A DNA stretch of 64,000 nt from Halorubrum salsamenti. Its GTDB lineage: Archaea > Halobacteriota > Halobacteria > Halobacteriales > Haloferacaceae. The notes beneath the pieces were generated by a model. That model was given only the letters and a program-made list of their open reading frames with translations. It ran no database searches and was not told the DNA's origin. Of the stretch, positions 1-64,000 are shown one piece after another; the first letter of the stretch is position 1, and each line of letters starts with the position of its first letter. Location of the stretch: assembly GCF_007671685.1 (NCBI RefSeq), contig NZ_VCNL01000002.1:496001-560000 (forward strand), written 5' to 3'. Both the position numbers and the translations under genes were made by a program.

Positions 1-1378
1 GCTCGACCTCGGCCTCAAGCACGCCGTCGGGGTCCGTCGCCACCGCACCGCCGTCGGCCGCGGCGGAGCCCCGTCCGCCCACCTCGCCGACCTCGACTTC
101 GAACTCGTAGTCGGCGGGGTCCCAGTCGCCCTCCTTACCGGTCGTGATCTCGGCCTCGCCCATCTCCTCGCCGGCCGCGTGGCGTCCGGCCCGCTTACCG
201 AAGACGGCGAGTTCGGGCAGTGCGTTTCCGCCGAGGCGGTTCGCGCCGTGGACGGAGGCGCAGGCGCATTCGCCGGCGGCGTAGAGGCCGCCGATGACGG
301 TCTCGCCGAACTCGTTCGTCTCGATGCCGCCCATCGCGTAGTGTTGCCCGGGCTTGACCGGCATCGGCTCCGTGAGCCCGTCGGCGCCCTCGAAGTCCTC
401 CGCGAGGTGGAGGATGTTCTCCAGCCGGTCGAGGATGCGCTCCTCGCCGAGGTGGCGCATGTCGAGGTGGACGTACTCGTCCTCGATACCGCGTCCCTCG
501 TTGACCTCGGTCAGCTCGGCGCGCGAGACCACGTCGCGGGAGGCGAGTTCGCCGTCGTTGTTCGCGTAGCCGTGTTCGAACATGAAGCGCTCTCCCTCCT
601 CGTTGTAGAGGATGCCGCCCTCGCCGCGGACTCCCTCGGAGATGAGGACGCCCGTCGACGGCAGCGTCGTCGGGTGGAACTGGATGAACTCCATGTCCTC
701 CATCGGGACGCCCGCGCGGTACGCCATCGCGACGCCGTCGCCGGTGTTCGCGACCGCGTTCGTGGTGTGATCGAACACCTGCCCCATCCCGCCGGTCGCG
801 AGGATGACGCCGTCCTCGGCGCGGAAGCCGCTGACCTCACCGCTCTGAATGTCGTAGGCGACGACGCCGTGGCAGGTCCGGTCGGCCGGATCGTCCTCGT
901 CGGTGACGGCCAGCTCCATCACGTGCCACTCGTCGTACACCGTGATACCGCGTTTGACCACCTGCTCGTACATCGTGTGGAGCATCTGGTGGCCGGTCTC
1001 CGCGCCGGCGTACGTCGTCCGGGGGAAGGAGAGCCCGCCGAACGGCCGCTGTGAGACGCGCCCGTCCTCCTCGCGGGAGAACGGCATGCCCCAGTGTTCG
1101 AGCTGGATGACCTCCTCCGGGCTCTCCTGACAGAGGGCCTCGACCGCCGGGGCGTCCCCGAGGTAGTCGGACCCCTTCATCGTGTCGTAGGCGTGGTCCT
1201 CCCAGGAGTCGGCGTCGCGCAGCGCCGCGTTGATGCCCCCTTCGGCCGCGCCCGTGTGCGATCGGACCGGATGGAGCTTCGAGACGATGGCCACGTCGGC
1301 CCCCGCTTCCTGTGCCGCGATCGCCGCTCGGAGTCCCGCCCCTCCGGCGCCGACAACGATAACGTCGTGTTCGTGCAT
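1..1378 (-). CDS. sdhA: Succinate dehydrogenase flavoprotein subunit, C-terminus beyond window
   Basis: Catalytic subunit of complex II: oxidises succinate to fumarate and passes electrons to the SdhB Fe-S clusters on the cytoplasmic face of the membrane. Seen: an N-terminal Rossmann motif VIVVGAGGAGLRAAI (residues 6-20), and RSHTGAAEGG with His41 placed where the family covalently binds FAD. Later blocks HPTT, RGEGG and GGLYAAGECACASVHGANRLG match the family. 459 codons lie in the window; the C-terminal part runs off the left edge. The ATG at 1378 gives the canonical N-terminus. Last gene of sdhCDBA, about 50 nt after sdhB. Confidence 0.97.
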   Translation of the reverse strand, partial: MHEHDVIVVGAGGAGLRAAIAAQEAGADVAIVSKLHPVRSHTGAAEGGINAALRDADSWEDHAYDTMKGSDYLGDAPAVEALCQESPEEVIQLEHWGMPFSREEDGRVSQRPFGGLSFPRTTYAGAETGHQMLHTMYEQVVKRGITVYDEWHVMELAVTDEDDPADRTCHGVVAYDIQSGEVSGFRAEDGVILATGGMGQVFDHTTNAVANTGDGVAMAYRAGVPMEDMEFIQFHPTTLPSTGVLISEGVRGEGGILYNEEGERFMFEHGYANNDGELASRDVVSRAELTEVNEGRGIEDEYVHLDMRHLGEERILDRLENILHLAEDFEGADGLTEPMPVKPGQHYAMGGIETNEFGETVIGGLYAAGECACASVHGANRLGGNALPELAVFGKRAGRHAAGEEMGEAEITTGKEGDWDPADYEFEVEVGEVGGRGSAAADGGAVATDPDGVLEAEVE

Positions 1379-1430
1379 TGTTGTATGGTATCTCGTTAAA
1401 TTTGGAGTCCCTTGAGCGTGTCTACCGTGC

Positions 1431-2321
1431 TCACCAGAACTTCAGGTTGTTCTTGACGGCCTCGCGTTTCAGCTCCTGGATGTGCTCGGTAAGGGGGATG
1501 TCCTTCGGACACACCTCGGTACAGGAGAACTGGGTCTGGCACCGCCAGACGCCGTGTTCCTGTTCGATGATCTCCAGCCGCTTCTGTTTGATGTCCTCGC
1601 CCTCGCGCTCGTCCATCGCGAACCGGTACGCCTTGTTGATCGCGGCGGGGCCGAGGTACTCGTTGTCGCCGGCTGCGATGTTACACGAGGACATACACGC
1701 GCTACACCAGATACACCGGGTCGACATCTTGACCTTCTCGCGGTTCTCCCGCGTCTGGCGCTGCTCTTCGAGTTCCCCGTCGGGGTACTCGTTCGTCTGG
1801 AAGTACGGCTCGACGGCCTCCATCTGGTCGTAGAAGTGCTCCAAGTCGACGACGAGGTCCTTCCGCACCTCGGCGTGGGGGAGCGGCTCGACCCGGATCG
1901 GCTGTTCGAGCTCCGAGATCTGGGTCTTACACGCCAGCTTCTGGCCGCCGTTGACGAACATCGCGTCCGAGCCGCAGACGGCCTGCCGGCAGGAGTGCCG
2001 GAACGTGAGCGAGGAGTCGTACGTGTCCCGCGAGTACATCAGCGCGTCGAGGACGGTCATCCCCTTCGTGAACGGCACGTGGAACGTGTCGAACCGGGGC
2101 TCCTGTTTCCCCTCCACTTCGGGGTCGTACCGGAACACCTTCAGCTCGACCGTCTCCTCGTCGGCGGCGGCCTTCTCGGCCTCTTCGGCCTGCCGGCGCG
2201 AGCGCTCCTCCGCGGCGCGCCGTCGCTTCTCTTCTCGACGCTCGTCGCCCTTCGAGGGGACCTCCGCCTCGGCGTCGGTTTCGTTCGATTCCTCCGTCTG
2301 TGTCGGTGTCTGCGTACTCAT
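1431..2321 (-). CDS. sdhB: Succinate dehydrogenase iron-sulfur subunit
   Basis: Carries electrons from SdhA FAD to quinone. The [2Fe-2S] ligands lie in SCRQAVCGSDAM with the later LACKTQ. The [4Fe-4S]/[3Fe-4S] ligands lie in CIWCSACMSSC and CQTQFSCTEVCP near the C-terminus. The 296-aa protein is longer than the usual 230-250 aa because of a charged, Glu/Arg/Lys-rich N-terminal extension (about residues 1-58) that is probably disordered or coiled. Whether the true start lies further in cannot be decided here. It follows sdhD by 3 nt and is clearly cotranscribed with it. Confidence 0.96.
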   Translation of the reverse strand: MSTQTPTQTEESNETDAEAEVPSKGDERREEKRRRAAEERSRRQAEEAEKAAADEETVELKVFRYDPEVEGKQEPRFDTFHVPFTKGMTVLDALMYSRDTYDSSLTFRHSCRQAVCGSDAMFVNGGQKLACKTQISELEQPIRVEPLPHAEVRKDLVVDLEHFYDQMEAVEPYFQTNEYPDGELEEQRQTRENREKVKMSTRCIWCSACMSSCNIAAGDNEYLGPAAINKAYRFAMDEREGEDIKQKRLEIIEQEHGVWRCQTQFSCTEVCPKDIPLTEHIQELKREAVKNNLKFW

Positions 2322-2324
2322 AGT

Positions 2325-2699
2325 TCAGAGCAGTGGGAAGCCGCCCGCCCACGCGTTCGCCGTCCGAATCCCCTGGAACAGCAGCACGACGCTCGCGGCC
2401 ACGAGCGTCCACTTGACGACCGTGCGTTTGGTTCCGGTGAGCCCCTGATTGATAAGGGCGTTGTACACGCCGTTGACCCCGTGGAACGTCGCGGTCACGA
2501 GGAACAGCACCATCAGCGAGTAGTAGCTCAGCTGCTCCATCCGCGCCGAGCTCGCCGCGAGCGTGACCTCGTCGGCGTGGTGGACGAAGTGGAGCAGGAA
2601 GAAGTGGAACGCTAACACGACGATCAGGAACGCCGCCGTGACGCGCTGGAGCAGCCACATCCGACCGCCGGAGTTGAACGAGGAGTAGCGCTCAGCCAT
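2325..2699 (-). CDS. sdhD: Succinate dehydrogenase membrane anchor subunit
   Basis: Small membrane anchor of complex II, 124 aa. Three hydrophobic segments are visible (roughly residues 20-40, 57-78 and 90-112). The first carries a His-rich stretch, FHFFLLHFVHH, that could supply haem or quinone-site ligands. It is assigned mainly by position between sdhC (1 nt upstream) and sdhB (3 nt downstream) and by the WLLQRVTAAFL opening typical of archaeal SdhD. The very tight spacing implies translational coupling. Confidence 0.9.
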   Translation of the reverse strand: MAERYSSFNSGGRMWLLQRVTAAFLIVVLAFHFFLLHFVHHADEVTLAASSARMEQLSYYSLMVLFLVTATFHGVNGVYNALINQGLTGTKRTVVKWTLVAASVVLLFQGIRTANAWAGGFPLL

Positions 2700-2700
2700 C

Positions 2701-3129
2701 TCAGAACGCCCCCGCGATGAAGGTCGGAACCGACGCGACGGTGATCGCCCCGGTCAAGATCAGTGACGCGTAGAAGCTCTTGTCCTGTGCCTCGAGTCCG
2801 ACCCCGAGGTCGACGAGGAGGAGCCGAGTGCCGTTGAGCATGTGGAAGACGGCGACCGCGAGCAGGCCGACCTCCAGGATGCGCACTAAAAGCAGCCCTT
2901 CGAGGCTGACGATCGTCCCCGTGAACACGTCCGTCTCTGACCCCTGGAACATCATCGTCGCGCCGTCGGCTGCCGGGATCGCTGTACTCAACACGGCGAT
3001 GTGTGTGAACAGATAGCCGATGAGCACCCACCCCGTGAACTTATGGAAGATCCAGGCCCACATCCCCGCTTGGAACTCCCGCCAGCGGCTGAAGTCCTCG
3101 ATGAGGCCTCGATTGTACGACTGACTCAT
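2701..3129 (-). CDS. sdhC: Succinate dehydrogenase cytochrome b556 subunit
   Basis: Haem-b-binding membrane anchor, first gene of the sdhCDBA operon, 142 aa. The segment [20 protein letters not shown] in TM1 and [16 protein letters not shown] before TM3 match the SdhC family; the His of FHMLNG is the expected axial haem ligand. Three TM segments are visible. The start at 3129 lies about 26 nt after a TATA-like element (3151-3160 on the minus strand), which predicts a leaderless mRNA. Confidence 0.94.
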
Positions 3130-3148
3130 ACCTAACGGTTCTGAACCG

Positions 3149-3162
3149 GGGTCGTATAGTAG
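3149..3162 (-). promoter_or_regulatory. Probable sdhCDBA promoter (TATA box)
   Basis: On the minus strand the run ACTACTATACGAC is centred about 26 nt upstream of the sdhC ATG. That is the archaeal TATA position for a leaderless transcript. No second element is obvious. Confidence 0.55.
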
Positions 3163-3249
3163 TTACTAACACGGCGGGATCCACCCCGACGGATCTCCCA
3201 TCCCGTTCGGGTATGAGCCACCGTGACACGGCGGAGTCGCTCGCGGAAG

Positions 3250-3260
3250 CCTTTTATGTG
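3250..3260 (+). promoter_or_regulatory. Probable cspA promoter (TATA box)
   Basis: CCTTTTATGTG lies about 28 nt before the ATG at 3284, the normal spacing of a haloarchaeal TATA box for a leaderless mRNA. Confidence 0.5.
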
Positions 3261-3283
3261 TTCCTCCCGGTCTTACGAACGCA

Positions 3284-3478
3284 ATGGCGAAAGGCGAAGT
3301 TGACTTCTTCAACGACACTGGCGGCTACGGATTTATCGAGACTGACGACGCGGACGAGGACGTGTTCTTCCACATGGAGGACGTCGGCGGCCCGGACCTC
3401 GAAGAGGGTCAGGAAGTCGAGTTCGACATCGAAGAAGCGGACAAGGGTCCGCGCGCGACGAACGTCACCCGCCTGTAA
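3284..3478 (+). CDS. cspA: Cold-shock domain protein
   Basis: Single cold-shock domain of 64 aa, the standard family length; binds single-stranded RNA/DNA and acts as an RNA chaperone. RNP1-like GGYGFIETDD (about residues 13-22) and RNP2-like DVFFHMEDV (about 26-34) are both present. Very acidic, as expected of a halophile. Monocistronic, divergent from sdhCDBA with 154 nt between the starts. The downstream sequence is T-rich near 3506-3520 and may end transcription. Confidence 0.95.
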   Translation: MAKGEVDFFNDTGGYGFIETDDADEDVFFHMEDVGGPDLEEGQEVEFDIEEADKGPRATNVTRL

Positions 3479-3581
3479 CTCCGGCGACGACGTTCAGGGT
3501 TGTATCGGCTTTTCGACTGTTCTACGCCTCTGAGTGACTTCTTCACCCGGCGTAGCGGCGGATCGTTCTCCGACCGATAGG

Positions 3582-3589
3582 GATTTACC
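3582..3589 (+). promoter_or_regulatory. Probable TetR-gene TATA box
   Basis: GATTTACC lies 25-32 nt before the ATG at 3614, so transcription should begin at or just before the start codon, inside the operator at 3595-3614. Confidence 0.5.
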
Positions 3590-3594
3590 GACCG

Positions 3595-3614
3595 TTGACT
3601 GACTGGTCAGTCAA
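3595..3614 (+). promoter_or_regulatory. Perfect palindromic operator overlapping the TetR start codon
   Basis: TTGACTGAC-TG-GTCAGTCAA is a perfect 9+9 inverted repeat with a 2-nt spacer. Its last base is the A of the start codon of the TetR gene. It lies between the TATA element and the start, so bound repressor would block polymerase. Palindromes of this kind are common TetR-family operators. Autoregulation, and control of the downstream MFS gene, is inferred. Confidence 0.8.
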
Positions 3615-4387
3615 TGAGCGACGAGCCGAGTGCGGCCGACGAGATCATGGACGGGGTCTACCGCGCGCTCCGCGCCCACGGCTACGCCGACGTGACGATG
3701 CAGGACATCGCGGACGAGTGCTCGAAGAGCAAGTCGCTGCTCCACTACCACTACGACACGAAGGAGGACCTGCTCGTCGCGTTCCTCGATCACGTCATCA
3801 GCGACTCGGAACGGCGGATCGCGGCGCACGCGGACGACCCGCCCGCGGAACGGCTCGCGGGGTTCATCGGATGGTTCGTCTTCGAGCCCGGGGCGGTCGA
3901 TCGCGAGGCGTTCCACATCGCGCTCCTCGAACTCCGCACGCAGGGGCCGTTCAACGAGCCGATCCGCGAACAGCTCGCCCGGAGCGACCGGCTGCTCCGC
4001 AGCACTGTCGTCGACATTCTCGACTCGGGCATCGAGGAGGGCGTCTTCCGCGACGTCGACGTCGAGGAGACGGCGGCGCTACTGGTCGCGACCCTTGACG
4101 GCGCGCGGACGCGACAGATCACGCTGAGCCGCGGTGCCAACGCCGGCGACGGTGACGAGTCGGACGGGGACGGTTCGGACGCGGACGCTCCCGGCCGCGA
4201 GCCGAGCGACGACACGTCCGGGATCGGCGATACCGGCGATCGGCCCGAGCCGACGTACACGCGGGCGGTCGCGGAGGCAACGTTCCGGCGGATCGTCGAG
4301 CCGCTCCTCGCGGAGGGCGCGGAGCTACCGTCGCTCGAAGCGGGGATCGCGGCGATGACGCCCGTCGACGAGGACGGAACCGAATGA
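3614..4387 (+). CDS. TetR/AcrR family transcriptional regulator
   Basis: 257-aa repressor. The N-terminal TetR HTH is clear: VTMQDIADECSKSKSLLHYH followed by YDTKEDLLVAFLDH (about residues 28-62). The C-terminal ligand/dimer domain (about 70-185) ends in an acidic Asp/Gly/Ser linker (about 178-215), followed by a further helix-rich stretch. The start sits on its own operator. An MFS gene follows after 18 nt in the same direction, the classic repressor/exporter pair. The ligand is unknown. Confidence 0.9.
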   Translation: MSDEPSAADEIMDGVYRALRAHGYADVTMQDIADECSKSKSLLHYHYDTKEDLLVAFLDHVISDSERRIAAHADDPPAERLAGFIGWFVFEPGAVDREAFHIALLELRTQGPFNEPIREQLARSDRLLRSTVVDILDSGIEEGVFRDVDVEETAALLVATLDGARTRQITLSRGANAGDGDESDGDGSDADAPGREPSDDTSGIGDTGDRPEPTYTRAVAEATFRRIVEPLLAEGAELPSLEAGIAAMTPVDEDGTE

Positions 4388-4405
4388 CCGACGGTTCGAG
4401 CCGGG

Positions 4406-5791
4406 GTGACTGACGTGGGGGCCTTCGGGATCGACCGGCCGCCGACCGTGCTGCTCGCGGTGATCGCCAGCACCTTCTTCGTCGGCTTCGGCGGCGGCGT
4501 CGTCTTCCCGATCCTCCCGAACCTCGGCGCGGTCCTCGGTATCTCGGCGTTCATGGTCGGCGTGATCCTCTCCGCGAACCGGTGGGTGCGGCTCGTCGCG
4601 AACGCGCCGGCCGGCGCCCTCGTCGACCGATACGGGACGCGAACCCCGTTCGTCGCCGGACTGTTCGTCGAGGGCGTCGCCACGCTCGGCTACGTCGTCG
4701 CGCTCGCGATGCCGTCCGTCGAGTCGCTCCGACCGCTCGCGGCGTCGCTGCCGACGCTCGCGGCCGGCCCGATGACCGTCGGCCCGGAGGGGTGGTTCGC
4801 CGCGATCGCGGTCGCCGTCGCGCCCGAGACGTGGTTCCTGCTCGCGCGGGTCCTCTGGGGGCTCGGCTCCGCCGCGGTGTTCGCGACCGCATACACCATC
4901 GCCGCGGACCTCTCCGACAGCGGTTCGCGGGGGACGAACATGGGCGTCGTCCGGGGCGGGATCACGATGGGGTTCCCGGCCGGACTCGTGCTCGGCGGGG
5001 TCGTCTCCGCGCTCGCGGGCAACGTAGCGGCCTTCGCCGTCGCCGCGGCGTTCGCGCTGACCGCAAGCGTCGTCGCCTACCGCTACGTCCCGGAGACGCA
5101 CGTCACGGGCGACCGGTCGGGAGACTCGATCAGGCCGTGGGACGTCGACACCGCCGTCCCCGCAGTGACGGTCGGGCTGGTGAACTTCGGGCTCATGTTC
5201 GCGTACATCGGCGCGCTGTTCTCCACGCTCGTGCTGTTCCTCGGCGCGAACGACATCTCCCTGTTGGGGCTCGCCCCGCAGGGGACCTCCGGGCTGTTCA
5301 TGGCCGGCACGGTCCTCTCCGCCTCCTTCTTCATGCTCGTCGGCGGGCGGATCTCGGACACCCGCGACTCCCGGACGCCGATACTGTTGACCTTCCTCGT
5401 GGTCTCGTTCGTCGGCTTCCTGCTGCTCGCTCGGGCCGGGTCGGTCGTCTCGCTCGCGCTCGCCTGCGTCTTCATCGGCGCCGGGCAGGGCGGGACGAGC
5501 GGCCCGATGATGGCTCTGCTCGCTGACCTGACTCCCGACGAGCGAATGGGCCGGGCTTCGGGGACGAACAACGTCCTCGGCGACGTGGGCGGCGGCCTCG
5601 GTCCCATGGTGTCGCTGCCGCTGATCGAGTCGGTCGGCTTCGCGCCCATCTACGCCGCCTGCGCGGTGCTCCCGCTCGCCGCAGGCGCCGTGCTGCTCGT
5701 CGGCGTCCGCCGCGAGACCGGGACGTTCCTCCCCGGGCGCACCGCGGGCGAGACGGGGTCGGGAGACGGGCCGACTGCTCCGGACCCGTAG
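4406..5791 (+). CDS. MFS transporter (exporter-like)
   Basis: 461-aa major facilitator protein with about 12 hydrophobic segments. The MFS loop 2-3 motif appears as NAPAGALVDRYGTRTPFV (about residues 68-85) and again, degenerate, as GGRISDTRDSRTPI in the second half. GTG start 18 nt after the TetR stop, so it is probably cotranscribed with and repressed by the upstream regulator. By context a drug or metabolite exporter; substrate unknown. The C-terminal tail is polar and not needed for the fold. Confidence 0.88.
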   Translation: MTDVGAFGIDRPPTVLLAVIASTFFVGFGGGVVFPILPNLGAVLGISAFMVGVILSANRWVRLVANAPAGALVDRYGTRTPFVAGLFVEGVATLGYVVALAMPSVESLRPLAASLPTLAAGPMTVGPEGWFAAIAVAVAPETWFLLARVLWGLGSAAVFATAYTIAADLSDSGSRGTNMGVVRGGITMGFPAGLVLGGVVSALAGNVAAFAVAAAFALTASVVAYRYVPETHVTGDRSGDSIRPWDVDTAVPAVTVGLVNFGLMFAYIGALFSTLVLFLGANDISLLGLAPQGTSGLFMAGTVLSASFFMLVGGRISDTRDSRTPILLTFLVVSFVGFLLLARAGSVVSLALACVFIGAGQGGTSGPMMALLADLTPDERMGRASGTNNVLGDVGGGLGPMVSLPLIESVGFAPIYAACAVLPLAAGAVLLVGVRRETGTFLPGRTAGETGSGDGPTAPDP

Positions 5792-5825
5792 CCGACGGCC
5801 ATTCATCGACCATCCGCCGCTGCGT

Positions 5826-6010
5826 CTTAATACGCCGACACGGCCGCCGGCGCGCCGCCGATCGACCGAAGGGCGCGAGGAGCCCGCGAGGGAGGCGGCG
5901 GGGCGGCGCGGCTCCGCCTGCGCCGCCCCGTCCGCCGAGGTTGGAGAGGCGCGAGGTGCGGTTGCGGTCCGGGGCGGTCCGGGGTGGTTACGGATGGGGC
6001 CTTAAAGGGG
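5826..6010 (+). repeat. Copy A of a GC-rich structured intergenic repeat
   Basis: Follows TATA-like CTTAATAC (5826-5833). Contains CGCGAGGGAG (5885-5894), then a long hairpin whose 10-bp core pairs GGGGCGGCGC with GCGCCGCCCC (within 5895-5936), then a 20-nt block at 5937-5956 that matches copy B at 29051-29070 in 17 of 20 positions, all differences being transitions. A G-rich tail ends in CTTAAAGGGG (6001-6010). It fills most of the 446-nt gap between the MFS gene and L11. No ORF is convincing in it. Confidence 0.6.
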
Positions 6011-6046
6011 GCTTGAAGGAGTTCTCCGCCGATTTGCGGTCAACCA

Positions 6047-6054
6047 CTTTTAAG
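6047..6054 (+). promoter_or_regulatory. TATA-like element, distal L11 promoter candidate
   Basis: CTTTTAAG, about 190 nt upstream of the L11 start. It is one of three TATA-like elements in this region. Confidence 0.35.
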
Positions 6055-6085
6055 CGATCGACTGGGAATTCGGAGCTGTTCACTG

Positions 6086-6103
6086 CGAAAGAACACTTAT
6101 AAG
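6086..6103 (+). promoter_or_regulatory. BRE/TATA, middle L11 promoter candidate
   Basis: CGAAAGAACACTTATAAG combines a purine-rich BRE-like sequence with a strong TATA box. A transcript from here would carry a leader of about 110 nt before L11, including the small inverted repeat GTTAC-GCGAA-GTAAC near 6128-6142. Confidence 0.5.
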
Positions 6104-6194
6104 CGCATTCTCACTTCGACTCGTTGCGTTACGCGAAGTAACCGCCGCGCTGTGGTCGATATCGGAAGTGTGCGAACCGCTGGCTCCCCCTGCC

Positions 6195-6215
6195 CGAAAG
6201 AACAACCGTTAAAAG
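6195..6215 (+). promoter_or_regulatory. BRE/TATA, proximal L11 promoter
   Basis: CGAAAGAACAACCGTTAAAAG ends 23 nt before the ATG at 6238 and repeats the CGAAAGAACA BRE-like string of the middle element. The spacing predicts a leaderless L11 mRNA. Confidence 0.6.
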
Positions 6216-6237
6216 TCGCCATCGGGTTCGTACGGAT

Positions 6238-6714
6238 ATGGCTGGAACTATCGAAGCGCTCGTCCCCGGCGGGCAGGCCAACCCCGGCCCGCCGCTCGGT
6301 CCCGAGCTCGGGCCGACGCCGGTGGACGTTCAGGACGTCGTGTCGCAGATCAACGAGGAGACCGCCGCGTTCGACGGCATGGAAGTGCCCGTCACCATCG
6401 AGTACGACGACGACGGCTCCTTCACGATCGAGGTCGGCGTCCCGCCGACGGCCGAACTGATCAAGGACGAGGCCGGCTTCGAGACCGGCTCCGGCGAGCC
6501 CCAGGAGGACTTCGTCGCGGACATGTCGATCGAACAGGTGAAGAAGGTCGCCGAGCAGAAGTCGACCGACCTGCTCGCGTACGACGTGAAAAACGCCGCC
6601 AAGGAGGTCGGCGGCACCTGCGCCTCCCTCGGCGTCACCATCGAGGGCGAGGACGCCCGGACGTTCGACGACCGCGTCGACGCCGGCGACTACGACGACG
6701 TCCTCGAAGCGTAA
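6238..6714 (+). CDS. rpl11: 50S ribosomal protein L11 (uL11)
   Basis: 158 aa; forms the ribosomal GTPase-associated stalk base with L10/L12 and 23S rRNA. N-terminal VPGGQANPGPPLGPELGPT (about residues 9-27) is the Pro/Gly-rich L11 signature; the C-terminal rRNA-binding domain contains AAKEVGGTCASLGVTIEG (about 120-137). The acidic tail is typical of halophiles. It stands alone here; the L1-L10-L12 genes are not in the window. Three tandem promoter-like elements precede it, and a T-rich stretch near 6729-6750 may terminate it. Confidence 0.98.
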   Translation: MAGTIEALVPGGQANPGPPLGPELGPTPVDVQDVVSQINEETAAFDGMEVPVTIEYDDDGSFTIEVGVPPTAELIKDEAGFETGSGEPQEDFVADMSIEQVKKVAEQKSTDLLAYDVKNAAKEVGGTCASLGVTIEGEDARTFDDRVDAGDYDDVLEA

Positions 6715-6758
6715 CGCCGCGTTCGCGCCTTTTCGCTCCGTTCGTTTCTCACCGTCGC

Positions 6759-7481
6759 CTACATTACGGCCCCTTCCGCGGGCTCGGTCTCCGCCGTCTC
6801 GGTCGCGACCGGCCGCACGTCGGTCCACGTCCAGCCGATGATGGCGGCCGCGGCGACGATCGCGTAGAACTGTACGAAGAACCCGGCGATCGTCCCGACG
6901 ACCGGAACGACCGAAAGCAGGCCGATCGCTACCGAACCGGCGAACACCACCGCGACGGCGGTGAGCCAGCCGACGGCGTACGCCCGCTTCGTGACGACGC
7001 TCCAGAGCGTGCCGACCGCGAAGCCGTCTCCGACGCGCCCCGAGTCGGCGACCGCGGCCAGCGCGGCCGGCGTCACGTAAACTCCGGCGAGCGAAACGAC
7101 AAGCGCGACGACGACGAGCAGCAGCGCCAGTAACCCGCCGACCAGCCCACCGAAGAGGCCGCCGGCGCCGTTACCGGACCCGACGACGGCCGCGCCGATG
7201 CCGAACACGGCGGCGACCGCGAGGACCGCGAGCGGTAGCAGCGAATAGACGAACGTGACGGCGAACGCCTTCACCCCCTCAATGAGGAGGTCACCCCACG
7301 CCTCGAAAGCCGGCGGCTCGTCGTCGCCGTCGGCCGTCCCTCGGATAACGCGCGTGAGGTACCCGAGCACCAGGAACGAGGGGATCAGGAGCGGACTCGC
7401 GAGCAACAGCACTCCGCCGATCGCGACCGTCACGACGGCGTCCTCGCCGTCGCGCAGGTAGTTTGCTGATTCTGACAACAT
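6759..7481 (-). CDS. DUF4013-type integral membrane protein
   Basis: 240 aa with about six hydrophobic segments, very Ala/Val/Gly-rich. The opening SANYLRDGEDAV followed by LLLASPLLIPSFLVLGYLTR is characteristic of archaeal DUF4013 proteins, which have no established function. Convergent with L11 (44 nt between stops) and divergent from the small ORF at 7631. No catalytic motif is visible. Confidence 0.8.
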   Translation of the reverse strand: MLSESANYLRDGEDAVVTVAIGGVLLLASPLLIPSFLVLGYLTRVIRGTADGDDEPPAFEAWGDLLIEGVKAFAVTFVYSLLPLAVLAVAAVFGIGAAVVGSGNGAGGLFGGLVGGLLALLLVVVALVVSLAGVYVTPAALAAVADSGRVGDGFAVGTLWSVVTKRAYAVGWLTAVAVVFAGSVAIGLLSVVPVVGTIAGFFVQFYAIVAAAAIIGWTWTDVRPVATETAETEPAEGAVM

Positions 7482-7630
7482 GGGTGATCCCCTATCACAA
7501 CGCGCCGAGAGGTCTTAACGTCGTACGGTCGTTTCACCGGGAAACGCAGTCGTCGGTCCTGCTCGAATGTGTGAACGACGCGGACGGCGCCCACGGCGGT
7601 TTTATTTCCGAATCTTACTGATGGTCTGCT

Positions 7631-7918
7631 ATGCCCGATCTCAATCCGATCGCCAAGCGCATCCACAACGTCCAACCTCGACCCGTCCGACTCACCCTCG
7701 ACGACGGCGAGACGGGCGTCTTCGAGTTCTCCTCGACCGAGTTCTTTCAGCGGGAGTTCCGCGGCGAGGGCGTCCGCACCGACGGCGACGGCGACGCCGA
7801 GTTCCGGCTGATCACCTCGGACGACTACGAGTCCGTGCTGCTCGGCCGGTCTGGTCCCGACGAGGAGGGGTGGACGGTCGTCGGCGAGGTGGTCGAGGCC
7901 GCGCGCGCGGACGGCTGA
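7631..7918 (+). CDS. Conserved small acidic protein, function unknown
   Basis: 95 aa, soluble. It opens PDLNPIAKRIHNVQPRPVRL and continues with beta-strand-like LTLDDGETGVFEFSST and FRLITSDDYESVLLGR. It resembles small single-domain haloarchaeal hypotheticals; I do not recognise a characterised family. A TATA-like GTTTTATTT about 30 nt upstream (near 7600) supports the ATG at 7631. It converges on a universal stress gene 40 nt downstream. Confidence 0.75.
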   Translation: MPDLNPIAKRIHNVQPRPVRLTLDDGETGVFEFSSTEFFQREFRGEGVRTDGDGDAEFRLITSDDYESVLLGRSGPDEEGWTVVGEVVEAARADG

Positions 7919-7958
7919 TCGTCGACCTCGCCGCACACCCCCGCTCCTGACCTCCCAC

Positions 7959-8411
7959 TCACCGAACGACGGTAACGGGGACCTCGGCGCGGCGGACCAC
8001 GCCCTCGGCGACGCTCCCGAGGAGGACCCGAGAGATCCCGGTCCGGCCCTGGCTCGCTAACACGACGTGGTCGAACGGTTCGCCGGAGGCGTCTTCTTCG
8101 CCGACCGGCTTCTCGCCGCCAGCCACGGCGAGGATCGTTCCCGTTGGCCGCCCGACCTCCAGTCGCGTCTCCACCTCGCGGTCGACCGCCTCGATCGCTT
8201 CGGCCAGGACTCGCTCGCCGCGCTGCTTGGCGCTGTCGTACCACTGGTCGGCGGCGCCGGGGAACCCGCCCTCCGCCCCCGTCGCCGAGTCGGCGGGGTT
8301 GATCACGTGTAGTGCCGTCAGCTCCGCGTCAGGCCACTCGGACGCCGCGAACTGGAGTGCCTCTCTCGCCTCCGTCGATCCGTCGATCGCAACGAGGATT
8401 CGTTTGGCCAT
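7959..8411 (-). CDS. Universal stress protein (UspA family)
   Basis: 150 aa, one Usp domain. N-terminal RILVAIDGSTEAREAL and C-terminal VVLASQGRTGISRVLLGSVAEGVVRRAEVPVTVVR contain the ATP-binding signature G-x2-G-x9-G(S/T). Role: probably nucleotide-dependent stress adaptation; specific role unknown. It is one of four UspA-type genes in this window. Its operon context is isolated. Confidence 0.93.
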   Translation of the reverse strand: MAKRILVAIDGSTEAREALQFAASEWPDAELTALHVINPADSATGAEGGFPGAADQWYDSAKQRGERVLAEAIEAVDREVETRLEVGRPTGTILAVAGGEKPVGEEDASGEPFDHVVLASQGRTGISRVLLGSVAEGVVRRAEVPVTVVR

Positions 8412-8489
8412 GTGCGCGCTTCTCTCGCTCGGCTTAAAAAGGGCGGCGGCGGCTCCGACGCGGCGGTAATCGGGACCGAGTGCGCTCGC

Positions 8490-10379
8490 TCAATCCCCGT
8501 GTCGCGTCACGCACTCCGAGAGCCCGATCAGCTCCACCGGCTCGGAGTTGTCCGGGGAGTAGACCACCATCTGTCCCTTCTCCATGTACGGCACCTTCCC
8601 GGCGAGGTTGGCGGGGATGTTGACGCTGGAGATCGCGTCCTCGTCGCCGAGGTTCAAGACTATCTTGGTGTTGACCTGCTTGAACACGGACTCGGCCACG
8701 TCCTGCGGGTCCTGCGTGATGAGGAACAGGCCGAGCCGCTCCTTGCGGCCCTGCTTGGCCGCCTCCGTGAACTTCTGGACGACCTTCCGGGCCTGCACCG
8801 TGTCGGCGTCGGCGAGGAAGTTGTGCGCCTCGTCCATCCCGATGAGGAGGGGGGTCTCCTCGATCCGGTCGCTGTCGGGGTCGTTCGAGAGCTTGTCGTC
8901 GACGAGCAGCCCCGAGACCGCGAGCACGACTATCTCCTTCTGCCGGGAGGTCGGCAGGTGGTAGGTGGGAACCACGGAGAGCCCGCCGGGCCGGACAAGG
9001 GTGTGGTCCAGCTCCGTGATCGGCTTCGCGTCCTGGTCGAACACGCCGCCGGGGACGCCGCGGACCCGCCGTTTGACGGCGTCGAACGTCGCCTCGTGGA
9101 CGCGACCGCTCTCGTCGAGCTCCTCTTTGAGCGCCGGATCGTCGAGGTACGAGAGGAACTGGCTGTAGGTCCCGTCGTCACCGTAGTCACGGAAGAAGCG
9201 GTTCAGCAGGGTCAACAGCGCGGGGTACTGGTTCTCGTTGAGCCCGGAGCCGGCGACGAGCCACGGCATGTCCCGCGCCAGCGAGAAGGGGATCGTGAAC
9301 TCCACGCGCTCCGCACGGTGCCCCTCGCCGGGGTACGTCGCGTTCGCGGCCCGCGGCACCAGCGCGACGGTGTCGTCGTGGCCGCCGTGGGCGATCCCCT
9401 CGCGGTCGAGCCGCCGCGCGAAGTCGGCGTCGAGGTCGGGGTTGTCGTCGTGCATCTGCGCGTACTCGTCCTGCGGGTCGAACTGGACGACCGCCATCCG
9501 CGACTCCCGGCCGTCGCCGGTCGGGTAGGTGCGGTCCGAGTCGAGGTACTGCCGGAGCACGTTCTTGGAGGCGTGGGTCTTCCCCGATCCGGTCCCGCCG
9601 GCGACGAGGGTGTGCCGGAACGCGAGGGGGTCGCCGTCGGCGTAGTCGTCCTTCACCCGGTAGTCGACGGTGGGCGGCTCCGCGGCCGTCCGCACCTTCT
9701 CGCCGCCGACGGAGAGGTGGCCGAGGAAGACGCCGTCCTCGGGGATCTTCAGCCCGGTCTTGATCTCGGCGTCGTCGGAGGCCTCCTCGACGACCGCGCC
9801 CGGCTTCGGCACCCGGTCGGTCATCCGCCGCTTCATGTCGTCGCCGGAGCCGTACACGACCGACATCGGCTCCAGCTCGGCCATGAACTTGTAGTCGCGC
9901 TCGGCGAAGTCGTCGCGGCGCATCTGCCGGCGGGCGTGGATCTCGGTGGCGTCGTCCGACCGGAACTCCTGTGCGTACTCCAGCCCGGTGATCCGACAGA
10001 ACAGTCGCTCGCCGTCCGGGTACGGGATCAGGAGGTACTTCCCGAGCCGGACCGCCTCGCGGTTCCCCGTCGTGACGAACGCCTTCAGCGTCGTCTCCTC
10101 GGCCTCCTCGGCCACGCGGAGCCCCTGCGAGACCGAGACGACGCCGAGCCCGGTGTCCTCGCCGGTCGGCTCCACGTCGTACGCGGCGAACTCGTCGTCG
10201 GACGAGGCCTCGCTGCCCTCGTCGATTGCTCCCCCGCCGTCGGTCGTGCCCGCGCCGCCGCGGTCGGCGTCACCGGGCTCGGCGTCACCGACTCCAGCGG
10301 TCGCCGGGGCGGCGTCGTCGGCGTCTCCGCCGCCGTCACCCTCGTCGTCGCCGAACTCGGTGAAGTCCTCCAGCGTCAT
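8490..10379 (-). CDS. HerA/FtsK-like P-loop ATPase (DUF87 type)
   Basis: 629 aa from the ATG at 10379 (an in-frame ATG lies at 10400). Walker A GGTGSGKT at about residues 258-265, a conserved VVQFDPQDEY block, and Walker B with LLIGMDEAHNFLA near residue 510 followed by GLFLITQDPQD (sensor-like). These match HerA-type hexameric DNA translocases and related haloarchaeal ATPases. No nurA nuclease or Mre11/Rad50 gene is next to it, so a role in end resection is not supported by context. The N-terminal 75 residues are an acidic low-complexity leader. Confidence 0.85.
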   Translation of the reverse strand: MTLEDFTEFGDDEGDGGGDADDAAPATAGVGDAEPGDADRGGAGTTDGGGAIDEGSEASSDDEFAAYDVEPTGEDTGLGVVSVSQGLRVAEEAEETTLKAFVTTGNREAVRLGKYLLIPYPDGERLFCRITGLEYAQEFRSDDATEIHARRQMRRDDFAERDYKFMAELEPMSVVYGSGDDMKRRMTDRVPKPGAVVEEASDDAEIKTGLKIPEDGVFLGHLSVGGEKVRTAAEPPTVDYRVKDDYADGDPLAFRHTLVAGGTGSGKTHASKNVLRQYLDSDRTYPTGDGRESRMAVVQFDPQDEYAQMHDDNPDLDADFARRLDREGIAHGGHDDTVALVPRAANATYPGEGHRAERVEFTIPFSLARDMPWLVAGSGLNENQYPALLTLLNRFFRDYGDDGTYSQFLSYLDDPALKEELDESGRVHEATFDAVKRRVRGVPGGVFDQDAKPITELDHTLVRPGGLSVVPTYHLPTSRQKEIVVLAVSGLLVDDKLSNDPDSDRIEETPLLIGMDEAHNFLADADTVQARKVVQKFTEAAKQGRKERLGLFLITQDPQDVAESVFKQVNTKIVLNLGDEDAISSVNIPANLAGKVPYMEKGQMVVYSPDNSEPVELIGLSECVTRHGD

Positions 10380-10481
10380 GGCGGACCCACCGCGTCCCAC
10401 GCCGAAAGCATTTCGGCCTCGGCGTCCGATTCGGGAGCGTCCTCACGGGCCCCTTTTGAGTCTCCGGACCGTATTGGTGAC

Positions 10482-10817
10482 ATGATACTCGTTCGCGGCA
10501 GCGGCGGCGGAACGGATCTCACCGGGACGGTGTTCGAGCGCGGTGAGGAGCCCCCCGCCTACAAGGGAGCACCCGACGAGGACGCCCCGTACGTCTGGGT
10601 GTGCGACTCCTTCTACGAGGTCGAGAGCGGCGGGTCCGCACTCCTCGTCGACGGCGAGGAGATCCGGGTCGCCTTCGAGGAGCCGATGCCCCGCGGGTTC
10701 GACACCCGCGATCAGGCCCTGGACGCGGCCAAAGAGCACGTCCGGACCCAGTTCGCCAGAATCGGCGTCGACCCCGACGGCGTCGAGGTCGAGGTGACGA
10801 AGGAAGATCCGGCCTGA
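10482..10817 (+). CDS. Conserved haloarchaeal protein, function unknown
   Basis: 111 aa. The real start is the ATG at 10482 (MILVRGSGGGTDLTGTVFE), well inside a longer open frame. The middle AYKGAPDEDAPYVWVCDSFYEVESGG and the C-terminal helix TRDQALDAAKEHVRTQF look like one compact alpha/beta domain. Divergent from the HerA-like gene with about 100 nt between starts. Followed by a T-rich run (10843-10855) that probably terminates it. No catalytic residues can be named. Confidence 0.75.
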   Translation: MILVRGSGGGTDLTGTVFERGEEPPAYKGAPDEDAPYVWVCDSFYEVESGGSALLVDGEEIRVAFEEPMPRGFDTRDQALDAAKEHVRTQFARIGVDPDGVEVEVTKEDPA

Positions 10818-10855
10818 GAGCGTCACTTCTCTCGACATCTCTGACTTTTCGTTTT

Positions 10856-10891
10856 CCCCGATTCCCCCGATTCCCCCGATTTCCCCGTTTT
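10856..10891 (+). repeat. 9-bp tandem repeat CCCCGATTC x4
   Basis: Units CCCCGATTC, CCCCGATTC, CCCCGATTT and CCCCGTTTT follow each other immediately after the probable terminator of the 10482 gene. Non-coding on both strands as far as I can tell. Confidence 0.8.
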
Positions 10892-11129
10892 CCCGGTTCT
10901 CTTCGCGGCGTGGCTCGTGCGTCTCACGGCGTTCACAGCGACGGGAAGCGGCGTCGTCGCTACCGCGCCGTCGGCGCGCGAAGGGTGACCTGCAGTCGAC
11001 CGACTACTCGAGGAGTGGAAGCGAAGCGATCGGTCACCGACGCGCGTTCGGCCCGCGCAGTGGCCCGCGACGGCCGAACTCGACGTGCCCGAGGCCCTCG
11101 GTACCGAGACGCTGCAGCCAGCGATGCCG
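10892..11129. other. Non-coding gap
   Basis: No supported gene. It contains an inverted GGTGACC (about 10985) / GGTCACC (about 11032) pair about 40 nt apart and otherwise ordinary GC-rich sequence. Open frames here are shadows or low complexity. Confidence 0.5.
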
Positions 11130-11339
11130 CTACTCTTCGCCGCCGAGCGCCTCCTCGTCGTCCGCGTCACACACCCCGAGCGGGAGGCTCTCGGTGTGTG
11201 CGGCGTCGGCGTCGAGCCCTTCGTAGGCGTCGTCGATGAGCCGGACCAGTTGCATCTCGGGGCTCACACCGCGGGCGGCCGCGAGCGCGGCGAGCCGCTC
11301 GTACTGCTCGTCAGGCACGGACACCGTCCCGTCGTTCAT
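11130..11339 (-). CDS. Small ribbon-helix-helix-like protein
   Basis: 69 aa from the ATG at 11339 (an in-frame start at 11366 would add MYFRVGPAR, less likely). A short strand TVSVPDEQYERL is followed by helices AALAAARG and SPEMQLVRLIDDAYEG, the order expected of CopG/Arc-type RHH DNA-binding proteins. The C-terminal tail is acidic. There is no partner toxin gene, so antitoxin function is not supported. The family assignment is tentative. Confidence 0.55.
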   Translation of the reverse strand: MNDGTVSVPDEQYERLAALAAARGVSPEMQLVRLIDDAYEGLDADAAHTESLPLGVCDADDEEALGGEE

Positions 11340-11436
11340 ACGCGCCGGTCCGACCCGGAAGTACAAAAACGTTGTTCGGAATTCGGCGCTACTGCCGCGT
11401 TTCGGACCGATTTCGCCCGGTAGGCCCCGAAACGTC

Positions 11437-12138
11437 TCATCCGGGTAGTCCCCACTCCTCGAAGCGGTCGAACAGGGCGCTCATCACCGTCGACTCCGCT
11501 CGTGAGAGGTGTTCCCACACGGTCGTCGACCCGAGATCGAGCTCCTCCGCGACGTTCTCGACGCCCACCCCGCCGCCGTGGTCGTAGTACCCCGTCGCGA
11601 TAGCCGTCGCGAGCACCTCGCGCTGCCTGTCGGTGAGCCCGTCGAGGATGCCCGCAGCGGGCAGTTTCGAGGAGCGGTTAAGCGCGGCGAGTTCGACGTT
11701 GCGAGCGAGTTCGACGTCGTTTCCGCCGCGTTCGAGTCCGCGGATCAGCGCCGAGAGGTCGTCGTCATCTCCGAGGTACACCGTCCAGCGCTCGATCCCA
11801 CCGGAGATGGTCGTACCCATTCGGTAGTGGACGCCGAGGTCCGCAAGCCGCTCGCCGATCCCCTCCCAGCCGTCGGTGTCGACGGTAAGCGCGACGTACG
11901 CGTGGCCCCCGGCGACCGGCGAGATCGGCTCCGCGGACACCACGGGGTCGGCGCGGCGGAACTCGGTCAGGAACGACTCGATATCGGCGGTCGGCCCCTG
12001 AAACTCCACGATCCGCTTTCGCTCCGTACCCGTACCGGTCATCGAGGAGACCGAGTTGAGCGTCACCTCCGGGTGGCGGGCGCTCACCTCCGACTCGGGG
12101 CCGCCGCGGTGGCGGACCCGTAACGTCACTTCACGCAT
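11437..12138 (-). CDS. Bacterioopsin-activator (Bat)-type HTH regulator
   Basis: 233 aa from the ATG at 12138. C-terminal HTH_10 domain: LTDRQREVLATAIATGYYD then ENVAEELDLGSTTVWEHLSRAE (about residues 165-225). The N-terminal half is an alpha/beta ligand or dimer domain of the kind seen in Bat-like haloarchaeal regulators. No PAS or GAF sensor is fused, so the signal is unknown. It is divergent from the membrane-anchored protein at 12244 with 105 nt between, which makes that gene a possible target. Confidence 0.88.
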   Translation of the reverse strand: MREVTLRVRHRGGPESEVSARHPEVTLNSVSSMTGTGTERKRIVEFQGPTADIESFLTEFRRADPVVSAEPISPVAGGHAYVALTVDTDGWEGIGERLADLGVHYRMGTTISGGIERWTVYLGDDDDLSALIRGLERGGNDVELARNVELAALNRSSKLPAAGILDGLTDRQREVLATAIATGYYDHGGGVGVENVAEELDLGSTTVWEHLSRAESTVMSALFDRFEEWGLPG

Positions 12139-12207
12139 GCGTGACCCGAGACCGCGGACGGTGAAACGAGTTCCGACAGCGCGCCAGCGAGGGGGAGAAA
12201 CGCCCCG

Positions 12208-12218
12208 CGCGCTTATTG
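12208..12218 (+). promoter_or_regulatory. TATA-like element for the 12244 gene
   Basis: GCGCTTATTGT lies about 28-35 nt before the ATG at 12244, compatible with a nearly leaderless mRNA. Confidence 0.4.
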
Positions 12219-12243
12219 TACCGCGCTGCCAAGGCCGATCCGG

Positions 12244-12876
12244 ATGCCCGACCGACCCTCCAACGGCGGGAGAGAGACGGAGCCTCCGACGGAGTCGGCG
12301 TCGCCGACCGTTGACCCCGAGGTCGACGGTTCCGAGGCCGACGGTTCCGAGGCCGACGGTCCCGAGGTCGACGGTCCCGAGGTCGACGACGAGGTACAGC
12401 GTCGCCTCCGGGAGGCGTACCTCAACGACGCGGAGCGCGAGCTGATCGCGACCGGTGTGCGGTCGTCGGACGATGAGGTCGTCGTGGAGTTCCGGACCCC
12501 GCACGGCGACGCGACCCATACTGAGCGGTTCCCCGCGCCGCGGAACGGCTCGCTGGCGGAGTCGGAGGCGTTCCTCGCGTTCCTCGAAACCGCCGGGGTC
12601 TCGCCGCTCGACGTCGACGAGCTCGTCGGCGCTCGGGTGCCGGCGACGTACGAGGGCGGCGAGTGGCGGCTCGACGAGTCGTACCTGTCCGCCGACGCCG
12701 AAAACGACGGCGACGCGGGGATCGACGGCGGCGGAGGAACCTCTCTCTCCGGCCCCCGATCGGCGTGGACGAGGGCGAGAGAGTGGCTCTGGACGTACCG
12801 CTACTGGCTGTTCGCGGCGATACTCGTCGGCGGCGAGCTGCTGTTCGTGGCGTTCGTCATCGTCCTGTACGCCTGA
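12244..12876 (+). CDS. Acidic protein with a single C-terminal membrane anchor
   Basis: 210 aa. Residues 1-50 are low complexity with five-residue repeats (E-V/A-D-G-S/P). Residues 50-145 form a soluble domain with an ELIATGVRSSDDEVVVEFRT-like strand pattern. Residues about 183-208 (YWLFAAILVGGELLFVAFVIVLYA) form one TM helix ending at the C-terminus, so most of the protein should face the cytoplasm. Function unknown. Confidence 0.75.
   Translation: MPDRPSNGGRETEPPTESASPTVDPEVDGSEADGSEADGPEVDGPEVDDEVQRRLREAYLNDAERELIATGVRSSDDEVVVEFRTPHGDATHTERFPAPRNGSLAESEAFLAFLETAGVSPLDVDELVGARVPATYEGGEWRLDESYLSADAENDGDAGIDGGGGTSLSGPRSAWTRAREWLWTYRYWLFAAILVGGELLFVAFVIVLYA
12319..12390 (+). repeat. 15-bp tandem repeat within the 12244 gene
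   Basis: Four full units GAGGYCGACGGTYCC and one partial unit encode EVDGS-EADGS-EADGP-EVDGP-EVDD. Being a multiple of three, the unit can vary in copy number without breaking the frame. Confidence 0.9.
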
Positions 12877-12916
12877 TCTCGCCCGCCGGATGGGAGCGGC
12901 GGACGGCGGAGCCGCG

Positions 12917-14269
12917 CTACTCCTCTTCGAGGATCTCGCCCGCCTCATCGCGCTCGGCCTCCTCCACGTCGGCGCGCTTCCGGACGTCGACCCGGTAGTC
13001 GGTGAGGATGTCGCGGCCGAGGAGGAGCGGGTACTCCATGTGGCCGCGGTCCTCGACGCTCGCGGTGACGGTGTGCTGGTTGCCGCCGATACCGATAACG
13101 AGGTCGACGACGGGTCGGGCCTTCCCGCCCTTCATGCTGCCCGACTTGACTCGGGTCATGCTCTTGATCGGGCCGGCGCCGATCTCGGCGGCGAGCTGGG
13201 TGTCGATGCTGGTCCGGGTCGCGCCCGTGTCCGACTTCGCGAGCGCCTGCGTGGAGCCGGAGGTACCGGTGACGACGACCTCCTCGATGTAGCCGATCTC
13301 CGGCTGTTCGGTCGGGGTCGGCTTCGGCATCGGGGCACAGGAGGGCCGCGAATCGTCGAGCGTCGCCGAGATCCGCTCTACGTCGTCGTCGTCGACCTCG
13401 CCGTCGACCCTCTCGATCGCGAGCTTCGCGATGTGCGGCGCGGGGCTCGTACCGGTGGCCTCGTACAGCCCCTTGAACCCGGCCGTCGGGTTCACTTCGA
13501 GGACGTACCAGCCGTCGTACCCCTCGACGAGGTCGACGCCGGCGTAGTCGAGGTCCATCACGTCGGCCGCGTACAGCGCGGTCTCGGCCGCCTCCTCGGG
13601 CATGTCGTCGGTGGCGTCCTCGACCGCACCGCCGAGCGCGACGTTGGTCCGCCAGTCGCCCTCGGGCGCGTAGCGGTACATGGAGCCGATGATCTCGTCG
13701 CCGACGATGTACACGCGCAGGTCGCGGTGCTTCTCGTCGTCGCGGTCGATGAGCCGCTGGAGGAACGCCTGCCGGTTCCCCACCTTCGGGTTCACGCGCT
13801 CCGTGAGGTCGACCTTCCACGTCCCGCCGCCGTGCGTGCCGATCGCGGTCTTATAAACGCCGACCTCGCCGAAGCGCTCGCGCCCCTCGTTGAGTCGGTC
13901 GTTCGATAACGCGAGCAGCGCGTCTGGCACGCGGATGTTCCAGTCGGCGAGCGTCGCCGCGGTCGCGAACTTGTGGATCGACGCGAGCACGGCGTTCGGC
14001 TCGTTCAACATCGGTCGGATGCGCTCGAACGTGGTCGCCAGCCCGAGCAGCTCCGCGGGCTGATCCGTGTTCGAGAGCAGCAGCCGGTTCGCGATCACGT
14101 CGACGGCGGGCTCCACCGAGACCTCGCCGTCGTCGACGCTGATGGCGGCGTTCTCCTCGCGGAGCCACACCGGCTCGTGGCCGAGGTCCTCGACCGCGTT
14201 GCAGATCGCCTTCGTTTCCTTGCTGTTGTGCAGCGACAGCACTCCCACCCGTACCGGGTCCGAACTCAT
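12917..14269 (-). CDS. RimK-type ATP-grasp ligase fused to a retropepsin-like domain
   Basis: 450 aa from the ATG at 14269. Residues 1-300: RimK/LysX-type ATP-grasp ligase, with GVYKTAIGTHGGGTW (phosphate-binding loop), DLRVYIVGDEIIGSMYRYA, and WYVLEVNPTAGFKGLYEATG (metal/ATP site). Residues about 325-440: a domain like DUF785/RimB, with SDTGATRTSID (D347-T-G-A350, the retropepsin catalytic motif) and the paired YPLLLGRDIL motif. RimK enzymes add glutamates to proteins or small molecules; RimB-type proteins are retropepsin-like proteases. Divergent from a deacylase gene that often accompanies this family. Confidence 0.9.
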   Translation of the reverse strand: MSSDPVRVGVLSLHNSKETKAICNAVEDLGHEPVWLREENAAISVDDGEVSVEPAVDVIANRLLLSNTDQPAELLGLATTFERIRPMLNEPNAVLASIHKFATAATLADWNIRVPDALLALSNDRLNEGRERFGEVGVYKTAIGTHGGGTWKVDLTERVNPKVGNRQAFLQRLIDRDDEKHRDLRVYIVGDEIIGSMYRYAPEGDWRTNVALGGAVEDATDDMPEEAAETALYAADVMDLDYAGVDLVEGYDGWYVLEVNPTAGFKGLYEATGTSPAPHIAKLAIERVDGEVDDDDVERISATLDDSRPSCAPMPKPTPTEQPEIGYIEEVVVTGTSGSTQALAKSDTGATRTSIDTQLAAEIGAGPIKSMTRVKSGSMKGGKARPVVDLVIGIGGNQHTVTASVEDRGHMEYPLLLGRDILTDYRVDVRKRADVEEAERDEAGEILEEE

Positions 14270-14370
14270 GGAGACACCTGCGCAGGCATTCGTAAAAGGT
14301 CGACCGATCGGTGTCGCTCTTCGGCGCACCGACCGGCGGGGCCGGAGCGCGGCCGACCCGCGGGTCGCCA

Positions 14371-14378
14371 TATATATA
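14371..14378 (+). promoter_or_regulatory. TATA box of the deacylase gene
   Basis: TATATATA starts 32 nt before the ATG at 14403, an unusually strong archaeal TATA box. A leaderless or near-leaderless mRNA is expected. Confidence 0.65.
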
Positions 14379-14402
14379 CCCGACGCCGTGCTCCGATTTG
14401 GC

Positions 14403-15440
14403 ATGAGCGACGACCGGGTGTTCACCTATAACGGCGGCGCGGTGCCGCCGGGCGAGACGCAGAACATCCGCTACGGCATCAGCGAGACGTACCTCGGCGA
14501 CCCGGTCCGGATCCCCGTGACGATCGTCAACGGCGAGCGCGACGGCCCCACCGCGTTCCTCACGGCGGCCGCCCACGGAGACGAGCTCAACGGCATCGAG
14601 GTCGTCCGCGAGGTCGCCCACGAGTGGGACCTCTCGCGGCTCGCGGGCACGCTCGTCTGCCTCCCCGTGCTCAACGTTCCCGGCTTCATCGCCCAGCAGC
14701 GCTACCTCCCCGTCTACGACCGCGACCTGAACCGGTCGTTTCCCGGGAAGGCGGGCTCGACCAGCTCGAAGCGGATGGCCCACCAGATCTACGAGAACTT
14801 CATCGCGCCCTGTGACTTCGGGCTCGACTTCCACACCTCCACCCGCGGCCGGACGAACATGCTCCACGTTCGCGGCGACATGACCGACGACGGGGTCCAC
14901 CGCCTCGCGCTGGCGTTCGGCTCGAAGGTGGTCATCGACAGCGACGGCCCGAGCGGCACCCTCCGGGGCGAGGCGACCGACGACGGGATCCCGACGATCA
15001 CGATCGAGATGGGCGAGGCCCACCGGTTCCAGCGCCCGCTCATCGACGACGCGCTCGCCGGCGTGCGCTCCGTCTTCGCCGAGTACGGGCTGCTCGACAC
15101 CGACACGGTGCGCTGGCCCGGTTGGCGGACGATCGTCGCCGGCGCGGGCGAGAAGACGTGGCTCCGCGCCGACTCCGGCGGGATCGTCGACACGCACTTC
15201 GAGAGCGGATCGCTCGTCCGCGAGGGCGAGCGGATCGCGACGATCACCAACCCGTTCAAGGAGGACGCGGTGGGTGTCGAGGCGCCGTTCACCGGGCTGC
15301 TGATCGGCCTCTTGGAGAATCCGGTCGTCTACCCCGGAAACCCGCTGTGTCACCTCGTCGAGATCGACGAGTCGACGCGGCGCGCGATCGAGACCGGCGA
15401 CGCGCCGAAGCCGGTGGGACGGCCGAACGCGGCGGACTGA
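14403..15440 (+). CDS. Succinylglutamate desuccinylase/aspartoacylase-family zinc deacylase
   Basis: 345 aa, M14-type zinc carboxypeptidase fold. AAAHGDELNGIEVV supplies the zinc His58 and Glu61, and LDFHTSTRGRTNM supplies the second zinc His near residue 143; ITIEMGEAHRF holds the likely catalytic Glu. The C-terminal 110 residues carry a biotinyl-like beta domain (GIVDTHFESGSLVREGERIATI) as in other archaeal AstE/AspA proteins. Divergent from the RimK-retropepsin fusion; in bacteria ligase, retropepsin and deacylase genes also cluster, so a shared acyl/glutamyl substrate is likely. Confidence 0.9.
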   Translation: MSDDRVFTYNGGAVPPGETQNIRYGISETYLGDPVRIPVTIVNGERDGPTAFLTAAAHGDELNGIEVVREVAHEWDLSRLAGTLVCLPVLNVPGFIAQQRYLPVYDRDLNRSFPGKAGSTSSKRMAHQIYENFIAPCDFGLDFHTSTRGRTNMLHVRGDMTDDGVHRLALAFGSKVVIDSDGPSGTLRGEATDDGIPTITIEMGEAHRFQRPLIDDALAGVRSVFAEYGLLDTDTVRWPGWRTIVAGAGEKTWLRADSGGIVDTHFESGSLVREGERIATITNPFKEDAVGVEAPFTGLLIGLLENPVVYPGNPLCHLVEIDESTRRAIETGDAPKPVGRPNAAD

Positions 15441-15478
15441 AGGGGGGATCCGCGCGGTTCGCGACCGCGTCCTCGCGA

Positions 15479-15991
15479 TCACGTCCGGTCGAGCCGTCCC
15501 CGAAATCCGAGCGCGGCCGCGGCGAGTACGGCGAAGAAGCCGGCGAGGAACGCGACCGGCTGGACCGCGATCCGCTGGGCGACGACGGCGCCCGGCTCTC
15601 GCTCGACGGTCCGGGTCCAGAACTCGTAGCGCTCGCCCTCGTACTCGACCACGAGGAGCCCGTCACCGAGTGAGGGACCCGTCGGGTACGACAGCGAGTC
15701 GACGCGCTCGTCCGAGTCCTCGACGCCGAACCCGCCATCCGCGGCGAGCGCGCGGTCGAACGCCGCCTGCGCCTCGGGGTCGAGGTCGGCGTAGTCGACC
15801 ACGCCGTCGGCGGTCTCGTTCCCCTCGTCGGGCGCGTCGATTCCCGCCACGGGCGACCCGTCCTCGACCGGCTGGACGGTGTGGGTGTAGGCGGGGTCGG
15901 GCTCGCCGACCGGCACGGGGAGGTACAGCGGGTTCGCCATCAGGAGGACGCCGACGGCGAGGAGGCCGGCGACCGCGAGCCGGGTGCGCAT
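15479..15991 (-). CDS. Exported or membrane protein with two terminal TM helices
   Basis: 170 aa from the ATG at 15991 (MRTRLAVAGLLAVGVLLMAN). A signal-like N-terminal helix (3-20), a polar central region of about 110 residues including YEGERYEFWTRTVEREPG, and a C-terminal TM helix (VAFLAGFFAVLAAAALGFRGR) before a short basic tail. The central domain should lie outside the cell. Haloarchaeal unknown; no catalytic motif. Convergent with the deacylase gene. Confidence 0.7.
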   Translation of the reverse strand: MRTRLAVAGLLAVGVLLMANPLYLPVPVGEPDPAYTHTVQPVEDGSPVAGIDAPDEGNETADGVVDYADLDPEAQAAFDRALAADGGFGVEDSDERVDSLSYPTGPSLGDGLLVVEYEGERYEFWTRTVEREPGAVVAQRIAVQPVAFLAGFFAVLAAAALGFRGRLDRT

Positions 15992-16061
15992 GGGCGGGCT
16001 TCGGCGGGGGAGGATTTGAGGTTTTCCGCGGGGCGGCACCGCACACACGGGTGATTACCGA

Positions 16062-16607
16062 CTACTCGATGTCGGGCGCCTTCTCGCCCGCGGGAACGAC
16101 GATCTCGAGCCAGTTCTCCTCGGGCGGAAGCGGACAGGAGAACGTCTCGCTGTACGCGCAGAAGGGGCTGTACGCGAGGTTGAAGTCGATCGTCACCGCG
16201 TCGCCGTCGGCGAGTTCTCCCTCCGGCTCCAGCTCCATGTACCGCCCGTTGCGGTACGTCTGCTGGCCGGTCGTCTTGTCCCGGAAGGGAACGAAGATCG
16301 CGCCGTCGTCGCCCTCCTGCCGGTACCCCGCGAGGGTGTGCTCCCCGCCGCCGACCTCGAACGCGAAGGTGACGACCCGGAGGTACCGAACCGGGTTGCT
16401 CGCCGTGGTCTCCATCTCGACCGGCTCGGGGTCGTCGTGGACGGTGACGGTCGCCTCGGCCCGGTAGTCGGGGTCGGGCGCGAAGTAGTCGAGCCCGTCG
16501 AACTCGTCGCGGTGCTCGGGCGGGATCGGCGACTGCGGGTGCTCGGCGAAGAACTCGTCCTTCTCGCGGCGGTTCGCGCGGAGCCGCTCGGCGTAGTCGT
16601 CGCTCAT
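16062..16607 (-). CDS. DUF1684 family protein (copy 1)
   Basis: 181 aa. Opens with RANRREKDEFFAEHPQSPIP, then FDGLDYFAPDPDYR, and carries the family core FVPFRDKTTGQQTYRNGRYMEL and FNLAYSPFCAYSETFSCPLPP-NWL. DUF1684 is widespread in bacteria and archaea and has no settled function; it looks like a single cytoplasmic beta-rich domain. A second, divergent copy is at 34275-34853. Stands alone between unrelated genes. Confidence 0.9.
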   Translation of the reverse strand: MSDDYAERLRANRREKDEFFAEHPQSPIPPEHRDEFDGLDYFAPDPDYRAEATVTVHDDPEPVEMETTASNPVRYLRVVTFAFEVGGGEHTLAGYRQEGDDGAIFVPFRDKTTGQQTYRNGRYMELEPEGELADGDAVTIDFNLAYSPFCAYSETFSCPLPPEENWLEIVVPAGEKAPDIE

Positions 16608-16709
16608 GTCCGTGGGGAGGGCCGCCGGGGGTTTCAGGGTCGCGGTCCGGGGCGAGCGCCCGCGAAGGCGGCCCTCCTGCGCGACTGCCTCAAAACCGGG
16701 GCGAACGCC

Positions 16710-17411
16710 TCACAGCGCCTGCAGGTCGGCCAAACAGTCGTCGAGGTCGCGGGTCGAGGTCGCCAGCGAGAACCCGTCGACGCGGGCGAGGTCGGCGGCG
16801 TGGTCCCACAGGTCGCCGTCCTCGATCCCGTGGAGCACGACCGCGTTCGGCGTCGGACTCACGACTCGCAGCGCGACCAGCGGCGACTCGCCGCGGGTGA
16901 CGCGGGTGAACACGAGCGCGCGGTTCGTCGACTGGCCGTACAGCCGGTAGAACTCCTCGCTCGACAGGCGGGTGATCGCCTCGATCGAGTTGATGACGGT
17001 GTGGCCGTTGACGTGGTCCTGCTCGCCGCGCACGATCTCCGTCGCGCCCATCGCCTCGTAGAACTCCTCTAAGGGGACCGCAGTCGAGTACTCCCGGAGG
17101 TCGTGGACGATGTCGCTCTCGAAGCCCGCGGAGAGCACGCGCGCATACTGGCGGAGTCGCCCGCCCCCCCGCCGCTCGTCGATGTCCAAGAGCCCCTCGA
17201 CGGTCCGCCGGACGACGCCGATCCCCGGGCTCTCGCGGCGCCCGCTCTCGTAGTCCGAGACGACCGATGAGGAGACGTCGAGCTGGTCGGCCAGTTCGGT
17301 CTGGGAGACGTCGAAGTCGGTCCGCCACTTCCGCAGCGTCGCTCCGGGATCGTCGCTGAGCGTTATCTCGCCGGCGATCCGGCGGGAGAGCTCCTCGCGT
17401 GCGTCGCTCAT
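16710..17411 (-). CDS. XRE-family helix-turn-helix regulator
   Basis: 233 aa. Residues about 25-75 form an XRE HTH: LRKWRTDFDVSQTELADQLD-VSSSVVSDYESGRRESPG. The rest (about 95-230) is an alpha/beta domain with INSIEAITRLSSEEFYRLYG and RALVFTRVTRGESPLVAL, typical of the archaeal family that pairs an XRE domain with a conserved C-terminal sensor of unknown ligand. It could be autoregulatory; no operator was recognised. Confidence 0.88.
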   Translation of the reverse strand: MSDAREELSRRIAGEITLSDDPGATLRKWRTDFDVSQTELADQLDVSSSVVSDYESGRRESPGIGVVRRTVEGLLDIDERRGGGRLRQYARVLSAGFESDIVHDLREYSTAVPLEEFYEAMGATEIVRGEQDHVNGHTVINSIEAITRLSSEEFYRLYGQSTNRALVFTRVTRGESPLVALRVVSPTPNAVVLHGIEDGDLWDHAADLARVDGFSLATSTRDLDDCLADLQAL

Positions 17412-17504
17412 GACCCGATCCGACGACCGAGCGCCGCAAAAGGCTACCGAAAGCGGGGTTCGTCGAACGTCGACAGCGCGGCGGAAGCGAGGCGCCGGAC
17501 GACG

Positions 17505-17783
17505 TTACTCCACCGTTAGCGAGTAGACGATGACGCCGAACCCGATCGAGGTCAGCAGGCTGTTGATCGCGATCCCGACGGCCAGACTCGATCCGATGAT
17601 CTGGTGGGAGACGCCGCCGATCAGCGCCCCGATGGTGACGATGCCGAAGCCGATACCGAGCGCGCGCAGCGAGGGGTTGCCGGTCCGGCCGTACGCCCGG
17701 AGCGCGTAGTAGGTGATGCTGCCACCGAGCGCCAGGATGGCGGTCTTTGCGACGATGATGAACAGGTTGATGTACGTATTCAT
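17505..17783 (-). CDS. Small three-TM membrane protein, coupled to an HTH gene
   Basis: 92 aa, almost entirely hydrophobic with three TM segments (about residues 5-30, 40-60 and 66-90). The start codon overlaps the stop of the HTH gene at 17780-18175 by 4 nt (ATGA), indicating translational coupling. Paired HTH/small membrane protein operons of this kind recur in haloarchaea; function unknown. It probably acts with, or senses for, its HTH partner. Confidence 0.75.
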   Translation of the reverse strand: MNTYINLFIIVAKTAILALGGSITYYALRAYGRTGNPSLRALGIGFGIVTIGALIGGVSHQIIGSSLAVGIAINSLLTSIGFGVIVYSLTVE

Positions 17784-18175
17784 GTTTCCTCGCGCAGCTC
17801 CGACCACAGGTCGGCCAGCCGTTCGTCCCGGGTGCGCTCCGGGCGCGTGAACTCGATGTCGAACTCGCGGGCGTCCCCTTCGTCGTCCTCCTCGTCGATC
17901 GAGACGGTCACCGTCTCGAACGAGACCGAGTAGCGGGTCGTGTGTTGCCCGTCGCGGCGGATGTCCGTCGACTCCGACAGCAGGGACGCCTCGGTGAGCA
18001 GCTCCAACTTCCGGTAGGTCGTCGACAGCGGGATGTCGCACTCCTCCGAGATGTCGCTGGCGGTCTTCGGTTCGGAGAGTGCCGAGACGATCCGCCGTGC
18101 GTCGTCGTCTGCTAGGGCGTTCAGCACGGTATCGACCGACGGCGGAGCTTCCTCGCGCGACGGATCCCGCACCAT
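17780..18175 (-). CDS. ArsR-like winged-helix regulator
   Basis: 131 aa. The N-terminal winged HTH reads LNALADDDARRIVSALSEPKTASDISEECDIPLSTTYRKLELLTEASLLSE (seen as consecutive helices; recognition helix about residues 47-60). The C-terminal half has a beta wing and an acidic region (TVSIDEEDDEGD), then a helix. No metal-binding Cys pair is present, so it is not a metal sensor of the ArsR/SmtB type. It lies 131 nt from the divergent potassium-channel gene and may regulate it. Confidence 0.85.
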   Translation of the reverse strand: MVRDPSREEAPPSVDTVLNALADDDARRIVSALSEPKTASDISEECDIPLSTTYRKLELLTEASLLSESTDIRRDGQHTTRYSVSFETVTVSIDEEDDEGDAREFDIEFTRPERTRDERLADLWSELREET

Positions 18176-18306
18176 ACGTGTTCGTTCGACCCCCGGTACT
18201 TAAACCATCGAGCTTCGGACCGGGCCGCGAGCCAGCGGTCCCCCGGATCTCCCGAACATCTTTTCCCCCTCGGCGTCCTCCGAACGCGTCCCGTTTTTGT
18301 GTGCGG

Positions 18307-19959
18307 ATGTCGTATCCGGAGGAGATGGACTCGTGGAAGCGACGCGTCATCGGGTACTCAGCCTTCGTCCTCTCCGTGCTGGTCTTCACTGCGGTCGTCT
18401 ACCGCTACGGGATGCGGGTGTACGAGGGGGACCCGCGCACGATGGTCGAGGCGCTGCGCTTCTCGATCGAGATGTTCACCACTACCGGGTTCGGCGGGGA
18501 CTCGCCGTGGGAGAGCCAGCAGCTGAACGCCTTTATCGCCGTGATGGACCTCGTCGGCATGGTGCTCCTGATCGGCGCGCTGCCGGTCGTGGTGACGCCG
18601 CTCTTAGAGGAGGCCTTCTCGACGACCGCCCCTCGATCGCTGGACGAGGAGATGACCGATCACGTCGTCGTCTGTTCGGACACCTCTCGGTCGGCGGCGC
18701 TCATCGAGGAGTTCGACTCCCACGAGATACCGTACGTGATCGTCGAACCGGACGACGGCCGAGCGGTGCGGCTCCACGAGGCGGGCCGGACGGTGATCCG
18801 CGCGGACCCGGAGTCCACGGACGGGCTGGCTGCCGCGAATCTCGCCGACGCGCGGGCGCTGATAACGGACGTCTCCGACCAGGTGGACGCGAGCATCGTG
18901 CTCGCCGCGAAGGAGCTGTCGCCGGACGTGCGTGTCATCAGCGTCGTGGAGGACTCGGAGCGCGAGCGGTACCACCGGCTCGCCGGCGCGGACGAGGTGC
19001 TCTCCCCGCGGTCGCTGCTCGGAGAGAGCCTCGCCGCGAAGGTGACGACCGCCCTCCAGACCGACCTCGGTGAGGCGGTCGCGATCGGTGACTCCCTCCA
19101 ACTTGCGGAGGTGTCGATCCCGCACGGGAGTTCGCTCGCCGGAACGACGCTGGCTGACAGCCGGCTCCGCGAGCGCGCCGGCGTCAACGTGATCGGAGCG
19201 TGGTTCAACGGCGAGTTCGACGCGGCGCCGCCGCCGGACGCGACGCTGTCGGCTGGAACGGTTCTGCTCGTCTCCGGGCGGCCGGACCAGTTGGAGCGTC
19301 TCGTCGAGCTGACGAACTCCGACACGCGGCGGTTCGGTGCCGGTGAGACCGTGGTCATCGGGTACGGACATGTCGGCAAAACCGTTGCCGAGACGGTCGC
19401 AGACGCGGACCTTCCCGTCACGGTCGTCGACCGAGAGGACGGCGAGGGCGTTGACGTGGTCGGCGACGCGACCGACCCGGAGACGCTGCGCGCCGCCGGT
19501 GTCGAGGCGGCGCAGACGGTCATGCTCGCGCTGCCGGACGACACCACGACGGAGTTCACGACGCTCGTGGTCCGCGATCTGGCGCCGAACACGCAGGTGC
19601 TCGCTCGGGTCGAGGAGGCCGCGAGCGTCCGCAAGATGCACCGGGCGGGAGCCGACTACGTGCTCTCGCTCGCGACCGTCACCGGGCGGCTGTCCGCTTC
19701 GACCGTCATCAGGGACCGCGACGTGCTCTCGCTTAACCAGCAGATCGAGGTCGTCAGGAGCCGTGTCCCGCGGCTCTCCGGGCGGGAGATCGGCCGAGCG
19801 AACGTTCGAGAGACGACAGGCTGCACCGTCATCGCGATCGAGCGGGGCGACGAGACAGTGACCGAGATCGGTCCTGACACCCGGATCGAGTCGGACGACG
19901 AACTCGTCGTCGTCGGCACCGATGAGGGGATCCGGGAGTTCGAGAGACGGTTCTCCTAA
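18307..19959 (+). CDS. Two-TM potassium channel with two RCK (TrkA-N/TrkA-C) domains
   Basis: 550 aa. Residues about 14-34 TM1; pore helix and filter SIEMFTTTGFGGDSPW (T-x-G-F-G, K+-selective type); residues about 77-100 TM2. Then the first TrkA-N domain (VVVCSDTSRSAALIEEF, about 118-235), a TrkA-C, and a second TrkA-N (VVIGYGHVGKTVAETV, about 350-470, with an intact GxGxxG-like loop) plus TrkA-C. The first RCK lacks a canonical glycine loop. The architecture resembles MthK/GsuK-type ligand-gated channels with tandem RCKs. Start chosen at ATG 18307; the frame is open further upstream. Confidence 0.9.
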   Translation: MSYPEEMDSWKRRVIGYSAFVLSVLVFTAVVYRYGMRVYEGDPRTMVEALRFSIEMFTTTGFGGDSPWESQQLNAFIAVMDLVGMVLLIGALPVVVTPLLEEAFSTTAPRSLDEEMTDHVVVCSDTSRSAALIEEFDSHEIPYVIVEPDDGRAVRLHEAGRTVIRADPESTDGLAAANLADARALITDVSDQVDASIVLAAKELSPDVRVISVVEDSERERYHRLAGADEVLSPRSLLGESLAAKVTTALQTDLGEAVAIGDSLQLAEVSIPHGSSLAGTTLADSRLRERAGVNVIGAWFNGEFDAAPPPDATLSAGTVLLVSGRPDQLERLVELTNSDTRRFGAGETVVIGYGHVGKTVAETVADADLPVTVVDREDGEGVDVVGDATDPETLRAAGVEAAQTVMLALPDDTTTEFTTLVVRDLAPNTQVLARVEEAASVRKMHRAGADYVLSLATVTGRLSASTVIRDRDVLSLNQQIEVVRSRVPRLSGREIGRANVRETTGCTVIAIERGDETVTEIGPDTRIESDDELVVVGTDEGIREFERRFS

Positions 19960-20069
19960 CCGGTCGGCGGCGTGAGTCGGGGCCTCCGGCCGCCTTGTCG
20001 CCGGTCTTGACGGCCACATCGCCGACACGAGTCGAACGCTTCAAGTATTCGCTGGGTGTTCGTCCCTGT

Positions 20070-20441
20070 ATGAAAGACCAGGGACGCTCCACGCGCAAGC
20101 GGACGGGCGGTCGACTCAAGCACGCCTCGAACAAGAAGCGCCACCAGCTCGGCCGCGAGCCCGCCGAGACGACCGTCGGCGAGACGCGCGTCCAGTACAT
20201 AGACTCCCGCGGCACCGAGAAGAAGGTCCGCGCCCTCTCGACGAACGTCGCGCAGGTCGCCGCCGACGGCGAGGTAAGCGAGGCCGAGATCGAGAACGTC
20301 GTCGACAATCCCTCGAACGTCAACTACGCCCGCCGGAACATCATCACCAAGGGCGCCCTCATCGAGACGTCCGCGGGCCGCGCCCGCGTCACCTCCCGCC
20401 CCGGCCAGACCGGACAGGTCAACGCGGTCCTCCTCGACTGA
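20070..20441 (+). CDS. rps8e: 30S ribosomal protein S8e
   Basis: 123 aa, archaeal/eukaryotic-specific small-subunit protein. The N-terminal basic stretch RSTRKRTGGRLKHASNKKRH (residues 6-25) and the ITKGALIETSAGRARVTSRP C-terminal block are the S8e signature. Start at ATG 20070 with a TATA-like CAAGTATTC about 26 nt upstream; the longer upstream frame is not used. RNase HII begins 68 nt later with its own promoter element. Confidence 0.97.
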   Translation: MKDQGRSTRKRTGGRLKHASNKKRHQLGREPAETTVGETRVQYIDSRGTEKKVRALSTNVAQVAADGEVSEAEIENVVDNPSNVNYARRNIITKGALIETSAGRARVTSRPGQTGQVNAVLLD

Positions 20442-20477
20442 ACGGCTCCCGTTCGACGACGCCGATCGCTTTCTGAA

Positions 20478-20488
20478 CCTATTTATCC
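20478..20488 (+). promoter_or_regulatory. TATA box of rnhB
   Basis: CCTATTTATCC lies 22-32 nt before the GTG at 20510 and supports that start as a leaderless mRNA. Confidence 0.55.
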
Positions 20489-20509
20489 GTTCGAGACGAC
20501 GAGCCACGC

Positions 20510-21202
20510 GTGTACCTCGGCGTCGACGAGGCCGGCAAGGGACCCGTTCTCGGACCGATGGCGGCAGCGGCAGTGCTCGCCGACCCGTCGGACCTCCCGG
20601 CCGACGTGGACGACTCGAAGCGTCTCTCCTCGAAACGACGCGAGTCGATCGACGCCGCGATCCGGGGAGCCGACGCCGTCGGCGTCGGCGTCGCGTTCGT
20701 CGAACCCGCCGAGATCGACCGCCCGGACACGGACATGAACACGCTCACCGTGCGCGGGCAGGCGCGGGCGGTCCGAGCCGCGGTCGACGGCGGCGTCGAC
20801 ATCGACGAACCGATTCGTGTCGTCGCCGACGCGGGCGACACCAGCGAGGCGCGGTTCGCTCGGCGGCTCGGGGAGTTCATCGCGGACCCCGGCTCTGAGG
20901 TCGACGCTCCCCCCGCAGTCGACGTGTCGGCCGCCCACGGCGCCGACGAGGAGGACCCCCTCGTCGGCGCCGCGAGCGTCGTCGCGAAAGTGGCCCGCGA
21001 CGGGCGGATGACGGACATCGACGCCGACTACCCCGCGTACGACGGCGTCGGGAGCGGCTACCCGAGCGACCCGACAACTCGGTCGTTCCTGCGTGCGTAC
21101 GTCGACGACCACGGGACCGTCCCGGACTGCGCCCGCCGGTCCTGGGCGACCTGCGACGACGTGTTGGCGGCCGCCGAGCAGTCCGGATTGGACGAGTTTT
21201 AG
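20510..21202 (+). CDS. rnhB: Ribonuclease HII
   Basis: 230 aa; cleaves RNA in RNA/DNA hybrids and at single ribonucleotides in DNA. YLGVDEAGKGPVLGPM at the very N-terminus has the catalytic Asp-Glu pair, VDDSKRLSSKRR follows, and VVADAGD and AASVVAKVARDGRM hold further active-site residues; the closing GSGYPSDPTTRSFL is a family hallmark. GTG start, supported by a TATA box 27 nt upstream. Length fits archaeal RNase HII. Confidence 0.95.
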   Translation: MYLGVDEAGKGPVLGPMAAAAVLADPSDLPADVDDSKRLSSKRRESIDAAIRGADAVGVGVAFVEPAEIDRPDTDMNTLTVRGQARAVRAAVDGGVDIDEPIRVVADAGDTSEARFARRLGEFIADPGSEVDAPPAVDVSAAHGADEEDPLVGAASVVAKVARDGRMTDIDADYPAYDGVGSGYPSDPTTRSFLRAYVDDHGTVPDCARRSWATCDDVLAAAEQSGLDEF

Positions 21203-21227
21203 CCGAGGCTCGGGGGCTCTCGACGAC

Positions 21228-21962
21228 TTACACCAGTCCGGCAGCCACCGCGCTCACAGCGTTGATGAACGTCTCCCAGACGGAGAAGCCGGCGACGATG
21301 GAGAGCACGGTGTCGGCGCCGAAGAAGGCGAACAGCGCCGCGGACGCGAGGTGCGCCCGCCGCATGTCGAAGCGGTGGGCGAAGGTGTGGAAAAAGTACG
21401 CGTTCGCGAGGCTGATCGGGATGATCGCCAGCATCTCGCCGACCCAGATGGCGGAGGTCGCGCCGTACTGGACGGCCAGTCCGATCGTCACCAGCTGCGT
21501 TTTGTCGCCGAACTCGCCGGTGGCCATGAGTACGAAGATCGGGAGGAACCCTCCGAACGAGCCGGCGTAGCGGTCGAGCGGTCCCGGAAGCGTCACCGAC
21601 TCCAGCGCGGCGAGCGTCGCGTCGTTCGGTTCCGGTTCGGCGGCTTCCGAGTCGTCGTCGGTGTCGGCGACTCGCCCCTGTTCCCGGTCCGGCATCGATC
21701 GGTACAGCAGGTACGCGAAGACGAAGAACAGCGCCGCGGTTACGGCGTCGAGCACGATCCCCGGCAACGCCGACTGCAGGGCCTGGCCGAAGGCGATCTC
21801 CACCGCGGTCCAACCGGCGAACGCCGATCCCGCGGCGGCGACGACCACCTTCGGGTCGTACCGCGTCGACAGCGCGGCGATCATGAACTGGACCTTCTCG
21901 CCCGGTAACACGGCCAACTGGGCCACGAACGCGACGATCAGTATCTCCGAGTAGGCGGTCAT
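21228..21962 (-). CDS. TMEM165/GDT1 (UPF0016) family cation transporter
   Basis: 244 aa from ATG 21962. Six to seven TM segments in two homologous halves. The family normally carries E-x-G-D-K-T/S twice; here the second copy is intact (MATGEFGDKTQLVTI, near residue 147), while the first is degenerate (AQLAVLPGEKVQFM, near residue 18). The family exports or exchanges Mn2+/Ca2+ with H+. A charged cytoplasmic loop (about 105-130) separates the halves. Its start overlaps a 43-aa upstream ORF by 4 nt. Confidence 0.88.
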   Translation of the reverse strand: MTAYSEILIVAFVAQLAVLPGEKVQFMIAALSTRYDPKVVVAAAGSAFAGWTAVEIAFGQALQSALPGIVLDAVTAALFFVFAYLLYRSMPDREQGRVADTDDDSEAAEPEPNDATLAALESVTLPGPLDRYAGSFGGFLPIFVLMATGEFGDKTQLVTIGLAVQYGATSAIWVGEMLAIIPISLANAYFFHTFAHRFDMRRAHLASAALFAFFGADTVLSIVAGFSVWETFINAVSAVAAGLV

Positions 21963-22090
21963 GCGTTCCCCTCTTCCCTCCGCTCGTCGGTCGGGATCGA
22001 CCGCCCGAGCGCACTCGCCCACGCGACGGCCGTCGTCCCGGTTCGCGGGTCGGTCGAGCCGCTCAGCTCGAGGCGACCGTCGATCGTCAT
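21959..22090 (-). CDS. 43-aa ORF coupled to the GDT1 gene
   Basis: ATG at 22090, stop overlapping the GDT1 start (ATGA). The product begins MTIDGRLELSGSTDPRTG and ends charged (PTDERREEGNA); no hydrophobic segment. A TATA-like ATTATTAGTT lies 21-30 nt upstream, so a transcript would start at this ATG and read straight into the transporter gene. It could be a small protein or only a translational leader. I recognise no family; support is positional. Confidence 0.45.
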   Translation of the reverse strand: MTIDGRLELSGSTDPRTGTTAVAWASALGRSIPTDERREEGNA

Positions 22091-22110
22091 GGTCGAATTA
22101 GAGGAGTCTA

Positions 22111-22120
22111 AACTAATAAT
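22111..22120 (-). promoter_or_regulatory. TATA-like element before the 43-aa ORF/GDT1 unit
   Basis: Minus-strand ATTATTAGTT in an AT-rich patch (22096-22125) that stands out from the GC-rich surroundings, 21-30 nt before the ATG at 22090. Confidence 0.5.
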
Positions 22121-22179
22121 TTGTCGACTTTCAACTACCTGCGGCGAACCGAACGGCGCGGCGTTTCTCCCGCGTCGCC

Positions 22180-23769
22180 TCACCGGACCGTCAGCAGGCG
22201 GCGCAGGATGTCGCCGTACGCGGGGCGGGTGATCAGGACGCCGATCAGGACGCCGAGGATGGTGAAGATCGCGAACCCGGACAGGTCGCCGAGCGACAGC
22301 ACCATCAGCGGCGACATCGCGATGATCGTGGTCGCCGCGGCCGCGCCGATCACCCAGAACGCGCGGCGGAACCGGGAGTCGAACACCTTTCGGGAGTTCA
22401 CTTCGCCCTCGCTCATCACCTCGTCGGCGATGATCACGAGGTCGTCGACCCCCGTCCCGACGACGGCGATGAACCCGGCGATCACGGCCAACTCGATCGG
22501 ATAGCTCAACAGCGCGGCGATACCGAGCAGCGCGTACACCTCCGCGAGCGCCGTGACGATCATCGGCAGCGCCACCGCGGGCTCGCGGTAGCGCAGGAAC
22601 ACCATACCGGCGACCGCGAACACCGCGAGGATTCCGGTCACCAGCGAGTAGTTCTTGTAGTTCTCTCCCTGTGACGCCGAGATGGACCGCGAGGTACCCT
22701 GTCCGCTGATGTCGAGGTCGGCCGGGAGCGCGCCGGCACGCAGGTTGATGGCGATCCGCTCGGCCTCGCTGAACTCGCTCGTCGTGAGCCGGAATCCGCC
22801 GTCGGTGGCCCACGAGCCGCTCGCCATGCTGTCCGCGAGTTCCGGGTCCATCCCGAAGGAGTTGACGACCTCGCCGTCGACGGTGAGCAGGAGGCACGGC
22901 TTGCTCACGTCGTCCGGGTTCTCGCTGTAGTCACACCGATCTCGGTTGGAGTTGTACGCCGAGTCGAACCCGCGGTCCGCGACCGCCTGTTGGAAGCTGT
23001 GGGCGGGCGACTGCTGCCCCTCCGGCGCGGTGTTCCGAACCGTCACCGGTACGTACGCTCCGGTTCCCCGATCGCTCTGGGCCGCGGAACCGAGCTCCGC
23101 GAAGTCGTCCTGCGTCAGCACCTCCTCTTCGACAGCGGTCCCGTTGTCGGTCGGGTACGCGATGTCGATCTGGACGGTCCCGCGTTCTTCGAGCAGGCTG
23201 GTCACGCTGCTTCGGTTCTCTCCGGGCACCTCGACGAGGATGAAGTACTCGCCGGTGAGCGACTGGACCTGCTGGACTGTCCCGCCGGAGAGCCCGGTCT
23301 GATCGATTTTGTCCTGGATGATCTCCTGTGCGACGTCGCGAGTCTCCTGAGTTACGCCGGAGCGAATGTCATCGTAGGCGTATCCCGAGGCGTCCATTGC
23401 CGCCCGGAACTGCGATTCGGTGACCGACGGCTCCGTGACGTCGACCGCGTTCTCCGCGGGCACCGCAGTGATATCGCTCGCCGAGGCGTTCTCAAGCTCG
23501 CCCGCGATTGCGCGAGCGACGTCGTCCGGCTGATCGCCGTCGAAGTCGACCTCGGTGGCGGTGTAGCCGACGAGCGGGGCCCGGACTCGGGTCCCGCCCG
23601 CCAAGTCCAGCCCGTACTGGAGGTTCGTGACGCCCTGTTGGGCCTCGGAAACGCTCTCGCCGGGGGCAGTCTGGGGACCGAACTGCGGCGCGAAAAGCGC
23701 CACCGTCGCGCCGATCACGACGACGACCAGAAGCAGGATCCGCCAGTTGTTCTTGATGGGTTCGAGCAT
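22180..23769 (-). CDS. secD: Protein translocase subunit SecD
   Basis: 529 aa. TM1 at residues about 9-28, a large extracellular P1-like domain (about 40-345), then five TM segments (about 355-520). The D1 region has LQYGLDLAGGTRVRAPL (about 51-67) and the membrane part has VVGTGVDDLVIIADEV, the conserved RND-like motif. SecDF uses the ion gradient to complete Sec-dependent export. Overlaps secF by 1 nt (TAATG). Archaea lack SecA, so SecDF aids translocation in another way. Confidence 0.95.
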   Translation of the reverse strand: MLEPIKNNWRILLLVVVVIGATVALFAPQFGPQTAPGESVSEAQQGVTNLQYGLDLAGGTRVRAPLVGYTATEVDFDGDQPDDVARAIAGELENASASDITAVPAENAVDVTEPSVTESQFRAAMDASGYAYDDIRSGVTQETRDVAQEIIQDKIDQTGLSGGTVQQVQSLTGEYFILVEVPGENRSSVTSLLEERGTVQIDIAYPTDNGTAVEEEVLTQDDFAELGSAAQSDRGTGAYVPVTVRNTAPEGQQSPAHSFQQAVADRGFDSAYNSNRDRCDYSENPDDVSKPCLLLTVDGEVVNSFGMDPELADSMASGSWATDGGFRLTTSEFSEAERIAINLRAGALPADLDISGQGTSRSISASQGENYKNYSLVTGILAVFAVAGMVFLRYREPAVALPMIVTALAEVYALLGIAALLSYPIELAVIAGFIAVVGTGVDDLVIIADEVMSEGEVNSRKVFDSRFRRAFWVIGAAAATTIIAMSPLMVLSLGDLSGFAIFTILGVLIGVLITRPAYGDILRRLLTVR

Positions 23770-24650
23770 TACTGTTTCACCCCCTCGAACTTGTACCAGC
23801 GAAGGAGCGAGACGTTCAGCAGGTACGTGTTCATCAGGTCGGCACAGAGCCCGACGGAGAGGATGATACCGATGTTTCGAAGGAGGTCGACCCCGAACAG
23901 CGCAGCGACGATCGCCATGACGATCATCGCCGCCATCGACGTGAGCGTCATCGTGACACCGGTCCGCATCGCGCGGCTCACCGACTCGTAGAAGTCGCCG
24001 GTTCGGCGCAACACGGAGTTGTTCAACAGGATGTCGGAGTCGACGCTGTAGCCGATGATCATCAGGAGCGCCGCGATCGTCCCGAGCGTCATCTGGATCC
24101 CGAGAAGGTTCATCACCGCGACGGGGACCACCAGGTCGGAGAACGCCGACGCGACGACCGCGAGCGACGGGACGAACGTCCGGAACAGCGCAAAGACAAG
24201 GACACTCATCCCGAGGAAGGCGAGCACGACGCCGAATATCGCGGTCCGAGCCGTGTCGGCCGCGAAGCTGGGTGACACCTGATCGATCGCGTTCGTGGAC
24301 AGCCCGGCCTCCTCGGCCTGCGCGGACAGGTCGTTGGCCAAGCCTTCCGGGTCCTCGTCGGCCGCCCGGAACGTCACCACGTACACGTCGTCCGCGGGGA
24401 TCGATCGGATCGAGTCGGGCTGCCGATCAAACGCGGTCTCGATCTGCTGTTCTACGTTGCCGCCGTCGTCGGCGATCCGGAGCTCCACGCCGCCCGTGAA
24501 CTCCAACCCGAGATTCGCCGGCGCCCCCGTGACGAGGTACCACCCGCCGATGATCGCGAGCGCGAGAACGAGGACCGCGAGCGGGATCGCCACGAGCTGC
24601 CGGTTCGAGTACTCGGTGTAATTGACCTCCGGTACCTCGATCGCTACCAT
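23769..24650 (-). CDS. secF: Protein translocase subunit SecF
   Basis: 293 aa, six TM segments: TM1 about 20-40, an extracellular domain about 45-125, then TM2-6. VTGAPANLGLEFTGGVELRI after TM1 and IGYSVDSDILLNNSVLRRTG in the membrane domain are SecF signatures. First gene of the secF-secD pair, the usual order in haloarchaea. The start at 24650 lies in a short AT-rich context (TACCATAAATACC), and a TATA element is plausible about 30 nt upstream. Confidence 0.95.
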   Translation of the reverse strand: MVAIEVPEVNYTEYSNRQLVAIPLAVLVLALAIIGGWYLVTGAPANLGLEFTGGVELRIADDGGNVEQQIETAFDRQPDSIRSIPADDVYVVTFRAADEDPEGLANDLSAQAEEAGLSTNAIDQVSPSFAADTARTAIFGVVLAFLGMSVLVFALFRTFVPSLAVVASAFSDLVVPVAVMNLLGIQMTLGTIAALLMIIGYSVDSDILLNNSVLRRTGDFYESVSRAMRTGVTMTLTSMAAMIVMAIVAALFGVDLLRNIGIILSVGLCADLMNTYLLNVSLLRWYKFEGVKQ

Positions 24651-24797
24651 AAATACCGCTTCCTGCGCGGGCGCGAATAAGCCTTCTTACTCACCCGCGA
24701 GCGCGTTCCACCGGGCAGCCCGCACTCGCCTGCGGCCGGCCGCGAGGCGACAGGTCGCGCCCCAATAGCTTAGCCGACGGACGCCGTACCGCGACGC

Positions 24798-25145
24798 ATG
24801 GAACCGACCGCCACTCGCGTCGTCCTCTCGTATCCTGAGGGACTCAGCGACTGGGGACGCGATCAGGTCGAGACGGATCGCTATCGGGGCTACTTCACTC
24901 GGGTTCTCGACGGTATCGCCGTCGGGGACACGCGCGAGGAGTTCGTCGACGTCGGCTGTTGCGGCGACAGCCTCGACGTGCCGTTCCGCGTCGAACGGAT
25001 CGAGGTCGACGGCGACCCGGTCGACGCGGCGACCGTGACCGACGCGACGGCGATCGACTACGAGACGCGGTCCGGCGACGTCGACGGCGGCTGGCGCGTT
25101 CAGAGCGCGGCCGGGCCGTCGTGTGCGACCGGCGACCGGGAGTGA
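24798..25145 (+). CDS. Small conserved protein with a vicinal Cys pair, function unknown
   Basis: 115 aa. Opens with PTATRVVLSYPEGLSDWGRD and has DVGCCGDSLDVPFRVERIEV (about residues 52-71); a third Cys is near the C-terminus (GPSCATGD). The adjacent Cys pair followed by Gly-Asp could bind metal or form a redox site, but I recognise no family. Divergent from secF with about 147 nt between starts, convergent with the 25165 gene. Confidence 0.7.
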   Translation: MEPTATRVVLSYPEGLSDWGRDQVETDRYRGYFTRVLDGIAVGDTREEFVDVGCCGDSLDVPFRVERIEVDGDPVDAATVTDATAIDYETRSGDVDGGWRVQSAAGPSCATGDRE

Positions 25146-25164
25146 CCCGGACTCCGTCCCGGAC

Positions 25165-25635
25165 CTACGGCATGTACCGTACGCTGACCACGCCCGGCTC
25201 CGACCGGACCTCGACGCGGTTCACGCCGAGTCGGGCCGCCCGCGACAGCGTCGTCTCGCGGTCGTCGATGACGTCCGCGACCGCGTCCGCGGTGTCCGCT
25301 TCCGGCGGCGTCAACACGTGAACCTCGCCGACGCCCGCGCGCTCCTCGCGAGCGAGTTCGCCGGTCTCCGTCTCGGCCGCGAGCTCGCGCTCGTGGACGG
25401 TCGGGGGCTCCTCGCTCTCCTCGATCGAGAGGGACCGCCGGTCGGCGACCTCGACGACCCGATACGTGACCTCCATCGGCGGGTCGGGGGCGACGGTCGC
25501 CTCCACGGCGTCGTCGACCGCGAGCCCGGGGTTCGAGCTCAGCGTGTGTACCTGCCCGTCGCGGACGTCTTTCAGCACCGCGGAGTCGCTCTCGACGTGC
25601 GTGACGAGGAACGTGCTCTCCTTCTCGTCGGTCAT
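25165..25635 (-). CDS. DUF5812-type haloarchaeal protein
   Basis: 156 aa. An N-terminal beta-rich domain (STFLVTHVESDSAVLKDVRDGQVHTL, about residues 7-32) looks OB/TRAM-like. A linker rich in Glu (about 78-100) leads to a C-terminal alpha/beta segment (VADVIDDRETTLSRAARLGVNRVEV). The layout agrees with the haloarchaeal DUF5812 family as I remember it. Function unknown; nucleic-acid binding by the N-terminal domain is a guess. Confidence 0.7.
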   Translation of the reverse strand: MTDEKESTFLVTHVESDSAVLKDVRDGQVHTLSSNPGLAVDDAVEATVAPDPPMEVTYRVVEVADRRSLSIEESEEPPTVHERELAAETETGELAREERAGVGEVHVLTPPEADTADAVADVIDDRETTLSRAARLGVNRVEVRSEPGVVSVRYMP

Positions 25636-25737
25636 TACCGGTCGTAGGCGGCCGAGCCTTTTCGGGGTTTCGAGCCGCGCTGCTCGCGGTTTCGGTCCGT
25701 CGGGTTCGAGCGCCGCCCCGAAACGGGTACCGGCGCG

Positions 25738-26493
25738 TCAGTCCCGGACGACCCGCGCGTCTCCGTCCTCGATGACCACGTCCAGCCCGTGTTCGTGAAC
25801 GAACGCGGCGGTGTAGTCGGGAACGACGCGCTCGGCGGCGAACCGGGCGCGGAGCAGGGGGACGGCGTCGAGCAGGTCGTCGCCGTCGACCATCGAGGGG
25901 GACGACTCCAGGAACTCCACGTCGAGGTCGGCGTCGGCGCCGCGCGCCGCGAGCGCGGGGAGGCTCGGGTCCTCGAACGCGCCGTCGAAGTCGATGGGCG
26001 CGGTGAAGCCGGCGTAGTAGGTGCGCCCGCGAGTGGAGGGGCCGAGGACGACCTCGTTGGTCCGGAGCTTCATCGCGGCCGAGTCGATCACGGTCCGCGA
26101 GAGCAGCGGCGCCTGCGGGGTGACGACCGCGACGGAGTCGGCGTTCTCCTCCCGGAGCAGGTGGGTGACGGTGTTGCCGGCGCGCGAGCCGAACGACGAC
26201 CCCACCTGCCGCTCGAACCGGACCTCCTCGGTACCGCCGAGGGTGTCGGCGACGAGCGTCCGCAGTTCGGCCTCGGGCGAGGTGTCGGTGCGGTGCTCGT
26301 CGGGGAGGTCGTCGTCGACGGGGTAGTTCACGAGGAGTTCGCCGCCGGAGCGGTCGACCGCGAGGACGGCGTCGCGGAACAGCGCCTCGTACAGGTCGGC
26401 GGCCTCGGCGGTCGACAGCGGCGTCGACTCCGCGATCCCGGTCGCGACGAGCCCCTCTCGGGGCGGCTTCGCAAGGACGGCGACGACGGTCAT
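25738..26493 (-). CDS. GT-A-fold protein related to DUF2064
   Basis: 251 aa. The opening TVVAVLAKPPREGLVATGIA resembles the nucleotide-binding start of DUF2064/TIGR04282 glycosyltransferase-like proteins. The middle DSVAVVTPQAPLLSRTVIDSAAM stands where those proteins have their acidic metal-binding segment, but the expected Asp-x-Asp is replaced by Thr-Pro-Gln. The family resemblance is therefore moderate and transferase activity is doubtful. Possibly cotranscribed with idi upstream (94 nt). Confidence 0.65.
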   Translation of the reverse strand: MTVVAVLAKPPREGLVATGIAESTPLSTAEAADLYEALFRDAVLAVDRSGGELLVNYPVDDDLPDEHRTDTSPEAELRTLVADTLGGTEEVRFERQVGSSFGSRAGNTVTHLLREENADSVAVVTPQAPLLSRTVIDSAAMKLRTNEVVLGPSTRGRTYYAGFTAPIDFDGAFEDPSLPALAARGADADLDVEFLESSPSMVDGDDLLDAVPLLRARFAAERVVPDYTAAFVHEHGLDVVIEDGDARVVRD

Positions 26494-26587
26494 GTCTCGA
26501 ACCGAGTCGCCCGCGCGACTTCAAGTCGCCGTTTCGGTCGCGGACGAAGAGGAGGCGCGGTCAACCGATCCACCGATCGGGAGCCGT

Positions 26588-27184
26588 TCAGGAGAAGTCG
26601 CGCCGCATCGCGATCTCGAACCACGGACACAGGCGGAGCTGCCGGTACAGCTCCGGGTTCTCGTGGAGGTGCTCGTAGTCGACCCACAGCATCCCGCCGA
26701 TCTCGTCGTCGTCCGGATCGAGCGAGGTGTCGTCGAGGGTCACCTTCAGCACCGAGCAGACCTCCCACTCGACGCCCTCGTTAGGGTAGTAGCGCTTGTA
26801 CTCGAACTTGTCCGTCACTCGGAGGTCGTCGTACTGGTCCGGGGTGATCCCCAGCTCCTCCTCTAAACGCTGTTCGGTCGCGTCCTCCTGCGACTGTCCC
26901 TCGACGGGGTGAGAGGCGACCGTCCCGTCCCAGTGGGCGTTCCAGAGCCGCTTGGTGGGCGCGCGCTGGGCCAGCAGGATCCGGCCGTCGGCGTCGTACA
27001 CGAGGCAGGTGAACGCCCGGTGGCGGATCCCGTCGCCGGTGTGGGCGTCGAGCCGATTCACCGTCCCCCGCTCCACGTCCTCGGGGTCGACGGCGATCAC
27101 GTCTTGGAGCGCGTTCTCGTGGTCCGTGTCGGTGCCGGCCTGACCGGCTGAATCGCCGGCCGCGGCCGCGTCCTCGGAGCTCAT
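26588..27184 (-). CDS. idi: Isopentenyl-diphosphate delta-isomerase, type I
   Basis: 198 aa from ATG 27184. Interconverts IPP and DMAPP at the head of archaeal lipid and carotenoid synthesis. HRAFTCLVYDADGRILLAQRA opens the Nudix fold; LWNAHWDGTVASHPVEGQS and ATEQRLEEELGI hold metal-binding His and Glu residues. The Cys often used in catalysis (T-N-x-C-C-S-H-P type) is replaced here by T-V-A-S-H-P, as in many haloarchaeal proteins of this type. A preceding 30-residue acidic tail is poorly conserved. Confidence 0.9.
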   Translation of the reverse strand: MSSEDAAAAGDSAGQAGTDTDHENALQDVIAVDPEDVERGTVNRLDAHTGDGIRHRAFTCLVYDADGRILLAQRAPTKRLWNAHWDGTVASHPVEGQSQEDATEQRLEEELGITPDQYDDLRVTDKFEYKRYYPNEGVEWEVCSVLKVTLDDTSLDPDDDEIGGMLWVDYEHLHENPELYRQLRLCPWFEIAMRRDFS

Positions 27185-27357
27185 GCGAAGTAGGTCGGCC
27201 ACCAGGGCTAATAAGCGTTCGATACGGCGTCCGCGATTCAGATCGGCGTATCCGTCGGCGGATCGGCCGGCGGATCGGCGCCTCGCTCCCCTTCGCCGCC
27301 GCCGTTCGCGGCCGCGGTCCGACGCGCTTAACCGCCTCCCGCGGCTACGTCGCGCGG

Positions 27358-28791
27358 ATGAGTGACCCGGCGCTCGACGTCGTCGAGTTCGTGTTGACGA
27401 CGCACCTCTACACCGAGAACCGCGACCTCGACGAGAACGACCTGCCGCCGCGCTTCCGGCAGGTGTTCTGGTCTGACGACGCCGTCGACGACGCACCGGG
27501 CGGCGTCGAGCGGCCGCTCAAGGCGACGAGCGAGACGACCCGCACCGCGACGGGCATCGACCACCCGTGGGACGCCGTCTCCGACCTGCTCTTCACGCAA
27601 CGGACGGAGTTCTCCGGCGAAATATCGTTGACCCAGCCCGAGATGGCGCTGGAGTGGTACCGCGACCACGCCGACGACGAGCGGATCGCCCAGAATCCGA
27701 CGATCGTCGCCGCGCTCGAGCTCGCCGAGGACCTCGACGCGCCCGTGACCCACGAGGCGGCGCGCGACGGCGTCCGGCCGATTCAGGCCGACCGCGTCTG
27801 GATCGACGCCCTGCTGGAGGAGTACTTCGACGAGGACGAGGACGGCGAGATGCTCGATCTCGTCAACGTGCAGGCCCCCGAGGAGATCGAGACGACGCTC
27901 GCGGACCTCGTGCTCACCGGCGACCAGGAGGGCGAGATACAGAAGATCGTGAAGGCGATCGAACACCGCGAGTATCTCGCGAGCATCGGGCTCCGCGAGA
28001 TCGGGAAGCTCCTGTTCGTCGGGCCGCCGGGGACCGGGAAGACCACCGTCTCGCGGGCGCTCGCCCACGAGCTCGGCATTCCACTCGTCGAGGTGAAGAT
28101 GTCGATGATCACGAGCCAGTACCTCGGCGAGACGGCCAAGAACGTCGAGAAGACGTTCGAGGTCGCCAAGCGGCTCTCGCCGTGTATCCTCTTCATCGAC
28201 GAGTTCGACTCGGTGGCGAAGACCCGCCGCTCCGACGAGCACGCCGCCCTGAAGCGCGCGGTCAACACCCTCCTCAAGTCGATCGACGAGGTGTCGCTCG
28301 TGCGCGACGAGGTGCTCCTCATCGGCGCGACCAACCACCCGGACCAGCTCGACGCGGCCGCGTGGCGCCGCTTCGACGAGATCGTCAACTTCCCCAAGCC
28401 CGACCGCGACATGCGCGCGGACATCCTCCGCGTCGTCACCCGCGAGATGCAGATCGCCGACTTCGACCCCGACGAGGTCGCCGATCGGACGAGCGGGCTT
28501 ACGGGCTCGGACCTCCGGATGGTGCTGCGTGAAGCGGTCCTCGGCGCGCTCACGGAGGACCGGATGACGATCACGCAGGAGGACGTGATGGAGGCCGTCG
28601 AGGACTTCGAGGAGCGGGATAACCTCAAGAACATGGACATGATCGACGGCGAGGGCGCGGAGGTGCTCGGCGAGACGGACTCGGGCGAGCAGGACCACAC
28701 GCACGACGACGAGGGCGACGGCGCCGCGCACGACGACGAGGGCGACGGCGCCGCGCACGACCACGGCGCTCACAGCCACTCGCACGACTGA
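27358..28791 (+). CDS. AAA+ ATPase with a His/Asp-rich C-terminal tail
   Basis: 477 aa. One AAA module: Walker A GPPGTGKT (residues 222-229), Walker B CILFIDEFDS (about 276-285), sensor-1 LLIGATNHPDQLD, Arg finger region AAWRRFDEIVNFPKP and sensor-2 GLTGSDLRMVLREA. Residues 1-200 form a family-specific N-terminal domain. The last 30 residues are an Asp/His-rich tail ending HDHGAHSHSHD, a probable metal-binding or disordered tag. Close to CDC48/FtsH-type unfoldases but with one ring; substrate unknown. Confidence 0.9.
   Translation: MSDPALDVVEFVLTTHLYTENRDLDENDLPPRFRQVFWSDDAVDDAPGGVERPLKATSETTRTATGIDHPWDAVSDLLFTQRTEFSGEISLTQPEMALEWYRDHADDERIAQNPTIVAALELAEDLDAPVTHEAARDGVRPIQADRVWIDALLEEYFDEDEDGEMLDLVNVQAPEEIETTLADLVLTGDQEGEIQKIVKAIEHREYLASIGLREIGKLLFVGPPGTGKTTVSRALAHELGIPLVEVKMSMITSQYLGETAKNVEKTFEVAKRLSPCILFIDEFDSVAKTRRSDEHAALKRAVNTLLKSIDEVSLVRDEVLLIGATNHPDQLDAAAWRRFDEIVNFPKPDRDMRADILRVVTREMQIADFDPDEVADRTSGLTGSDLRMVLREAVLGALTEDRMTITQEDVMEAVEDFEERDNLKNMDMIDGEGAEVLGETDSGEQDHTHDDEGDGAAHDDEGDGAAHDHGAHSHSHD
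28702..28755 (+). repeat. 27-bp tandem repeat in the AAA ATPase tail
   Basis: Two identical 27-bp units encode HDDEGDGAA twice, just before the closing His-rich residues. The unit is in frame and likely expands or contracts by slippage. Confidence 0.9.
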
Positions 28792-28844
28792 CGCGCGGCT
28801 GAGCGAGCCTTTTTGCGTGGAGATTCGCGGGTGAGTCAGTCGAT

Positions 28845-29210
28845 CCGGTTGCGGTCAGTACAGACGCAGCAGTGATCGATAGCGAGAGTGGGTGTTGCAG
28901 CTTGTCAGCAGTAATACAATATTTAAATAATGATGAACGGCTGCGACGATCGCTTATAAAGGACCCTGCGGTGGCGCGTGCCTGCGAGGCCGCTTCGCGG
29001 CCGAGCAGCACCGCGCGAGGGAGTCGCTGGCGGCGCCAGCCGCCAGCGACGAGGCTGGGGAGGCGTGAGGCTGCCGTGCTGTGCGGGGCGGGTGGGATTC
29101 AAAGGGGCAGCCGCTGAGAACGGCACAGGCGACGTAAGCACCGCAAGGAGCGAGTGAAACGAGCGACTGAGGAGCACAGCGAGCGTGCGCCGTTCTCAGC
29201 GGCTGGGGCT
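28845..29210 (+). repeat. Copy B of the structured intergenic repeat, with promoter pair
   Basis: Starts CCGGTTGCGG (28845); has ATATTTAAA (28919-28927) and TTATAAA (28954-28960) exactly 35 nt apart. It continues with TGCGGTGGCGCG, hairpin GGCCGC-TTC-GCGGCC (28988-29002), CGCGAGGGAG (29014-29023), a 10-bp hairpin TCGCTGGCGG/CCGCCAGCGA (29024-29049), and the 20-nt block 29051-29070 shared with copy A. A last 17-bp inverted pair (29108-29124 and 29189-29205) closes the element. No protein is encoded; no plus-strand gene follows. Confidence 0.7.
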
Positions 29211-29240
29211 TTGGAAGTCGTCACCGCAGCGTCGTCGCCC

Positions 29241-29284
29241 GCTTATAAACAGCCGACGGCAACACCACTCGTTTACTTATAAAC
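29241..29284 (+). promoter_or_regulatory. Second pair of TATA-like boxes
   Basis: TTATAAAC at 29243-29250 and again at 29277-29284, 34 nt apart, in the gap after copy B. They point away from the AAA gene toward the 3' end of the convergent rhodanese gene, so they could only drive a non-coding or antisense transcript. Confidence 0.4.
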
Positions 29285-29407
29285 AACCACCGAGACAACT
29301 CGATATACGTACTCTCGCACTCGATCAAGAAGCAGTCTTCTTCCGCCCGGCTGTTTCAGTCCACTTCCACCTAAAGAACCGGGCTCAAACGCCCCCGACA
29401 GACCGAC

Positions 29408-30415
29408 TTACGCGAACGTGTCGATGATCGTCCCGCTGTCCTCGCCGGTGGTGTAGTAGTAGCCGTTCTCCTCCGAGAGGGTGCCCCAGTCGGCCCAGCT
29501 CCCCTCGTAGTTGCGCACGTCCTCGAAGCCGAGCTGATCGAGGACGAACCAGCCGACTGACGCGCGGATCGCGGTCTGACAGTAGGCGACCGCCGTCTCG
29601 TCCGGCGAGAGGCCGGCGTCGTCGATCCACAGCGTCTCCAGCTCTTCGGGCGTCCGGAGCCGCCCGGCCTCGCTGTCGATGCTCTGGACGAAGTTGAGGT
29701 TGGTCGCGCCGGTGACGTGGCCGAACCGGTCGAGGTCGCCGCGCTCGTCGACGCCCCGATACTCCGCGGGCGAGCGCATGTCGAGGATCGGGACCGCGGC
29801 GCCCTCCTCGTCGACGTTGTCGGCGAGGAACTCACGCGTCGCCACCACGCCGGTGTCGACCTCGGCCTCGTACTCGCCTTCTTGGGCCTCGGGCGCCTCC
29901 GAGACGGTCTCGCCGCCCGCGGCGTCCCAGACGGAGAATCCGCCGTCGAGCAGGCTGACCCGCCCCTCGTGGCCGAGCGCGTTGAGCGTGTAGACCGCGT
30001 ACGTCTCCCAGAGGTTCGCCTCCGCGCCGTACACCACCACGTCGTCGCCGCGTTCGATCCCCGCCTCCGAGAGCGTCCACGCGATCGCCTCGGGCGAGAC
30101 CTCGAACCCGTCCTCGGTCTCCTCGGCGTAGGTGTCCAGCATCTCGGAGTCCGGGAAGTGGTACGCGCCGGGGATCCGGCTCTCGCCGAACGCCTCCTCG
30201 TCGCGGGCGTCGAGCAGGTGCACGTCGCCGAGGTTCGATTCGAGCCACTGGCTGTCGACGACGCCGTCGAACTCGGCGGCCGCGGGCGTCGTGTACGCCG
30301 CCGGCTCTTCGCCGTCGCCGTCGGTCGAGCCGAGACAGCCGGCCGTCGCCGCGAGCGCCGCGCCTGCCGAAGCCAACACCGATCGCCTGGAGGTCCGCGT
30401 GGATCTGTCGTCCAT
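29408..30415 (-). CDS. Two-domain rhodanese (sulfurtransferase) lipoprotein
   Basis: 335 aa. N-terminal Tat-type signal SRRSVLASAGAALAATAGC with a lipobox ending at Cys28, so it is probably exported folded and anchored to the membrane. Rhodanese domain 1 (about 50-180) has no Cys in the active-site loop (VVVYGAEANLWE); domain 2 (about 190-325) has VAYCQTAIRAS with the catalytic Cys. This is the usual thiosulfate/mercaptopyruvate sulfurtransferase layout. Physiological donor unknown. Confidence 0.93.
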   Translation of the reverse strand: MDDRSTRTSRRSVLASAGAALAATAGCLGSTDGDGEEPAAYTTPAAAEFDGVVDSQWLESNLGDVHLLDARDEEAFGESRIPGAYHFPDSEMLDTYAEETEDGFEVSPEAIAWTLSEAGIERGDDVVVYGAEANLWETYAVYTLNALGHEGRVSLLDGGFSVWDAAGGETVSEAPEAQEGEYEAEVDTGVVATREFLADNVDEEGAAVPILDMRSPAEYRGVDERGDLDRFGHVTGATNLNFVQSIDSEAGRLRTPEELETLWIDDAGLSPDETAVAYCQTAIRASVGWFVLDQLGFEDVRNYEGSWADWGTLSEENGYYYTTGEDSGTIIDTFA

Positions 30416-30565
30416 TCGATCGCGAGTTGCGGCGGGACCACGATAACCCTGTTAGTGGAGGCCCGTGTTACCGTCGGCTCCGACGAGGGCCGCGGCGGCG
30501 TCCCCGTCACCGGCCAGCCTTGCGACGCCGGACCCCTCACCGACGCCGGAACCCTCAACCGACTC

Positions 30566-31141
30566 TCACTCCCGCACGCCGGCGACCGTGTAGCCGAACC
30601 CGCGGTCGACGACCCGCGGGTCGAGCCCGGCGTCGGCGAACGCGGCGGCGAGGTCGTCCGGCGCCCGGAACCGCGACTCCATGCCGATCGCGTGCTCGCT
30701 CGCGACGAGGGCTCGGCCGAGCGGGTGCGTCGGGTCGAACTCCCGGATCACGAGCGCGCCGCCCGGGGCGAGCACGCGCGCCGCCTCCTCGATCGCGGCC
30801 GTCTGGTCCGGCAAGTGGTGGAACGCGTCGACGATCGTCGCGGCGTCGACCGACCCGTCGCGGAACGGGAGCCGCCCCGCGTCCCCGGCGACGCCCGAGA
30901 GCCCGCGGTGCTCCCGAGCGCGCGCTAACATCCCGAGCGAGGCGTCGACGACGGTGATATCGGGACCGGTCAGCGCGGCCGCGGCGCGCCCGGAGCCCCC
31001 GCCGACGTCGAGCAGTCGATCGATCGGACGGGTCGCGTGGGCGAGTCCCGCGGCCAGCGCCTCGCCGTCGGCCGGAGGCATGACGCGGTCGTACAGCGGG
31101 GCGATCCGGTCGAAGAAGCGAACGTCGCCGAGGCCGTACAT
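30566..31141 (-). CDS. Class I SAM-dependent methyltransferase
   Basis: 191 aa. SAM motif I LLDVGGGSGRAAAAL (about residues 43-57), motif II TVVDASLGMLARAR, VDAATIVDAFHHLPD (motif IV) and the LAPGGALVIREFDP post-motif. The opening RFFDRIAPLYDRVMPP resembles UbiE/MenG- and Coq5-like methyltransferases. No quinone or lipid genes flank it, so the substrate is unknown. It is divergent from the GNAT gene at 31225. Confidence 0.9.
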   Translation of the reverse strand: MYGLGDVRFFDRIAPLYDRVMPPADGEALAAGLAHATRPIDRLLDVGGGSGRAAAALTGPDITVVDASLGMLARAREHRGLSGVAGDAGRLPFRDGSVDAATIVDAFHHLPDQTAAIEEAARVLAPGGALVIREFDPTHPLGRALVASEHAIGMESRFRAPDDLAAAFADAGLDPRVVDRGFGYTVAGVRE

Positions 31142-31192
31142 GGCGGCGATCGGCGGCGCCAGTATTTAAAGGCGGGTCTCGACGAGCCCCCG

Positions 31193-31203
31193 TTCATTTA
31201 TCC
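31193..31203 (+). promoter_or_regulatory. TATA-like element of the GNAT gene
   Basis: TTCATTTATCC lies 22-32 nt before the ATG at 31225 and predicts a leaderless mRNA. Confidence 0.45.
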
Positions 31204-31224
31204 GGGCGAGCCGTACCGGTCGCC

Positions 31225-31833
31225 ATGGAGTACGCGTTCCTCGGCGGCCCGGGATCGGGGGCGACGCTGCGGCTCGACTACCGGGCGTTCGCCTACGCGG
31301 GCAAGTTCGTCGTCGGCGCGCCGGGCAAGTCGGCGTTGCGGACCCCCGACGGCTCGCCGGCGGTTCCGGAGTGGGAGCCGGACGAGCCCCTCCCGTCGAC
31401 CGTCGACGCGAGCGAGTTCGACGGCGACGTGGTCGCGGCGGTCTCCTTCTCGCCGGATCGGACCGAACCCAGTTGCTGCCGGCTCCGGTACGTCACCGTC
31501 CACGTGGCGCGCCGCGGCGAGGGGCTCGGGCCGCGGCTGATCGAGCGGACGGTCTCGCGGCTCGCGGCCGACGGGTACGACCGGGCGAAGATCGCGGTCA
31601 ACAACCCGTTCGCCTACGCGGCTCTTTATAAGTGCGGCTTCGCGTACACGGGCGAGAAGACCGGGATCGCCGAGCTGGAACTTGCGCGCCCGGCGGACGA
31701 GCCGGTCGCGGGGAGCGATATCGGGGACGAGCGATACCGCGCGGGCCTGCGAGCCTTCCGCGACGCCGACCGCGACCTCGACCCGGTGGAGCGGGAGTTC
31801 ATCGCGGCGCGGCTCGGGGAGCGCGGGAAGTAG
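31225..31833 (+). CDS. GNAT-family N-acetyltransferase
   Basis: 202 aa. The acetyl-CoA-binding motif A appears as VTVHVARRGEGLGPRLIERTVSRL (R/Q-x-x-G-x-G/A form), with the following VNNPFAYAALYKCGFAYTGEK as motif B. N-terminal 90 residues hold the acceptor site. Acceptor unknown. Ends 8 nt before the convergent TspO gene stop. Confidence 0.88.
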   Translation: MEYAFLGGPGSGATLRLDYRAFAYAGKFVVGAPGKSALRTPDGSPAVPEWEPDEPLPSTVDASEFDGDVVAAVSFSPDRTEPSCCRLRYVTVHVARRGEGLGPRLIERTVSRLAADGYDRAKIAVNNPFAYAALYKCGFAYTGEKTGIAELELARPADEPVAGSDIGDERYRAGLRAFRDADRDLDPVEREFIAARLGERGK

Positions 31834-31841
31834 CCGATCTG

Positions 31842-32375
31842 TCAGTTCAGCGCCCAGATCCCGTAGTTGAGCGCCGTCGCGAAACAGACCCACGCGAGGT
31901 ACGGGACGAGCAGGAGGGCGGCCCGCCGGTCGACCCGGTCGAACGCGACCGTCGTCGCGACGACGAGCGGAAGCAGGAGCCCGAGGACGACGAGCCCGAG
32001 GTCGGCGCGTTCGAGTCCCCAGAAGACGGGCGACCACGCGACGTTGACGACGAGCTGGACGGCGAACAGCCCGAGCGCGATCCGGGCGTCGCGGGCGAGC
32101 CGCGTCGATCCGCCGGTAGGCTTCTCCCCCTCGCGCCCGCCGAGGTAGACGAGCGCGGCCGCGGCGCCGATCAGCGCGTACAGGATCGGCCAGGCGACGC
32201 CGAACGCCCAGCCCGGCGGGTAGTAGGCGGGCAGGTCGAGCGCGGCGAACCACGCGCTTTCGGTGGCGGTGAAGGGGACACCGACCGCGCCGATCAGGTT
32301 GACCGCGACCGCGGCGGCGACGACGAGCAGGGCGTCGCGGCGGTCGGGGAGGCGAGCGGCGGCGGAGGTGGACAT
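31842..32375 (-). CDS. tspO: TspO/MBR family membrane protein
   Basis: 177 aa from ATG 32375, five TM segments. Trp- and Pro-rich motifs of the family are present: WFAALDLPAYYPPGWAFGV (about 42-60) with PPGWAF, VNVAWSPVFWGLER, and the closing PYLAWVCFATALNYGIW. Related proteins bind porphyrins or sterols and respond to stress or light; the ligand here is unknown. The upstream in-frame ATG at 32414 would add 13 residues and is disfavoured. Confidence 0.92.
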   Translation of the reverse strand: MSTSAAARLPDRRDALLVVAAAVAVNLIGAVGVPFTATESAWFAALDLPAYYPPGWAFGVAWPILYALIGAAAALVYLGGREGEKPTGGSTRLARDARIALGLFAVQLVVNVAWSPVFWGLERADLGLVVLGLLLPLVVATTVAFDRVDRRAALLLVPYLAWVCFATALNYGIWALN

Positions 32376-32433
32376 GACCGCACGATACGCGCCCGAACGG
32401 TTTAAACCGACCACCGCGTGCCGCTATGGGTCC

Positions 32434-33474
32434 CTAAATCACGTCGTAGTCCTCCCGGAACGTCTCCAGCGTGGCCGCGAGCACGCCGATGACGATGGGA
32501 CCGACGAACAGCCCGGTGAACCCGACGGAGTAGATCCCGCCGAACACCCCGAGGAGGATCACCGCCGGGTTCAGGTGGGCCTGTTGGTCGATGACGATCG
32601 GGCGGGCGTAGTTGTCCACCATCGCGATGACGAAGACGCCGTACAGCGCGAGCAACACCCCCGCAGTCACCTGATCGATCGCGACGAGGTACACGGCCGC
32701 CGGCCCCCAGACGAAGAACGCTCCGACCACCGGCACCAGCGCTAACACCGCCATCACGAACGTCCAGAAGACGACGTTGGGGATCCCGACCGCCCAGAGC
32801 CCGACCCCCGCGACCAGCGCCTGCAGCAGTGCCACGACGATGTGCCCGATCACGACTCCGCGGGTCATCGCGTCGACGCGGTCGACGAGGTCCGCGGTGA
32901 CGTTCGACGGAAGCGGGCTCGTCTGGCGGAGCCACCGCACGAACGCCGGCCCGTCGAGCAGGGTGTAGTAGACTAAGAACAGCGCCAGCGAGAGCCCGAC
33001 CGAGGCGCGGATCGCGGTGGTGACGATCCCTCCCACCCCGCCGAACAGCGTGTTGGCGAGCACCTGTCCGGCCGTCGCGAGCACCTCGCCGACCTCGACC
33101 TGTTCCCCGGTGAGCGCCGCGATCTCCGCCTCGATGGCCGCGACGTCGATGTCGGTGTTCCCCCGCGCGATCTCCGTGAGGTCGCGGACGAACACCCACG
33201 AGATGTACGCGAGCGGCAGGATGACGGCGACGATCGACGACAGAATCAGGAAGAGCGCGGAGAGCATGTTCCCCAGCCGGTGCGACACCGATTCGCGAAC
33301 CCTGTCGGAGAGCGCCCGCCGGAGCCGCCGCGAGAGGCGGACGTGGAACGGGTAGAGGACGTACGCCAGGATCGCGGAGGCGACGACGTACTCGATGAAC
33401 GGACTGATGACGAAGAGCGTCAGAAGCGCGACCGAGCCGATGAGGAGGAGGAGAAACGATTGCCCGCGGTTCAT
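32434..33474 (-). CDS. AI-2E family transporter
   Basis: 346 aa with about eight TM segments and a central extracytoplasmic-like region (about 105-165). The family motifs include SHRLGNML..., VEVGEVLATAGQVLANTLFGG and the C-terminal FVWGPAAVYLVA and GGIYSVGFTGLFVGPIVIGVLAATL. These proteins act as exporters or Na+/H+ antiporters; AI-2 transport in archaea is unlikely. Follows TspO in the same direction (59 nt between); promoter not identified. Confidence 0.92.
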   Translation of the reverse strand: MNRGQSFLLLLIGSVALLTLFVISPFIEYVVASAILAYVLYPFHVRLSRRLRRALSDRVRESVSHRLGNMLSALFLILSSIVAVILPLAYISWVFVRDLTEIARGNTDIDVAAIEAEIAALTGEQVEVGEVLATAGQVLANTLFGGVGGIVTTAIRASVGLSLALFLVYYTLLDGPAFVRWLRQTSPLPSNVTADLVDRVDAMTRGVVIGHIVVALLQALVAGVGLWAVGIPNVVFWTFVMAVLALVPVVGAFFVWGPAAVYLVAIDQVTAGVLLALYGVFVIAMVDNYARPIVIDQQAHLNPAVILLGVFGGIYSVGFTGLFVGPIVIGVLAATLETFREDYDVI

Positions 33475-33556
33475 GTCGGCCAGTCACGCCGGTGAGTTAT
33501 AAACGTGGGCGGCGGTCCGGCAGTATCGGTTCCGCCGCCGAACCGCGAACTCCCGT

Positions 33557-34153
33557 TCAGGCGCTCGCTTCGTCGTCGTCGAGTCCCGGCGCGACGGACG
33601 GGTCGACCTCGTCCGGCTCCTCCGTCTCGCCGCCGACGACCGTCTCGCCGTCGTCGGTCTCGACGTACACGTCGTCGGCGAAGCCGGCCAGCGCGTTCTC
33701 GTACTCCGCCGTCTCTAGCTTCTCGGGCGTCTCGGGGGCGTCGACGACGCCCTCCGCCGGCCGGAACTCGCCGAGCGGGTCGTCGATCGTGATCCCGTGG
33801 TCACCGAAGAAGGACTCGTAGCGTCGGTAGTGCGGCTCCAGCTCGTCGCCCGGGATCTCCATCATCTCCGTCCACCCGTGGTTGAAGAAGTCGAAGTTGG
33901 CCTGTACGTGGGTGATCTCTCGGGCCTCCGCTTCCGGGAAGCCGGCCTCCAAGGCGGCGACGTAGGTGTCCATCGTCGCGTCGAAAAAGCTGTCGAGGTG
34001 GTCGCGACGCTCCTCGCGGCGGTCCTCGTCGGCCTTGTTGAGGAAGATGCTCGTGTGGAGGTCGACGAGCTTGTCGTTGGCCACGTCGCCGACGACCGGC
34101 GTCGTCAACGCCTTCTTGGCGGCCCAGTGACGGATGTTCTGCCGGATCTTCAT
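33557..34153 (-). CDS. Conserved haloarchaeal protein (DUF6149-like)
   Basis: 198 aa from ATG 34153. The start KIRQNIRHWAAKKALTTPVV and the helical body (FLNKADEDRREERRDHLDSFF, then EAEAREITHVQANFDFFNHG) match a haloarchaea-restricted family that I recall as DUF6149. The C-terminal 50 residues are acidic and low in complexity. Mostly helical, soluble, no catalytic motif. Divergent from the DUF1684 gene (121 nt between starts). Confidence 0.75.
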   Translation of the reverse strand: MKIRQNIRHWAAKKALTTPVVGDVANDKLVDLHTSIFLNKADEDRREERRDHLDSFFDATMDTYVAALEAGFPEAEAREITHVQANFDFFNHGWTEMMEIPGDELEPHYRRYESFFGDHGITIDDPLGEFRPAEGVVDAPETPEKLETAEYENALAGFADDVYVETDDGETVVGGETEEPDEVDPSVAPGLDDDEASA

Positions 34154-34274
34154 AACTCTCGTTAGAGAGCGACGGCCTTCAATCTGTGGCGAGGGCGATC
34201 CGCGTCTCGGCGTCCCGGAGACACCGGCCTCCTCCGACGAAAGCGTTATTGCGCGAACTGCCCAATACACGTGC

Positions 34275-34853
34275 ATGACCGAGGCGACCCCCGACGACGA
34301 CTGGGCCGCACAGATCGAGGTGCAGCGACGGGCGAAACGCGAGCACTTCCGCGACTCGGGGCGATCCCCGCTCCCGGCGTCGATGCGGGGCGACGCCTTC
34401 CCCGGGCTGGCGTACTTCGATCCGGACCCGAAGTACCGGTTCGTCGTCCCCCTTCACGAGCACGACGAGAAAGAGACCGTGACCATCGAAACGACCGCCG
34501 ACGGCGAGCAGACGTACCGCCGCTGGGGGGAGTTCCGGTTCGAGGTCGACGGCGAGTCCGTGGCACTGCAGGCGTATCGGCCGACCGACGGCAGCGACCG
34601 CTTCTGGGTGCCCTTCCGCGACGAGACGAACGGCGAGACCACCTACGGCACGGGTCGGTACATCGACTTGGAGCCGGACCGCGATCGCGTCGACGGCGAG
34701 TGGGTGTTGGACCTCAACGTGGCGTACAACCCGACGTGCGCGTACAACCACGCGTACGAGTGCCCGCTCATCCCGACCGAGAACTGGCTGGACGTGGCCG
34801 TCGAGGCGGGCGAGAAGGACTTCCCCGCCGAGCCCGCCGGCGCCGACCACTGA
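34275..34853 (+). CDS. DUF1684 family protein (copy 2)
   Basis: 192 aa from ATG 34275. Same core as the copy at 16062-16607: FPGLAYFDPDPKYR, FWVPFRDETNGETTYGTGRYIDL, and VAYNPTCAYNHAYECPLIPTENWLDVAV. Identity is clearest in the last 80 residues; the first 80 diverge. TATA-like CGTTATTG about 30 nt upstream supports the start. The two copies lie 18 kb apart in opposite directions, so this is an old duplication, not a recent tandem. Confidence 0.9.
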   Translation: MTEATPDDDWAAQIEVQRRAKREHFRDSGRSPLPASMRGDAFPGLAYFDPDPKYRFVVPLHEHDEKETVTIETTADGEQTYRRWGEFRFEVDGESVALQAYRPTDGSDRFWVPFRDETNGETTYGTGRYIDLEPDRDRVDGEWVLDLNVAYNPTCAYNHAYECPLIPTENWLDVAVEAGEKDFPAEPAGADH

Positions 34854-34974
34854 CGCGGGCCGGTTCCGCGCCGAGCGACTGTCGATCGCCTTTTCGAGCC
34901 GGCATTGCGGGAGATTCACAAAGCGGCACGCGCGGATGACAACCCACATTAACCATGAATCCGAACGCCCGCGT

Positions 34975-36216
34975 ATGAGCGATTCGTACGTGATCATCGG
35001 TGACGGTATCGCGGGCGCGTCCGCGGCCGAGACGCTCCGCGAGGAAGCGCCCGACGCCGATATCACGGTTCTCACCGACGAGGGGGAGTCCCTCTACAAC
35101 CGGATCCTGATCAAGGAGTACGCGAAGGGGAAACTCCCCGAGGCTCCGATCTCGATCCACCAGGAGTCGTGGTACGAGGACCACGACGTCGACCTCCGGC
35201 TCAACACGGTCGTCGTCGACATCGACGTCGAGAACGACGCGGTCCACACCCACGAGGGCGAGACGTTCGACTACGACTCCCTCCTGCTCGCGGTCGGCGG
35301 CACCCCGCAGCAGCTCCCGGTCGGCAACGCCGACGCCGACGGGATCCACCACTTCTGGACGTTCCAAGACGCCCGCAAAATCAAGGAGAGCGTCGAGGAC
35401 GCCGATCGGGCGGTCATCGTCGGCGCCGGCCTCCTCGGCATCGACTTCGCGGCCATCTGCGGCGCGCAGGACGTCGAGGCGAAGTACCTGATGCGCGGCG
35501 ACAGCTGGTGGCGCTACGCGCTCTCAGTCGAGGGCGCGGAGATCATGCACGACGCGATGCGCGAGCGCGGCGTCGAGCCCGTCTTCGACTCGGGCGTCGA
35601 CCACTTCGAGGTCGACGACGACGGCCACGTCGAGGCCGCGGTCGACCCGCACGGCGAGCGCTACGAGTGCGACTTCGCCGGCGTCGCCATCGGGCTGGAC
35701 TTCAACACCGAGCTCGTCGAAGACACGCCGCTGGAGACCGAGGACGGCATCGTCGTCGACGAGTTCATGCGCACCAACGTCGACAACGTGTACGCCGCGG
35801 GCGACATCACAACGTTCAACGACCTGGTCTTAGGCGAGCAGGCGAAGAACGGCTCGTGGGGATCCGCCAAGGAACAGGGGACGATCGCCGCCCGCAACAT
35901 GGTCGAATACGGCAGCGAGGCGTTCGAGTGGGTCTCCTCGTACTCGATCACCCACTTCGACTTCCCGTTCCTCTCGTTCGGTCACCCGACGCTCGGCGAG
36001 GACTCAGTCGAGGCGACCACGGCCGAAGGCGAGTGGCGCCGCGTGGCCCTCAAAGACGGCAAGGTCGTCGGCGGCGTGCTTATCGGTGACCTCTCGCCGC
36101 AGTCGGCGTTCAAACAGCTCATGCGCGAGGGTCGTGACGTGAGCAACCAGAAGGGTCTCCTCATGGAGCCCGGCTTCTCCGTCGACGACCTCCCGGCCGC
36201 GACCGAACAGCAGTGA
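34975..36216 (+). CDS. FAD/NAD(P)-dependent pyridine nucleotide-disulfide-type oxidoreductase
   Basis: 413 aa from ATG 34975. FAD motif YVIIGDGIAGASAAETLRE at the N-terminus, NAD(P) motif AVIVGAGLLGIDFAAICGA (about residues 145-163) and a closing VYAAGDITTF FAD block. No CxxC redox pair, so closer to rubredoxin/ferredoxin reductase or NirB-like flavoproteins than to disulfide reductases. Partner protein unknown. TATA-like ACATTAACC is about 28 nt upstream. An in-frame ATG at 34936 would add 13 residues. Confidence 0.88.
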   Translation: MSDSYVIIGDGIAGASAAETLREEAPDADITVLTDEGESLYNRILIKEYAKGKLPEAPISIHQESWYEDHDVDLRLNTVVVDIDVENDAVHTHEGETFDYDSLLLAVGGTPQQLPVGNADADGIHHFWTFQDARKIKESVEDADRAVIVGAGLLGIDFAAICGAQDVEAKYLMRGDSWWRYALSVEGAEIMHDAMRERGVEPVFDSGVDHFEVDDDGHVEAAVDPHGERYECDFAGVAIGLDFNTELVEDTPLETEDGIVVDEFMRTNVDNVYAAGDITTFNDLVLGEQAKNGSWGSAKEQGTIAARNMVEYGSEAFEWVSSYSITHFDFPFLSFGHPTLGEDSVEATTAEGEWRRVALKDGKVVGGVLIGDLSPQSAFKQLMREGRDVSNQKGLLMEPGFSVDDLPAATEQQ

Positions 36217-36248
36217 GCGACGCCTGAACGGGTCGGGAACCGCCGCTC

Positions 36249-36317
36249 GACCGGACCCCGCTCGTCCCGCCCGACGCGGCTGCGTCCGACCGGACCCCGC
36301 TCGTCCCGCCCGACGCG
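36249..36317 (+). repeat. 30-bp direct repeat between flavoprotein and kinase genes
   Basis: Identical 30-bp units at 36249-36278 and 36288-36317, separated by 9 nt (period 39), beginning GACCGGACCCCGCTCGTCCC and ending GACGCG. The repeat lies 45-113 nt upstream of the kinase ATG. Confidence 0.9.
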
Positions 36318-36361
36318 CCGGTCAGTAGGTTTTCACCGCTCGACGCCGTCCCTGTTTTTAT

Positions 36362-38572
36362 ATGACTCTGGAACCCGACGACGACAGCGAGTTCTCGCCG
36401 CCGGACGGCGAGTTCTTCGCGTCCGTCGTCGAGGGGAACGCGGACCCGATCGTCTCGATCGACGGGGAGGGATCGATCGTCTACGCCAACCCCGCCGCCG
36501 AAAACGCGCTCGGCTGGGACGTCGCGTCTCTCACGGGTCGTCGACTCGCCGACCTGATCTCGGACGAGACCGCCGAGCGGCGGGCCACCTCGCTCCGCGA
36601 TCGGCTCGGCGACCCGGCGGGGCTCGTCGACGAGGCCGACGTTTCGGTGCCGCTGAAGACGGTCGACGGGGAGACGCGCACCTTTTCGGCGCGGTTCCAC
36701 GCCCACGAGGTCGGCCGCGAGACCGTGTACTCCGGCGTGTTCCGCGAGCGGACCGCGGGAGACCTGGACCGCGAGCTCCGGACGTTCCGGAACCTCGTCG
36801 AACACGCGGGACACGCGATCTACGTCACCGACACCGACGGGACGATCGAGTACGTCAACCCGGCGTTCACTCGCCATACCGGCTACGAGTCCGAGGAGGT
36901 GATCGGGAAGACGCCGGCGGTTCTCAACTCGGGCGAGATGTCCGACGAGTACTTCGCGTCGCTGTGGGAGACGCTCCGCGCCGGCGAGGTGTGGAAAGAG
37001 AAGATCGTGGACCGGCGGAAGGACGGGAGCCGCTACCACGCCCACCAGACGATCGCGCCCGTGTTCGACGACGCGGGGGGCGTGTCTCGGTTCGTCGCCA
37101 TCCAGACCGACGTGACGGAACGGAAGGCGGCCGAGGGGAAGTTGAAACAGTACCGCGACATCGTCGAGCGGCTCGACGACCCGATACTGTTGCAGGACCG
37201 CGACGGCACGTTCGAGCTGCTCAACGAGGCGGTGAGCGAGTTCGCCGGCGTCGCCCGCGAGGACCTGTACGGGGAGGACGAGACCGCGTTCATGGACGCC
37301 GAGACGGCCGCGGAGATCGACGAGCGGCGACGAGAGGTTCTCCGGGCGGAGGAGCCGGCCGGCTACGAGGTGTCGCCGTCGTTCGAGCGGAGCGGCCGCG
37401 AGGCGACGTTCAGCACTCGGCGGTACCCGTACTACGACGGCGACGGGGATCTCGCGGGGACGTTCGCGATCTGTCGGGACGTCACCGAGATCAAGGAGCG
37501 GGAGCTCGATCTGGAGCGGTTCAAACGCGCGGTCGACGGCGCCACGGATCTGATCGCCGCGGTCGACCGCGACGAGAGGTTCCTGTTCGCGAACGAGCAG
37601 TACCGGACGTACCACGGGATCGACGACGCGGACATCGCCGACCTCACGCTGTCCGGCGTCGTCGACGACGACCGCTACCCGGACGTGCAACGGCAGGTGG
37701 ATCGGGCGCTCGCGGGGGAGTCGGTGGAGTACCGCGCGACGCGGACGCACCCCGGCCGCGGAACCAGAACGTTCGACGTGCGGTACTATCCGCTGAACGG
37801 TCCCGACGAGGGGGACGACAGCGTCGTCGGCGTCGTCGGGGTCCTCCGCGACGTGACGGACAGCGAGAACCGCGCGCACCAGCTCCGAGTCGTGGACCGC
37901 GTGCTCCAGCACAACCTCCGAAACGCGATGACCGTGATCCGCGGTCGAGCGCGGCAGATCGCCGCCGACGCGGAACCGCGCGAGGAAATCGCGGACGAGG
38001 AGCGGGCGACCGGAGGCGGCGACCCGATCGCGACGGCAGCCGACGACATCGTCGCGCGGGCCGAGACGCTGCTGTCGACGAGCGAGAAGGCCCACCAGAT
38101 CACCGAGGTGTTGAGCGATCCGCCGGGGACCGAGCCGGTCGACATCGCGCGCACGGCCGAGACGCTCGCGGCCGAGGCCGGCGACGAGTTCCCCGAGGCG
38201 TCGGTGACCGCGTCGACGCCGGACGGGTCGATCCGCGCGTCGGCGACGGCGTGGATCGACCGAGCGATAGACGAGCTGGTCCGAAACGCGATCGTCCACC
38301 ACGACCGCGACTCCCCGACCGTCGAGATCGCGGTCGCCGCGACCGATGACGACGTCGCGGTCACCGTCACGGACGACGGCCCGGGGTTGGTCGGGATGAA
38401 CCGGGACGTGTTGGAGACCGGCGAGGCCGTCGACGCCCTCTACCACGGCAGCGGGCTCGGCCTCTGGCTCGTCTACTGGGTGGTCCAGCAGTCGGGCGGC
38501 GAGGCGACGGTCCGCGAGGCGGCGCCCCGCGGGACGGTCGTGGCGGTCACGCTCCCCCGGTCCGACCGGTAA
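36362..38572 (+). CDS. Histidine kinase with four PAS domains
   Basis: 736 aa, soluble. PAS domains at about residues 18-130, 136-255, 262-385 and 391-500; PAS2 is the clearest (AIYVTDTDGTIEYVNPAFTRHTGY), and PAC segments follow. The phospho-acceptor is in VLQHNLRNAM (His517, the haloarchaeal HNLRN form). The ATPase has N-box DELVRNAIVHHD, G1 DDGPGLVG and G2 GSGLGLWLV. No TM segment, so it senses intracellular redox, light or a small molecule. No response regulator adjoins it. A TATA-like TTTTTATATG overlaps the region just before the start. Confidence 0.93.
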   Translation: MTLEPDDDSEFSPPDGEFFASVVEGNADPIVSIDGEGSIVYANPAAENALGWDVASLTGRRLADLISDETAERRATSLRDRLGDPAGLVDEADVSVPLKTVDGETRTFSARFHAHEVGRETVYSGVFRERTAGDLDRELRTFRNLVEHAGHAIYVTDTDGTIEYVNPAFTRHTGYESEEVIGKTPAVLNSGEMSDEYFASLWETLRAGEVWKEKIVDRRKDGSRYHAHQTIAPVFDDAGGVSRFVAIQTDVTERKAAEGKLKQYRDIVERLDDPILLQDRDGTFELLNEAVSEFAGVAREDLYGEDETAFMDAETAAEIDERRREVLRAEEPAGYEVSPSFERSGREATFSTRRYPYYDGDGDLAGTFAICRDVTEIKERELDLERFKRAVDGATDLIAAVDRDERFLFANEQYRTYHGIDDADIADLTLSGVVDDDRYPDVQRQVDRALAGESVEYRATRTHPGRGTRTFDVRYYPLNGPDEGDDSVVGVVGVLRDVTDSENRAHQLRVVDRVLQHNLRNAMTVIRGRARQIAADAEPREEIADEERATGGGDPIATAADDIVARAETLLSTSEKAHQITEVLSDPPGTEPVDIARTAETLAAEAGDEFPEASVTASTPDGSIRASATAWIDRAIDELVRNAIVHHDRDSPTVEIAVAATDDDVAVTVTDDGPGLVGMNRDVLETGEAVDALYHGSGLGLWLVYWVVQQSGGEATVREAAPRGTVVAVTLPRSDR

Positions 38573-38665
38573 CGGGCCGAACAGCACGTGGCGACGGGTG
38601 CGTGTCCCGCGGCGGCCCGCGCCACCGATGGGTTTATCACGATTTACCATGTTGTTTGTTACCGT

Positions 38666-38881
38666 ATGCCACTTCGAGAGACGGACAGGCGCATGCGGCT
38701 CCGGCGTACCGGAATCATCCCGTCCGACGCGCGGGTCCGCCACTACGACGAGCTCGACGAGGAGACGCAGGTGACCGTCCGGGAGCTTGCGGGGCGGCCC
38801 CAGACGGCACCGGAGGCCGACGATCTCGACGACGGCGACGTGGTGAAGTTCACCGACTACTACGAGGTTCGCGCGCGCTGA
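38666..38881 (+). CDS. Small basic-to-acidic protein, function unknown
   Basis: 71 aa from ATG 38666. Starts PLRETDRRMRLRRTGIIPSD (basic) and ends DDGDVVKFTDYYEVRAR. TATA-like GTTTATCAC about 30 nt upstream supports the start. Likely a compact domain; I do not recognise a family. The in-frame ATG at 38588 lies upstream of the promoter and is rejected. Confidence 0.6.
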   Translation: MPLRETDRRMRLRRTGIIPSDARVRHYDELDEETQVTVRELAGRPQTAPEADDLDDGDVVKFTDYYEVRAR

Positions 38882-38988
38882 GCCGGTCGCGCGGTCGATC
38901 GTCCCGTCGGTCGTCGCAGTCGGTTCTCGCGAGACGCGAGCGAGCGCGGAAGCGAAGTTGTTTTCGCCCGCCGCGAGAACATCGATCC

Positions 38989-39405
38989 ATGGACAGTGGC
39001 GGATCTACCGATATGACGCTGGCGTTCGAGTTGAAGGCGTTGAAGGCCCTCGCGGACCCCAACGACGTGTTCAACAACGCCCGGCAGTGGACGGAGTACG
39101 TCGGCGTCGTCAGCGAGAAGCCGACCTACGTCGTCACGAACTTCACCCGCAAGCACCGCGTACGCCAAGACTTCTTCTCGGGACCGCGCGGCGTCGAGGA
39201 GAGCTTGGAGAACATCGCCCAGCAGTTCGACACCGATCGACACGTGTTCGTCGGCGTCGACGAGGAGGACGAGGCGCTCGCCGAGGCGACCGGCTGGGAG
39301 TTCCTGCACGTCGAGGACGCGGCCGACGCCGCGGGCTGGACGCTCGCGACCGGAGAGTCCGAGACGGAAGCCGCCGAGGAGCCCTCTCGCGACGACTGGC
39401 CCTAG
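38989..39405 (+). CDS. Conserved haloarchaeal protein, function unknown
   Basis: 138 aa from ATG 38989 (an inner ATG at 39013 gives MTLAFELKALKALADPNDVF, the conserved-looking start). The core TEYVGVVSEKPTYVVTNFTRKHRVRQDFFSGPRG and VFVGVDEEDEALAEATGWEFLHVEDAADAAGW looks like an alpha/beta domain with alternating strands. It belongs to a haloarchaea-restricted family with no function I can name. Confidence 0.72.
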   Translation: MDSGGSTDMTLAFELKALKALADPNDVFNNARQWTEYVGVVSEKPTYVVTNFTRKHRVRQDFFSGPRGVEESLENIAQQFDTDRHVFVGVDEEDEALAEATGWEFLHVEDAADAAGWTLATGESETEAAEEPSRDDWP

Positions 39406-39527
39406 CGCGACGATTGGCCCCCTCGCGACGACGACTCCGAGACCGGCCGAACTCGCGGACCGTGTGGTCTCCCGCCACGTGATCGAGACCGCAGGGTGTT
39501 TTGACCGCCCCCGTCGAACGATCGGCC

Positions 39528-40151
39528 ATGAGCGACCACGATCACGACGGCCATGACGATCACGACCACCACGACCACGACGCCGAATCGGTGGCGTTCG
39601 GTGTTGTGACGGTATCTTCCTCGCGGTCGCTGGACGACGACCCCTCCGGCGAGTACCTCGTCTCGGCGTTCGAGGACGCCGGCCACGAGATCGTCGTCCG
39701 CGAGCTAGTCCCCGACGAGTACGACAGCGTGCAGGGGACCGTCGACCGGCTCGCGCGCCGGAAAGACACCGACGCGGTCGTGACCACCGGCGGAACGGGA
39801 GTGACGCCCGACGACGTGACCCCGGAGGCCGTGAAGGGGTTGTTCGCCAAGACGCTCCCCGGCTTCGGCGAACTCTTCCGCCGGCTCTCCTACGAGGAGA
39901 TCGGGACGCGCACGATCGGCTCGCGGGCGATCGCGGGAGTCGTCTCCGCCACCCCCGTTTTCTGTCTTCCCGGCTCGGAGAACGCGGTCCGCCTCGGCGC
40001 CGACGAGGTGATCCTCCCCGAGATCGGTCATCTCGTCGGACTCGCCGGACGGGACGTGGAGGACGAGGAGGACGAGATGGGTGACGTCGCGGGGACGGGC
40101 GACGAATCGTCCGATAGCGCCGGCTCGGCGGAGGCCGACGACACGGAGTAA
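39528..40151 (+). CDS. moaB: Molybdenum cofactor biosynthesis protein MoaB/MogA type
   Basis: 207 aa from ATG 39528. Adenylates molybdopterin before metal insertion. The MPT-binding core has VTTGGTGVTPDDVTPEAV (about residues 85-102), FGELFRRLSYEEIGTRTIGSRA and VFCLPGSENAVRLG. The first 17 residues are a His/Asp tag (DHDHDGHDDHDHHDHD) that may hold metal ions; the last 25 are acidic. No other moa genes are near, apart from the distant CinA-like gene at 63170. Confidence 0.92.
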   Translation: MSDHDHDGHDDHDHHDHDAESVAFGVVTVSSSRSLDDDPSGEYLVSAFEDAGHEIVVRELVPDEYDSVQGTVDRLARRKDTDAVVTTGGTGVTPDDVTPEAVKGLFAKTLPGFGELFRRLSYEEIGTRTIGSRAIAGVVSATPVFCLPGSENAVRLGADEVILPEIGHLVGLAGRDVEDEEDEMGDVAGTGDESSDSAGSAEADDTE

Positions 40152-40179
40152 CGACGGTAACGGGACGGCGCGACTCCTT

Positions 40180-40773
40180 TTAAACCGACGCGAGGAAGTT
40201 CCGGATCAGGTCGTGGCCGGCCGCGGTCAACACGCTTTCGGGGTGGAACTGCACCGCCTCGATCGGGTGGTCGCGGTGCCGGATCCCCATCACGATCTCC
40301 TCGCCCTCGTGGTCCGTGGTGGCGGTTATCTCGAAGGCGTCCGGGACCTCGGTGGCGGCCAGCGAGTGGTAGCGACCGGCGCGGAACCCACGATCGAGCC
40401 CGGCGAACACCCCCTTACCGTCGTGGTCGACGGGGAACGCCTTGCCGTGGATCGGCTCCGGCGCGTGGCCGACCCTCCCGCCGTACTCGTAGACGGCGGC
40501 TTCGAGGCCGAGACAGACGCCGAGCGTCGGGACCTCCGGGGAGAGGTCGCGCAACACCGACATCGTCACGCCCACGTCGCGCTCGTTCTTCGGGTGACCG
40601 GGGCCGGGGCTGATGAGGATCGCGTCCGGATCCGCGTCCCGGATCTCCGCCAGCGGCGCGGTGTTCTTGAACACCTCGACGTCGACGGCTTCGCCGTCGA
40701 GCGGCTGGTCGGAGACGTACTCGACGAGGTTGTACGTGAACGAGTCGAAGTTGTCGACGACGACGACCTTCAT
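40180..40773 (-). CDS. trpG: Anthranilate synthase glutamine amidotransferase subunit
   Basis: 197 aa. Supplies ammonia from glutamine to TrpE. Class-I amidotransferase triad: Cys in TLGVCLGLEAAVYEYGG (about residue 82), His and Glu in VQFHPESVL near the C-terminus. The oxyanion motif SPGPGHPKN is present. Last gene of trpDFEG, overlapping trpE by 4 nt. Confidence 0.97.
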   Translation of the reverse strand: MKVVVVDNFDSFTYNLVEYVSDQPLDGEAVDVEVFKNTAPLAEIRDADPDAILISPGPGHPKNERDVGVTMSVLRDLSPEVPTLGVCLGLEAAVYEYGGRVGHAPEPIHGKAFPVDHDGKGVFAGLDRGFRAGRYHSLAATEVPDAFEITATTDHEGEEIVMGIRHRDHPIEAVQFHPESVLTAAGHDLIRNFLASV

Positions 40774-42485
40774 TCGTCGACCTCCGTGCCGGCTGGGAGG
40801 GGTTCGTCCGCGGCGTCGGCGGAGGCGGAGTCATCCGTATCGCCGTCTCCGTCGTCCCCGCTGCCCTCTCGGATCCGGTCGATCGCGGTCAACGCGCCGT
40901 TCATCTTCTGTTCGGTCTCCTCGTACTCGGCGGCCGGGTCGGAGTCGGCGACGAGCCCGGCGCCGGCTCGGACGGTCACCGCGGTCTCGTCCGGGTCGCT
41001 CGCGCCCGCCGGCGACTCGTCGAGCGTCGCGGTCCGGATCACGATGGCGAAGTCGGCGTCGCCGGTCCACGCGTAGTAGCCGACGCCGCCGCCGTACGCC
41101 TCCCTGGGGGTCGTCTCCAGCGCCTCGATGATCTCCATCGCGCGCACCTTCGGCGCGCCGGTGAGCGTCCCCGCGGGGAACGTCGCGCGCGTCGCGTCGA
41201 AGGCGTCCGAATCGGCCGCCAGCGTCCCCGTCACGGTCGATTCGATGTGCTGGACGTGGCTGTACTTCAACACGTTCATGAACTCCTCGACGCGGACGGA
41301 GCCCGCCTCAGAGACGCGCCGCACGTCGTTGCGCGCGAGGTCGACGAGCATCGTGTGCTCGGCGCGCTCCTTCGGGTCTGCGAGCATCTCCCCCGCCAGC
41401 CGCCGGTCCTCGACCGGGCTCGTCCCCCGGGGGCAGGTGCCCGCGATCGGGTTCGAGACGATCCGGTCGCCCCGCACCGACACCAGCGTCTCCGGGCTCG
41501 CGCCGACGATGCTGCGGTCGTCGTGGCGCAGGACGTACATGTACGGCGAGGGGTTCACCTCGCGCAGCGCCGCGTACAGCCCCAGCGAGTCGACCTCGCC
41601 GCGGAGCTCGCGGCTCCGCGAGATCACGCCCTGATAAATGTCGCCGTCGAGAACGTGCCGTTTGGCGGTTCGGACCGCCTCCTCGTACGCCTCACGGGGG
41701 TCGGCGGACTCGTCGTCCACGCGGATCCCGTCGGGCGCGGGCGGGGACGCGTCCCGGAGTTCGGCGCCGACCCGCTCCGCCTCGGCGACGAGGTCGTCGT
41801 AGACGGCCGCGGGGTCGTCGTCGACGCCGACGACGGGGGTGAAGACGAGGTCGACGGTCCCCTCCTTGTCGTCGAAGACGACGGTCCGGGTCGTCAGCGC
41901 GAACTCGGCGTCCGGGAACTCGGTCTCGGGGCGCTCGACGCCGACTTCCTCCAACCAGAGGTCGTAGACCGCCTCGTACGCGAGGAAGCCGACGAAGCCG
42001 CCCGAGAGGATCTGCCGGTCGGTGTCCGGGAAGCCGCGCAGGCTCACGTCCGGGAACGCCGCGCGGATCCGGTCGATCGCGTCGCCGGCGTCGGGGCCGA
42101 GATCGGGCGCGGCGCCTCCCGTTCCGCCGTCCGCGCCCTCCCCGACGAACTCCGCCGCGGGGCCGAGCCGGGTCACGTCGGTCCGGTCGGGATGGACCGA
42201 GACGATCGCCTCGGGGTCGTAGCCGACGAACGAGTAGCGGGCGTGTTTGTCGGCGTCGCCGTCGGCGGTGAACGCCCCGTCGGGGTCGCTGGAGGCGACC
42301 TTCTCGCCGGACTCCAGGAGGAATCCGTACGGCCCCTCGCCGACCAGCGTCGCGTACGCCGCCAGCGGGGTCACGTCGGCGTCGAGCGACGCGGACGCGC
42401 GGACCACGACCGGCTTCTCGGCGTCGGCAGCGAGGTCGACGAACTCGGCCTTCGAGCGGTCGAGCGAGGGCGCCGGATCGGTCAT
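40770..42485 (-). CDS. trpE: Anthranilate synthase component I
   Basis: 571 aa. Converts chorismate and ammonia to anthranilate. Chorismate-binding signatures include GDIYQGVISRSRELRGEV, SPYMYVLRHDDRSIVGASPETLV, PIAGTCPRGTSPVED-RLAGEML and YSHVQHIESTVTGTL, with the closing GAPKVRAMEIIE and YGGGVGYYAWTGDADFAI. The N-terminal region with GFLLESGEK is where tryptophan feedback acts in the family. An acidic 35-residue C-terminal tail is low complexity. Overlaps trpF by 4 nt. Confidence 0.97.
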   Translation of the reverse strand: MTDPAPSLDRSKAEFVDLAADAEKPVVVRASASLDADVTPLAAYATLVGEGPYGFLLESGEKVASSDPDGAFTADGDADKHARYSFVGYDPEAIVSVHPDRTDVTRLGPAAEFVGEGADGGTGGAAPDLGPDAGDAIDRIRAAFPDVSLRGFPDTDRQILSGGFVGFLAYEAVYDLWLEEVGVERPETEFPDAEFALTTRTVVFDDKEGTVDLVFTPVVGVDDDPAAVYDDLVAEAERVGAELRDASPPAPDGIRVDDESADPREAYEEAVRTAKRHVLDGDIYQGVISRSRELRGEVDSLGLYAALREVNPSPYMYVLRHDDRSIVGASPETLVSVRGDRIVSNPIAGTCPRGTSPVEDRRLAGEMLADPKERAEHTMLVDLARNDVRRVSEAGSVRVEEFMNVLKYSHVQHIESTVTGTLAADSDAFDATRATFPAGTLTGAPKVRAMEIIEALETTPREAYGGGVGYYAWTGDADFAIVIRTATLDESPAGASDPDETAVTVRAGAGLVADSDPAAEYEETEQKMNGALTAIDRIREGSGDDGDGDTDDSASADAADEPLPAGTEVDE

Positions 42486-43126
42486 GCTAGCTCCATCTCC
42501 CGGCCGGCGTTCGCCACGAAGCGGGCCACCGCGTTGTGGTCCTTCCGCCCGTCGGTGAGTTCGACGCCCGAGGCCACGTCGACCGCGAACGGATCGGCGG
42601 CGCGAACCGCTTCGGCGACGGTGTCGGCCGTGAGCCCGCCGGCGAGGACCACCGGCGAGGTGAGCCGGTCGGCGAGGTCGCCGGTCCGCTCCCAGTCGTG
42701 GGTCTCGCCGGTTCCGCCGGCGCCCGACTCGTCGGTCGAGTCGATCACGAGCGCGTCGGCGACCCGATCGAACTCCTCGGCGCGCGCCGGGTCGTCGGCG
42801 TCGACCGCGAGCAGCACCTTCCGCTCCGTCTCCGCGCGGATGTACCGGATCTCGTCAGGGGTCCACTCGCCGTGGAGCTGGACGGCGTCCGGGGTGGCCG
42901 TCCGCAGGAGTTCGACCGCGCGCTCGGCCGACTCGGGCATCGTGACGAGCGTCGCGGTGACGAACGGCGGCACGTCCGCGAGCAGCTCCGCCGCCGTCGC
43001 CGGGTCGACCTCGCGGGGGGAGTCGACCGGGACTTCGGTGATAACGCCGACCGCGTCGGCGCCGGCGTCGACCGCGGCGCGGAGGTCGGCCCCCTGCGTC
43101 AGCCCGCAGATCTTCACCCGCGCCAT
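42482..43126 (-). CDS. trpF: Phosphoribosylanthranilate isomerase
   Basis: 214 aa from ATG 43126. Third step of tryptophan synthesis. Motifs: RVKICGLTQGADLRAAVDAG (catalytic Cys), VQLHGEWTPDE, LVIDSTDESGAGGTGETHDW (catalytic Asp) and VVLAGGLTADTVAEAV near the C-terminus. Start overlaps the trpD stop by 1 nt (TGATG), so the pair is translationally coupled. Normal (beta/alpha)8 length. Confidence 0.97.
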   Translation of the reverse strand: MARVKICGLTQGADLRAAVDAGADAVGVITEVPVDSPREVDPATAAELLADVPPFVTATLVTMPESAERAVELLRTATPDAVQLHGEWTPDEIRYIRAETERKVLLAVDADDPARAEEFDRVADALVIDSTDESGAGGTGETHDWERTGDLADRLTSPVVLAGGLTADTVAEAVRAADPFAVDVASGVELTDGRKDHNAVARFVANAGREMELA

Positions 43127-44193
43127 CAGTCGTCGTCCTCCGGGCCCGCTGTGGTCGAGGCGGGTGCGGAGTCGAGGGACGCCGCTTCGTCGTCGCCGCA
43201 AAGCGCCGAGAACTTCGCCGCGGCCGCGCCGGAGTCGATCGCCTCGGCCGCGCGCTCGACGCCCGCCGCGAGCGTGTCGGCCTCGCCGGCGACGTAGATC
43301 GCCGCGCCCGCGTTCGCCAGAATGAGCTCGCGTTTGGGGCCGGTGACGGAGCCGTCGACGATCCCGCGGAGGTCGGCCGCGTTCTCCTCGGGCGTCCCGC
43401 CCGCGACGTCCTCGATCGGGGCGCGGTCGAGGCCGAGGTCCTCCTCCGGAGCGATCGTGAACTCGGTCACCTCGTCGCCGACGACCTCGGCGGCGACCGT
43501 CTCGTCGTGGATCCCGATCTCGTCCATCCCGGCGCCGTGAACGACGAGAGCGCGCTCGACCGACATGTGCGCGAGCGATCGGGCGATCGTGGGGACCAGA
43601 TCCGGGTCGTACACGCCGAGAACCTGCGCGTCGGCGCCGGCGGGGTTCGTGAGCGGGCCGAGCACGTTGAAGATCGTCCGCATCCCGACCTCCTTGCGCG
43701 GGCCGATGACGGCCTTCATGGCCGGGTGGAAGACGGGCGCGAGCATGAACCCGATCCCGTCCTGCTCGATCGCCTCCTCGACCGCCGGCGGCTCGGCCTC
43801 CACGTCGGCGCCCGCGACCTCCAGCACGTCGGCGCTCCCGGAGGAGGAGGACACCGAGTAGTTACCGTGCTTGGCGATCGGGACGCCGGCGCCCGCCGCG
43901 ACGATCGCGGCCGTCGTCGAGACGTTGATGGTGTCGTGGTCGTCGCCGCCGGTCCCGCAGGTGTCGACGAGGGGCTCGCGGTCGGGCTCGATCGTGCGCG
44001 CGGCGTCGCGCATCCCCTGCGCGAAGCCGGCGATCTCGGCCTCCGTCTCCCCCTTCGCGCGGAGCCCGGCGAGCAGGGCGCCGATCTGCGCCTCCGTGGC
44101 CTCCTCGAAGACGAGCCGCGCGGCCTCGCGCGCCTCGTCGACCGTCAGATCCGCCCCGTCCGTCACGCGTTCGACCGTGTCGTTGATATTCAT
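43126..44193 (-). CDS. trpD: Anthranilate phosphoribosyltransferase
   Basis: 355 aa from ATG 44193. Second step of tryptophan synthesis: transfers phosphoribose from PRPP to anthranilate. VDTCGTGGDDHDTINVST and KHGNYSVSSSSGSADVLE bind PRPP; NVLGPLTNPAG and the RALVVHGAGMDEIG block follow. First gene of trpD-F-E-G, the same order known for Haloferax volcanii. The upstream region has three TGTACA boxes. trpC, trpB and trpA are not in the window. Confidence 0.97.
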   Translation of the reverse strand: MNINDTVERVTDGADLTVDEAREAARLVFEEATEAQIGALLAGLRAKGETEAEIAGFAQGMRDAARTIEPDREPLVDTCGTGGDDHDTINVSTTAAIVAAGAGVPIAKHGNYSVSSSSGSADVLEVAGADVEAEPPAVEEAIEQDGIGFMLAPVFHPAMKAVIGPRKEVGMRTIFNVLGPLTNPAGADAQVLGVYDPDLVPTIARSLAHMSVERALVVHGAGMDEIGIHDETVAAEVVGDEVTEFTIAPEEDLGLDRAPIEDVAGGTPEENAADLRGIVDGSVTGPKRELILANAGAAIYVAGEADTLAAGVERAAEAIDSGAAAAKFSALCGDDEAASLDSAPASTTAGPEDDD

Positions 44194-44243
44194 TGTGTAC
44201 ACCGATGTCGTGTTTCGCGTTGTGATGTACAAGTATGTACATC
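44194..44243 (-). promoter_or_regulatory. TGTACA boxes upstream of trpDFEG
   Basis: TGTACA occurs at 44196-44201, 44226-44231 and 44236-44241. The last two form a perfect inverted repeat GATGTACA-N4-TGTACATC (44224-44243). TGTACA is the TRP-box consensus bound by TrpY in Methanothermobacter. The boxes lie 3-50 nt before the trpD ATG, where a TATA box (about GCGTTATACC on the minus strand near 44245-44254) and the transcription start should be. Repression by tryptophan is inferred. Confidence 0.65.
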
Positions 44244-44280
44244 GGTATAACGCTGTCGCCCGGGCGAGAACCGATAGCAC

Positions 44281-44412
44281 TCGACGAGGAGGGCGGGAGC
44301 GGGGAGAGGAGGAGAGAAAGAGAGAAGCGGAGCAGAGAGGAAGCGGAGCAGAGGGGAAGCGGAGCAGAGGGGAAGCGGAAGGGAGGGGAGTGGAGGAGGA
44401 GGGGCCGCGGGA
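44281..44412 (+). repeat. Purine-rich tract with a 16-bp tandem repeat
   Basis: From 44281 to about 44412 the plus strand is nearly all A/G. Within it, four 16-bp units (44324-44339, 44340-44355, 44356-44371, 44372-44387), about GAAGCGGAGCAGAGGG, follow each other. It lies between the dabA stop and the trpDFEG promoter, both transcribed on the minus strand, so the RNA would be pyrimidine-rich there. Confidence 0.85.
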
Positions 44413-44417
44413 CCGGA

Positions 44418-46886
44418 TCAGTCGTCGGCGACCGCGGGCTCGGGAGCGGCCGGCCGCTCCGGCTCGGTCGCGGGCGGCTCGGAGAGCGGCTGCCACTCCA
44501 TGTCTCGCTCGTACTCGAACGCGCGGTGGTCCTGCGTGGGGTCGACAACCGTCAGCGAGAGCCAGTCGTTGTCCAGCAGTCGGGTGACCTCCTCCTGGTC
44601 GGCCAGGGCGTCGGTGACCTGTTCGACCGGCGCGTGGACCACCGTCGAGAGGCGGAGCGGCTGGTGGTACGGGTCGTCGTCGGCAGCCATCAGCGACTGG
44701 AGGGGGAGCCCGGTCATCAGGTCGCCGCCGTTGCCCTGGTAGACGCCGACGTTGCCGACGGGGTTCTGGGTCACCTTCGATCCGCTACCGTAGACCGCGT
44801 TATCGACCGTCGAGAAGTAGTACTGGGCGTTGATCCACTGGGTGACGACCATCGGTCCCGCGAAGATCGCTCCGAGCGCGTCGCCGTCGGGGTCGGTCGA
44901 CCAGTCGTACGAGTGGAGGAAGGCGCGACCGTCGAGGTCGAGGTCGCTCGTCAGCTCTCGGGGGCCGACGACGAAGCCGGCGTTGCCCGCCAGTCCCCAC
45001 TCGGGACGCGTCTCGGCCCAGTCGGCGGCGCGGCGTTCGGCGTCGTCGACGCCCTCCGACGCGTCGCCGCCCATCGACTCGACGCGCTCGGCGGCCGCGT
45101 TCCCGCGGGCCTCGTCGAGGTCCGCGCGCAGCCGGTCGAGGTCGTCCGCGTGGCTCTCGGGCACCTCGCCGTAGAGCTCGATCTCGTCGGTCGTCGTGTT
45201 GTGCTCGCCGGCGATGAAGACGGTGTCATCGGGCAGGTCGAAGCCGCGCTCGCGCAGCGCCGCCTTCACGTCGGGATCGGCGCAGATCGCCGCCAGCACG
45301 CGGGCGTTCGGCCCGCCGGGGTTGCCGGCGCACGCGCCGCAGTCCAGGCTCGAGTCGTAGGGGTTGTTCGTCGTCTCGCTCGCGTGGCCGACGAAGGCGA
45401 CGAGCCGACCGAACTCCGTCCACCCCATCAGCTCGAAGGCGGTCGCGGCGTATTCGACCTTCTCCTCGTGGGTCAGCCCCACCGGGAGCCCGTCGGCGTG
45501 GGTGTGCTGGTGTTGGACGATCTGGTCGCAGAACTCGTGTGCGTCGGGCACCGCGTCGTCGGCGGTGTCTAACAGGTCGCGGACGCGACCGGGAACGAGC
45601 GTGCGAGCCGCGAGCGCCAGTCCGTAGCCGCTCCCGGCGTTCTCGACGAAGCCGAAGGCGCTTGCGGGGTTCGTCTTCAGCTTCTTGACGACTCCGCCCG
45701 CGACCTCGCGGACGCTCGACAACCGGTCGTGACGTTCCTGGGTGTCCCGGTCGGTCGGAACCTCGCTGACGCGGTGCTGCGCGTCGAGGATGGGCGGGCA
45801 GGCGTCGACCGGTACCTCGGCGTCGTACCCCTGATACTCCATCGGGACGCCGAAGAAGCCGGCGTAACCGTGGGTGTCGTATTCGCCGGTGGCCTCGATG
45901 TGACGCCGGATCACCTCCGAGCGGGTGTCGATACAGAAGACCAGCTGCGCGTCGGGGCGCTCGGACGAGCCGCTCTCGCCCCGCTCCCGGCTCTCGCTGG
46001 CCACGTGTTCGACGACCTCGGACCGGTAGCTCGCCTCCCACGCGCTCAGGAACGCCTCGGCGATCTCGTCGGTCGGATCGGAGCCGGGCGTGTCGGGACC
46101 GGTAGACGGCTCGATGTCGACGTCGAACCCGTCGCAGAGCGCGAGTCGGACCGCGAGGTACTCCGCGAGCGTGATCGGGTGGGCCGACTGCCACGCCCCC
46201 TCGTCGCCCGCGCGCTGCTTGATGAGGCCTGTCCATCCCGGGAGCGCCGCCAGCTGCTCCTCGAAGACCGGCACCCACTGGCCCTCCGGGTACGGTTCCA
46301 AGACGGCCTCGATGGCCTCGATCGGCGTCTCGGGAAGCGACGCGACGACTCCCGAATCGGGGATCTCGTCGTCGTGCGGGGCCATCTCGCGGAAGGCGGC
46401 GTAGAACCCGTCGCCGCGGTTCGGCATCGACCACGCGGCGTGCCCTTCGTCGAGGAAGGCCGACAGCCACTTCGTCAGCACGCGGTCGACTTCCTCGGCG
46501 TCGGTGTCGGTCTCGTCGTCCGGCGTCTCCGACTCGCCGTCCGGGACCGCCGACCCGACGCCCGTGTCCACGCGTTCGAGCAGCGTCTCCGGGTCGGCGT
46601 CGTAGCCGCGGTCGGCGAGTTCCGATTCGAGCGTCTCCGGGTCGATCCGGCCGTCGTCGAGCGCCGCCCGGAACGTCTCGCGGCTCGGGTACCCGCGGCC
46701 GCCGAGCAGGTCGGCCGCCTGCGTCACCGCCTCGCCGAACGGCATGTCTTCGAACCCCGAGAGGGGATTGGCGGTCACGAACGAGTGGATCGGCCAGACC
46801 GACCCGACCGTCGCCGCCGCGTCGTCGATACCGTCTTCGATGGTCGCGTCGTCGATACCGTCTTCGATGGTGGATTCGGAACTCAT
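44418..46886 (-). CDS. dabA: DabA, inorganic carbon accumulation subunit (DUF2309)
   Basis: 822 aa. Cytoplasmic zinc protein with beta-carbonic-anhydrase-like site that, with DabB, is thought to hydrate CO2 one-way for energy-coupled carbon uptake. QLVFCIDTRSEVIRR gives Cys318 and Asp320; FVGHASETTNNPYD and LDCGACAGN give His501 and Cys516. These C-x-D and H-x14-C spacings match the zinc ligands reported for Halothiobacillus DabA2 (C351, D353, H524, C539). Overlaps dabB by 4 nt. Starts with a duplicated nonapeptide. Confidence 0.93.
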   Translation of the reverse strand: MSSESTIEDGIDDATIEDGIDDAAATVGSVWPIHSFVTANPLSGFEDMPFGEAVTQAADLLGGRGYPSRETFRAALDDGRIDPETLESELADRGYDADPETLLERVDTGVGSAVPDGESETPDDETDTDAEEVDRVLTKWLSAFLDEGHAAWSMPNRGDGFYAAFREMAPHDDEIPDSGVVASLPETPIEAIEAVLEPYPEGQWVPVFEEQLAALPGWTGLIKQRAGDEGAWQSAHPITLAEYLAVRLALCDGFDVDIEPSTGPDTPGSDPTDEIAEAFLSAWEASYRSEVVEHVASESRERGESGSSERPDAQLVFCIDTRSEVIRRHIEATGEYDTHGYAGFFGVPMEYQGYDAEVPVDACPPILDAQHRVSEVPTDRDTQERHDRLSSVREVAGGVVKKLKTNPASAFGFVENAGSGYGLALAARTLVPGRVRDLLDTADDAVPDAHEFCDQIVQHQHTHADGLPVGLTHEEKVEYAATAFELMGWTEFGRLVAFVGHASETTNNPYDSSLDCGACAGNPGGPNARVLAAICADPDVKAALRERGFDLPDDTVFIAGEHNTTTDEIELYGEVPESHADDLDRLRADLDEARGNAAAERVESMGGDASEGVDDAERRAADWAETRPEWGLAGNAGFVVGPRELTSDLDLDGRAFLHSYDWSTDPDGDALGAIFAGPMVVTQWINAQYYFSTVDNAVYGSGSKVTQNPVGNVGVYQGNGGDLMTGLPLQSLMAADDDPYHQPLRLSTVVHAPVEQVTDALADQEEVTRLLDNDWLSLTVVDPTQDHRAFEYERDMEWQPLSEPPATEPERPAAPEPAVADD
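46821..46874 (-). repeat. 27-bp tandem repeat at the start of dabA
   Basis: Two 27-bp units encode TIEDGIDDA twice near residues 6-23, immediately before the conserved part of the protein. The repeats are in frame. Confidence 0.85.
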
Positions 46887-48385
46887 TGGGCTCCTCCGTT
46901 GTCGTACTCTTCCGCGTTCGTCAGCAGGGTGTCGGGCGACGGTTGACTCGCGTTCAGGAGCGCGACGTAGAGCCGCCGGCTGCGCTCGTGGACGCCCGCC
47001 TCGATCGCGACGTACGCGGCGAGGAAGGCGACGGCCACGAGGACGTGGAGCGCGGTCAGCTCTGTCGGCGCCGTGACGACCGGGAGTCCGGTCAGGAGCG
47101 TCGAGATTCCGTTATAAACGAGCGCATACAGGGCGATGGCGGGGAGGAAGACCAGCGGAATCGCCCCGTAGCGGACCGTCGCCGGAAGCGAGGTCTGCCG
47201 GACCGCCGAGCGCGCCGCATGGAGGGTGGTAAACACCACGAACAGGGCGAGCAGGAGGCCGCCGTCGGCGCTCGTTCCCTTCCCCGTCAGCAGGACGAAG
47301 GCCGCGCCGCCCGCCAGTCCGGTCACCAGCGTCGCGGCGACGTCGACAGCGCCGGAAACGCCCGTCGCGCGCCCAGCCTTTTTGTCCGGGGCCGTCCGCT
47401 CGACCCGTGCGCCCGAACTGAGGAACTGATACGCCTTATAAAACCCGTGCAGCACGAGATGGGTGATCGCGGCCCCGAAGAAGCCGAGCCCGGCCTGCAT
47501 GATCATGAACCCCATCTGTCCCACCGTCGAGCAGGCCAGCTTGCTCTTGACGTCCGCCCGGACGGATTTGAGGAGCTTCCCGAGCAGCGCGCTGGCCGCG
47601 CCGACCGCGACGATCGCGAGCATGAGGGAGCCGTCGACGGTGACGACCGGCGCGAAGCGGAGGAGCAGAACGCCGCCCGCGTTGACGAACCCGGCGTGCA
47701 TCAGCGCCGACGCCGGCGTGGGGGCGGTCATCGAGGAGAGCAGCCAACCGTGGAACGGGACGAGCGCGGACTGGATCATCGCCGCGAGGACGAGCGCGAC
47801 GGCGGCGACGAGCCAGACCGGACCACCGAGGCCATCGGTGGCCGCGGCGATCCCGGAGACCGTCGTCGCGCCGGTCGCCCACCAGAGCGTCGCCAGCGCG
47901 ACGCCGAGGAGCCCGCTACTCGCGAGGAAGTAGCGCCGAGCGACCGTCGCGGCCGCCTGCGCCTGCTCCCACCCGCTGACGATGCCGATCAGCCTCGCCA
48001 TCGCGAGCCCCATCGCCAGCCACAGGGCCCCGAACAGAGCGATGTGGTCGGCCGCGACGAGCGTCATCACGACGGTCACGAACCCGAACACGGCGAGGAA
48101 GAACCTCGTCTCGTGGGCGCTCCCCGCCATGTAGCGGCGGGAGTAGCTGTGGACGATGCCGCCGAAGAAGGCGACGACCACCCACATCAGGACGGTGAGC
48201 CCGTCGACGGCGACCACGCCTGGGATCTCGGGTGCGAAACCGAATCGGACTCGAGCGACGAAGGCCGCGAGGCTCGTCGCGAACAGCGACCACGCGAGCC
48301 ACGTGAGTGCGACGGGCACGAGCGACGAGTCCGCCGTCGTGTCCGGGAGCGCTCCGACCGTCGGTTTCGAGGTGCGTCCTGCCAT
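46883..48385 (-). CDS. dabB: DabB, NuoL-like proton-conducting membrane subunit
   Basis: 500 aa, about 13 TM segments of the NADH-quinone oxidoreductase chain-5 family. Signatures include GIVHSYSRRYMAG, SALVPFHGWLLSSMTAPTPASALMHAGFVN and KSKLACSTVGQMGFMIMQAGLG. It lacks the other Nuo genes around it and is followed at once by dabA, which identifies the DAB-type pair rather than complex I. Expected to feed proton or sodium flow to DabA. Transcribed from a promoter near 48475; first of two coupled genes. Confidence 0.92.
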   Translation of the reverse strand: MAGRTSKPTVGALPDTTADSSLVPVALTWLAWSLFATSLAAFVARVRFGFAPEIPGVVAVDGLTVLMWVVVAFFGGIVHSYSRRYMAGSAHETRFFLAVFGFVTVVMTLVAADHIALFGALWLAMGLAMARLIGIVSGWEQAQAAATVARRYFLASSGLLGVALATLWWATGATTVSGIAAATDGLGGPVWLVAAVALVLAAMIQSALVPFHGWLLSSMTAPTPASALMHAGFVNAGGVLLLRFAPVVTVDGSLMLAIVAVGAASALLGKLLKSVRADVKSKLACSTVGQMGFMIMQAGLGFFGAAITHLVLHGFYKAYQFLSSGARVERTAPDKKAGRATGVSGAVDVAATLVTGLAGGAAFVLLTGKGTSADGGLLLALFVVFTTLHAARSAVRQTSLPATVRYGAIPLVFLPAIALYALVYNGISTLLTGLPVVTAPTELTALHVLVAVAFLAAYVAIEAGVHERSRRLYVALLNASQPSPDTLLTNAEEYDNGGAQ

Positions 48386-48472
48386 CGTTCAATCCGTTCG
48401 ACCGCTCTCGGCGGCCGACGCGAGTCGGCGGACCGATACTGGTCGTCTCTACACCCATCTGAGAACAGATTG

Positions 48473-48529
48473 CCTATTAAATCTACTCGTATTCACAAAA
48501 CGTTCGTAAGAATGTCGTTAAAGAACATT
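48473..48529 (-). promoter_or_regulatory. dabBA promoter and upstream dyad
   Basis: Minus-strand TATA-like ATTTAATAGG (48473-48482) would give a leader of about 60-65 nt before dabB. About 30 nt further upstream lies the AT-rich dyad AATGT-CGTTAAAGA-ACATT (48511-48529), in a region (48480-48535) far lower in GC than its surroundings. It is a candidate site for the Lrp-type regulator encoded next door. Confidence 0.5.
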
Positions 48530-48680
48530 ATAGTTATGGGGGTCGTCGCGTTCGAACCCAAAGCGGCGCTCGTCGTCCTCGGTGGCGCCTCTGTAGGGAC
48601 TCGCCCTCCCCGGCCTCCCCGGTCGACCCGGAACTGGCGATCGTCCGGCGCGAAACACCGGGGCGCCGAACGGACCTCGT
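48530..48680. other. Non-coding gap upstream of the dabBA promoter
   Basis: No supported gene between the dab promoter dyad and the Lrp stop. It contains GC-rich sequence with pyrimidine runs (48601-48625). Confidence 0.4.
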
Positions 48681-49154
48681 CTACGAGTCGGTCTCGGCGT
48701 CGAACTCGCCGAAGGGCGTCGTCTCGTGGCTCCGTACGAGGACCTCGTCGGCGACCGTGAGACCCATGTCGAGGAGTTCCTGCGCGACGGGTGTGATATC
48801 GTCGTCCGACTCGCCGACCGCCGTCACGAGGAGGTTCTGTTCGCCGGTGACCAGCTCTTGGACCGAGATGACGCCGTCGATCTCGAGGATCTCCGGGAGC
48901 GTGTCGCCGCGCTCGGGTATCGAAGCGGTGCAGTAGAGCAACATCCGGAGCGGATACCCCGACTTCTGGTAATCGACCTCGGCGCTGTATCCCTTGATGA
49001 CTCCGTCGGACTCGAGGCGCTGGATGCGCTTGCGGACGGTGCTGTCCGACGTACCGGTTCGCTCCGCGATGTCTCCGGACGACATGTTTCGAGCGTCCTC
49101 CTGTAACGCGTACAGGATCGCTCTGTCCACGTCGTCGATCGCTTCGTCGGCCAT
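48681..49154 (-). CDS. Lrp/AsnC family transcriptional regulator
   Basis: 157 aa from ATG 49154. The N-terminal HTH has DDVDRAILYALQEDARNMSS and DIAERTGTSDSTVRKRIQRLESDGVIKGYSAEVDY; the C-terminal RAM domain starts LRMLLYCTASIPERGDTL and includes ISVQELVTGEQNLLVTAVG. A minus-strand TATA-like TATAAACATAAA (near 49179-49190) favours this start over the in-frame ATGs at 49172 and 49286. It lies directly upstream of dabB on the same strand and may control it; the effector is unknown. Confidence 0.88.
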   Translation of the reverse strand: MADEAIDDVDRAILYALQEDARNMSSGDIAERTGTSDSTVRKRIQRLESDGVIKGYSAEVDYQKSGYPLRMLLYCTASIPERGDTLPEILEIDGVISVQELVTGEQNLLVTAVGESDDDITPVAQELLDMGLTVADEVLVRSHETTPFGEFDAETDS

Positions 49155-49248
49155 ACTGACCGTGCGTGGCATAGCCACTTTATGTTTATATATCGCGTTT
49201 AAATCCGAGATCGATGCGGCGCTGACCGGTCTATGCGGTCGACGCGGT

Positions 49249-49962
49249 CTACGCGACGTCGAGGGCGGCCTCCCCGTCCGCCTCAACGACGACCACCGGG
49301 ACCTCGGCGTCGTCGACCACGGTGTCGGTCGTGGAGCCGAACACGAAGCGCCCGACGGTCCCCGTCGTGGGGGCGCCGACGACGACGAGGTCGTAGTACG
49401 GCGACTGCTCGACGATCGCGCCCGCGGCCGACCGGTCCTCGACGAGCCAGCGGTCGACGCGGTCGAACCCCCCGAGGCGGTCGCGAGCGGCGTCGAGCAG
49501 CCGCTCGCCGGTCGCGGCGTACTCGTCGCTTTTGCCGTCCCCTCGCGCCGGAGCGTCGGCGGGGCTCCCGGCGTCGCTCTCGTCCGTCCCCGACGGACCG
49601 TCAGCGAGCGCGGCGTCGGTGGGGACGACGTGAAAGAGCTCGAGCCACGCGTCGGTCGCGTCCGCGATCTCCCGGGCCACGTCGACGGTCGCCCCCGAGT
49701 GCGGCCCGGGGCCGACCGCGACGAGGACCGAGGAGACGCGATCCGGACGCGCCGCGCGATCGGCCCCTTCGAGCGTCGCGTCGGCCGCGGTCGGCGTCGA
49801 CGCGGTCGCCTCCGCCACGGTCGATTTGACGATCGGATCGCCGATCCCGGCGTCGATTCCCGCGGTCTCGTCGCTCATGCCGCCCGAACTCGCCTCTCCG
49901 TCGATCCCCGGGTCCGCCGCTCCGCCGCCTCCGCCCCCGTTGTCGGCGTCGCTCCCGTTCAT
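49249..49962 (-). CDS. Universal stress protein with a long disordered N-terminus
   Basis: 237 aa from ATG 49962. Residues 1-70 are Gly/Asp/Ala-rich and unlikely to fold. The Usp domain starts VSSVLVAVGPGPHSGATVDVAREI and ends YYDLVVVGAPTTGTVGRFVFGSTTDTVVDDAEVPVVVVEAD with the nucleotide signature. An insertion rich in Asp/Gly/Ser (about 130-155) interrupts the domain. Second of four UspA-type genes here. Role and binding partner unknown. Confidence 0.85.
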   Translation of the reverse strand: MNGSDADNGGGGGGAADPGIDGEASSGGMSDETAGIDAGIGDPIVKSTVAEATASTPTAADATLEGADRAARPDRVSSVLVAVGPGPHSGATVDVAREIADATDAWLELFHVVPTDAALADGPSGTDESDAGSPADAPARGDGKSDEYAATGERLLDAARDRLGGFDRVDRWLVEDRSAAGAIVEQSPYYDLVVVGAPTTGTVGRFVFGSTTDTVVDDAEVPVVVVEADGEAALDVA

Positions 49963-50017
49963 ACCGTTACCGTCAGACGTGCGTCTGATAAATCCCGTTG
50001 GTCGCGAACCAGACGTG

Positions 50018-51301
50018 TCAGTCGCGGAAGAACTCCTCGCGCTCGAACGGCTCGTCCTCGCCCTCGACGGCGACCACGTCGAGCGCGGTGACCCCGGCAC
50101 CGACGCCGAGCAGACCCGCGAGGCTCGGCTCCGTCCGTCCCTCGTCGCCGGAGATAAGCTCCTTGATGTAGAGCCCGCCCTCGCCGTGGATCTCGACGGT
50201 CGCGTGCCGGGAGCCGTCGCGCTCGGCGGTCGCCTCGTACACGTCGCGCTCGCGCGTGATGCTCGCGCGACGGTGGTCCACCCGGTTCGGGGTGTACTGC
50301 TCGACGGTCGTCCCCTCAAGCTCCTCGATCGCGGCCGCGAGCGCGTCGGCGTCGACGTCGGCGTCGAACGCCACCTGCGCGCGGTAGCGCTTCGCGGCGT
50401 CGTGTTCCTTCACGCGCTCGACCATGTCGTAGGTCGCGAGCCGGAGGCCTTCGACCTCCACGGCGCCGTCGGCGAAGGCGTTGATGTCCGACTGGAGGCG
50501 TTCGACATCGACGCGCCGGCGGCGCGGCTCCTCGACCTCGACCACGAACGGGCGGCCGGTGCCGAGCATCAGGGCGTCCACGTCCTCGCGGCCCGCGCCG
50601 TGGAACGTCGCCTCCGTGCCGTCCATCACGTCCTCGACGATCGGCGCGGTGTACTCCTCGACGCTGTCGTCGTAGAGGTAGCCGGAGCCGCCGCAGTGGT
50701 CGCAGGGGTCCGCTCCCTGTCGCCCGGAGCCCTTGCACTCACGGCAGGGCCACTCGGTCTGGGGGATGTCCCGCTCCAGCTTTCGATACCGGCCGTACAC
50801 GAACGTGGAGTTCACCTTCGCGTCGATCTCGTCTTCGGCCAGATCGATCGTGAACTGCACGTCCGGGCGGTCAAAGGAGACCTCCGCCCCCGTGAGCCGG
50901 CCGAACCGCTTGCCGACCTCGCGGTTGAATTCCGATTTAAACGGCTCGCCCGCGTCGTCGTCGAGGCCGGCCTCCTCGCGGAGCAGCGCCTCGTTCTCCT
51001 CGATCAGCGGCGGGGGGCGGGTGCCGACGTTGTAGGTGGCGAACTCGACGCCCTCGACCGCCTCGGCGGCGCGCTCGGCCCACTCTTCGAACTCGGTACA
51101 GCGCCCCTCGCACACCCAGCAGTCCGCCGTGTCGACCGACTCGTGGTCCTCGTCGTCGCGGAGCGCGAGGCCGGTCCGCAGCGCCGACCCCCGCTCGGCG
51201 TTCGACAGCCCGAAGCTCCGGTCGGCGACGAGGCGGCCGAGACACGCGTCGCACACCGGTCCCGTCCCGGTCGCTCGCGCCGCGACCTCGAGTACGTCCA
51301 T
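50018..51301 (-). CDS. pus10: tRNA pseudouridine(54/55) synthase Pus10
   Basis: 427 aa. Makes pseudouridine in the T-loop of archaeal tRNAs. N-terminal THUMP-like and zinc parts: VCDACLGRLVADRSFGLSN, CWVCEGRC. The catalytic part has AGREDVDALMLGTGRPFVVEV with the Asp expected to be catalytic, and IKELISGDEGRTEPSLAGLL closes the fold. The CRECKGSG...CDHCGGSGYL insert (about residues 187-210) is a normal archaeal Pus10 feature. Standard length; divergent from the 51433 gene. Confidence 0.95.
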   Translation of the reverse strand: MDVLEVAARATGTGPVCDACLGRLVADRSFGLSNAERGSALRTGLALRDDEDHESVDTADCWVCEGRCTEFEEWAERAAEAVEGVEFATYNVGTRPPPLIEENEALLREEAGLDDDAGEPFKSEFNREVGKRFGRLTGAEVSFDRPDVQFTIDLAEDEIDAKVNSTFVYGRYRKLERDIPQTEWPCRECKGSGRQGADPCDHCGGSGYLYDDSVEEYTAPIVEDVMDGTEATFHGAGREDVDALMLGTGRPFVVEVEEPRRRRVDVERLQSDINAFADGAVEVEGLRLATYDMVERVKEHDAAKRYRAQVAFDADVDADALAAAIEELEGTTVEQYTPNRVDHRRASITRERDVYEATAERDGSRHATVEIHGEGGLYIKELISGDEGRTEPSLAGLLGVGAGVTALDVVAVEGEDEPFEREEFFRD

Positions 51302-51399
51302 ACGGTCCCCAGCGTCCCCCGTGGTAATTGTCTTACTACATGGCGGGGCACGCGGTGCCGGCGGTCCCCCCAGCGGCTGCCTCCCGGCTCCCTCCCGGC

Positions 51400-51409
51400 C
51401 GACTTAAGG
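51400..51409 (+). promoter_or_regulatory. TATA-like element of the 51433 gene
   Basis: CGACTTAAGG lies 24-33 nt before the GTG at 51433 and supports that start as leaderless. Confidence 0.5.
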
Positions 51410-51432
51410 CGGTCCGCGTCGTTTCGCCGGGC

Positions 51433-51831
51433 GTGAACGAGTCGGCCTCGCGCGAGGAGAAGCTGGAGCTCGGCGTCGAGCTGTTGGCCCACCTCGAACA
51501 CGAGGAGCTGGCGCTGCCGGACGCGATCGACCGGATCGAGACGGTGACGACGAGCCCCTCGCTCACCCGCGAGATCCTCGACGCCGCCGAGAAGCGCGGT
51601 GTCATCGAGCGCGAGAACGCCCGTCTCAGGGTACGGCGCGGCGGCACGTACGTGAACTACGAGAGCCAAGTGACCCAGCGCGAGGGGGAGTTCGAGTGCC
51701 GCCGCTGCGGGACGACGATCACGACCGGCCACTTCGTGCAGCTCGACGCCGGCGAACTCGGTCCCTTCGGCTCCTCGTGCATCCGGAAGGTGACCGGCCG
51801 CGACGGTGACGACGACTCCGGAACGGAGTAG
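51433..51831 (+). CDS. Zinc-ribbon-like haloarchaeal protein (DUF5830-like)
   Basis: 132 aa from GTG 51433. Residues 1-65 form a winged-helix-like region (LGVELLAHLEHEELALPDAIDRIETV, then LTREILDAAEKRGVIERE). Residues 85-125 carry ECRRCGTTITTGHFVQLDAG and GSSCIRK, a probable C-x2-C...C metal site. I recall this as DUF5830 but with moderate certainty. A nucleic-acid-binding role is suggested by the HTH-plus-zinc layout only. Confidence 0.75.
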   Translation: MNESASREEKLELGVELLAHLEHEELALPDAIDRIETVTTSPSLTREILDAAEKRGVIERENARLRVRRGGTYVNYESQVTQREGEFECRRCGTTITTGHFVQLDAGELGPFGSSCIRKVTGRDGDDDSGTE

Positions 51832-52127
51832 CCGTTGCGGGTGATAGAACGGTTCACACGGCTTGTTGACCGAACTCGAATCGCTCGGTACAGCTTGCTC
51901 ACCGAACGACTTCGAATCCGACCGAGGGGACGAACTGTCGCTACCTATCAACCGTGCGATGAAGAAATTTCGATCACGGTCGGAGAATCGATTACGGTTG
52001 AAATCGACCGCTCGCCTGCCGCTATACCTCAGCCACCTAATTCTTCAGGGTGAGAATCGGTCGAAACCCTTCGTTATCGGGACGGAAATCCAAGTGATTA
52101 ATCCCCTATGCCAGAATAGCATCTCAG
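51832..52127. other. Lower-GC intergenic sequence before the YjdF-like gene
   Basis: About 300 nt with more A/T than the flanks. No intact gene was found; short open frames have no family features. TATA-like GTGATTAATCC near 52095 could be the promoter for the 52128 gene. Confidence 0.5.
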
Positions 52128-52856
52128 ATGGAGGGGCTGTTGTTTCTGGGTGTCTTCGCCTGTCTAGCGGGCATCGCAGTCATCTTTCACACCGCTGTCC
52201 GGCAGAGGAACGCTCCCGCAGTAGTCAACGCGGGTGTGTCGTTTCTGCTGGTGTTCATTCCGGTTCTCGTCGATGTCCTTGCCTACTGGTTTTACGGAAT
52301 CCGAGTGGGACTTACCCCGGAACTTCCACTGTGGATTGCCGTCACCGGTCTGTTTCACTCCTACGGTATGCTCGGTCCATACGACGATATCTCTTGGTGG
52401 GACCACCTCACCCATACGCTGTCGGCGGCACTAGTGGCAGCGTTGCTATATGCTGGCGTAATAGTCGCCCTCGAGTATACGCCAGTTTCGGCCGGAAACA
52501 GTCTGATCTGGGCCACTGTCGTGTTGGTAACGCTTCTGTCCGGAGTGTTCTGGGAGCTGATCGAACTTCTCGCGCGGGATCTCGGAAGGAAGTTTGACCT
52601 CCCACCTGTACTCGATCACTATGGCCGCCGGGATACGGTCTTGGACCTGTTCTTCGACGTTGTCGGCGCGGTGCTCGTCCTCGGTACCGACCTGCGGCTG
52701 TTCGTCCCGATGGCGGAGGTATCCCCCGAGACGACGGTAGCGGCGCTAGTCGTAGTCCTCGGTGGATTGGTGGTCGGATCACTCGTTATGTCGTTAATCG
52801 TCGTCGTCGAGCAAGCCGAGTCTAAAACGGAGACATACTCTGGTAGATCTGACTGA
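52128..52856 (+). CDS. YjdF/DUF2238-like integral membrane protein
   Basis: 242 aa with six to seven TM segments. Conserved polar residues sit inside the membrane: YDDISWWDHLTHTLSAAL (D..D-H-x2-H), SGVFWELIELLARDLG (E-x2-E), and DTVLDLFFDVVGAVLV (D-x4-D-x3-D). These resemble the YjdF/DUF2238 pattern and could bind metal. Codon use and local GC are lower than in neighbouring genes, which suggests recent acquisition. Function unknown. Confidence 0.75.
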   Translation: MEGLLFLGVFACLAGIAVIFHTAVRQRNAPAVVNAGVSFLLVFIPVLVDVLAYWFYGIRVGLTPELPLWIAVTGLFHSYGMLGPYDDISWWDHLTHTLSAALVAALLYAGVIVALEYTPVSAGNSLIWATVVLVTLLSGVFWELIELLARDLGRKFDLPPVLDHYGRRDTVLDLFFDVVGAVLVLGTDLRLFVPMAEVSPETTVAALVVVLGGLVVGSLVMSLIVVVEQAESKTETYSGRSD

Positions 52857-53018
52857 TTCGGTGTCCAATTCGAGACTCGGTCTTCTGTAGTTCCTCAGTC
52901 TTTTTCGCAGTCATAATCGGAACGATCAGTTCGCAGGCGTATGCTCACGGCTGATTCTCCGAGTGACGAGCGGAACCAAACCCTCCCGAACGGTCTCGTG
53001 ACACCCGGAGCGTTGTTT

Positions 53019-53026
53019 ATAAGCGT
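53019..53026 (+). promoter_or_regulatory. TATA box of the TatD-like gene
   Basis: TTTATAAG starts about 29 nt before the ATG at 53048; a leaderless mRNA is expected. Confidence 0.6.
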
Positions 53027-53047
53027 CGTCCGACCCCTTTCTCCTCT

Positions 53048-53905
53048 ATGACCGACGACCTCGACACGCCGGTGCTCGATAACCACCTCCACCTCGACCC
53101 GCGTCGCGGCCGCGGGATCGACGCCGTCGAGGACTTCGTCCGGCTCGGCGGCACCCACCTCCTCGTGGTGAACAAGCCGTCGTGGCACCTCGGGGTCGAG
53201 CCCGACGAGCCGGCCGACTTCCGGCCCGTCTTCGAGGAGACGCTCGACGCGGTCGCGGCCGCGAACGACGTGCTCCCGGGGCGCGCGTGGCCCGTCCTCG
53301 GCGTCCACCCGGGGCTGATCAGCCGGCTCGTCGACGAGCACGGGTTCTCGCCAGAGGCCGCCCGCGACCTGATGCAGGGCGGCTTGGAGGTCGCGAGCGA
53401 GTTCGTCGCCGACGGTCGGGCGCTCGCGCTGAAGTCGGGACGCCCGCACTACGACGTGAGCGACGCGGTCTGGGACGCCTCGAACGCGGTCACTCGGCGC
53501 GCGTTCGAGTTGGGCGCCGCGCTCGACTGCGCCGTCCAACTGCACACCGAGGCCAGCGAGGACCTCACCGATCTGGCCGCCGTCGCGGAGGAGTCCGGGC
53601 TCGATCCGACGAACGTCGTGAAACACTACGCGGAGGGGCGGCTCGCGGGGCCGACCCCGAGCGTGATGAGCGAGAAGGACCGGCTGGAGCGCGCGGCGGC
53701 GGCCGGCGAGCCGTTCCTGATGGAGACCGACTTCGTCGACGACCCCGAGAAGCCGGGGATGGTGCTCGGCCCGAAGACGGTCCCGCGCCGCGTCCGCTGG
53801 CTGCTGGAGGAGGGGTACGACGACGCGGTCCACGTCGCTCACGTCGAGACTCCCCGCGCCGTGTACGGGATCGACACCGAGGCGACGCTAGATCGAGACG
53901 CCTGA
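53048..53905 (+). CDS. TatD-like metal-dependent hydrolase
   Basis: 285 aa amidohydrolase-fold protein. DNHLHLDPRRGRG near the N-terminus gives the H-x-H metal motif. AWPVLGVHPGLI, CAVQLHTEASEDL, VVKHYAEGRL and LMETDFVDDPEKPG hold the further His and Asp ligands of the TatD family. Family members include 3'-5' DNases; some archaeal ones act on other substrates. Standard length. Well supported by the TATA box upstream. Confidence 0.88.
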   Translation: MTDDLDTPVLDNHLHLDPRRGRGIDAVEDFVRLGGTHLLVVNKPSWHLGVEPDEPADFRPVFEETLDAVAAANDVLPGRAWPVLGVHPGLISRLVDEHGFSPEAARDLMQGGLEVASEFVADGRALALKSGRPHYDVSDAVWDASNAVTRRAFELGAALDCAVQLHTEASEDLTDLAAVAEESGLDPTNVVKHYAEGRLAGPTPSVMSEKDRLERAAAAGEPFLMETDFVDDPEKPGMVLGPKTVPRRVRWLLEEGYDDAVHVAHVETPRAVYGIDTEATLDRDA

Positions 53906-54003
53906 ACCGCGACGCCCGAATCCCGCCGTCGGGCGGGTGAGACGCCCTCTCTCGCGACGATCGATAGGAAAGGCATTTGAGTAGTCCGGGCGACGTACCG
54001 CAC

Positions 54004-54585
54004 ATGACCGACGACGACGCCGTTGAAACGTTCTATACCGACGAACGCTGGCAGAACTGGCTCGACCGGCTGGAAGAAGAGGAGTTGGACCCCGAGAACG
54101 AGGACTCCGCGCGGCTCCTGTTGAACCTCCAGGACGACGCCGCGATCGCGGTCGTGAAGGTGCTCGCGGCGCTCGACGACGGGCGCATCGACGAGGACCG
54201 CGCGGTCGAGGAGATCCGCACCGTCCGCGACATCGTGCTCGCCGACGTGGAGTTCGACGACGAGGACAAGGTCATGCTGATCGACGGCGTCCAGACCTCG
54301 CTCGTCCCCGTCTTCTACGCGGCCGAGGAGTACGTCGTCGGCGGCGTCGTCGAGGGCGACGTGAGCGAGTTCGTGCGCGCGGCCGCCGACGCGGAGGCCG
54401 AGGACGACCTCGACGCCGCGCTCGGCTACGTCGTGCAGGCCGGCACCCGGGTCATCGACGGCGAGGAACTCGACATCGACCTCGTCGAGGACCTGGAGTA
54501 CGGGCTCGTCTCCGAGTGGGTCAACGGGCTCGACTCGCTGCAGTCGGCCATCGAGGACCCGGAAGTCGTCGAGGAAGAGGACTGA
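54004..54585 (+). CDS. DUF2150 family protein
   Basis: 193 aa from ATG 54004. Highly acidic, helical. FYTDERWQNWLDRLEEEELD and LLLNLQDDAAIAVVKVLAAL match the archaeal DUF2150 family, which is largely restricted to euryarchaea and has no known function. The predicted helices and lack of catalytic residues point to a scaffold or binding protein. It follows the TatD gene in the same direction after about 98 nt. Confidence 0.85.
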   Translation: MTDDDAVETFYTDERWQNWLDRLEEEELDPENEDSARLLLNLQDDAAIAVVKVLAALDDGRIDEDRAVEEIRTVRDIVLADVEFDDEDKVMLIDGVQTSLVPVFYAAEEYVVGGVVEGDVSEFVRAAADAEAEDDLDAALGYVVQAGTRVIDGEELDIDLVEDLEYGLVSEWVNGLDSLQSAIEDPEVVEEED

Positions 54586-54719
54586 GCGCGGCGGTCGGTT
54601 CGATCTCGCTTCTCTCGTTTCGTTCGTTCCCGGGAGCCGTCGGGCCATCGACCGGCCGCGGCGACGGATCGGGCCCGTCCGAGATGAACTGTTTTGAACT
54701 CGCGCGACGTTAGCGTCGT

Positions 54720-55202
54720 ATGGCGTTCCCCGCGGCTGAAACGGCGATCGTACTGCTCGCCGTCTGGACGGCCAGCTCGTTCGTCCCGTTCGTGCCGAGC
54801 GGCGTCCTCGCGGCGCTGACCGTCGTCGGATACGCGTACACCACCGGCTTCACCGAGCCGGGCCTCGCCGTCCTGATCGCGCTCGTTCTCGTCTCGCTCC
54901 TGGCCTCCGCGGCGGAGCTGTTGGCGGGGACGCTCTCCGGGAGACTCGGTGGCGCATCGTCGCGAAGCGTCGTCGGCGGCGCGCTGGTGGGCATCGCGTT
55001 GCTGTTCGTGATGGGACCGATCGGCCTCGTCGTCGGGGTGGGCGGAACCGTCTTTCTCGGTAGCCTCTACGAGAACAGCGCCGAGCCGCGCGTCGCCGTC
55101 CGGCAGTCGGTCTACGCGGTGATCGGCGTCTTCGCCGGCCCGTTCGTACAGGCGGTCATACTGGCCGGCGTCACCGTCGGATTCGCGATTTCGATCTTAT
55201 AA
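54720..55202 (+). CDS. DUF456 family membrane protein
   Basis: 160 aa, four TM segments with small-residue-rich helices. The pattern SFVPFVPSGVLAALTVVGYAY, LLASAAELLAGTLSGRLGGAS and GPIGLVVGVGGTVFLGSLYEN fits the DUF456 family. Function unknown. It is preceded by a short 134-nt gap and converges on the DUF63 gene. Confidence 0.8.
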   Translation: MAFPAAETAIVLLAVWTASSFVPFVPSGVLAALTVVGYAYTTGFTEPGLAVLIALVLVSLLASAAELLAGTLSGRLGGASSRSVVGGALVGIALLFVMGPIGLVVGVGGTVFLGSLYENSAEPRVAVRQSVYAVIGVFAGPFVQAVILAGVTVGFAISIL

Positions 55203-55261
55203 ACACCGTCGATCGCTATCGGGACGCCGGCGAGAAACGGTGTCCGCGGGATTCCGATCCG

Positions 55262-56077
55262 TTACGCCGCCACGGCGAACAGCAGCAGGTTGTGGGCCGC
55301 GGGGCCGAGCCCGACGGCGGCCACGAACCCGAGGAGGAGGTAGCCCTCGGCGGGCGTCTCTCGGACGTACTCCGCGAAGAGCCAGACGACGGCGCTCGCG
55401 ACCGCGAGCTTCACGAGCAGGAACACCCACCCCTCGCCGAGCACTGGGACCGGCGGGATCCAGCCGAACTCCAGCAGGACCCGCGAGACCGGCGTGCGCT
55501 CGCCGAAGCCGAGGTGGGTCGTCCCCACCGCGGTCGAGACGCCGTCGAGCGCGTGGCCGAACACCGCCAGGGCGCCGACGCCGCCGGTGATTCCGGTCTC
55601 GGGTCGGAGCCGCGTCAGACCGACCCAGGCGGCGCCCGCGATCGGGACCGCGAGCGCGAGCGCGAGCGTCGACCAGCGCGCGCCCGCCGGCGAGAGTCCG
55701 GTCGAGACCGCGACCGCGACGACCGGGGCGAGGAGGAGCGCGCCGCTCGCGGCGAGGGCGGCCGCCACCCGGTCCGGGCCGACGGCGTCGGCGACGAGCC
55801 ACGCCGCGCCCGCCAGCGACCCGACCGTGAGGTAGACGGTCGGCGAGCCGGCAAGGGGGGAGAGGAGGGGCGGGAGCGCGTCGACGACGTAGAGGACGTG
55901 GGCCGCCGAGCCGAGCGCCATCCACGGGGCGAGCGCGAGCACGCGGCGACCGGTGACCCGCGGGCGACGTTGCCGGAGCGCGGCGACGACTCCGGCGGTC
56001 GCGAGTAGGACGACGACGAGGTAGGGCGCGGGCGGGAGGGTCGTACCCGCCGGGAGGAAGGGGAGACCGCCGGCCAT
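55262..56077 (-). CDS. DUF63 family integral membrane protein
   Basis: 271 aa, about seven to eight TM segments. ALAPWMALGSAAHVLYV, FGHALDGVSTAVG and the closing GYLLLGFVAAVGLGPAAHNLLL are characteristic of the archaeal DUF63 family. Conserved His residues (AHVLYV, GHALDG, AHNLLL) lie within or near the membrane. Function unknown. Its start overlaps the UspA gene stop by 1 nt, so it is coupled to that gene. Confidence 0.88.
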   Translation of the reverse strand: MAGGLPFLPAGTTLPPAPYLVVVLLATAGVVAALRQRRPRVTGRRVLALAPWMALGSAAHVLYVVDALPPLLSPLAGSPTVYLTVGSLAGAAWLVADAVGPDRVAAALAASGALLLAPVVAVAVSTGLSPAGARWSTLALALAVPIAGAAWVGLTRLRPETGITGGVGALAVFGHALDGVSTAVGTTHLGFGERTPVSRVLLEFGWIPPVPVLGEGWVFLLVKLAVASAVVWLFAEYVRETPAEGYLLLGFVAAVGLGPAAHNLLLFAVAA

Positions 56078-56526
56078 TAGACGGACAGCACGGGCTGGCT
56101 GGCGTACAGGAGGACGTACTCGGCGGCCTTCCCGAGCACCTCGCCGGGGTCGCCGGAGACGGGCTCGCGCGGGACGACGATGAAGTCCGACTCGATCTCC
56201 TCGGCGGTGTCGAGGACGACGCTGCCGGGGTGGACCGTCTTCACCGTCGTGGAGAAGCCGTAGGCGATGGAGTTGCTGTGGGGGACGCCCGCCGCCTCCG
56301 CGCGCCGCGCCACGGAGTCGGTGAACGCCTCGGTGTCGTCGGCCACGTCGCTCTCGTCGACCACGCCGTGATCGATGGCGCGGACCACGTCCTCGTCGAG
56401 CACGTACAGGGCGTGGACGCTCGCGTCGTACTCGGCGGCGACGGCGATCGCGTAGTCGACCGCCTCGTGGGACTCCTCGCTGCCGTCCACCGAGACGAGG
56501 ACGAGGTCGATGTCGAGATCGGTCAT
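56077..56526 (-). CDS. Universal stress protein (UspA family)
   Basis: 149 aa from ATG 56526. Starts DLVLVSVDGSEESHEAVDYAI and ends with FIVVPREPVSGDPGEVLGKAAEYVLLYASQPVLSV. The usual nucleotide motif G-x2-G-x9-G-S/T is not intact at the C-terminus (here GDPGEVLGKAAEYV), so ATP binding is uncertain. Upstream and coupled to the DUF63 membrane protein; third of four UspA-type genes. Possibly serves that membrane protein. Confidence 0.87.
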   Translation of the reverse strand: MTDLDIDLVLVSVDGSEESHEAVDYAIAVAAEYDASVHALYVLDEDVVRAIDHGVVDESDVADDTEAFTDSVARRAEAAGVPHSNSIAYGFSTTVKTVHPGSVVLDTAEEIESDFIVVPREPVSGDPGEVLGKAAEYVLLYASQPVLSV

Positions 56527-56647
56527 ACGCGAGTCGTCGGCGGGGGAGGGCAAAAAGCCCGCCCTCTGCGGTCGGTCCCGCGGCCGGTCCCGCGGCTCGG
56601 CGAGCGACGGGGGCGGGCGACCGGTCGTCCGCCCGGTCGCCCCGTCC

Positions 56648-57568
56648 TCAGAACTCCGCGAGGTCGCGCTGTCCCGCCTCGCGCCGCTCGGACGGCGGGA
56701 CGTTGGTGGCGACGATCTCGTCGACCTCGTCGCGGTTCCCCGCGTCGCTGTTGATCGCGCGGGTCGCGCCCTCGCGATCGACGCGGAACCCCGCCTCCGC
56801 GTACGGCTCGTACATCACGCCGCTGTTGCTGAGGACGACCCACACGCCCGCCTCGTCGAGTTCGGCCGCGGCGTCGAGCAGCCGGCGCTGGTCCTCGCGG
56901 TCGAACCCCTCGGCGCTGTACTCGTTGAAGCTCGCGGTCGCGCTCATCGGCTCGTAGGGCGGGTCGAAGTAGACCAGATCGCCCGGCTCCGCGGCGTCGA
57001 GGACGTACCCGAAGTCGCCGTTCCGGACCGTCGCGTCCGCGAGCGCGTCGCTCGCCCGTCGGATCCGGTCGCGCTGGACCCAGTCGGGGTTCGCGTACCG
57101 GCCGACGGGGACGTTGAACCCGCCGTCCGCGTTCTCGCGGTAGAGCCCGTTGTAGCAGGTGCGGTTGAGGTACAACAGCAGCGCGGCCTCCTCGAGCGGG
57201 TCGAACTCGCCCTCGTACGGTCGCCTGTTGAACCGCGCGCGCTGCTGGTAGTAGTAGCTCTCCACGTCGCGGCCTCGGGCGGTCTCCTCGGCGTACGGGA
57301 GGTCGGGGTCCGGGTCGGCGTCGGGATCGCCGAACGACTCCAGCCGCTCGATCAGCGCCTCGGGGTCGTCGCGCACCCGCTCGTAGAAGTTCACCAGCCG
57401 CGGGTTCGCGTCGTTGAGCGTCGCTCCCGGCGGTTCGAGGTCGAAGAACACGGCGCCGCCGCCGAGGAACGGCTCGTGGTAGCGGCCGTACGTCGCCGGA
57501 AACCGGGCGTACAACTCGTCGAGGAGCTGCCGCTTCCCGCCGGCCCACTTCAGTATCGGCTCGGCCAT
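56648..57568 (-). CDS. Dam-type (D12) DNA N6-adenine methyltransferase
   Basis: 306 aa from ATG 57568. Motif X KWAGGKRQLLDELYARFP, SAM motif I EPFLGGGAVFFDL (about residues 33-45), RTCYNGLYREN, and catalytic D202-P-P-Y205 followed by TASFNEYSAEGF. This is the D12 class that includes GATC methylases. No restriction endonuclease gene flanks it, so it appears to be an orphan methylase. Target sequence cannot be read from the protein; GATC is only the family prior. Confidence 0.93.
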   Translation of the reverse strand: MAEPILKWAGGKRQLLDELYARFPATYGRYHEPFLGGGAVFFDLEPPGATLNDANPRLVNFYERVRDDPEALIERLESFGDPDADPDPDLPYAEETARGRDVESYYYQQRARFNRRPYEGEFDPLEEAALLLYLNRTCYNGLYRENADGGFNVPVGRYANPDWVQRDRIRRASDALADATVRNGDFGYVLDAAEPGDLVYFDPPYEPMSATASFNEYSAEGFDREDQRRLLDAAAELDEAGVWVVLSNSGVMYEPYAEAGFRVDREGATRAINSDAGNRDEVDEIVATNVPPSERREAGQRDLAEF

Positions 57569-57637
57569 GCGATGTCTGGGGTCGCCCGCCGCGGCGTATA
57601 AACGTCTCGGGCGCGGCACGCGGGCAGTCCGCCGAGA

Positions 57638-57940
57638 TCAATCGTCGGCGGGCTCTCCGTCCGGATTCGGGAGGTCGGCGACGTGGGCGGCCGCCTCCTC
57701 GAAGTTCGGCCCGGGCTTGATCGTTCCCTCCTCTCGGTCCCACTCGATGTACCCGGCCTCCTCCAAGGCGGGGAGGTGACTCTCGCGGAGCTCGGCGGCG
57801 ATCTCGTCGGCCCGGCCGCGGACCTGTAAGTCCGCGACCGTCTCGACCGTTCCGTCCGCGAGCCCGGCGATAACTCGCTGGCGCGCTGGCGTCGCGACGG
57901 GTCTCGTCTGTTCGGAAGGGGCGTTGTGTGTCAGTGACAT
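57638..57940 (-). CDS. Small winged-helix protein (DUF7344-like)
   Basis: 100 aa from ATG 57940. RQRVIAGLADGTVETVADLQ, then AAELRESHLPALEEAGYIEWDREEGTIKPGPNFEEA, is the winged-helix plus C-terminal helix pattern of a large haloarchaeal family. Upstream TATA-like ACTTTTATTCC lies 30-40 nt before the start. Likely a DNA-binding regulator; target unknown. The longer in-frame frame upstream is rejected as low complexity. Confidence 0.72.
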   Translation of the reverse strand: MSLTHNAPSEQTRPVATPARQRVIAGLADGTVETVADLQVRGRADEIAAELRESHLPALEEAGYIEWDREEGTIKPGPNFEEAAAHVADLPNPDGEPADD

Positions 57941-58047
57941 TGTCTGTTCGTATCTACAGAATGAATCGCGTCGGAATAAAAGTATGGGCCGCGGGAGCGG
58001 CGCTCTGGCTCGACGGGTGGCGAACATCGACGATCGGTGAGTACCGC

Positions 58048-58452
58048 CTATCCGACTCGCAGTCCGCGGTGAAGCGTGTAGCCGGGGACGAGCAGAAACA
58101 GGAAGGGAACTCCCGTGAGCGGGTGTGCTAGCAGGGAGCCGGCCGCGAGGATCAGGTACCCCTTGGCCGGCGGCGACCACGCGGTCCGGGTCCGCATCGC
58201 GTCGAGCTCCGCGGCGAAGGCGTACAGGAACCCGCCGGTGACCGCGAGCCACAGCGTCCCGGCGACGAGGGTCGCGGGGAGGGTACCGGCCGCATCGGCG
58301 AGCGCTCGGGGCACGCCCCGCTGTTCGGTCGCGTACGCCGGATCCACCAGCGCGTGGGCGACGATCGACGCCGGCAGGTACAGCGCGGCGACGACGACCG
58401 TCGTCCAGTAGGGGACGTTCTCCCGTCCGCCGGCCGCCGGTGTACGGGTCAT
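58048..58452 (-). CDS. Small four-TM membrane protein, function unknown
   Basis: 134 aa from ATG 58452. Four hydrophobic segments (about residues 16-35, 53-78, 92-108 and 110-128). Segments such as WTTVVVAALYLPASIVAHALVD and GYLILAAGSLLAHPLTGVPFLFLLVPGYTLHRG. No family recognised. The structured repeat copy C lies just upstream in the same orientation and may supply the promoter or leader. Confidence 0.68.
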   Translation of the reverse strand: MTRTPAAGGRENVPYWTTVVVAALYLPASIVAHALVDPAYATEQRGVPRALADAAGTLPATLVAGTLWLAVTGGFLYAFAAELDAMRTRTAWSPPAKGYLILAAGSLLAHPLTGVPFLFLLVPGYTLHRGLRVG

Positions 58453-58479
58453 GGACGATCCGTGGCGAGCAAACGGGAG

Positions 58480-58707
58480 AAGCCCTCCGGTCGCCGGCGG
58501 CTTCGCCGCCGGCGGTCCGAGGGACCTTCGGTCCCTCGCTACTCGCGCCCGAATGGCGCTCGGACGCGCGCGCCACCGCACCGCCGCGTTCATTTATAAA
58601 CGATTGTCGCTATCGCTCGCTCTCTTTTAAATATCGTATCGTCACCGACGAACTGCAGTATGTACTCCCGGTATCGATCGCCGCTGTTCTGTAGTACCCG
58701 CAACCGG
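58480..58707 (-). repeat. Copy C of the structured intergenic repeat
   Basis: On the minus strand it starts CCGGTTGCGG (58707-58698), has ATATTTAAA (58634-58626) and TTATAAA (58599-58593), again exactly 35 nt apart, then TGCGGTGGCGCG. It ends in three hairpins: GCGCC-N5-GGCGC (about 58556-58542), CGAGGGACC/GGTCCCTCG (58538-58518) and GCCGGCGGC/GCCGCCGGC (58513-58493). It points toward the small membrane protein gene, whose ATG is about 30 nt beyond. It resembles copy B from its start to about its first hairpin. Confidence 0.7.
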
Positions 58708-58772
58708 GTCAGAATGCGTCTCCGGTCGAGGGCTTCGAAAAGGCCGTTTTCCTTCCTCGCTCCAACCCCGTT

Positions 58773-59810
58773 TCAGACCCCGTAGGCGACCCGCTCGCCC
58801 ACGTCGAGCCCGTTCGCGAGCGCGGCGTGCAGCCGCCCTTCGCCGGCGACCCAATCGCCGAGGACGTACAGCCCCTCCCGACGGGCGGCGTCGATCGGGC
58901 CGCGATCGACGCCCCCCTCCGGCTGCGCGTACCGCCATCCCTGATGGTCGGTCCACGCCGGATCCGCGAGCCGTTCGTCACCGATGATATCCGCGGCGTG
59001 TTCGGCCAGTTCTGCGACGTTCGCGGCCGGGTCCGCGTCGTAGCGCTCGACCGACCACTCGTGGTTCGCCTGCACGACGAGCAGGCTCTCGCCGTCGGGG
59101 ACGTGGCCGGGCTTGCACTCCTCGCGGGAGATCCACCCGACCGCGTGTTCCTTGTCGGTGTTGACGAGGCCGTAGTAGGGGGCGTCCAGCGGGAACGGGT
59201 AGCGCAGGACCGCGGTCCAGACGGTGCGGTACGCCACGTCACCGACCGCGTCGACGAGCGCCTCGCGGACGGGAGAGTCCCACTCCGCGTCCCGGAGGAG
59301 CGCCGCGGTCTGGGGCGCCGGCGGATTCAACAGGAGGGCGTCGAACGGCCCCCGCGTCTCGCCGCCCGCGTCGTCGAGTTCCCACCGATCGCCGACCCGG
59401 CGGACCGTTTCGATCCGCGTCCGGCGGTGCACCGTCGCGTCGGTCCGGGCGAACAGCCGCTTCGCGATCTGGGTGAGCCCCCGTCGGTAGCTCCACTTGT
59501 GTTCGTCCGCGTCGCGGCCGGGCGAGACCTCGCCGTCGGCGTCGAAGACGTGGATCGGCTCCGCGACGTCCACGAGCCCCTCGCCGTCGAGCGTCTCCGT
59601 GATCAGCTCGACGACGCGCTCGTCGTCGGCCTTCAGGTAGTTCGCGCCGTAGTCGTACGTCAGATCGCCGTGTCGGCGGGTCGCCGCGCGGCCGCAGAGC
59701 CCGCCGGACTTCTCGAAGACCGTCACGTCCGCGTCCGGGACCGCGCCGTCGACGGTGAATGCGGCGGCGGCCGCCCCCGCGCCCGCGCCGACGATGCCGA
59801 TGTGTGTCAC
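58773..59810 (-). CDS. FAD-dependent amine oxidase/renalase-like protein
   Basis: 345 aa. N-terminal dinucleotide-binding motif IGIVGAGAGAAAAAFTVDG, then VFEKSGGLCGRAATRRHGDLTYDYGANYLK, the FAD-binding block of renalase and related oxidoreductases. C-terminal YVLGDWVAGEGRLHAALANGLDVGERV closes the FAD site. No partner gene. It may oxidise a cofactor isomer, as renalase does, or an amine; substrate unknown. Starts at ATG 59810 facing upstream of a UspA gene. Confidence 0.85.
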   Translation of the reverse strand: MTHIGIVGAGAGAAAAAFTVDGAVPDADVTVFEKSGGLCGRAATRRHGDLTYDYGANYLKADDERVVELITETLDGEGLVDVAEPIHVFDADGEVSPGRDADEHKWSYRRGLTQIAKRLFARTDATVHRRTRIETVRRVGDRWELDDAGGETRGPFDALLLNPPAPQTAALLRDAEWDSPVREALVDAVGDVAYRTVWTAVLRYPFPLDAPYYGLVNTDKEHAVGWISREECKPGHVPDGESLLVVQANHEWSVERYDADPAANVAELAEHAADIIGDERLADPAWTDHQGWRYAQPEGGVDRGPIDAARREGLYVLGDWVAGEGRLHAALANGLDVGERVAYGV

Positions 59811-59880
59811 TGTCGCACGAAGGGGACGCAGTCACTTAATCCGTCGCTCGGGGTCGTCCCGTCGTCGGTGTCGACCCGCT

Positions 59881-60396
59881 TCAGTCGTCGTCGGGACCGA
59901 CGACCATCACGGGCGCCGAGGCGCCGCGCTGGACCCGGACCGGGAGCGGCTCGGGGTGGACGAGTCGGTCGAATCCGGTCCGGCGCGCCGAGCCGACGAC
60001 GATCAGGTCGGCGTCGTGGGCGGCGGCGAAGTCGAGGACCTCCTCGCGGGCGGTGCCGTAGCGGAACCACTTCTCCACGTCGACGCCGGCGTCCGCCCCG
60101 CGCGCCTCGGCGTCCTCGACGAGCCGCTCGCCGGTGCGCTCGCGCCGCTCGACGACCATGTCCCACCCCTCGGTGTCGTCGACGACGTACAGCGCGTCGA
60201 CGGTCGCGCCGTACGCCGCCGCGAGGTCGACGCCGGTCTCGACCGCGGCCCGCCCCGCGTCGTCGTCGCGGGTGACCACGAGGACGCGCTCGAAGCGGCC
60301 GGCGGCGGGCGGCTCGCCGGCGGGCGACTCGGGAGCGGACGATTCGATGGCGGGCGACTCGTCGGTCGTGTCGGCGGTGTCTCGGTCGGCGGACAT
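59881..60396 (-). CDS. Universal stress protein with an acidic N-terminal leader
   Basis: 171 aa from ATG 60396. Residues 1-35 are Ser/Glu/Pro-rich. The Usp domain starts FERVLVVTRDDDAGRAAVETGVDL and ends DLIVVGSARRTGFDRLVHPEPLPVRVQRGASAPVMVVGPDDD, with a nucleotide-binding loop that departs from the canonical spacing. The 5' leader contains a strong hairpin (60410-60433). Fourth UspA-type gene in the window. Confidence 0.87.
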   Translation of the reverse strand: MSADRDTADTTDESPAIESSAPESPAGEPPAAGRFERVLVVTRDDDAGRAAVETGVDLAAAYGATVDALYVVDDTEGWDMVVERRERTGERLVEDAEARGADAGVDVEKWFRYGTAREEVLDFAAAHDADLIVVGSARRTGFDRLVHPEPLPVRVQRGASAPVMVVGPDDD

Positions 60397-60409
60397 GGGT
60401 TCGTGCTCT

Positions 60410-60433
60410 CGGCGCCCCGGAACGGGGGCGCCG
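60410..60433 (-). promoter_or_regulatory. Leader hairpin upstream of the 60396 stress gene
   Basis: Nine-base-pair stem CGGCGCCCC/GGGGCGCCG with a 6-nt loop, ending 13 nt before the ATG. A TATA-like CGTTAAGA lies near 60468-60475 on the minus strand, so the hairpin would be in the 5' leader and could control translation or RNA stability. Confidence 0.5.
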
Positions 60434-60702
60434 CGGTTCTCGGTTTCACGTTGTACGGGGCGCCTCTTAACGATTTTCGACAGTATAGACGATTATCATT
60501 ATTCATCCGCCAATACGATCGATCCGTCGAAATTCTCGAACGATAGATCGTCAAACGATTTCTTTCAGAAGGATCTCGTGAACTATCGTGAGGATTACTG
60601 TCGTCGAGCGACACAACTCGTTCGGGGGTCCGACGAGGGGGCAAGAACCTCCCCGACGGCGCGTTTTATTCCCGCGTGCCGACAGCGTCCGAACACGAAC
60701 CG
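60434..60702. other. Intergenic region with an AT-rich patch
   Basis: No gene. 60470-60600 is clearly lower in GC than its surroundings and contains ACGATTATCATTATTC and several near-TATA sequences, probably the minus-strand UspA promoter and the plus-strand OFA-carrier promoter (GTTTTATTCC near 60662-60671). Confidence 0.45.
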
Positions 60703-60723
60703 CCGGTCCGTCCGCCGGACCGG
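60703..60723 (+). promoter_or_regulatory. Hairpin in the leader of the OFA-type carrier gene
   Basis: CCGGTCCG-TCCGC-CGGACCGG, an 8-bp stem with a 5-nt loop, 55-75 nt before the ATG at 60778. With a TATA box near 60665 it would be near the 5' end of the transcript. Confidence 0.45.
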
Positions 60724-60777
60724 TCTCCGAGGCTCCCATGATCCACGACACGACCGGACGCGCGACGGACGGTGACG

Positions 60778-62118
60778 ATGGCTGAGAACGGCGAGGGTCC
60801 TCCGTCCGACCCCGACGACGACGGCGTCGACTACGCGGGGCGAGCGTCCGAGATCCTCGGCTTCTCGCGCTGGTGGCAGATCGTCGCCGCGGCGGGGATG
60901 ATGGCGGCGGTGAGTCCCTACCAGTACGTCTGGTCGTCGATCGAACAGCCGCTGGCCGAGAGCCTCGACATCGCCCTGCCGGCGCTCGGCGCGGTGTTCT
61001 CCTTCTACGTCGTCTTCCAGTCGCTCTCGCAGTTCCCCGCCGGGAAGTGGCGCGACAGCCGCGGGCCGGGCGCGCTCACGTTCCTCGCCGCCCTGCTCGC
61101 CGGCGGCGGGTACGTCGGGCTCGCGTACGCGACGACGCTCTGGCAGCTGTACCTGCTGTACTCGCTCGGAGCGATCGGCGTGGGGATCGTGTACACGGTC
61201 GCGGTCAACACCGCGGTCAAGTGGTTCCCCGACCGGACGGGGCTCACCACCGGCGTCGGGACGATGGCGTTCGCGGGCGGGAGCGCGCTCGTGGTCCCGT
61301 ACGTCCGGGCGAACGACTCCGTGGCCGCCTACAGCGACGTGCTCCGGAACCTCGGGCTCGCCATCCTCGTCGTGACGCTCGTCGGCTCGTACCTCCTGCG
61401 GGACCCGCCGGACGACTGGCTCGGGCTGGAGGACCGGGAGGACGAGGGAGAGAACGGGGAGGGGGACGACGGCGACCTCGCGGCCTCGCTCCGCGGCCGC
61501 GCGTACACGACCCGCGAGATGCTCTCGACGTGGCAGTTCTGGCTCTTATACGCGATGTTCGTCGCGATGGCCGGGGCCGACCTGATCGTCATCGCCAACG
61601 TCGTGCGCTTCGCCGAGCAGTTCGGGCTGGCGGCGATCGTCGCGACCGCGTCGGCGACCCTCCTGCCCGTCGCCGCCGGCGTCTCGCGGATGATCCTCGG
61701 AGAAGTCTCCGACCGCTTCTCTCGCAGGCGCGTGATGGCCGTCTCGTTCGTGCTCGCCGGAGCCTTCCGGCTGGCGCTCATCGTCGCCGGGCGAGCCGAG
61801 GCCGGGGTCGCGTTCGTCGGGCTGGTGATGGCGGCGATGTTCTTCTCCTCGCCGCTGTTCGTCTACTTCCCGTCGGTGATCGCGGACTACTACGGGGCGC
61901 GGAACTCCTCCGGCAACTACGCGGTCCTCTACACCGCCAAGGTCGGCGGCGGGGTGTTCGCCGGCACCGTGACCGGCTACCTCGTCGCGACGGCCGGCTG
62001 GGTCCCGACGTTCGCGCTCGGCGGCGGGCTCGCGATCGCCGCGGGACTGGCGGCGATCCTGCTCCGACCGCCGAGCGGGTCCGGAGCGGCGGCTGACGCG
62101 TCGGCCGCGGCCGACTAG
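60778..62118 (+). CDS. MFS carrier of the oxalate/formate antiporter type (OFA)
   Basis: 446 aa from ATG 60778 (GTG at 60772 is the alternative). Twelve hydrophobic segments in two halves separated by an acidic loop (about residues 213-233). GKWRDSRGPGALTFLAALLA carries the loop 2-3 MFS motif; GEVSDRFSRRRVMAVSFVLA is the matching second-half motif. The SSGNYAVLYTAKVGGG and ADYYGARN segments fit the OFA family, which exchanges small carboxylates. Substrate unknown; no catabolic operon adjoins it. Confidence 0.87.
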   Translation: MAENGEGPPSDPDDDGVDYAGRASEILGFSRWWQIVAAAGMMAAVSPYQYVWSSIEQPLAESLDIALPALGAVFSFYVVFQSLSQFPAGKWRDSRGPGALTFLAALLAGGGYVGLAYATTLWQLYLLYSLGAIGVGIVYTVAVNTAVKWFPDRTGLTTGVGTMAFAGGSALVVPYVRANDSVAAYSDVLRNLGLAILVVTLVGSYLLRDPPDDWLGLEDREDEGENGEGDDGDLAASLRGRAYTTREMLSTWQFWLLYAMFVAMAGADLIVIANVVRFAEQFGLAAIVATASATLLPVAAGVSRMILGEVSDRFSRRRVMAVSFVLAGAFRLALIVAGRAEAGVAFVGLVMAAMFFSSPLFVYFPSVIADYYGARNSSGNYAVLYTAKVGGGVFAGTVTGYLVATAGWVPTFALGGGLAIAAGLAAILLRPPSGSGAAADASAAAD

Positions 62119-62153
62119 GACGCGGTAGACCCACCGCTCGTTCGCCCGCTCAC

Positions 62154-63014
62154 CTACGCGTCAGCCATCGCGCGCTCGATCCGGCGCTTCAGGTCGTCGA
62201 GCCGGTCGCCGACGGCGCCGACCGTCGCCAGCACGGGGTACGTCGCGGAGAGGTCCTGATAGAGGTAGGTTGGAACGTCCATGTCCCCGTCGAGCGCGAG
62301 GTCGCGCTCGTGGGACGCGAGCTCCCGCTGGCGACGCGCGGCGATCCGGTCGCAGTCGTCGATCAGGGCCTCGGTCCGTGCGCGGTAGGCGTCGAGCGTC
62401 CCGAACCCGTCCTCGGAGAACTCCGTCCGCGCGGTCGACGCGACCTCGCTCCGGATCGGGGCGAGCCGGGCGGCGGCCCGATCGACCGATTCCGCCTCCG
62501 ACTCGACGGCGTCGACGAACCGTTCGCGCCCCTCGATCGCGGTCTCGGCCGCGTCGAGCAGGGACCGCTTGCACTCGGCGTGGAACCGGGACCCCCGGGT
62601 GAGCGCGTAGGCGAGCTCGGGGCCGAACTCCTCGGCGACGCTCCGCTCGTAGGTGTCGTCGTACTCGGCCTCGTAGTGCGGGACGGACATCACCGTCTCC
62701 CGGTACGCGTCCCGCACCGCGACGAGCCCCGACCCCGCCGGCGGGCCCGACCCGGGGTCGCCGGCGGTCCCGGCGGATCCGATCGGCCCGGCCTCGGACC
62801 CTCCGGCGACCCCGATCGGTCCACCGCCGCCCGCGACTCCCCCGGCGCCGCCGTCGGTTCGGATCGGTTCCGACGGGACGGACGCGACGCGCCCGCGGAA
62901 CGCGCGGAACGCCTCCCGCTCGTCGCAGGTACGACGGCGTTCGACACGGAGCGCCTCCCGCGCGCAGTCCAGCAGTTCCGGGCTCCCGTCCGCCGGCTCG
63001 ATCGTCGTTGCCAT
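62154..63014 (-). CDS. Haloarchaeal coiled-coil protein (DUF7260-like)
   Basis: 286 aa from ATG 63014. N-terminal part (about 1-50) and the region from 105 on are helical with YRETVMSVPHYEAEYDDTYE and heptad-like ESEAESVDRAAARLAPIRSE; a Gly/Ala/Pro-rich stretch (about 58-100) interrupts them. The closing DVPTYLYQDLSATYPVLATVG resembles a haloarchaeal family I recall as DUF7260. Function unknown. TATA-like ATTATAAG lies about 30-40 nt upstream on the minus strand. Confidence 0.7.
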   Translation of the reverse strand: MATTIEPADGSPELLDCAREALRVERRRTCDEREAFRAFRGRVASVPSEPIRTDGGAGGVAGGGGPIGVAGGSEAGPIGSAGTAGDPGSGPPAGSGLVAVRDAYRETVMSVPHYEAEYDDTYERSVAEEFGPELAYALTRGSRFHAECKRSLLDAAETAIEGRERFVDAVESEAESVDRAAARLAPIRSEVASTARTEFSEDGFGTLDAYRARTEALIDDCDRIAARRQRELASHERDLALDGDMDVPTYLYQDLSATYPVLATVGAVGDRLDDLKRRIERAMADA

Positions 63015-63169
63015 ACCGCATCGGTCGCGCACCGCTCCCGTAAACGCTTATAATAGGGGTACGAGCCGCGCGGGACCGGTGTGGAGCGCTCAATAGGGCT
63101 CCGGAGGCGAGTCGGCGCGTCGCGTCCGACGGGAAACGCACATCCGTGCGCCGCCCGTATCGCCGATCG

Positions 63170-63919
63170 ATGGAGGTCGCGCTGATCACTGTCGGCGACG
63201 AACTGCTCGCGGGCGACACGGTGAACACGAACGCCAACTGGCTCGCCGCGGAGCTGAGCGACCGCGGCGTCGCCGTCGAACGGAGCCTCTCGGTGCCCGA
63301 CGACCGCGCCGTCATCGCGGAGCGCGTCCGGGCGTACGCCGACGCGTTCGACGCCGTGATCGTCACGGGCGGGCTCGGCGGGACCCCGGACGACGTGACG
63401 ATGGAGGCGGTCGCCGACGCGTTCGGCCGCGAGCTGTCCCCGACCGACCTGACGCGCGAGGCGGTCGAGCGGCGGCTGGCCGAGATCCGCGAGCGGCTCC
63501 CCGACAGCGACGTCGACGTGGACGTCGAGGCCGAGGCGGCGATCCCGACTGGAAGCCGCCCGCTCTTAAACGATCCCGGGCTCGCGCCGGGCTGCGTCGT
63601 CGAGGGCGTCTACGTCATGCCGGGGATCCCCGAGGAGCTGAAGGCGATGTTCGCGTCCGTCGCCGACGAGTTCGCGGGCGACCGGCGGTCGCGGTTCCTC
63701 TACACGGTCGAGCCCGAGTCGGACATCGTTTCCGCGCTGGAGGCGGCGGGCGAGCGCTTCGACGTCGCCGTCGGCTGTTACCCGGACCGCGAGGCGGAGC
63801 ACAACCGCCTGAAGGTGACCGCGACCGACGAGAGCGCGCTCGACGAGGCGACCGCGTGGCTGCTGGCGAACGTCGACGCCAGCGAGACGCCGGTGCGGCG
63901 CGACTGGGGCGGCGAGTGA
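63170..63919 (+). CDS. CinA-type molybdopterin-binding domain protein
   Basis: 249 aa from ATG 63170. The MoCF-binding domain runs from EVALITVGDELLAGDTVNTNANWLAAEL through IVTGGLGGTPDDVTMEAVADAFG and AAIPTGSRPLLNDPGLAPGC to VMPGIPEELKAMF. It corresponds to the N-terminal half of bacterial CinA; the C-terminal nicotinamide-mononucleotide deamidase domain is absent, as is usual in archaea. Function may be in NAD pyrophosphate repair or cofactor handling. Same superfamily as MoaB at 39528. Confidence 0.9.
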   Translation: MEVALITVGDELLAGDTVNTNANWLAAELSDRGVAVERSLSVPDDRAVIAERVRAYADAFDAVIVTGGLGGTPDDVTMEAVADAFGRELSPTDLTREAVERRLAEIRERLPDSDVDVDVEAEAAIPTGSRPLLNDPGLAPGCVVEGVYVMPGIPEELKAMFASVADEFAGDRRSRFLYTVEPESDIVSALEAAGERFDVAVGCYPDREAEHNRLKVTATDESALDEATAWLLANVDASETPVRRDWGGE

Positions 63920-63980
63920 CAGTGCGGGATTTATGACTCTCGGCGCCGCTACGTTCACGCGAACGGTCTTGGGACCCACA

Positions 63981-64000
63981 ATGTCGGGGACGCACATCAC
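63981..64000 (+). CDS. Possible start of the next gene (truncated)
   Basis: ATG at 63981 begins six complete codons (M-S-G-T-H-I) before the window ends. A TATA-like GATTTATGA lies about 52 nt upstream, further than usual, so this is a weak call and may not be a real start. Confidence 0.25.

Follow-up and report, generated by a model that had tools for sequence, protein, structure and literature searches.

Anatomy of the element and its neighborhood

In the 64,000-nucleotide stretch of Halorubrum salsamenti DNA analyzed here (the window), a non-coding repeat, copy B, lies between the convergent genes of an AAA ATPase (+) and a rhodanese (-), so that, as a preliminary description had noted, no plus-strand gene follows it. 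The full element covers approximately 28842-29378 on the plus strand. It begins with an outer arm of “type 2” (CCGGTTGCGGTCAGTACAGACGCAGCAGTG, 28842..28873, +), which is located outside the inner inverted repeat, is common to many copies and aligns with the head of copy C. Next come the left inner terminal inverted repeat GATCGATAGCGAGAGT (28874..28889, +), with one mismatch to the consensus, and two TATA-like boxes: a distal one, ATATTTAAA (28919..28927, +), conserved in the copies that have inverted repeats, and a proximal TTATAAA (28954..28960, +), 35 nt after the distal box.

The 5’ domain of the core (28967..29022, +) comprises TGCGGTG, the hairpin H1 with its tandem G-A mismatches, and the GCGAGGGA linker. 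It is followed by the hairpin H2 (GTCGCTGGCGGC/GCCGCCAGCGAC, 29023..29050, +), an exchangeable module with 12 of 12 base pairs in this copy; by the most conserved linker, CGAGGCTGGGGAGGCGTGAGG (29050..29070, +), which serves as the family tag; and by the long hairpin H3 (CAAAGGGGCAGCC...GGCTGGGGCTTTG, 29100..29213, +), with repeated tandem G-A internal loops and arms of 31 nt (84%). The fold of positions 28960-29210 is 4.2 standard deviations below dinucleotide shuffles. To the right of the core are two further TATA-like boxes, 34 nt apart (29243-29249 and 29277-29283, +), the right inner terminal inverted repeat (29311..29326, -; GATCGAGTGCGAGAGT on the minus strand), and an outer arm of “type 1” (AAGAAGCAGTCTTC...GGCTGTTTCAGTCC..., 29327..29378, +). 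The end previously placed at 29210 therefore falls short, and the element extends to about 29326 at the right inverted repeat or to 29378 with the outer arm.

Copies A and C

Copy A, upstream of rpl11, consists of a core-only 5’ domain with an H2 module unlike that of copy B (5843..5957, +) and of a decayed tandem 3’ unit (GGCCTTAAAGGGGG...CTTTTAAGCG and GACTGGGAATTCGG...CTTATAAGCG; 5997..6108, +), while H3 is missing, as it is from other short forms. Directly before rpl11, at 6185-6240, the sequence CGAAAGAACAACCGTTAAAAGTCG is almost the same in all Halorubrum loci that were read; it looks like the real promoter of rpl11, which would be independent of copy A.

Copy C (58707-58490 overall, minus strand) retains the left end of the element and the start of the core (58537..58707, -), with an outer arm, the inverted repeat (58664-58679, -) and the boxes (58634-58626 and 58599-58593, -). 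It also carries a nested double-hairpin insert (GAGGGACC..GGTCCCTC, CCGGCGGC..GCCGCCGG; 58488..58540, -), of a type that recurs in loci L127 and L177. Elsewhere in the window, positions 39925-39940 weakly resemble the inverted repeat, with 3 mismatches, and have no core in their vicinity.

The similarities first noticed among the three copies were borne out. The heads of B and C, described as an alignable 5’ part, share 68% identity across 174 nt (E 3e-13), and reading both copies confirmed a distance of 35 nt between the starts of ATATTTAAA and TTATAAA in each of them. The block common to A and B is the 21-nt CGAGGYTGGRGAGGYRYGAGG, for which only two sites exist in the window at up to 3 mismatches where 0.08 would be expected; no shuffle contained two. 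Scored with a covariance model of the 5’ domain, the kind of model proposed for all three copies, B is found with 79.9 bits (E 9e-17) and A with 25.4 bits (E 5e-4, with strong composition bias), whereas the 12 bits of C (E 0.7) are not significant alone. The weak score of copy C is due to its truncated core and its insert, and the head alignment by itself makes its membership secure.

Architecture across copies

The anatomy of the element was defined from 30 copies of the same genome aligned in one orientation. Its order is: outer arms of two types, the inner inverted repeat GATCGATAGCGGGAGT, TATTTAAA and CTTATAAA, the core, two more CTTATAAA boxes, and again the inverted repeat. The boxes described as a paired-promoter head are thus present, but they belong to the left end of the element, which is mirrored at the right end, and do not form a separate head. 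The element bounded by inverted repeats measures about 445 bp, with a distance from repeat to repeat of mostly ~430-456 bp, and in some loci only ~150-290 bp are left between the repeats. The genome contains 63 sites of the inner inverted repeat compared to 3 for the control.

The core, of ~250-290 bp, is non-coding and is formed by three conserved hairpins, H1 to H3, joined by near-invariant linkers in the order TGCGGTG-H1-GCGAGGGA-H2-CGAGGCTGGGGAGGYGTGAGG-G-rich stretch-CTCAAAGGGGCAGCC-H3-GGCTGGGGCTTTGG, with its end near CACCG. The lengths of H1 and H2 vary freely and are not confined to multiples of three, an argument against coding that agrees with the earlier statement that no protein is encoded. 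About two dozen copies in the genome are MITE-like: they are dispersed, lack coding capacity, and have at each end a terminal inverted repeat and a pair of TATA-like boxes. Others consist of the core without inverted repeats (L015, L024, L026, L028, L029, and L030). A 3’ unit of ~57 bp containing TTTATAA can repeat in tandem, as in locus L304, upstream of rpl11, where such units (TTTATAAACGAGCGGCTGGGGCTTTGGAAGTGTTCGCCG...) come after the core. Inside the hairpins of many cores there are double-hairpin inserts of ~50-60 nt, sometimes nested (58488-58540 on the minus strand; L104, L119, L098, and L236), which appear to constitute another family of small mobile elements, with a habit like that of SMR-A.

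Distribution of the family

Although only three copies had been recognized, the repeat family itself is real and far larger. In the host genome (3.67 Mb), blastn finds 46 matches to copy B, and the tag CGAGGYTGGRGAGGYRYGAGG has 87 exact sites, or 94 with one mismatch, so that the search for further copies yields about 90 in this genome alone. Among 391 genomes of Halobacteria, the tag is present in all 46 Halorubrum genomes, with 10 to 180 sites in each, in one other genus with 92 sites, and in a few others with 1-6; the remaining genomes of this set have no site, and a control pattern, the tag read backwards, has none in any of the 391. The named carriers include species of Halorubrum, Haloparvum, Halobellus, and Halorussus, and the named contigs are mostly from Halorubrum. 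With the covariance model of the 5’ domain, more weakly scoring relatives were detected in additional genera of the same taxonomic family.

A search of a plasmid collection gave partial matches, mostly in haloarchaea, and that of a phage collection gave nothing beyond short chance hits in mycobacteriophages. Rfam 15 has no match in the window above the gathering threshold, the best one below it reaching 17 bits. No description of the family was found in the literature searched, whose coverage is incomplete, even with the conserved sequence included as a query. The repeat family is widespread, structured, and apparently mobile; its general kind is known, but to the extent of these checks it is new.

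Selection on hairpin pairing

The preliminary description had proposed that the hairpins represent a selected secondary structure, and the analysis of H1 and H3 agrees with it. Because the H2 classes are one base apart in register, the automatic structure of covariance model R1 was poor, and a hand-made structure of H1 was used instead. In 35 distinct sequences of 49 nt, H1 is 97.5% paired, with compensatory changes at nine pairs and 66 doubly compensated cells compared to 16.5 in shuffles. Its covariation score is 0.384 against 0.126 in shuffles (0 of 500), and slid structures score far lower. The facing G-A dinucleotides that form the tandem mismatches and a bulged C remain invariant within these varying stems. 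In the 94-nt class of H3, double changes occur at 27 of the 33 pairs.

One-sided changes, which were counted without folding, produce G-U rather than A-C in a ratio of 44:6 in H1 and of 33:8 in the 12 outermost pairs of H3. Since the opposite excess would be expected on the reverse strand, the strand that pairs is the sense strand of the core. A mutational strand bias could add to this excess; nevertheless, selection for one-strand pairing in H1 and H3 is well supported. H2 behaves differently, having no G-U excess (G-U 5 vs. A-C 7), and its near-perfect arms are discrete modules common to several species, such as GTCGCTGGCGGC, CGCGGTGAGCGCTCG, and GTCGGTGGTCCGGAGCGAAGCGGAGG. The observation that arms of unrelated sequence stay complementary in each copy is thus correct, but for H2 the differences between copies mostly reflect the exchange of whole hairpins rather than gradual covariation.

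Apparent mobility and genomic setting

A property absent from the preliminary description is the apparent mobility of the element. Three relatives have an empty site at the copy B locus, where the flanks are contiguous and only 22-45 bp separate both genes. In other relatives this site is occupied by a different version of the element, by another insert, or by the outer arms with an unrelated ORF between them. The last arrangement is that of locus L188 of relative G014, where a small unrelated ORF takes the place of the core between the same two outer arms as in copy B, which suggests that the outer arms may be an older repeat or an exchange site. Near-identical copies are also found amid unrelated flanks (L004/L008/L011/L021/L025 and L006/L007/L009). 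A core stands within 600 bp upstream of rpl11 in 14 of 30 species, with a single orientation in all of them, and is absent there from the others. This pattern fits either an early insertion that was later lost several times or insertion in a preferred orientation.

According to a simple gene calling, 130 of 139 copies are intergenic. They are enriched between convergent genes (36.7%, compared to 19.8% of gaps) and depleted between divergent genes. A role as transcription terminator is not favored, given that between co-directional neighbors the core is oriented the same way in 28 cases and the opposite way in 25. Insertion biased to the lagging strand would give orientation domains, and there are none along the complete G022 chromosome.

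The inverted-repeat pairs are ~150-550 bp apart, and no long element that could be a transposase-bearing or autonomous partner is present among the pairs listed. Because the sequence beyond the inverted repeats is itself made of repeated arms, no target-site duplication is readable, and the label “mobile” rests on the pattern of copies and on presence and absence at individual loci.

TATA-like boxes and possible transcription

A TATA-like motif precedes the core in 27 of 28 copies of the host genome and in 50 of 103 foreign copies, compared to 1.6% of random windows. The proximal box is usually 14-15 nt before the GGTGGCG of the core. As the usual spacing between TATA box and transcription start is 25-30 nt, this box would place the start inside the 5’ arm of H1 and would give no full-length RNA. 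The distal box lies 35 nt farther from the core, and with the same spacing it would direct a start immediately ahead of the core. Because TTTATAAA is its own reverse complement, it carries no readable direction. A promoter function of the boxes is thus possible.

Comparison with known elements

In Bacteria, the ERIC, REP/BIME, and Correia elements are high-copy, intergenic, imperfectly palindromic, and group-restricted sequences with nested insertions. The Halorubrum family shares all these traits, a likeness by description only, and differs in belonging to another domain of life and in being larger and modular. The omega RNAs and HEARO RNAs are structured RNAs carried by IS200/IS605 elements, and they are comparable in that a structured RNA module, predicted in our case, is present in many copies on a mobile element; the Halorubrum family, however, has no Rfam match, nor was an association with tnpB noticed.

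The nearest categories are the haloarchaeal PATE, MITE, and SMR elements (PMC3119063). PATEs lack terminal inverted repeats and have near-terminal palindromes related to IS605, and SMR elements insert into PATE palindromes (PMC3119063). The PATE of the Halorubrum lacusprofundi virus HRTV-DL1 has been reported to be highly transcribed (PMC10544981). Like the PATEs of Haloquadratum and HRTV-DL1 (PMC3119063, PMC10544981), the present family is haloarchaeal, non-coding, several hundred bp long, palindrome-rich, intergenic, and apparently mobile, but many of its copies have the terminal inverted repeats that PATEs lack. The HRTV-DL1 PATE (L212, OP630574, 601-1090), the one PATE compared, has palindromes of the GCCGTTCACGGCGG/GCCGTTTACGGCGG type near both ends, unlike the Halorubrum family; no meaningful similarity was found between them, and the weak matches are compositional. 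With MITEs and SMRs the family shares terminal inverted repeats and a length too short to code (PMC3119063), and its double-hairpin inserts enter palindromes as SMR-A does (PMC3119063). It differs from both in that the core, with its selected one-strand structure, is also found without inverted repeats. Among the listed repeat pairs, no related transposon end was found.

Interpretation and alternative explanations

We consider it probable that the family, found in Halorubrum and its close relatives, is an interspersed mobile element of high copy number that is non-autonomous and carries a putative structured-RNA module. Its copies would spread through an enzyme supplied in trans, and recombination between copies would both spread the element and swap its hairpin modules. 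The core would act as a folded RNA or, less likely, as a folded single DNA strand, and in this form may be recognized by a protein needed for spread or persistence. A tentative extension, which we regard as possible rather than probable, is that of a genus-wide RNA-based archaeal mobile element in which a folded RNA of ~250 nt with exchangeable hairpins would be the functional part for spread or regulation, similar in role, not in sequence, to the IS605-type RNAs.

The palindromes throughout the element, its mobility, and its intergenic and convergent placement would also suit an element acting at the DNA level, whose single-stranded hairpins are recognized by a transposase, as with IS200/IS605 ends, REP/BIME, or PATE, any RNA being incidental; the nested double-hairpin inserts within hairpins likewise recall the SMRs that enter PATE palindromes (PMC3119063). 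This explanation seems to us somewhat unlikely, because the strong excess of G-U over A-C suits RNA better, even if G-T pairs in one DNA strand might also produce it, and because neither the orientation domains expected from lagging-strand insertion, along the complete G022 chromosome, nor a real similarity to the HRTV-DL1 PATE was found. The same strand-specific selection on pairing, together with the high copy number in all 46 genomes of the genus and the TATA-like motifs at a fixed distance in most copies of the host, could instead indicate a multi-copy family of non-coding RNA genes that has a function in the cell, was spread by a mobile element, and is now retained by selection in the genus. 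Against it speak the gain and loss of single loci among closely related genomes, the unconstrained variation of hairpin modules and inserts, the decay of copies, and the position of the proximal box too near the core, which together make such a gene family quite improbable. Finally, arms could be kept complementary by repair or gene conversion between them, with no selection on structure; the discrete, exchanged modules of H2, with near-perfect arms and no G-U excess, are what this process would leave. Homogenization, however, would erase mismatches, and the facing G-A/G-A pairs and the bulged C persist in varying stems; nor would it favor G-U over A-C. It is thus disfavored for H1 and H3 and, as an account of the family, very improbable.

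At up to 180 copies per genome of ~3 Mb, these repeats rank with the most frequent non-coding sequences in Halorubrum, a well-studied genus of Archaea. Should the core prove to be an RNA, the family would make available thousands of natural, homologous hairpin variants in which tandem G-A helices and module exchange could be studied. If it is mobile DNA only, it would account for much of the intergenic variation among Halorubrum genomes and would provide a marker for the comparison of strains.
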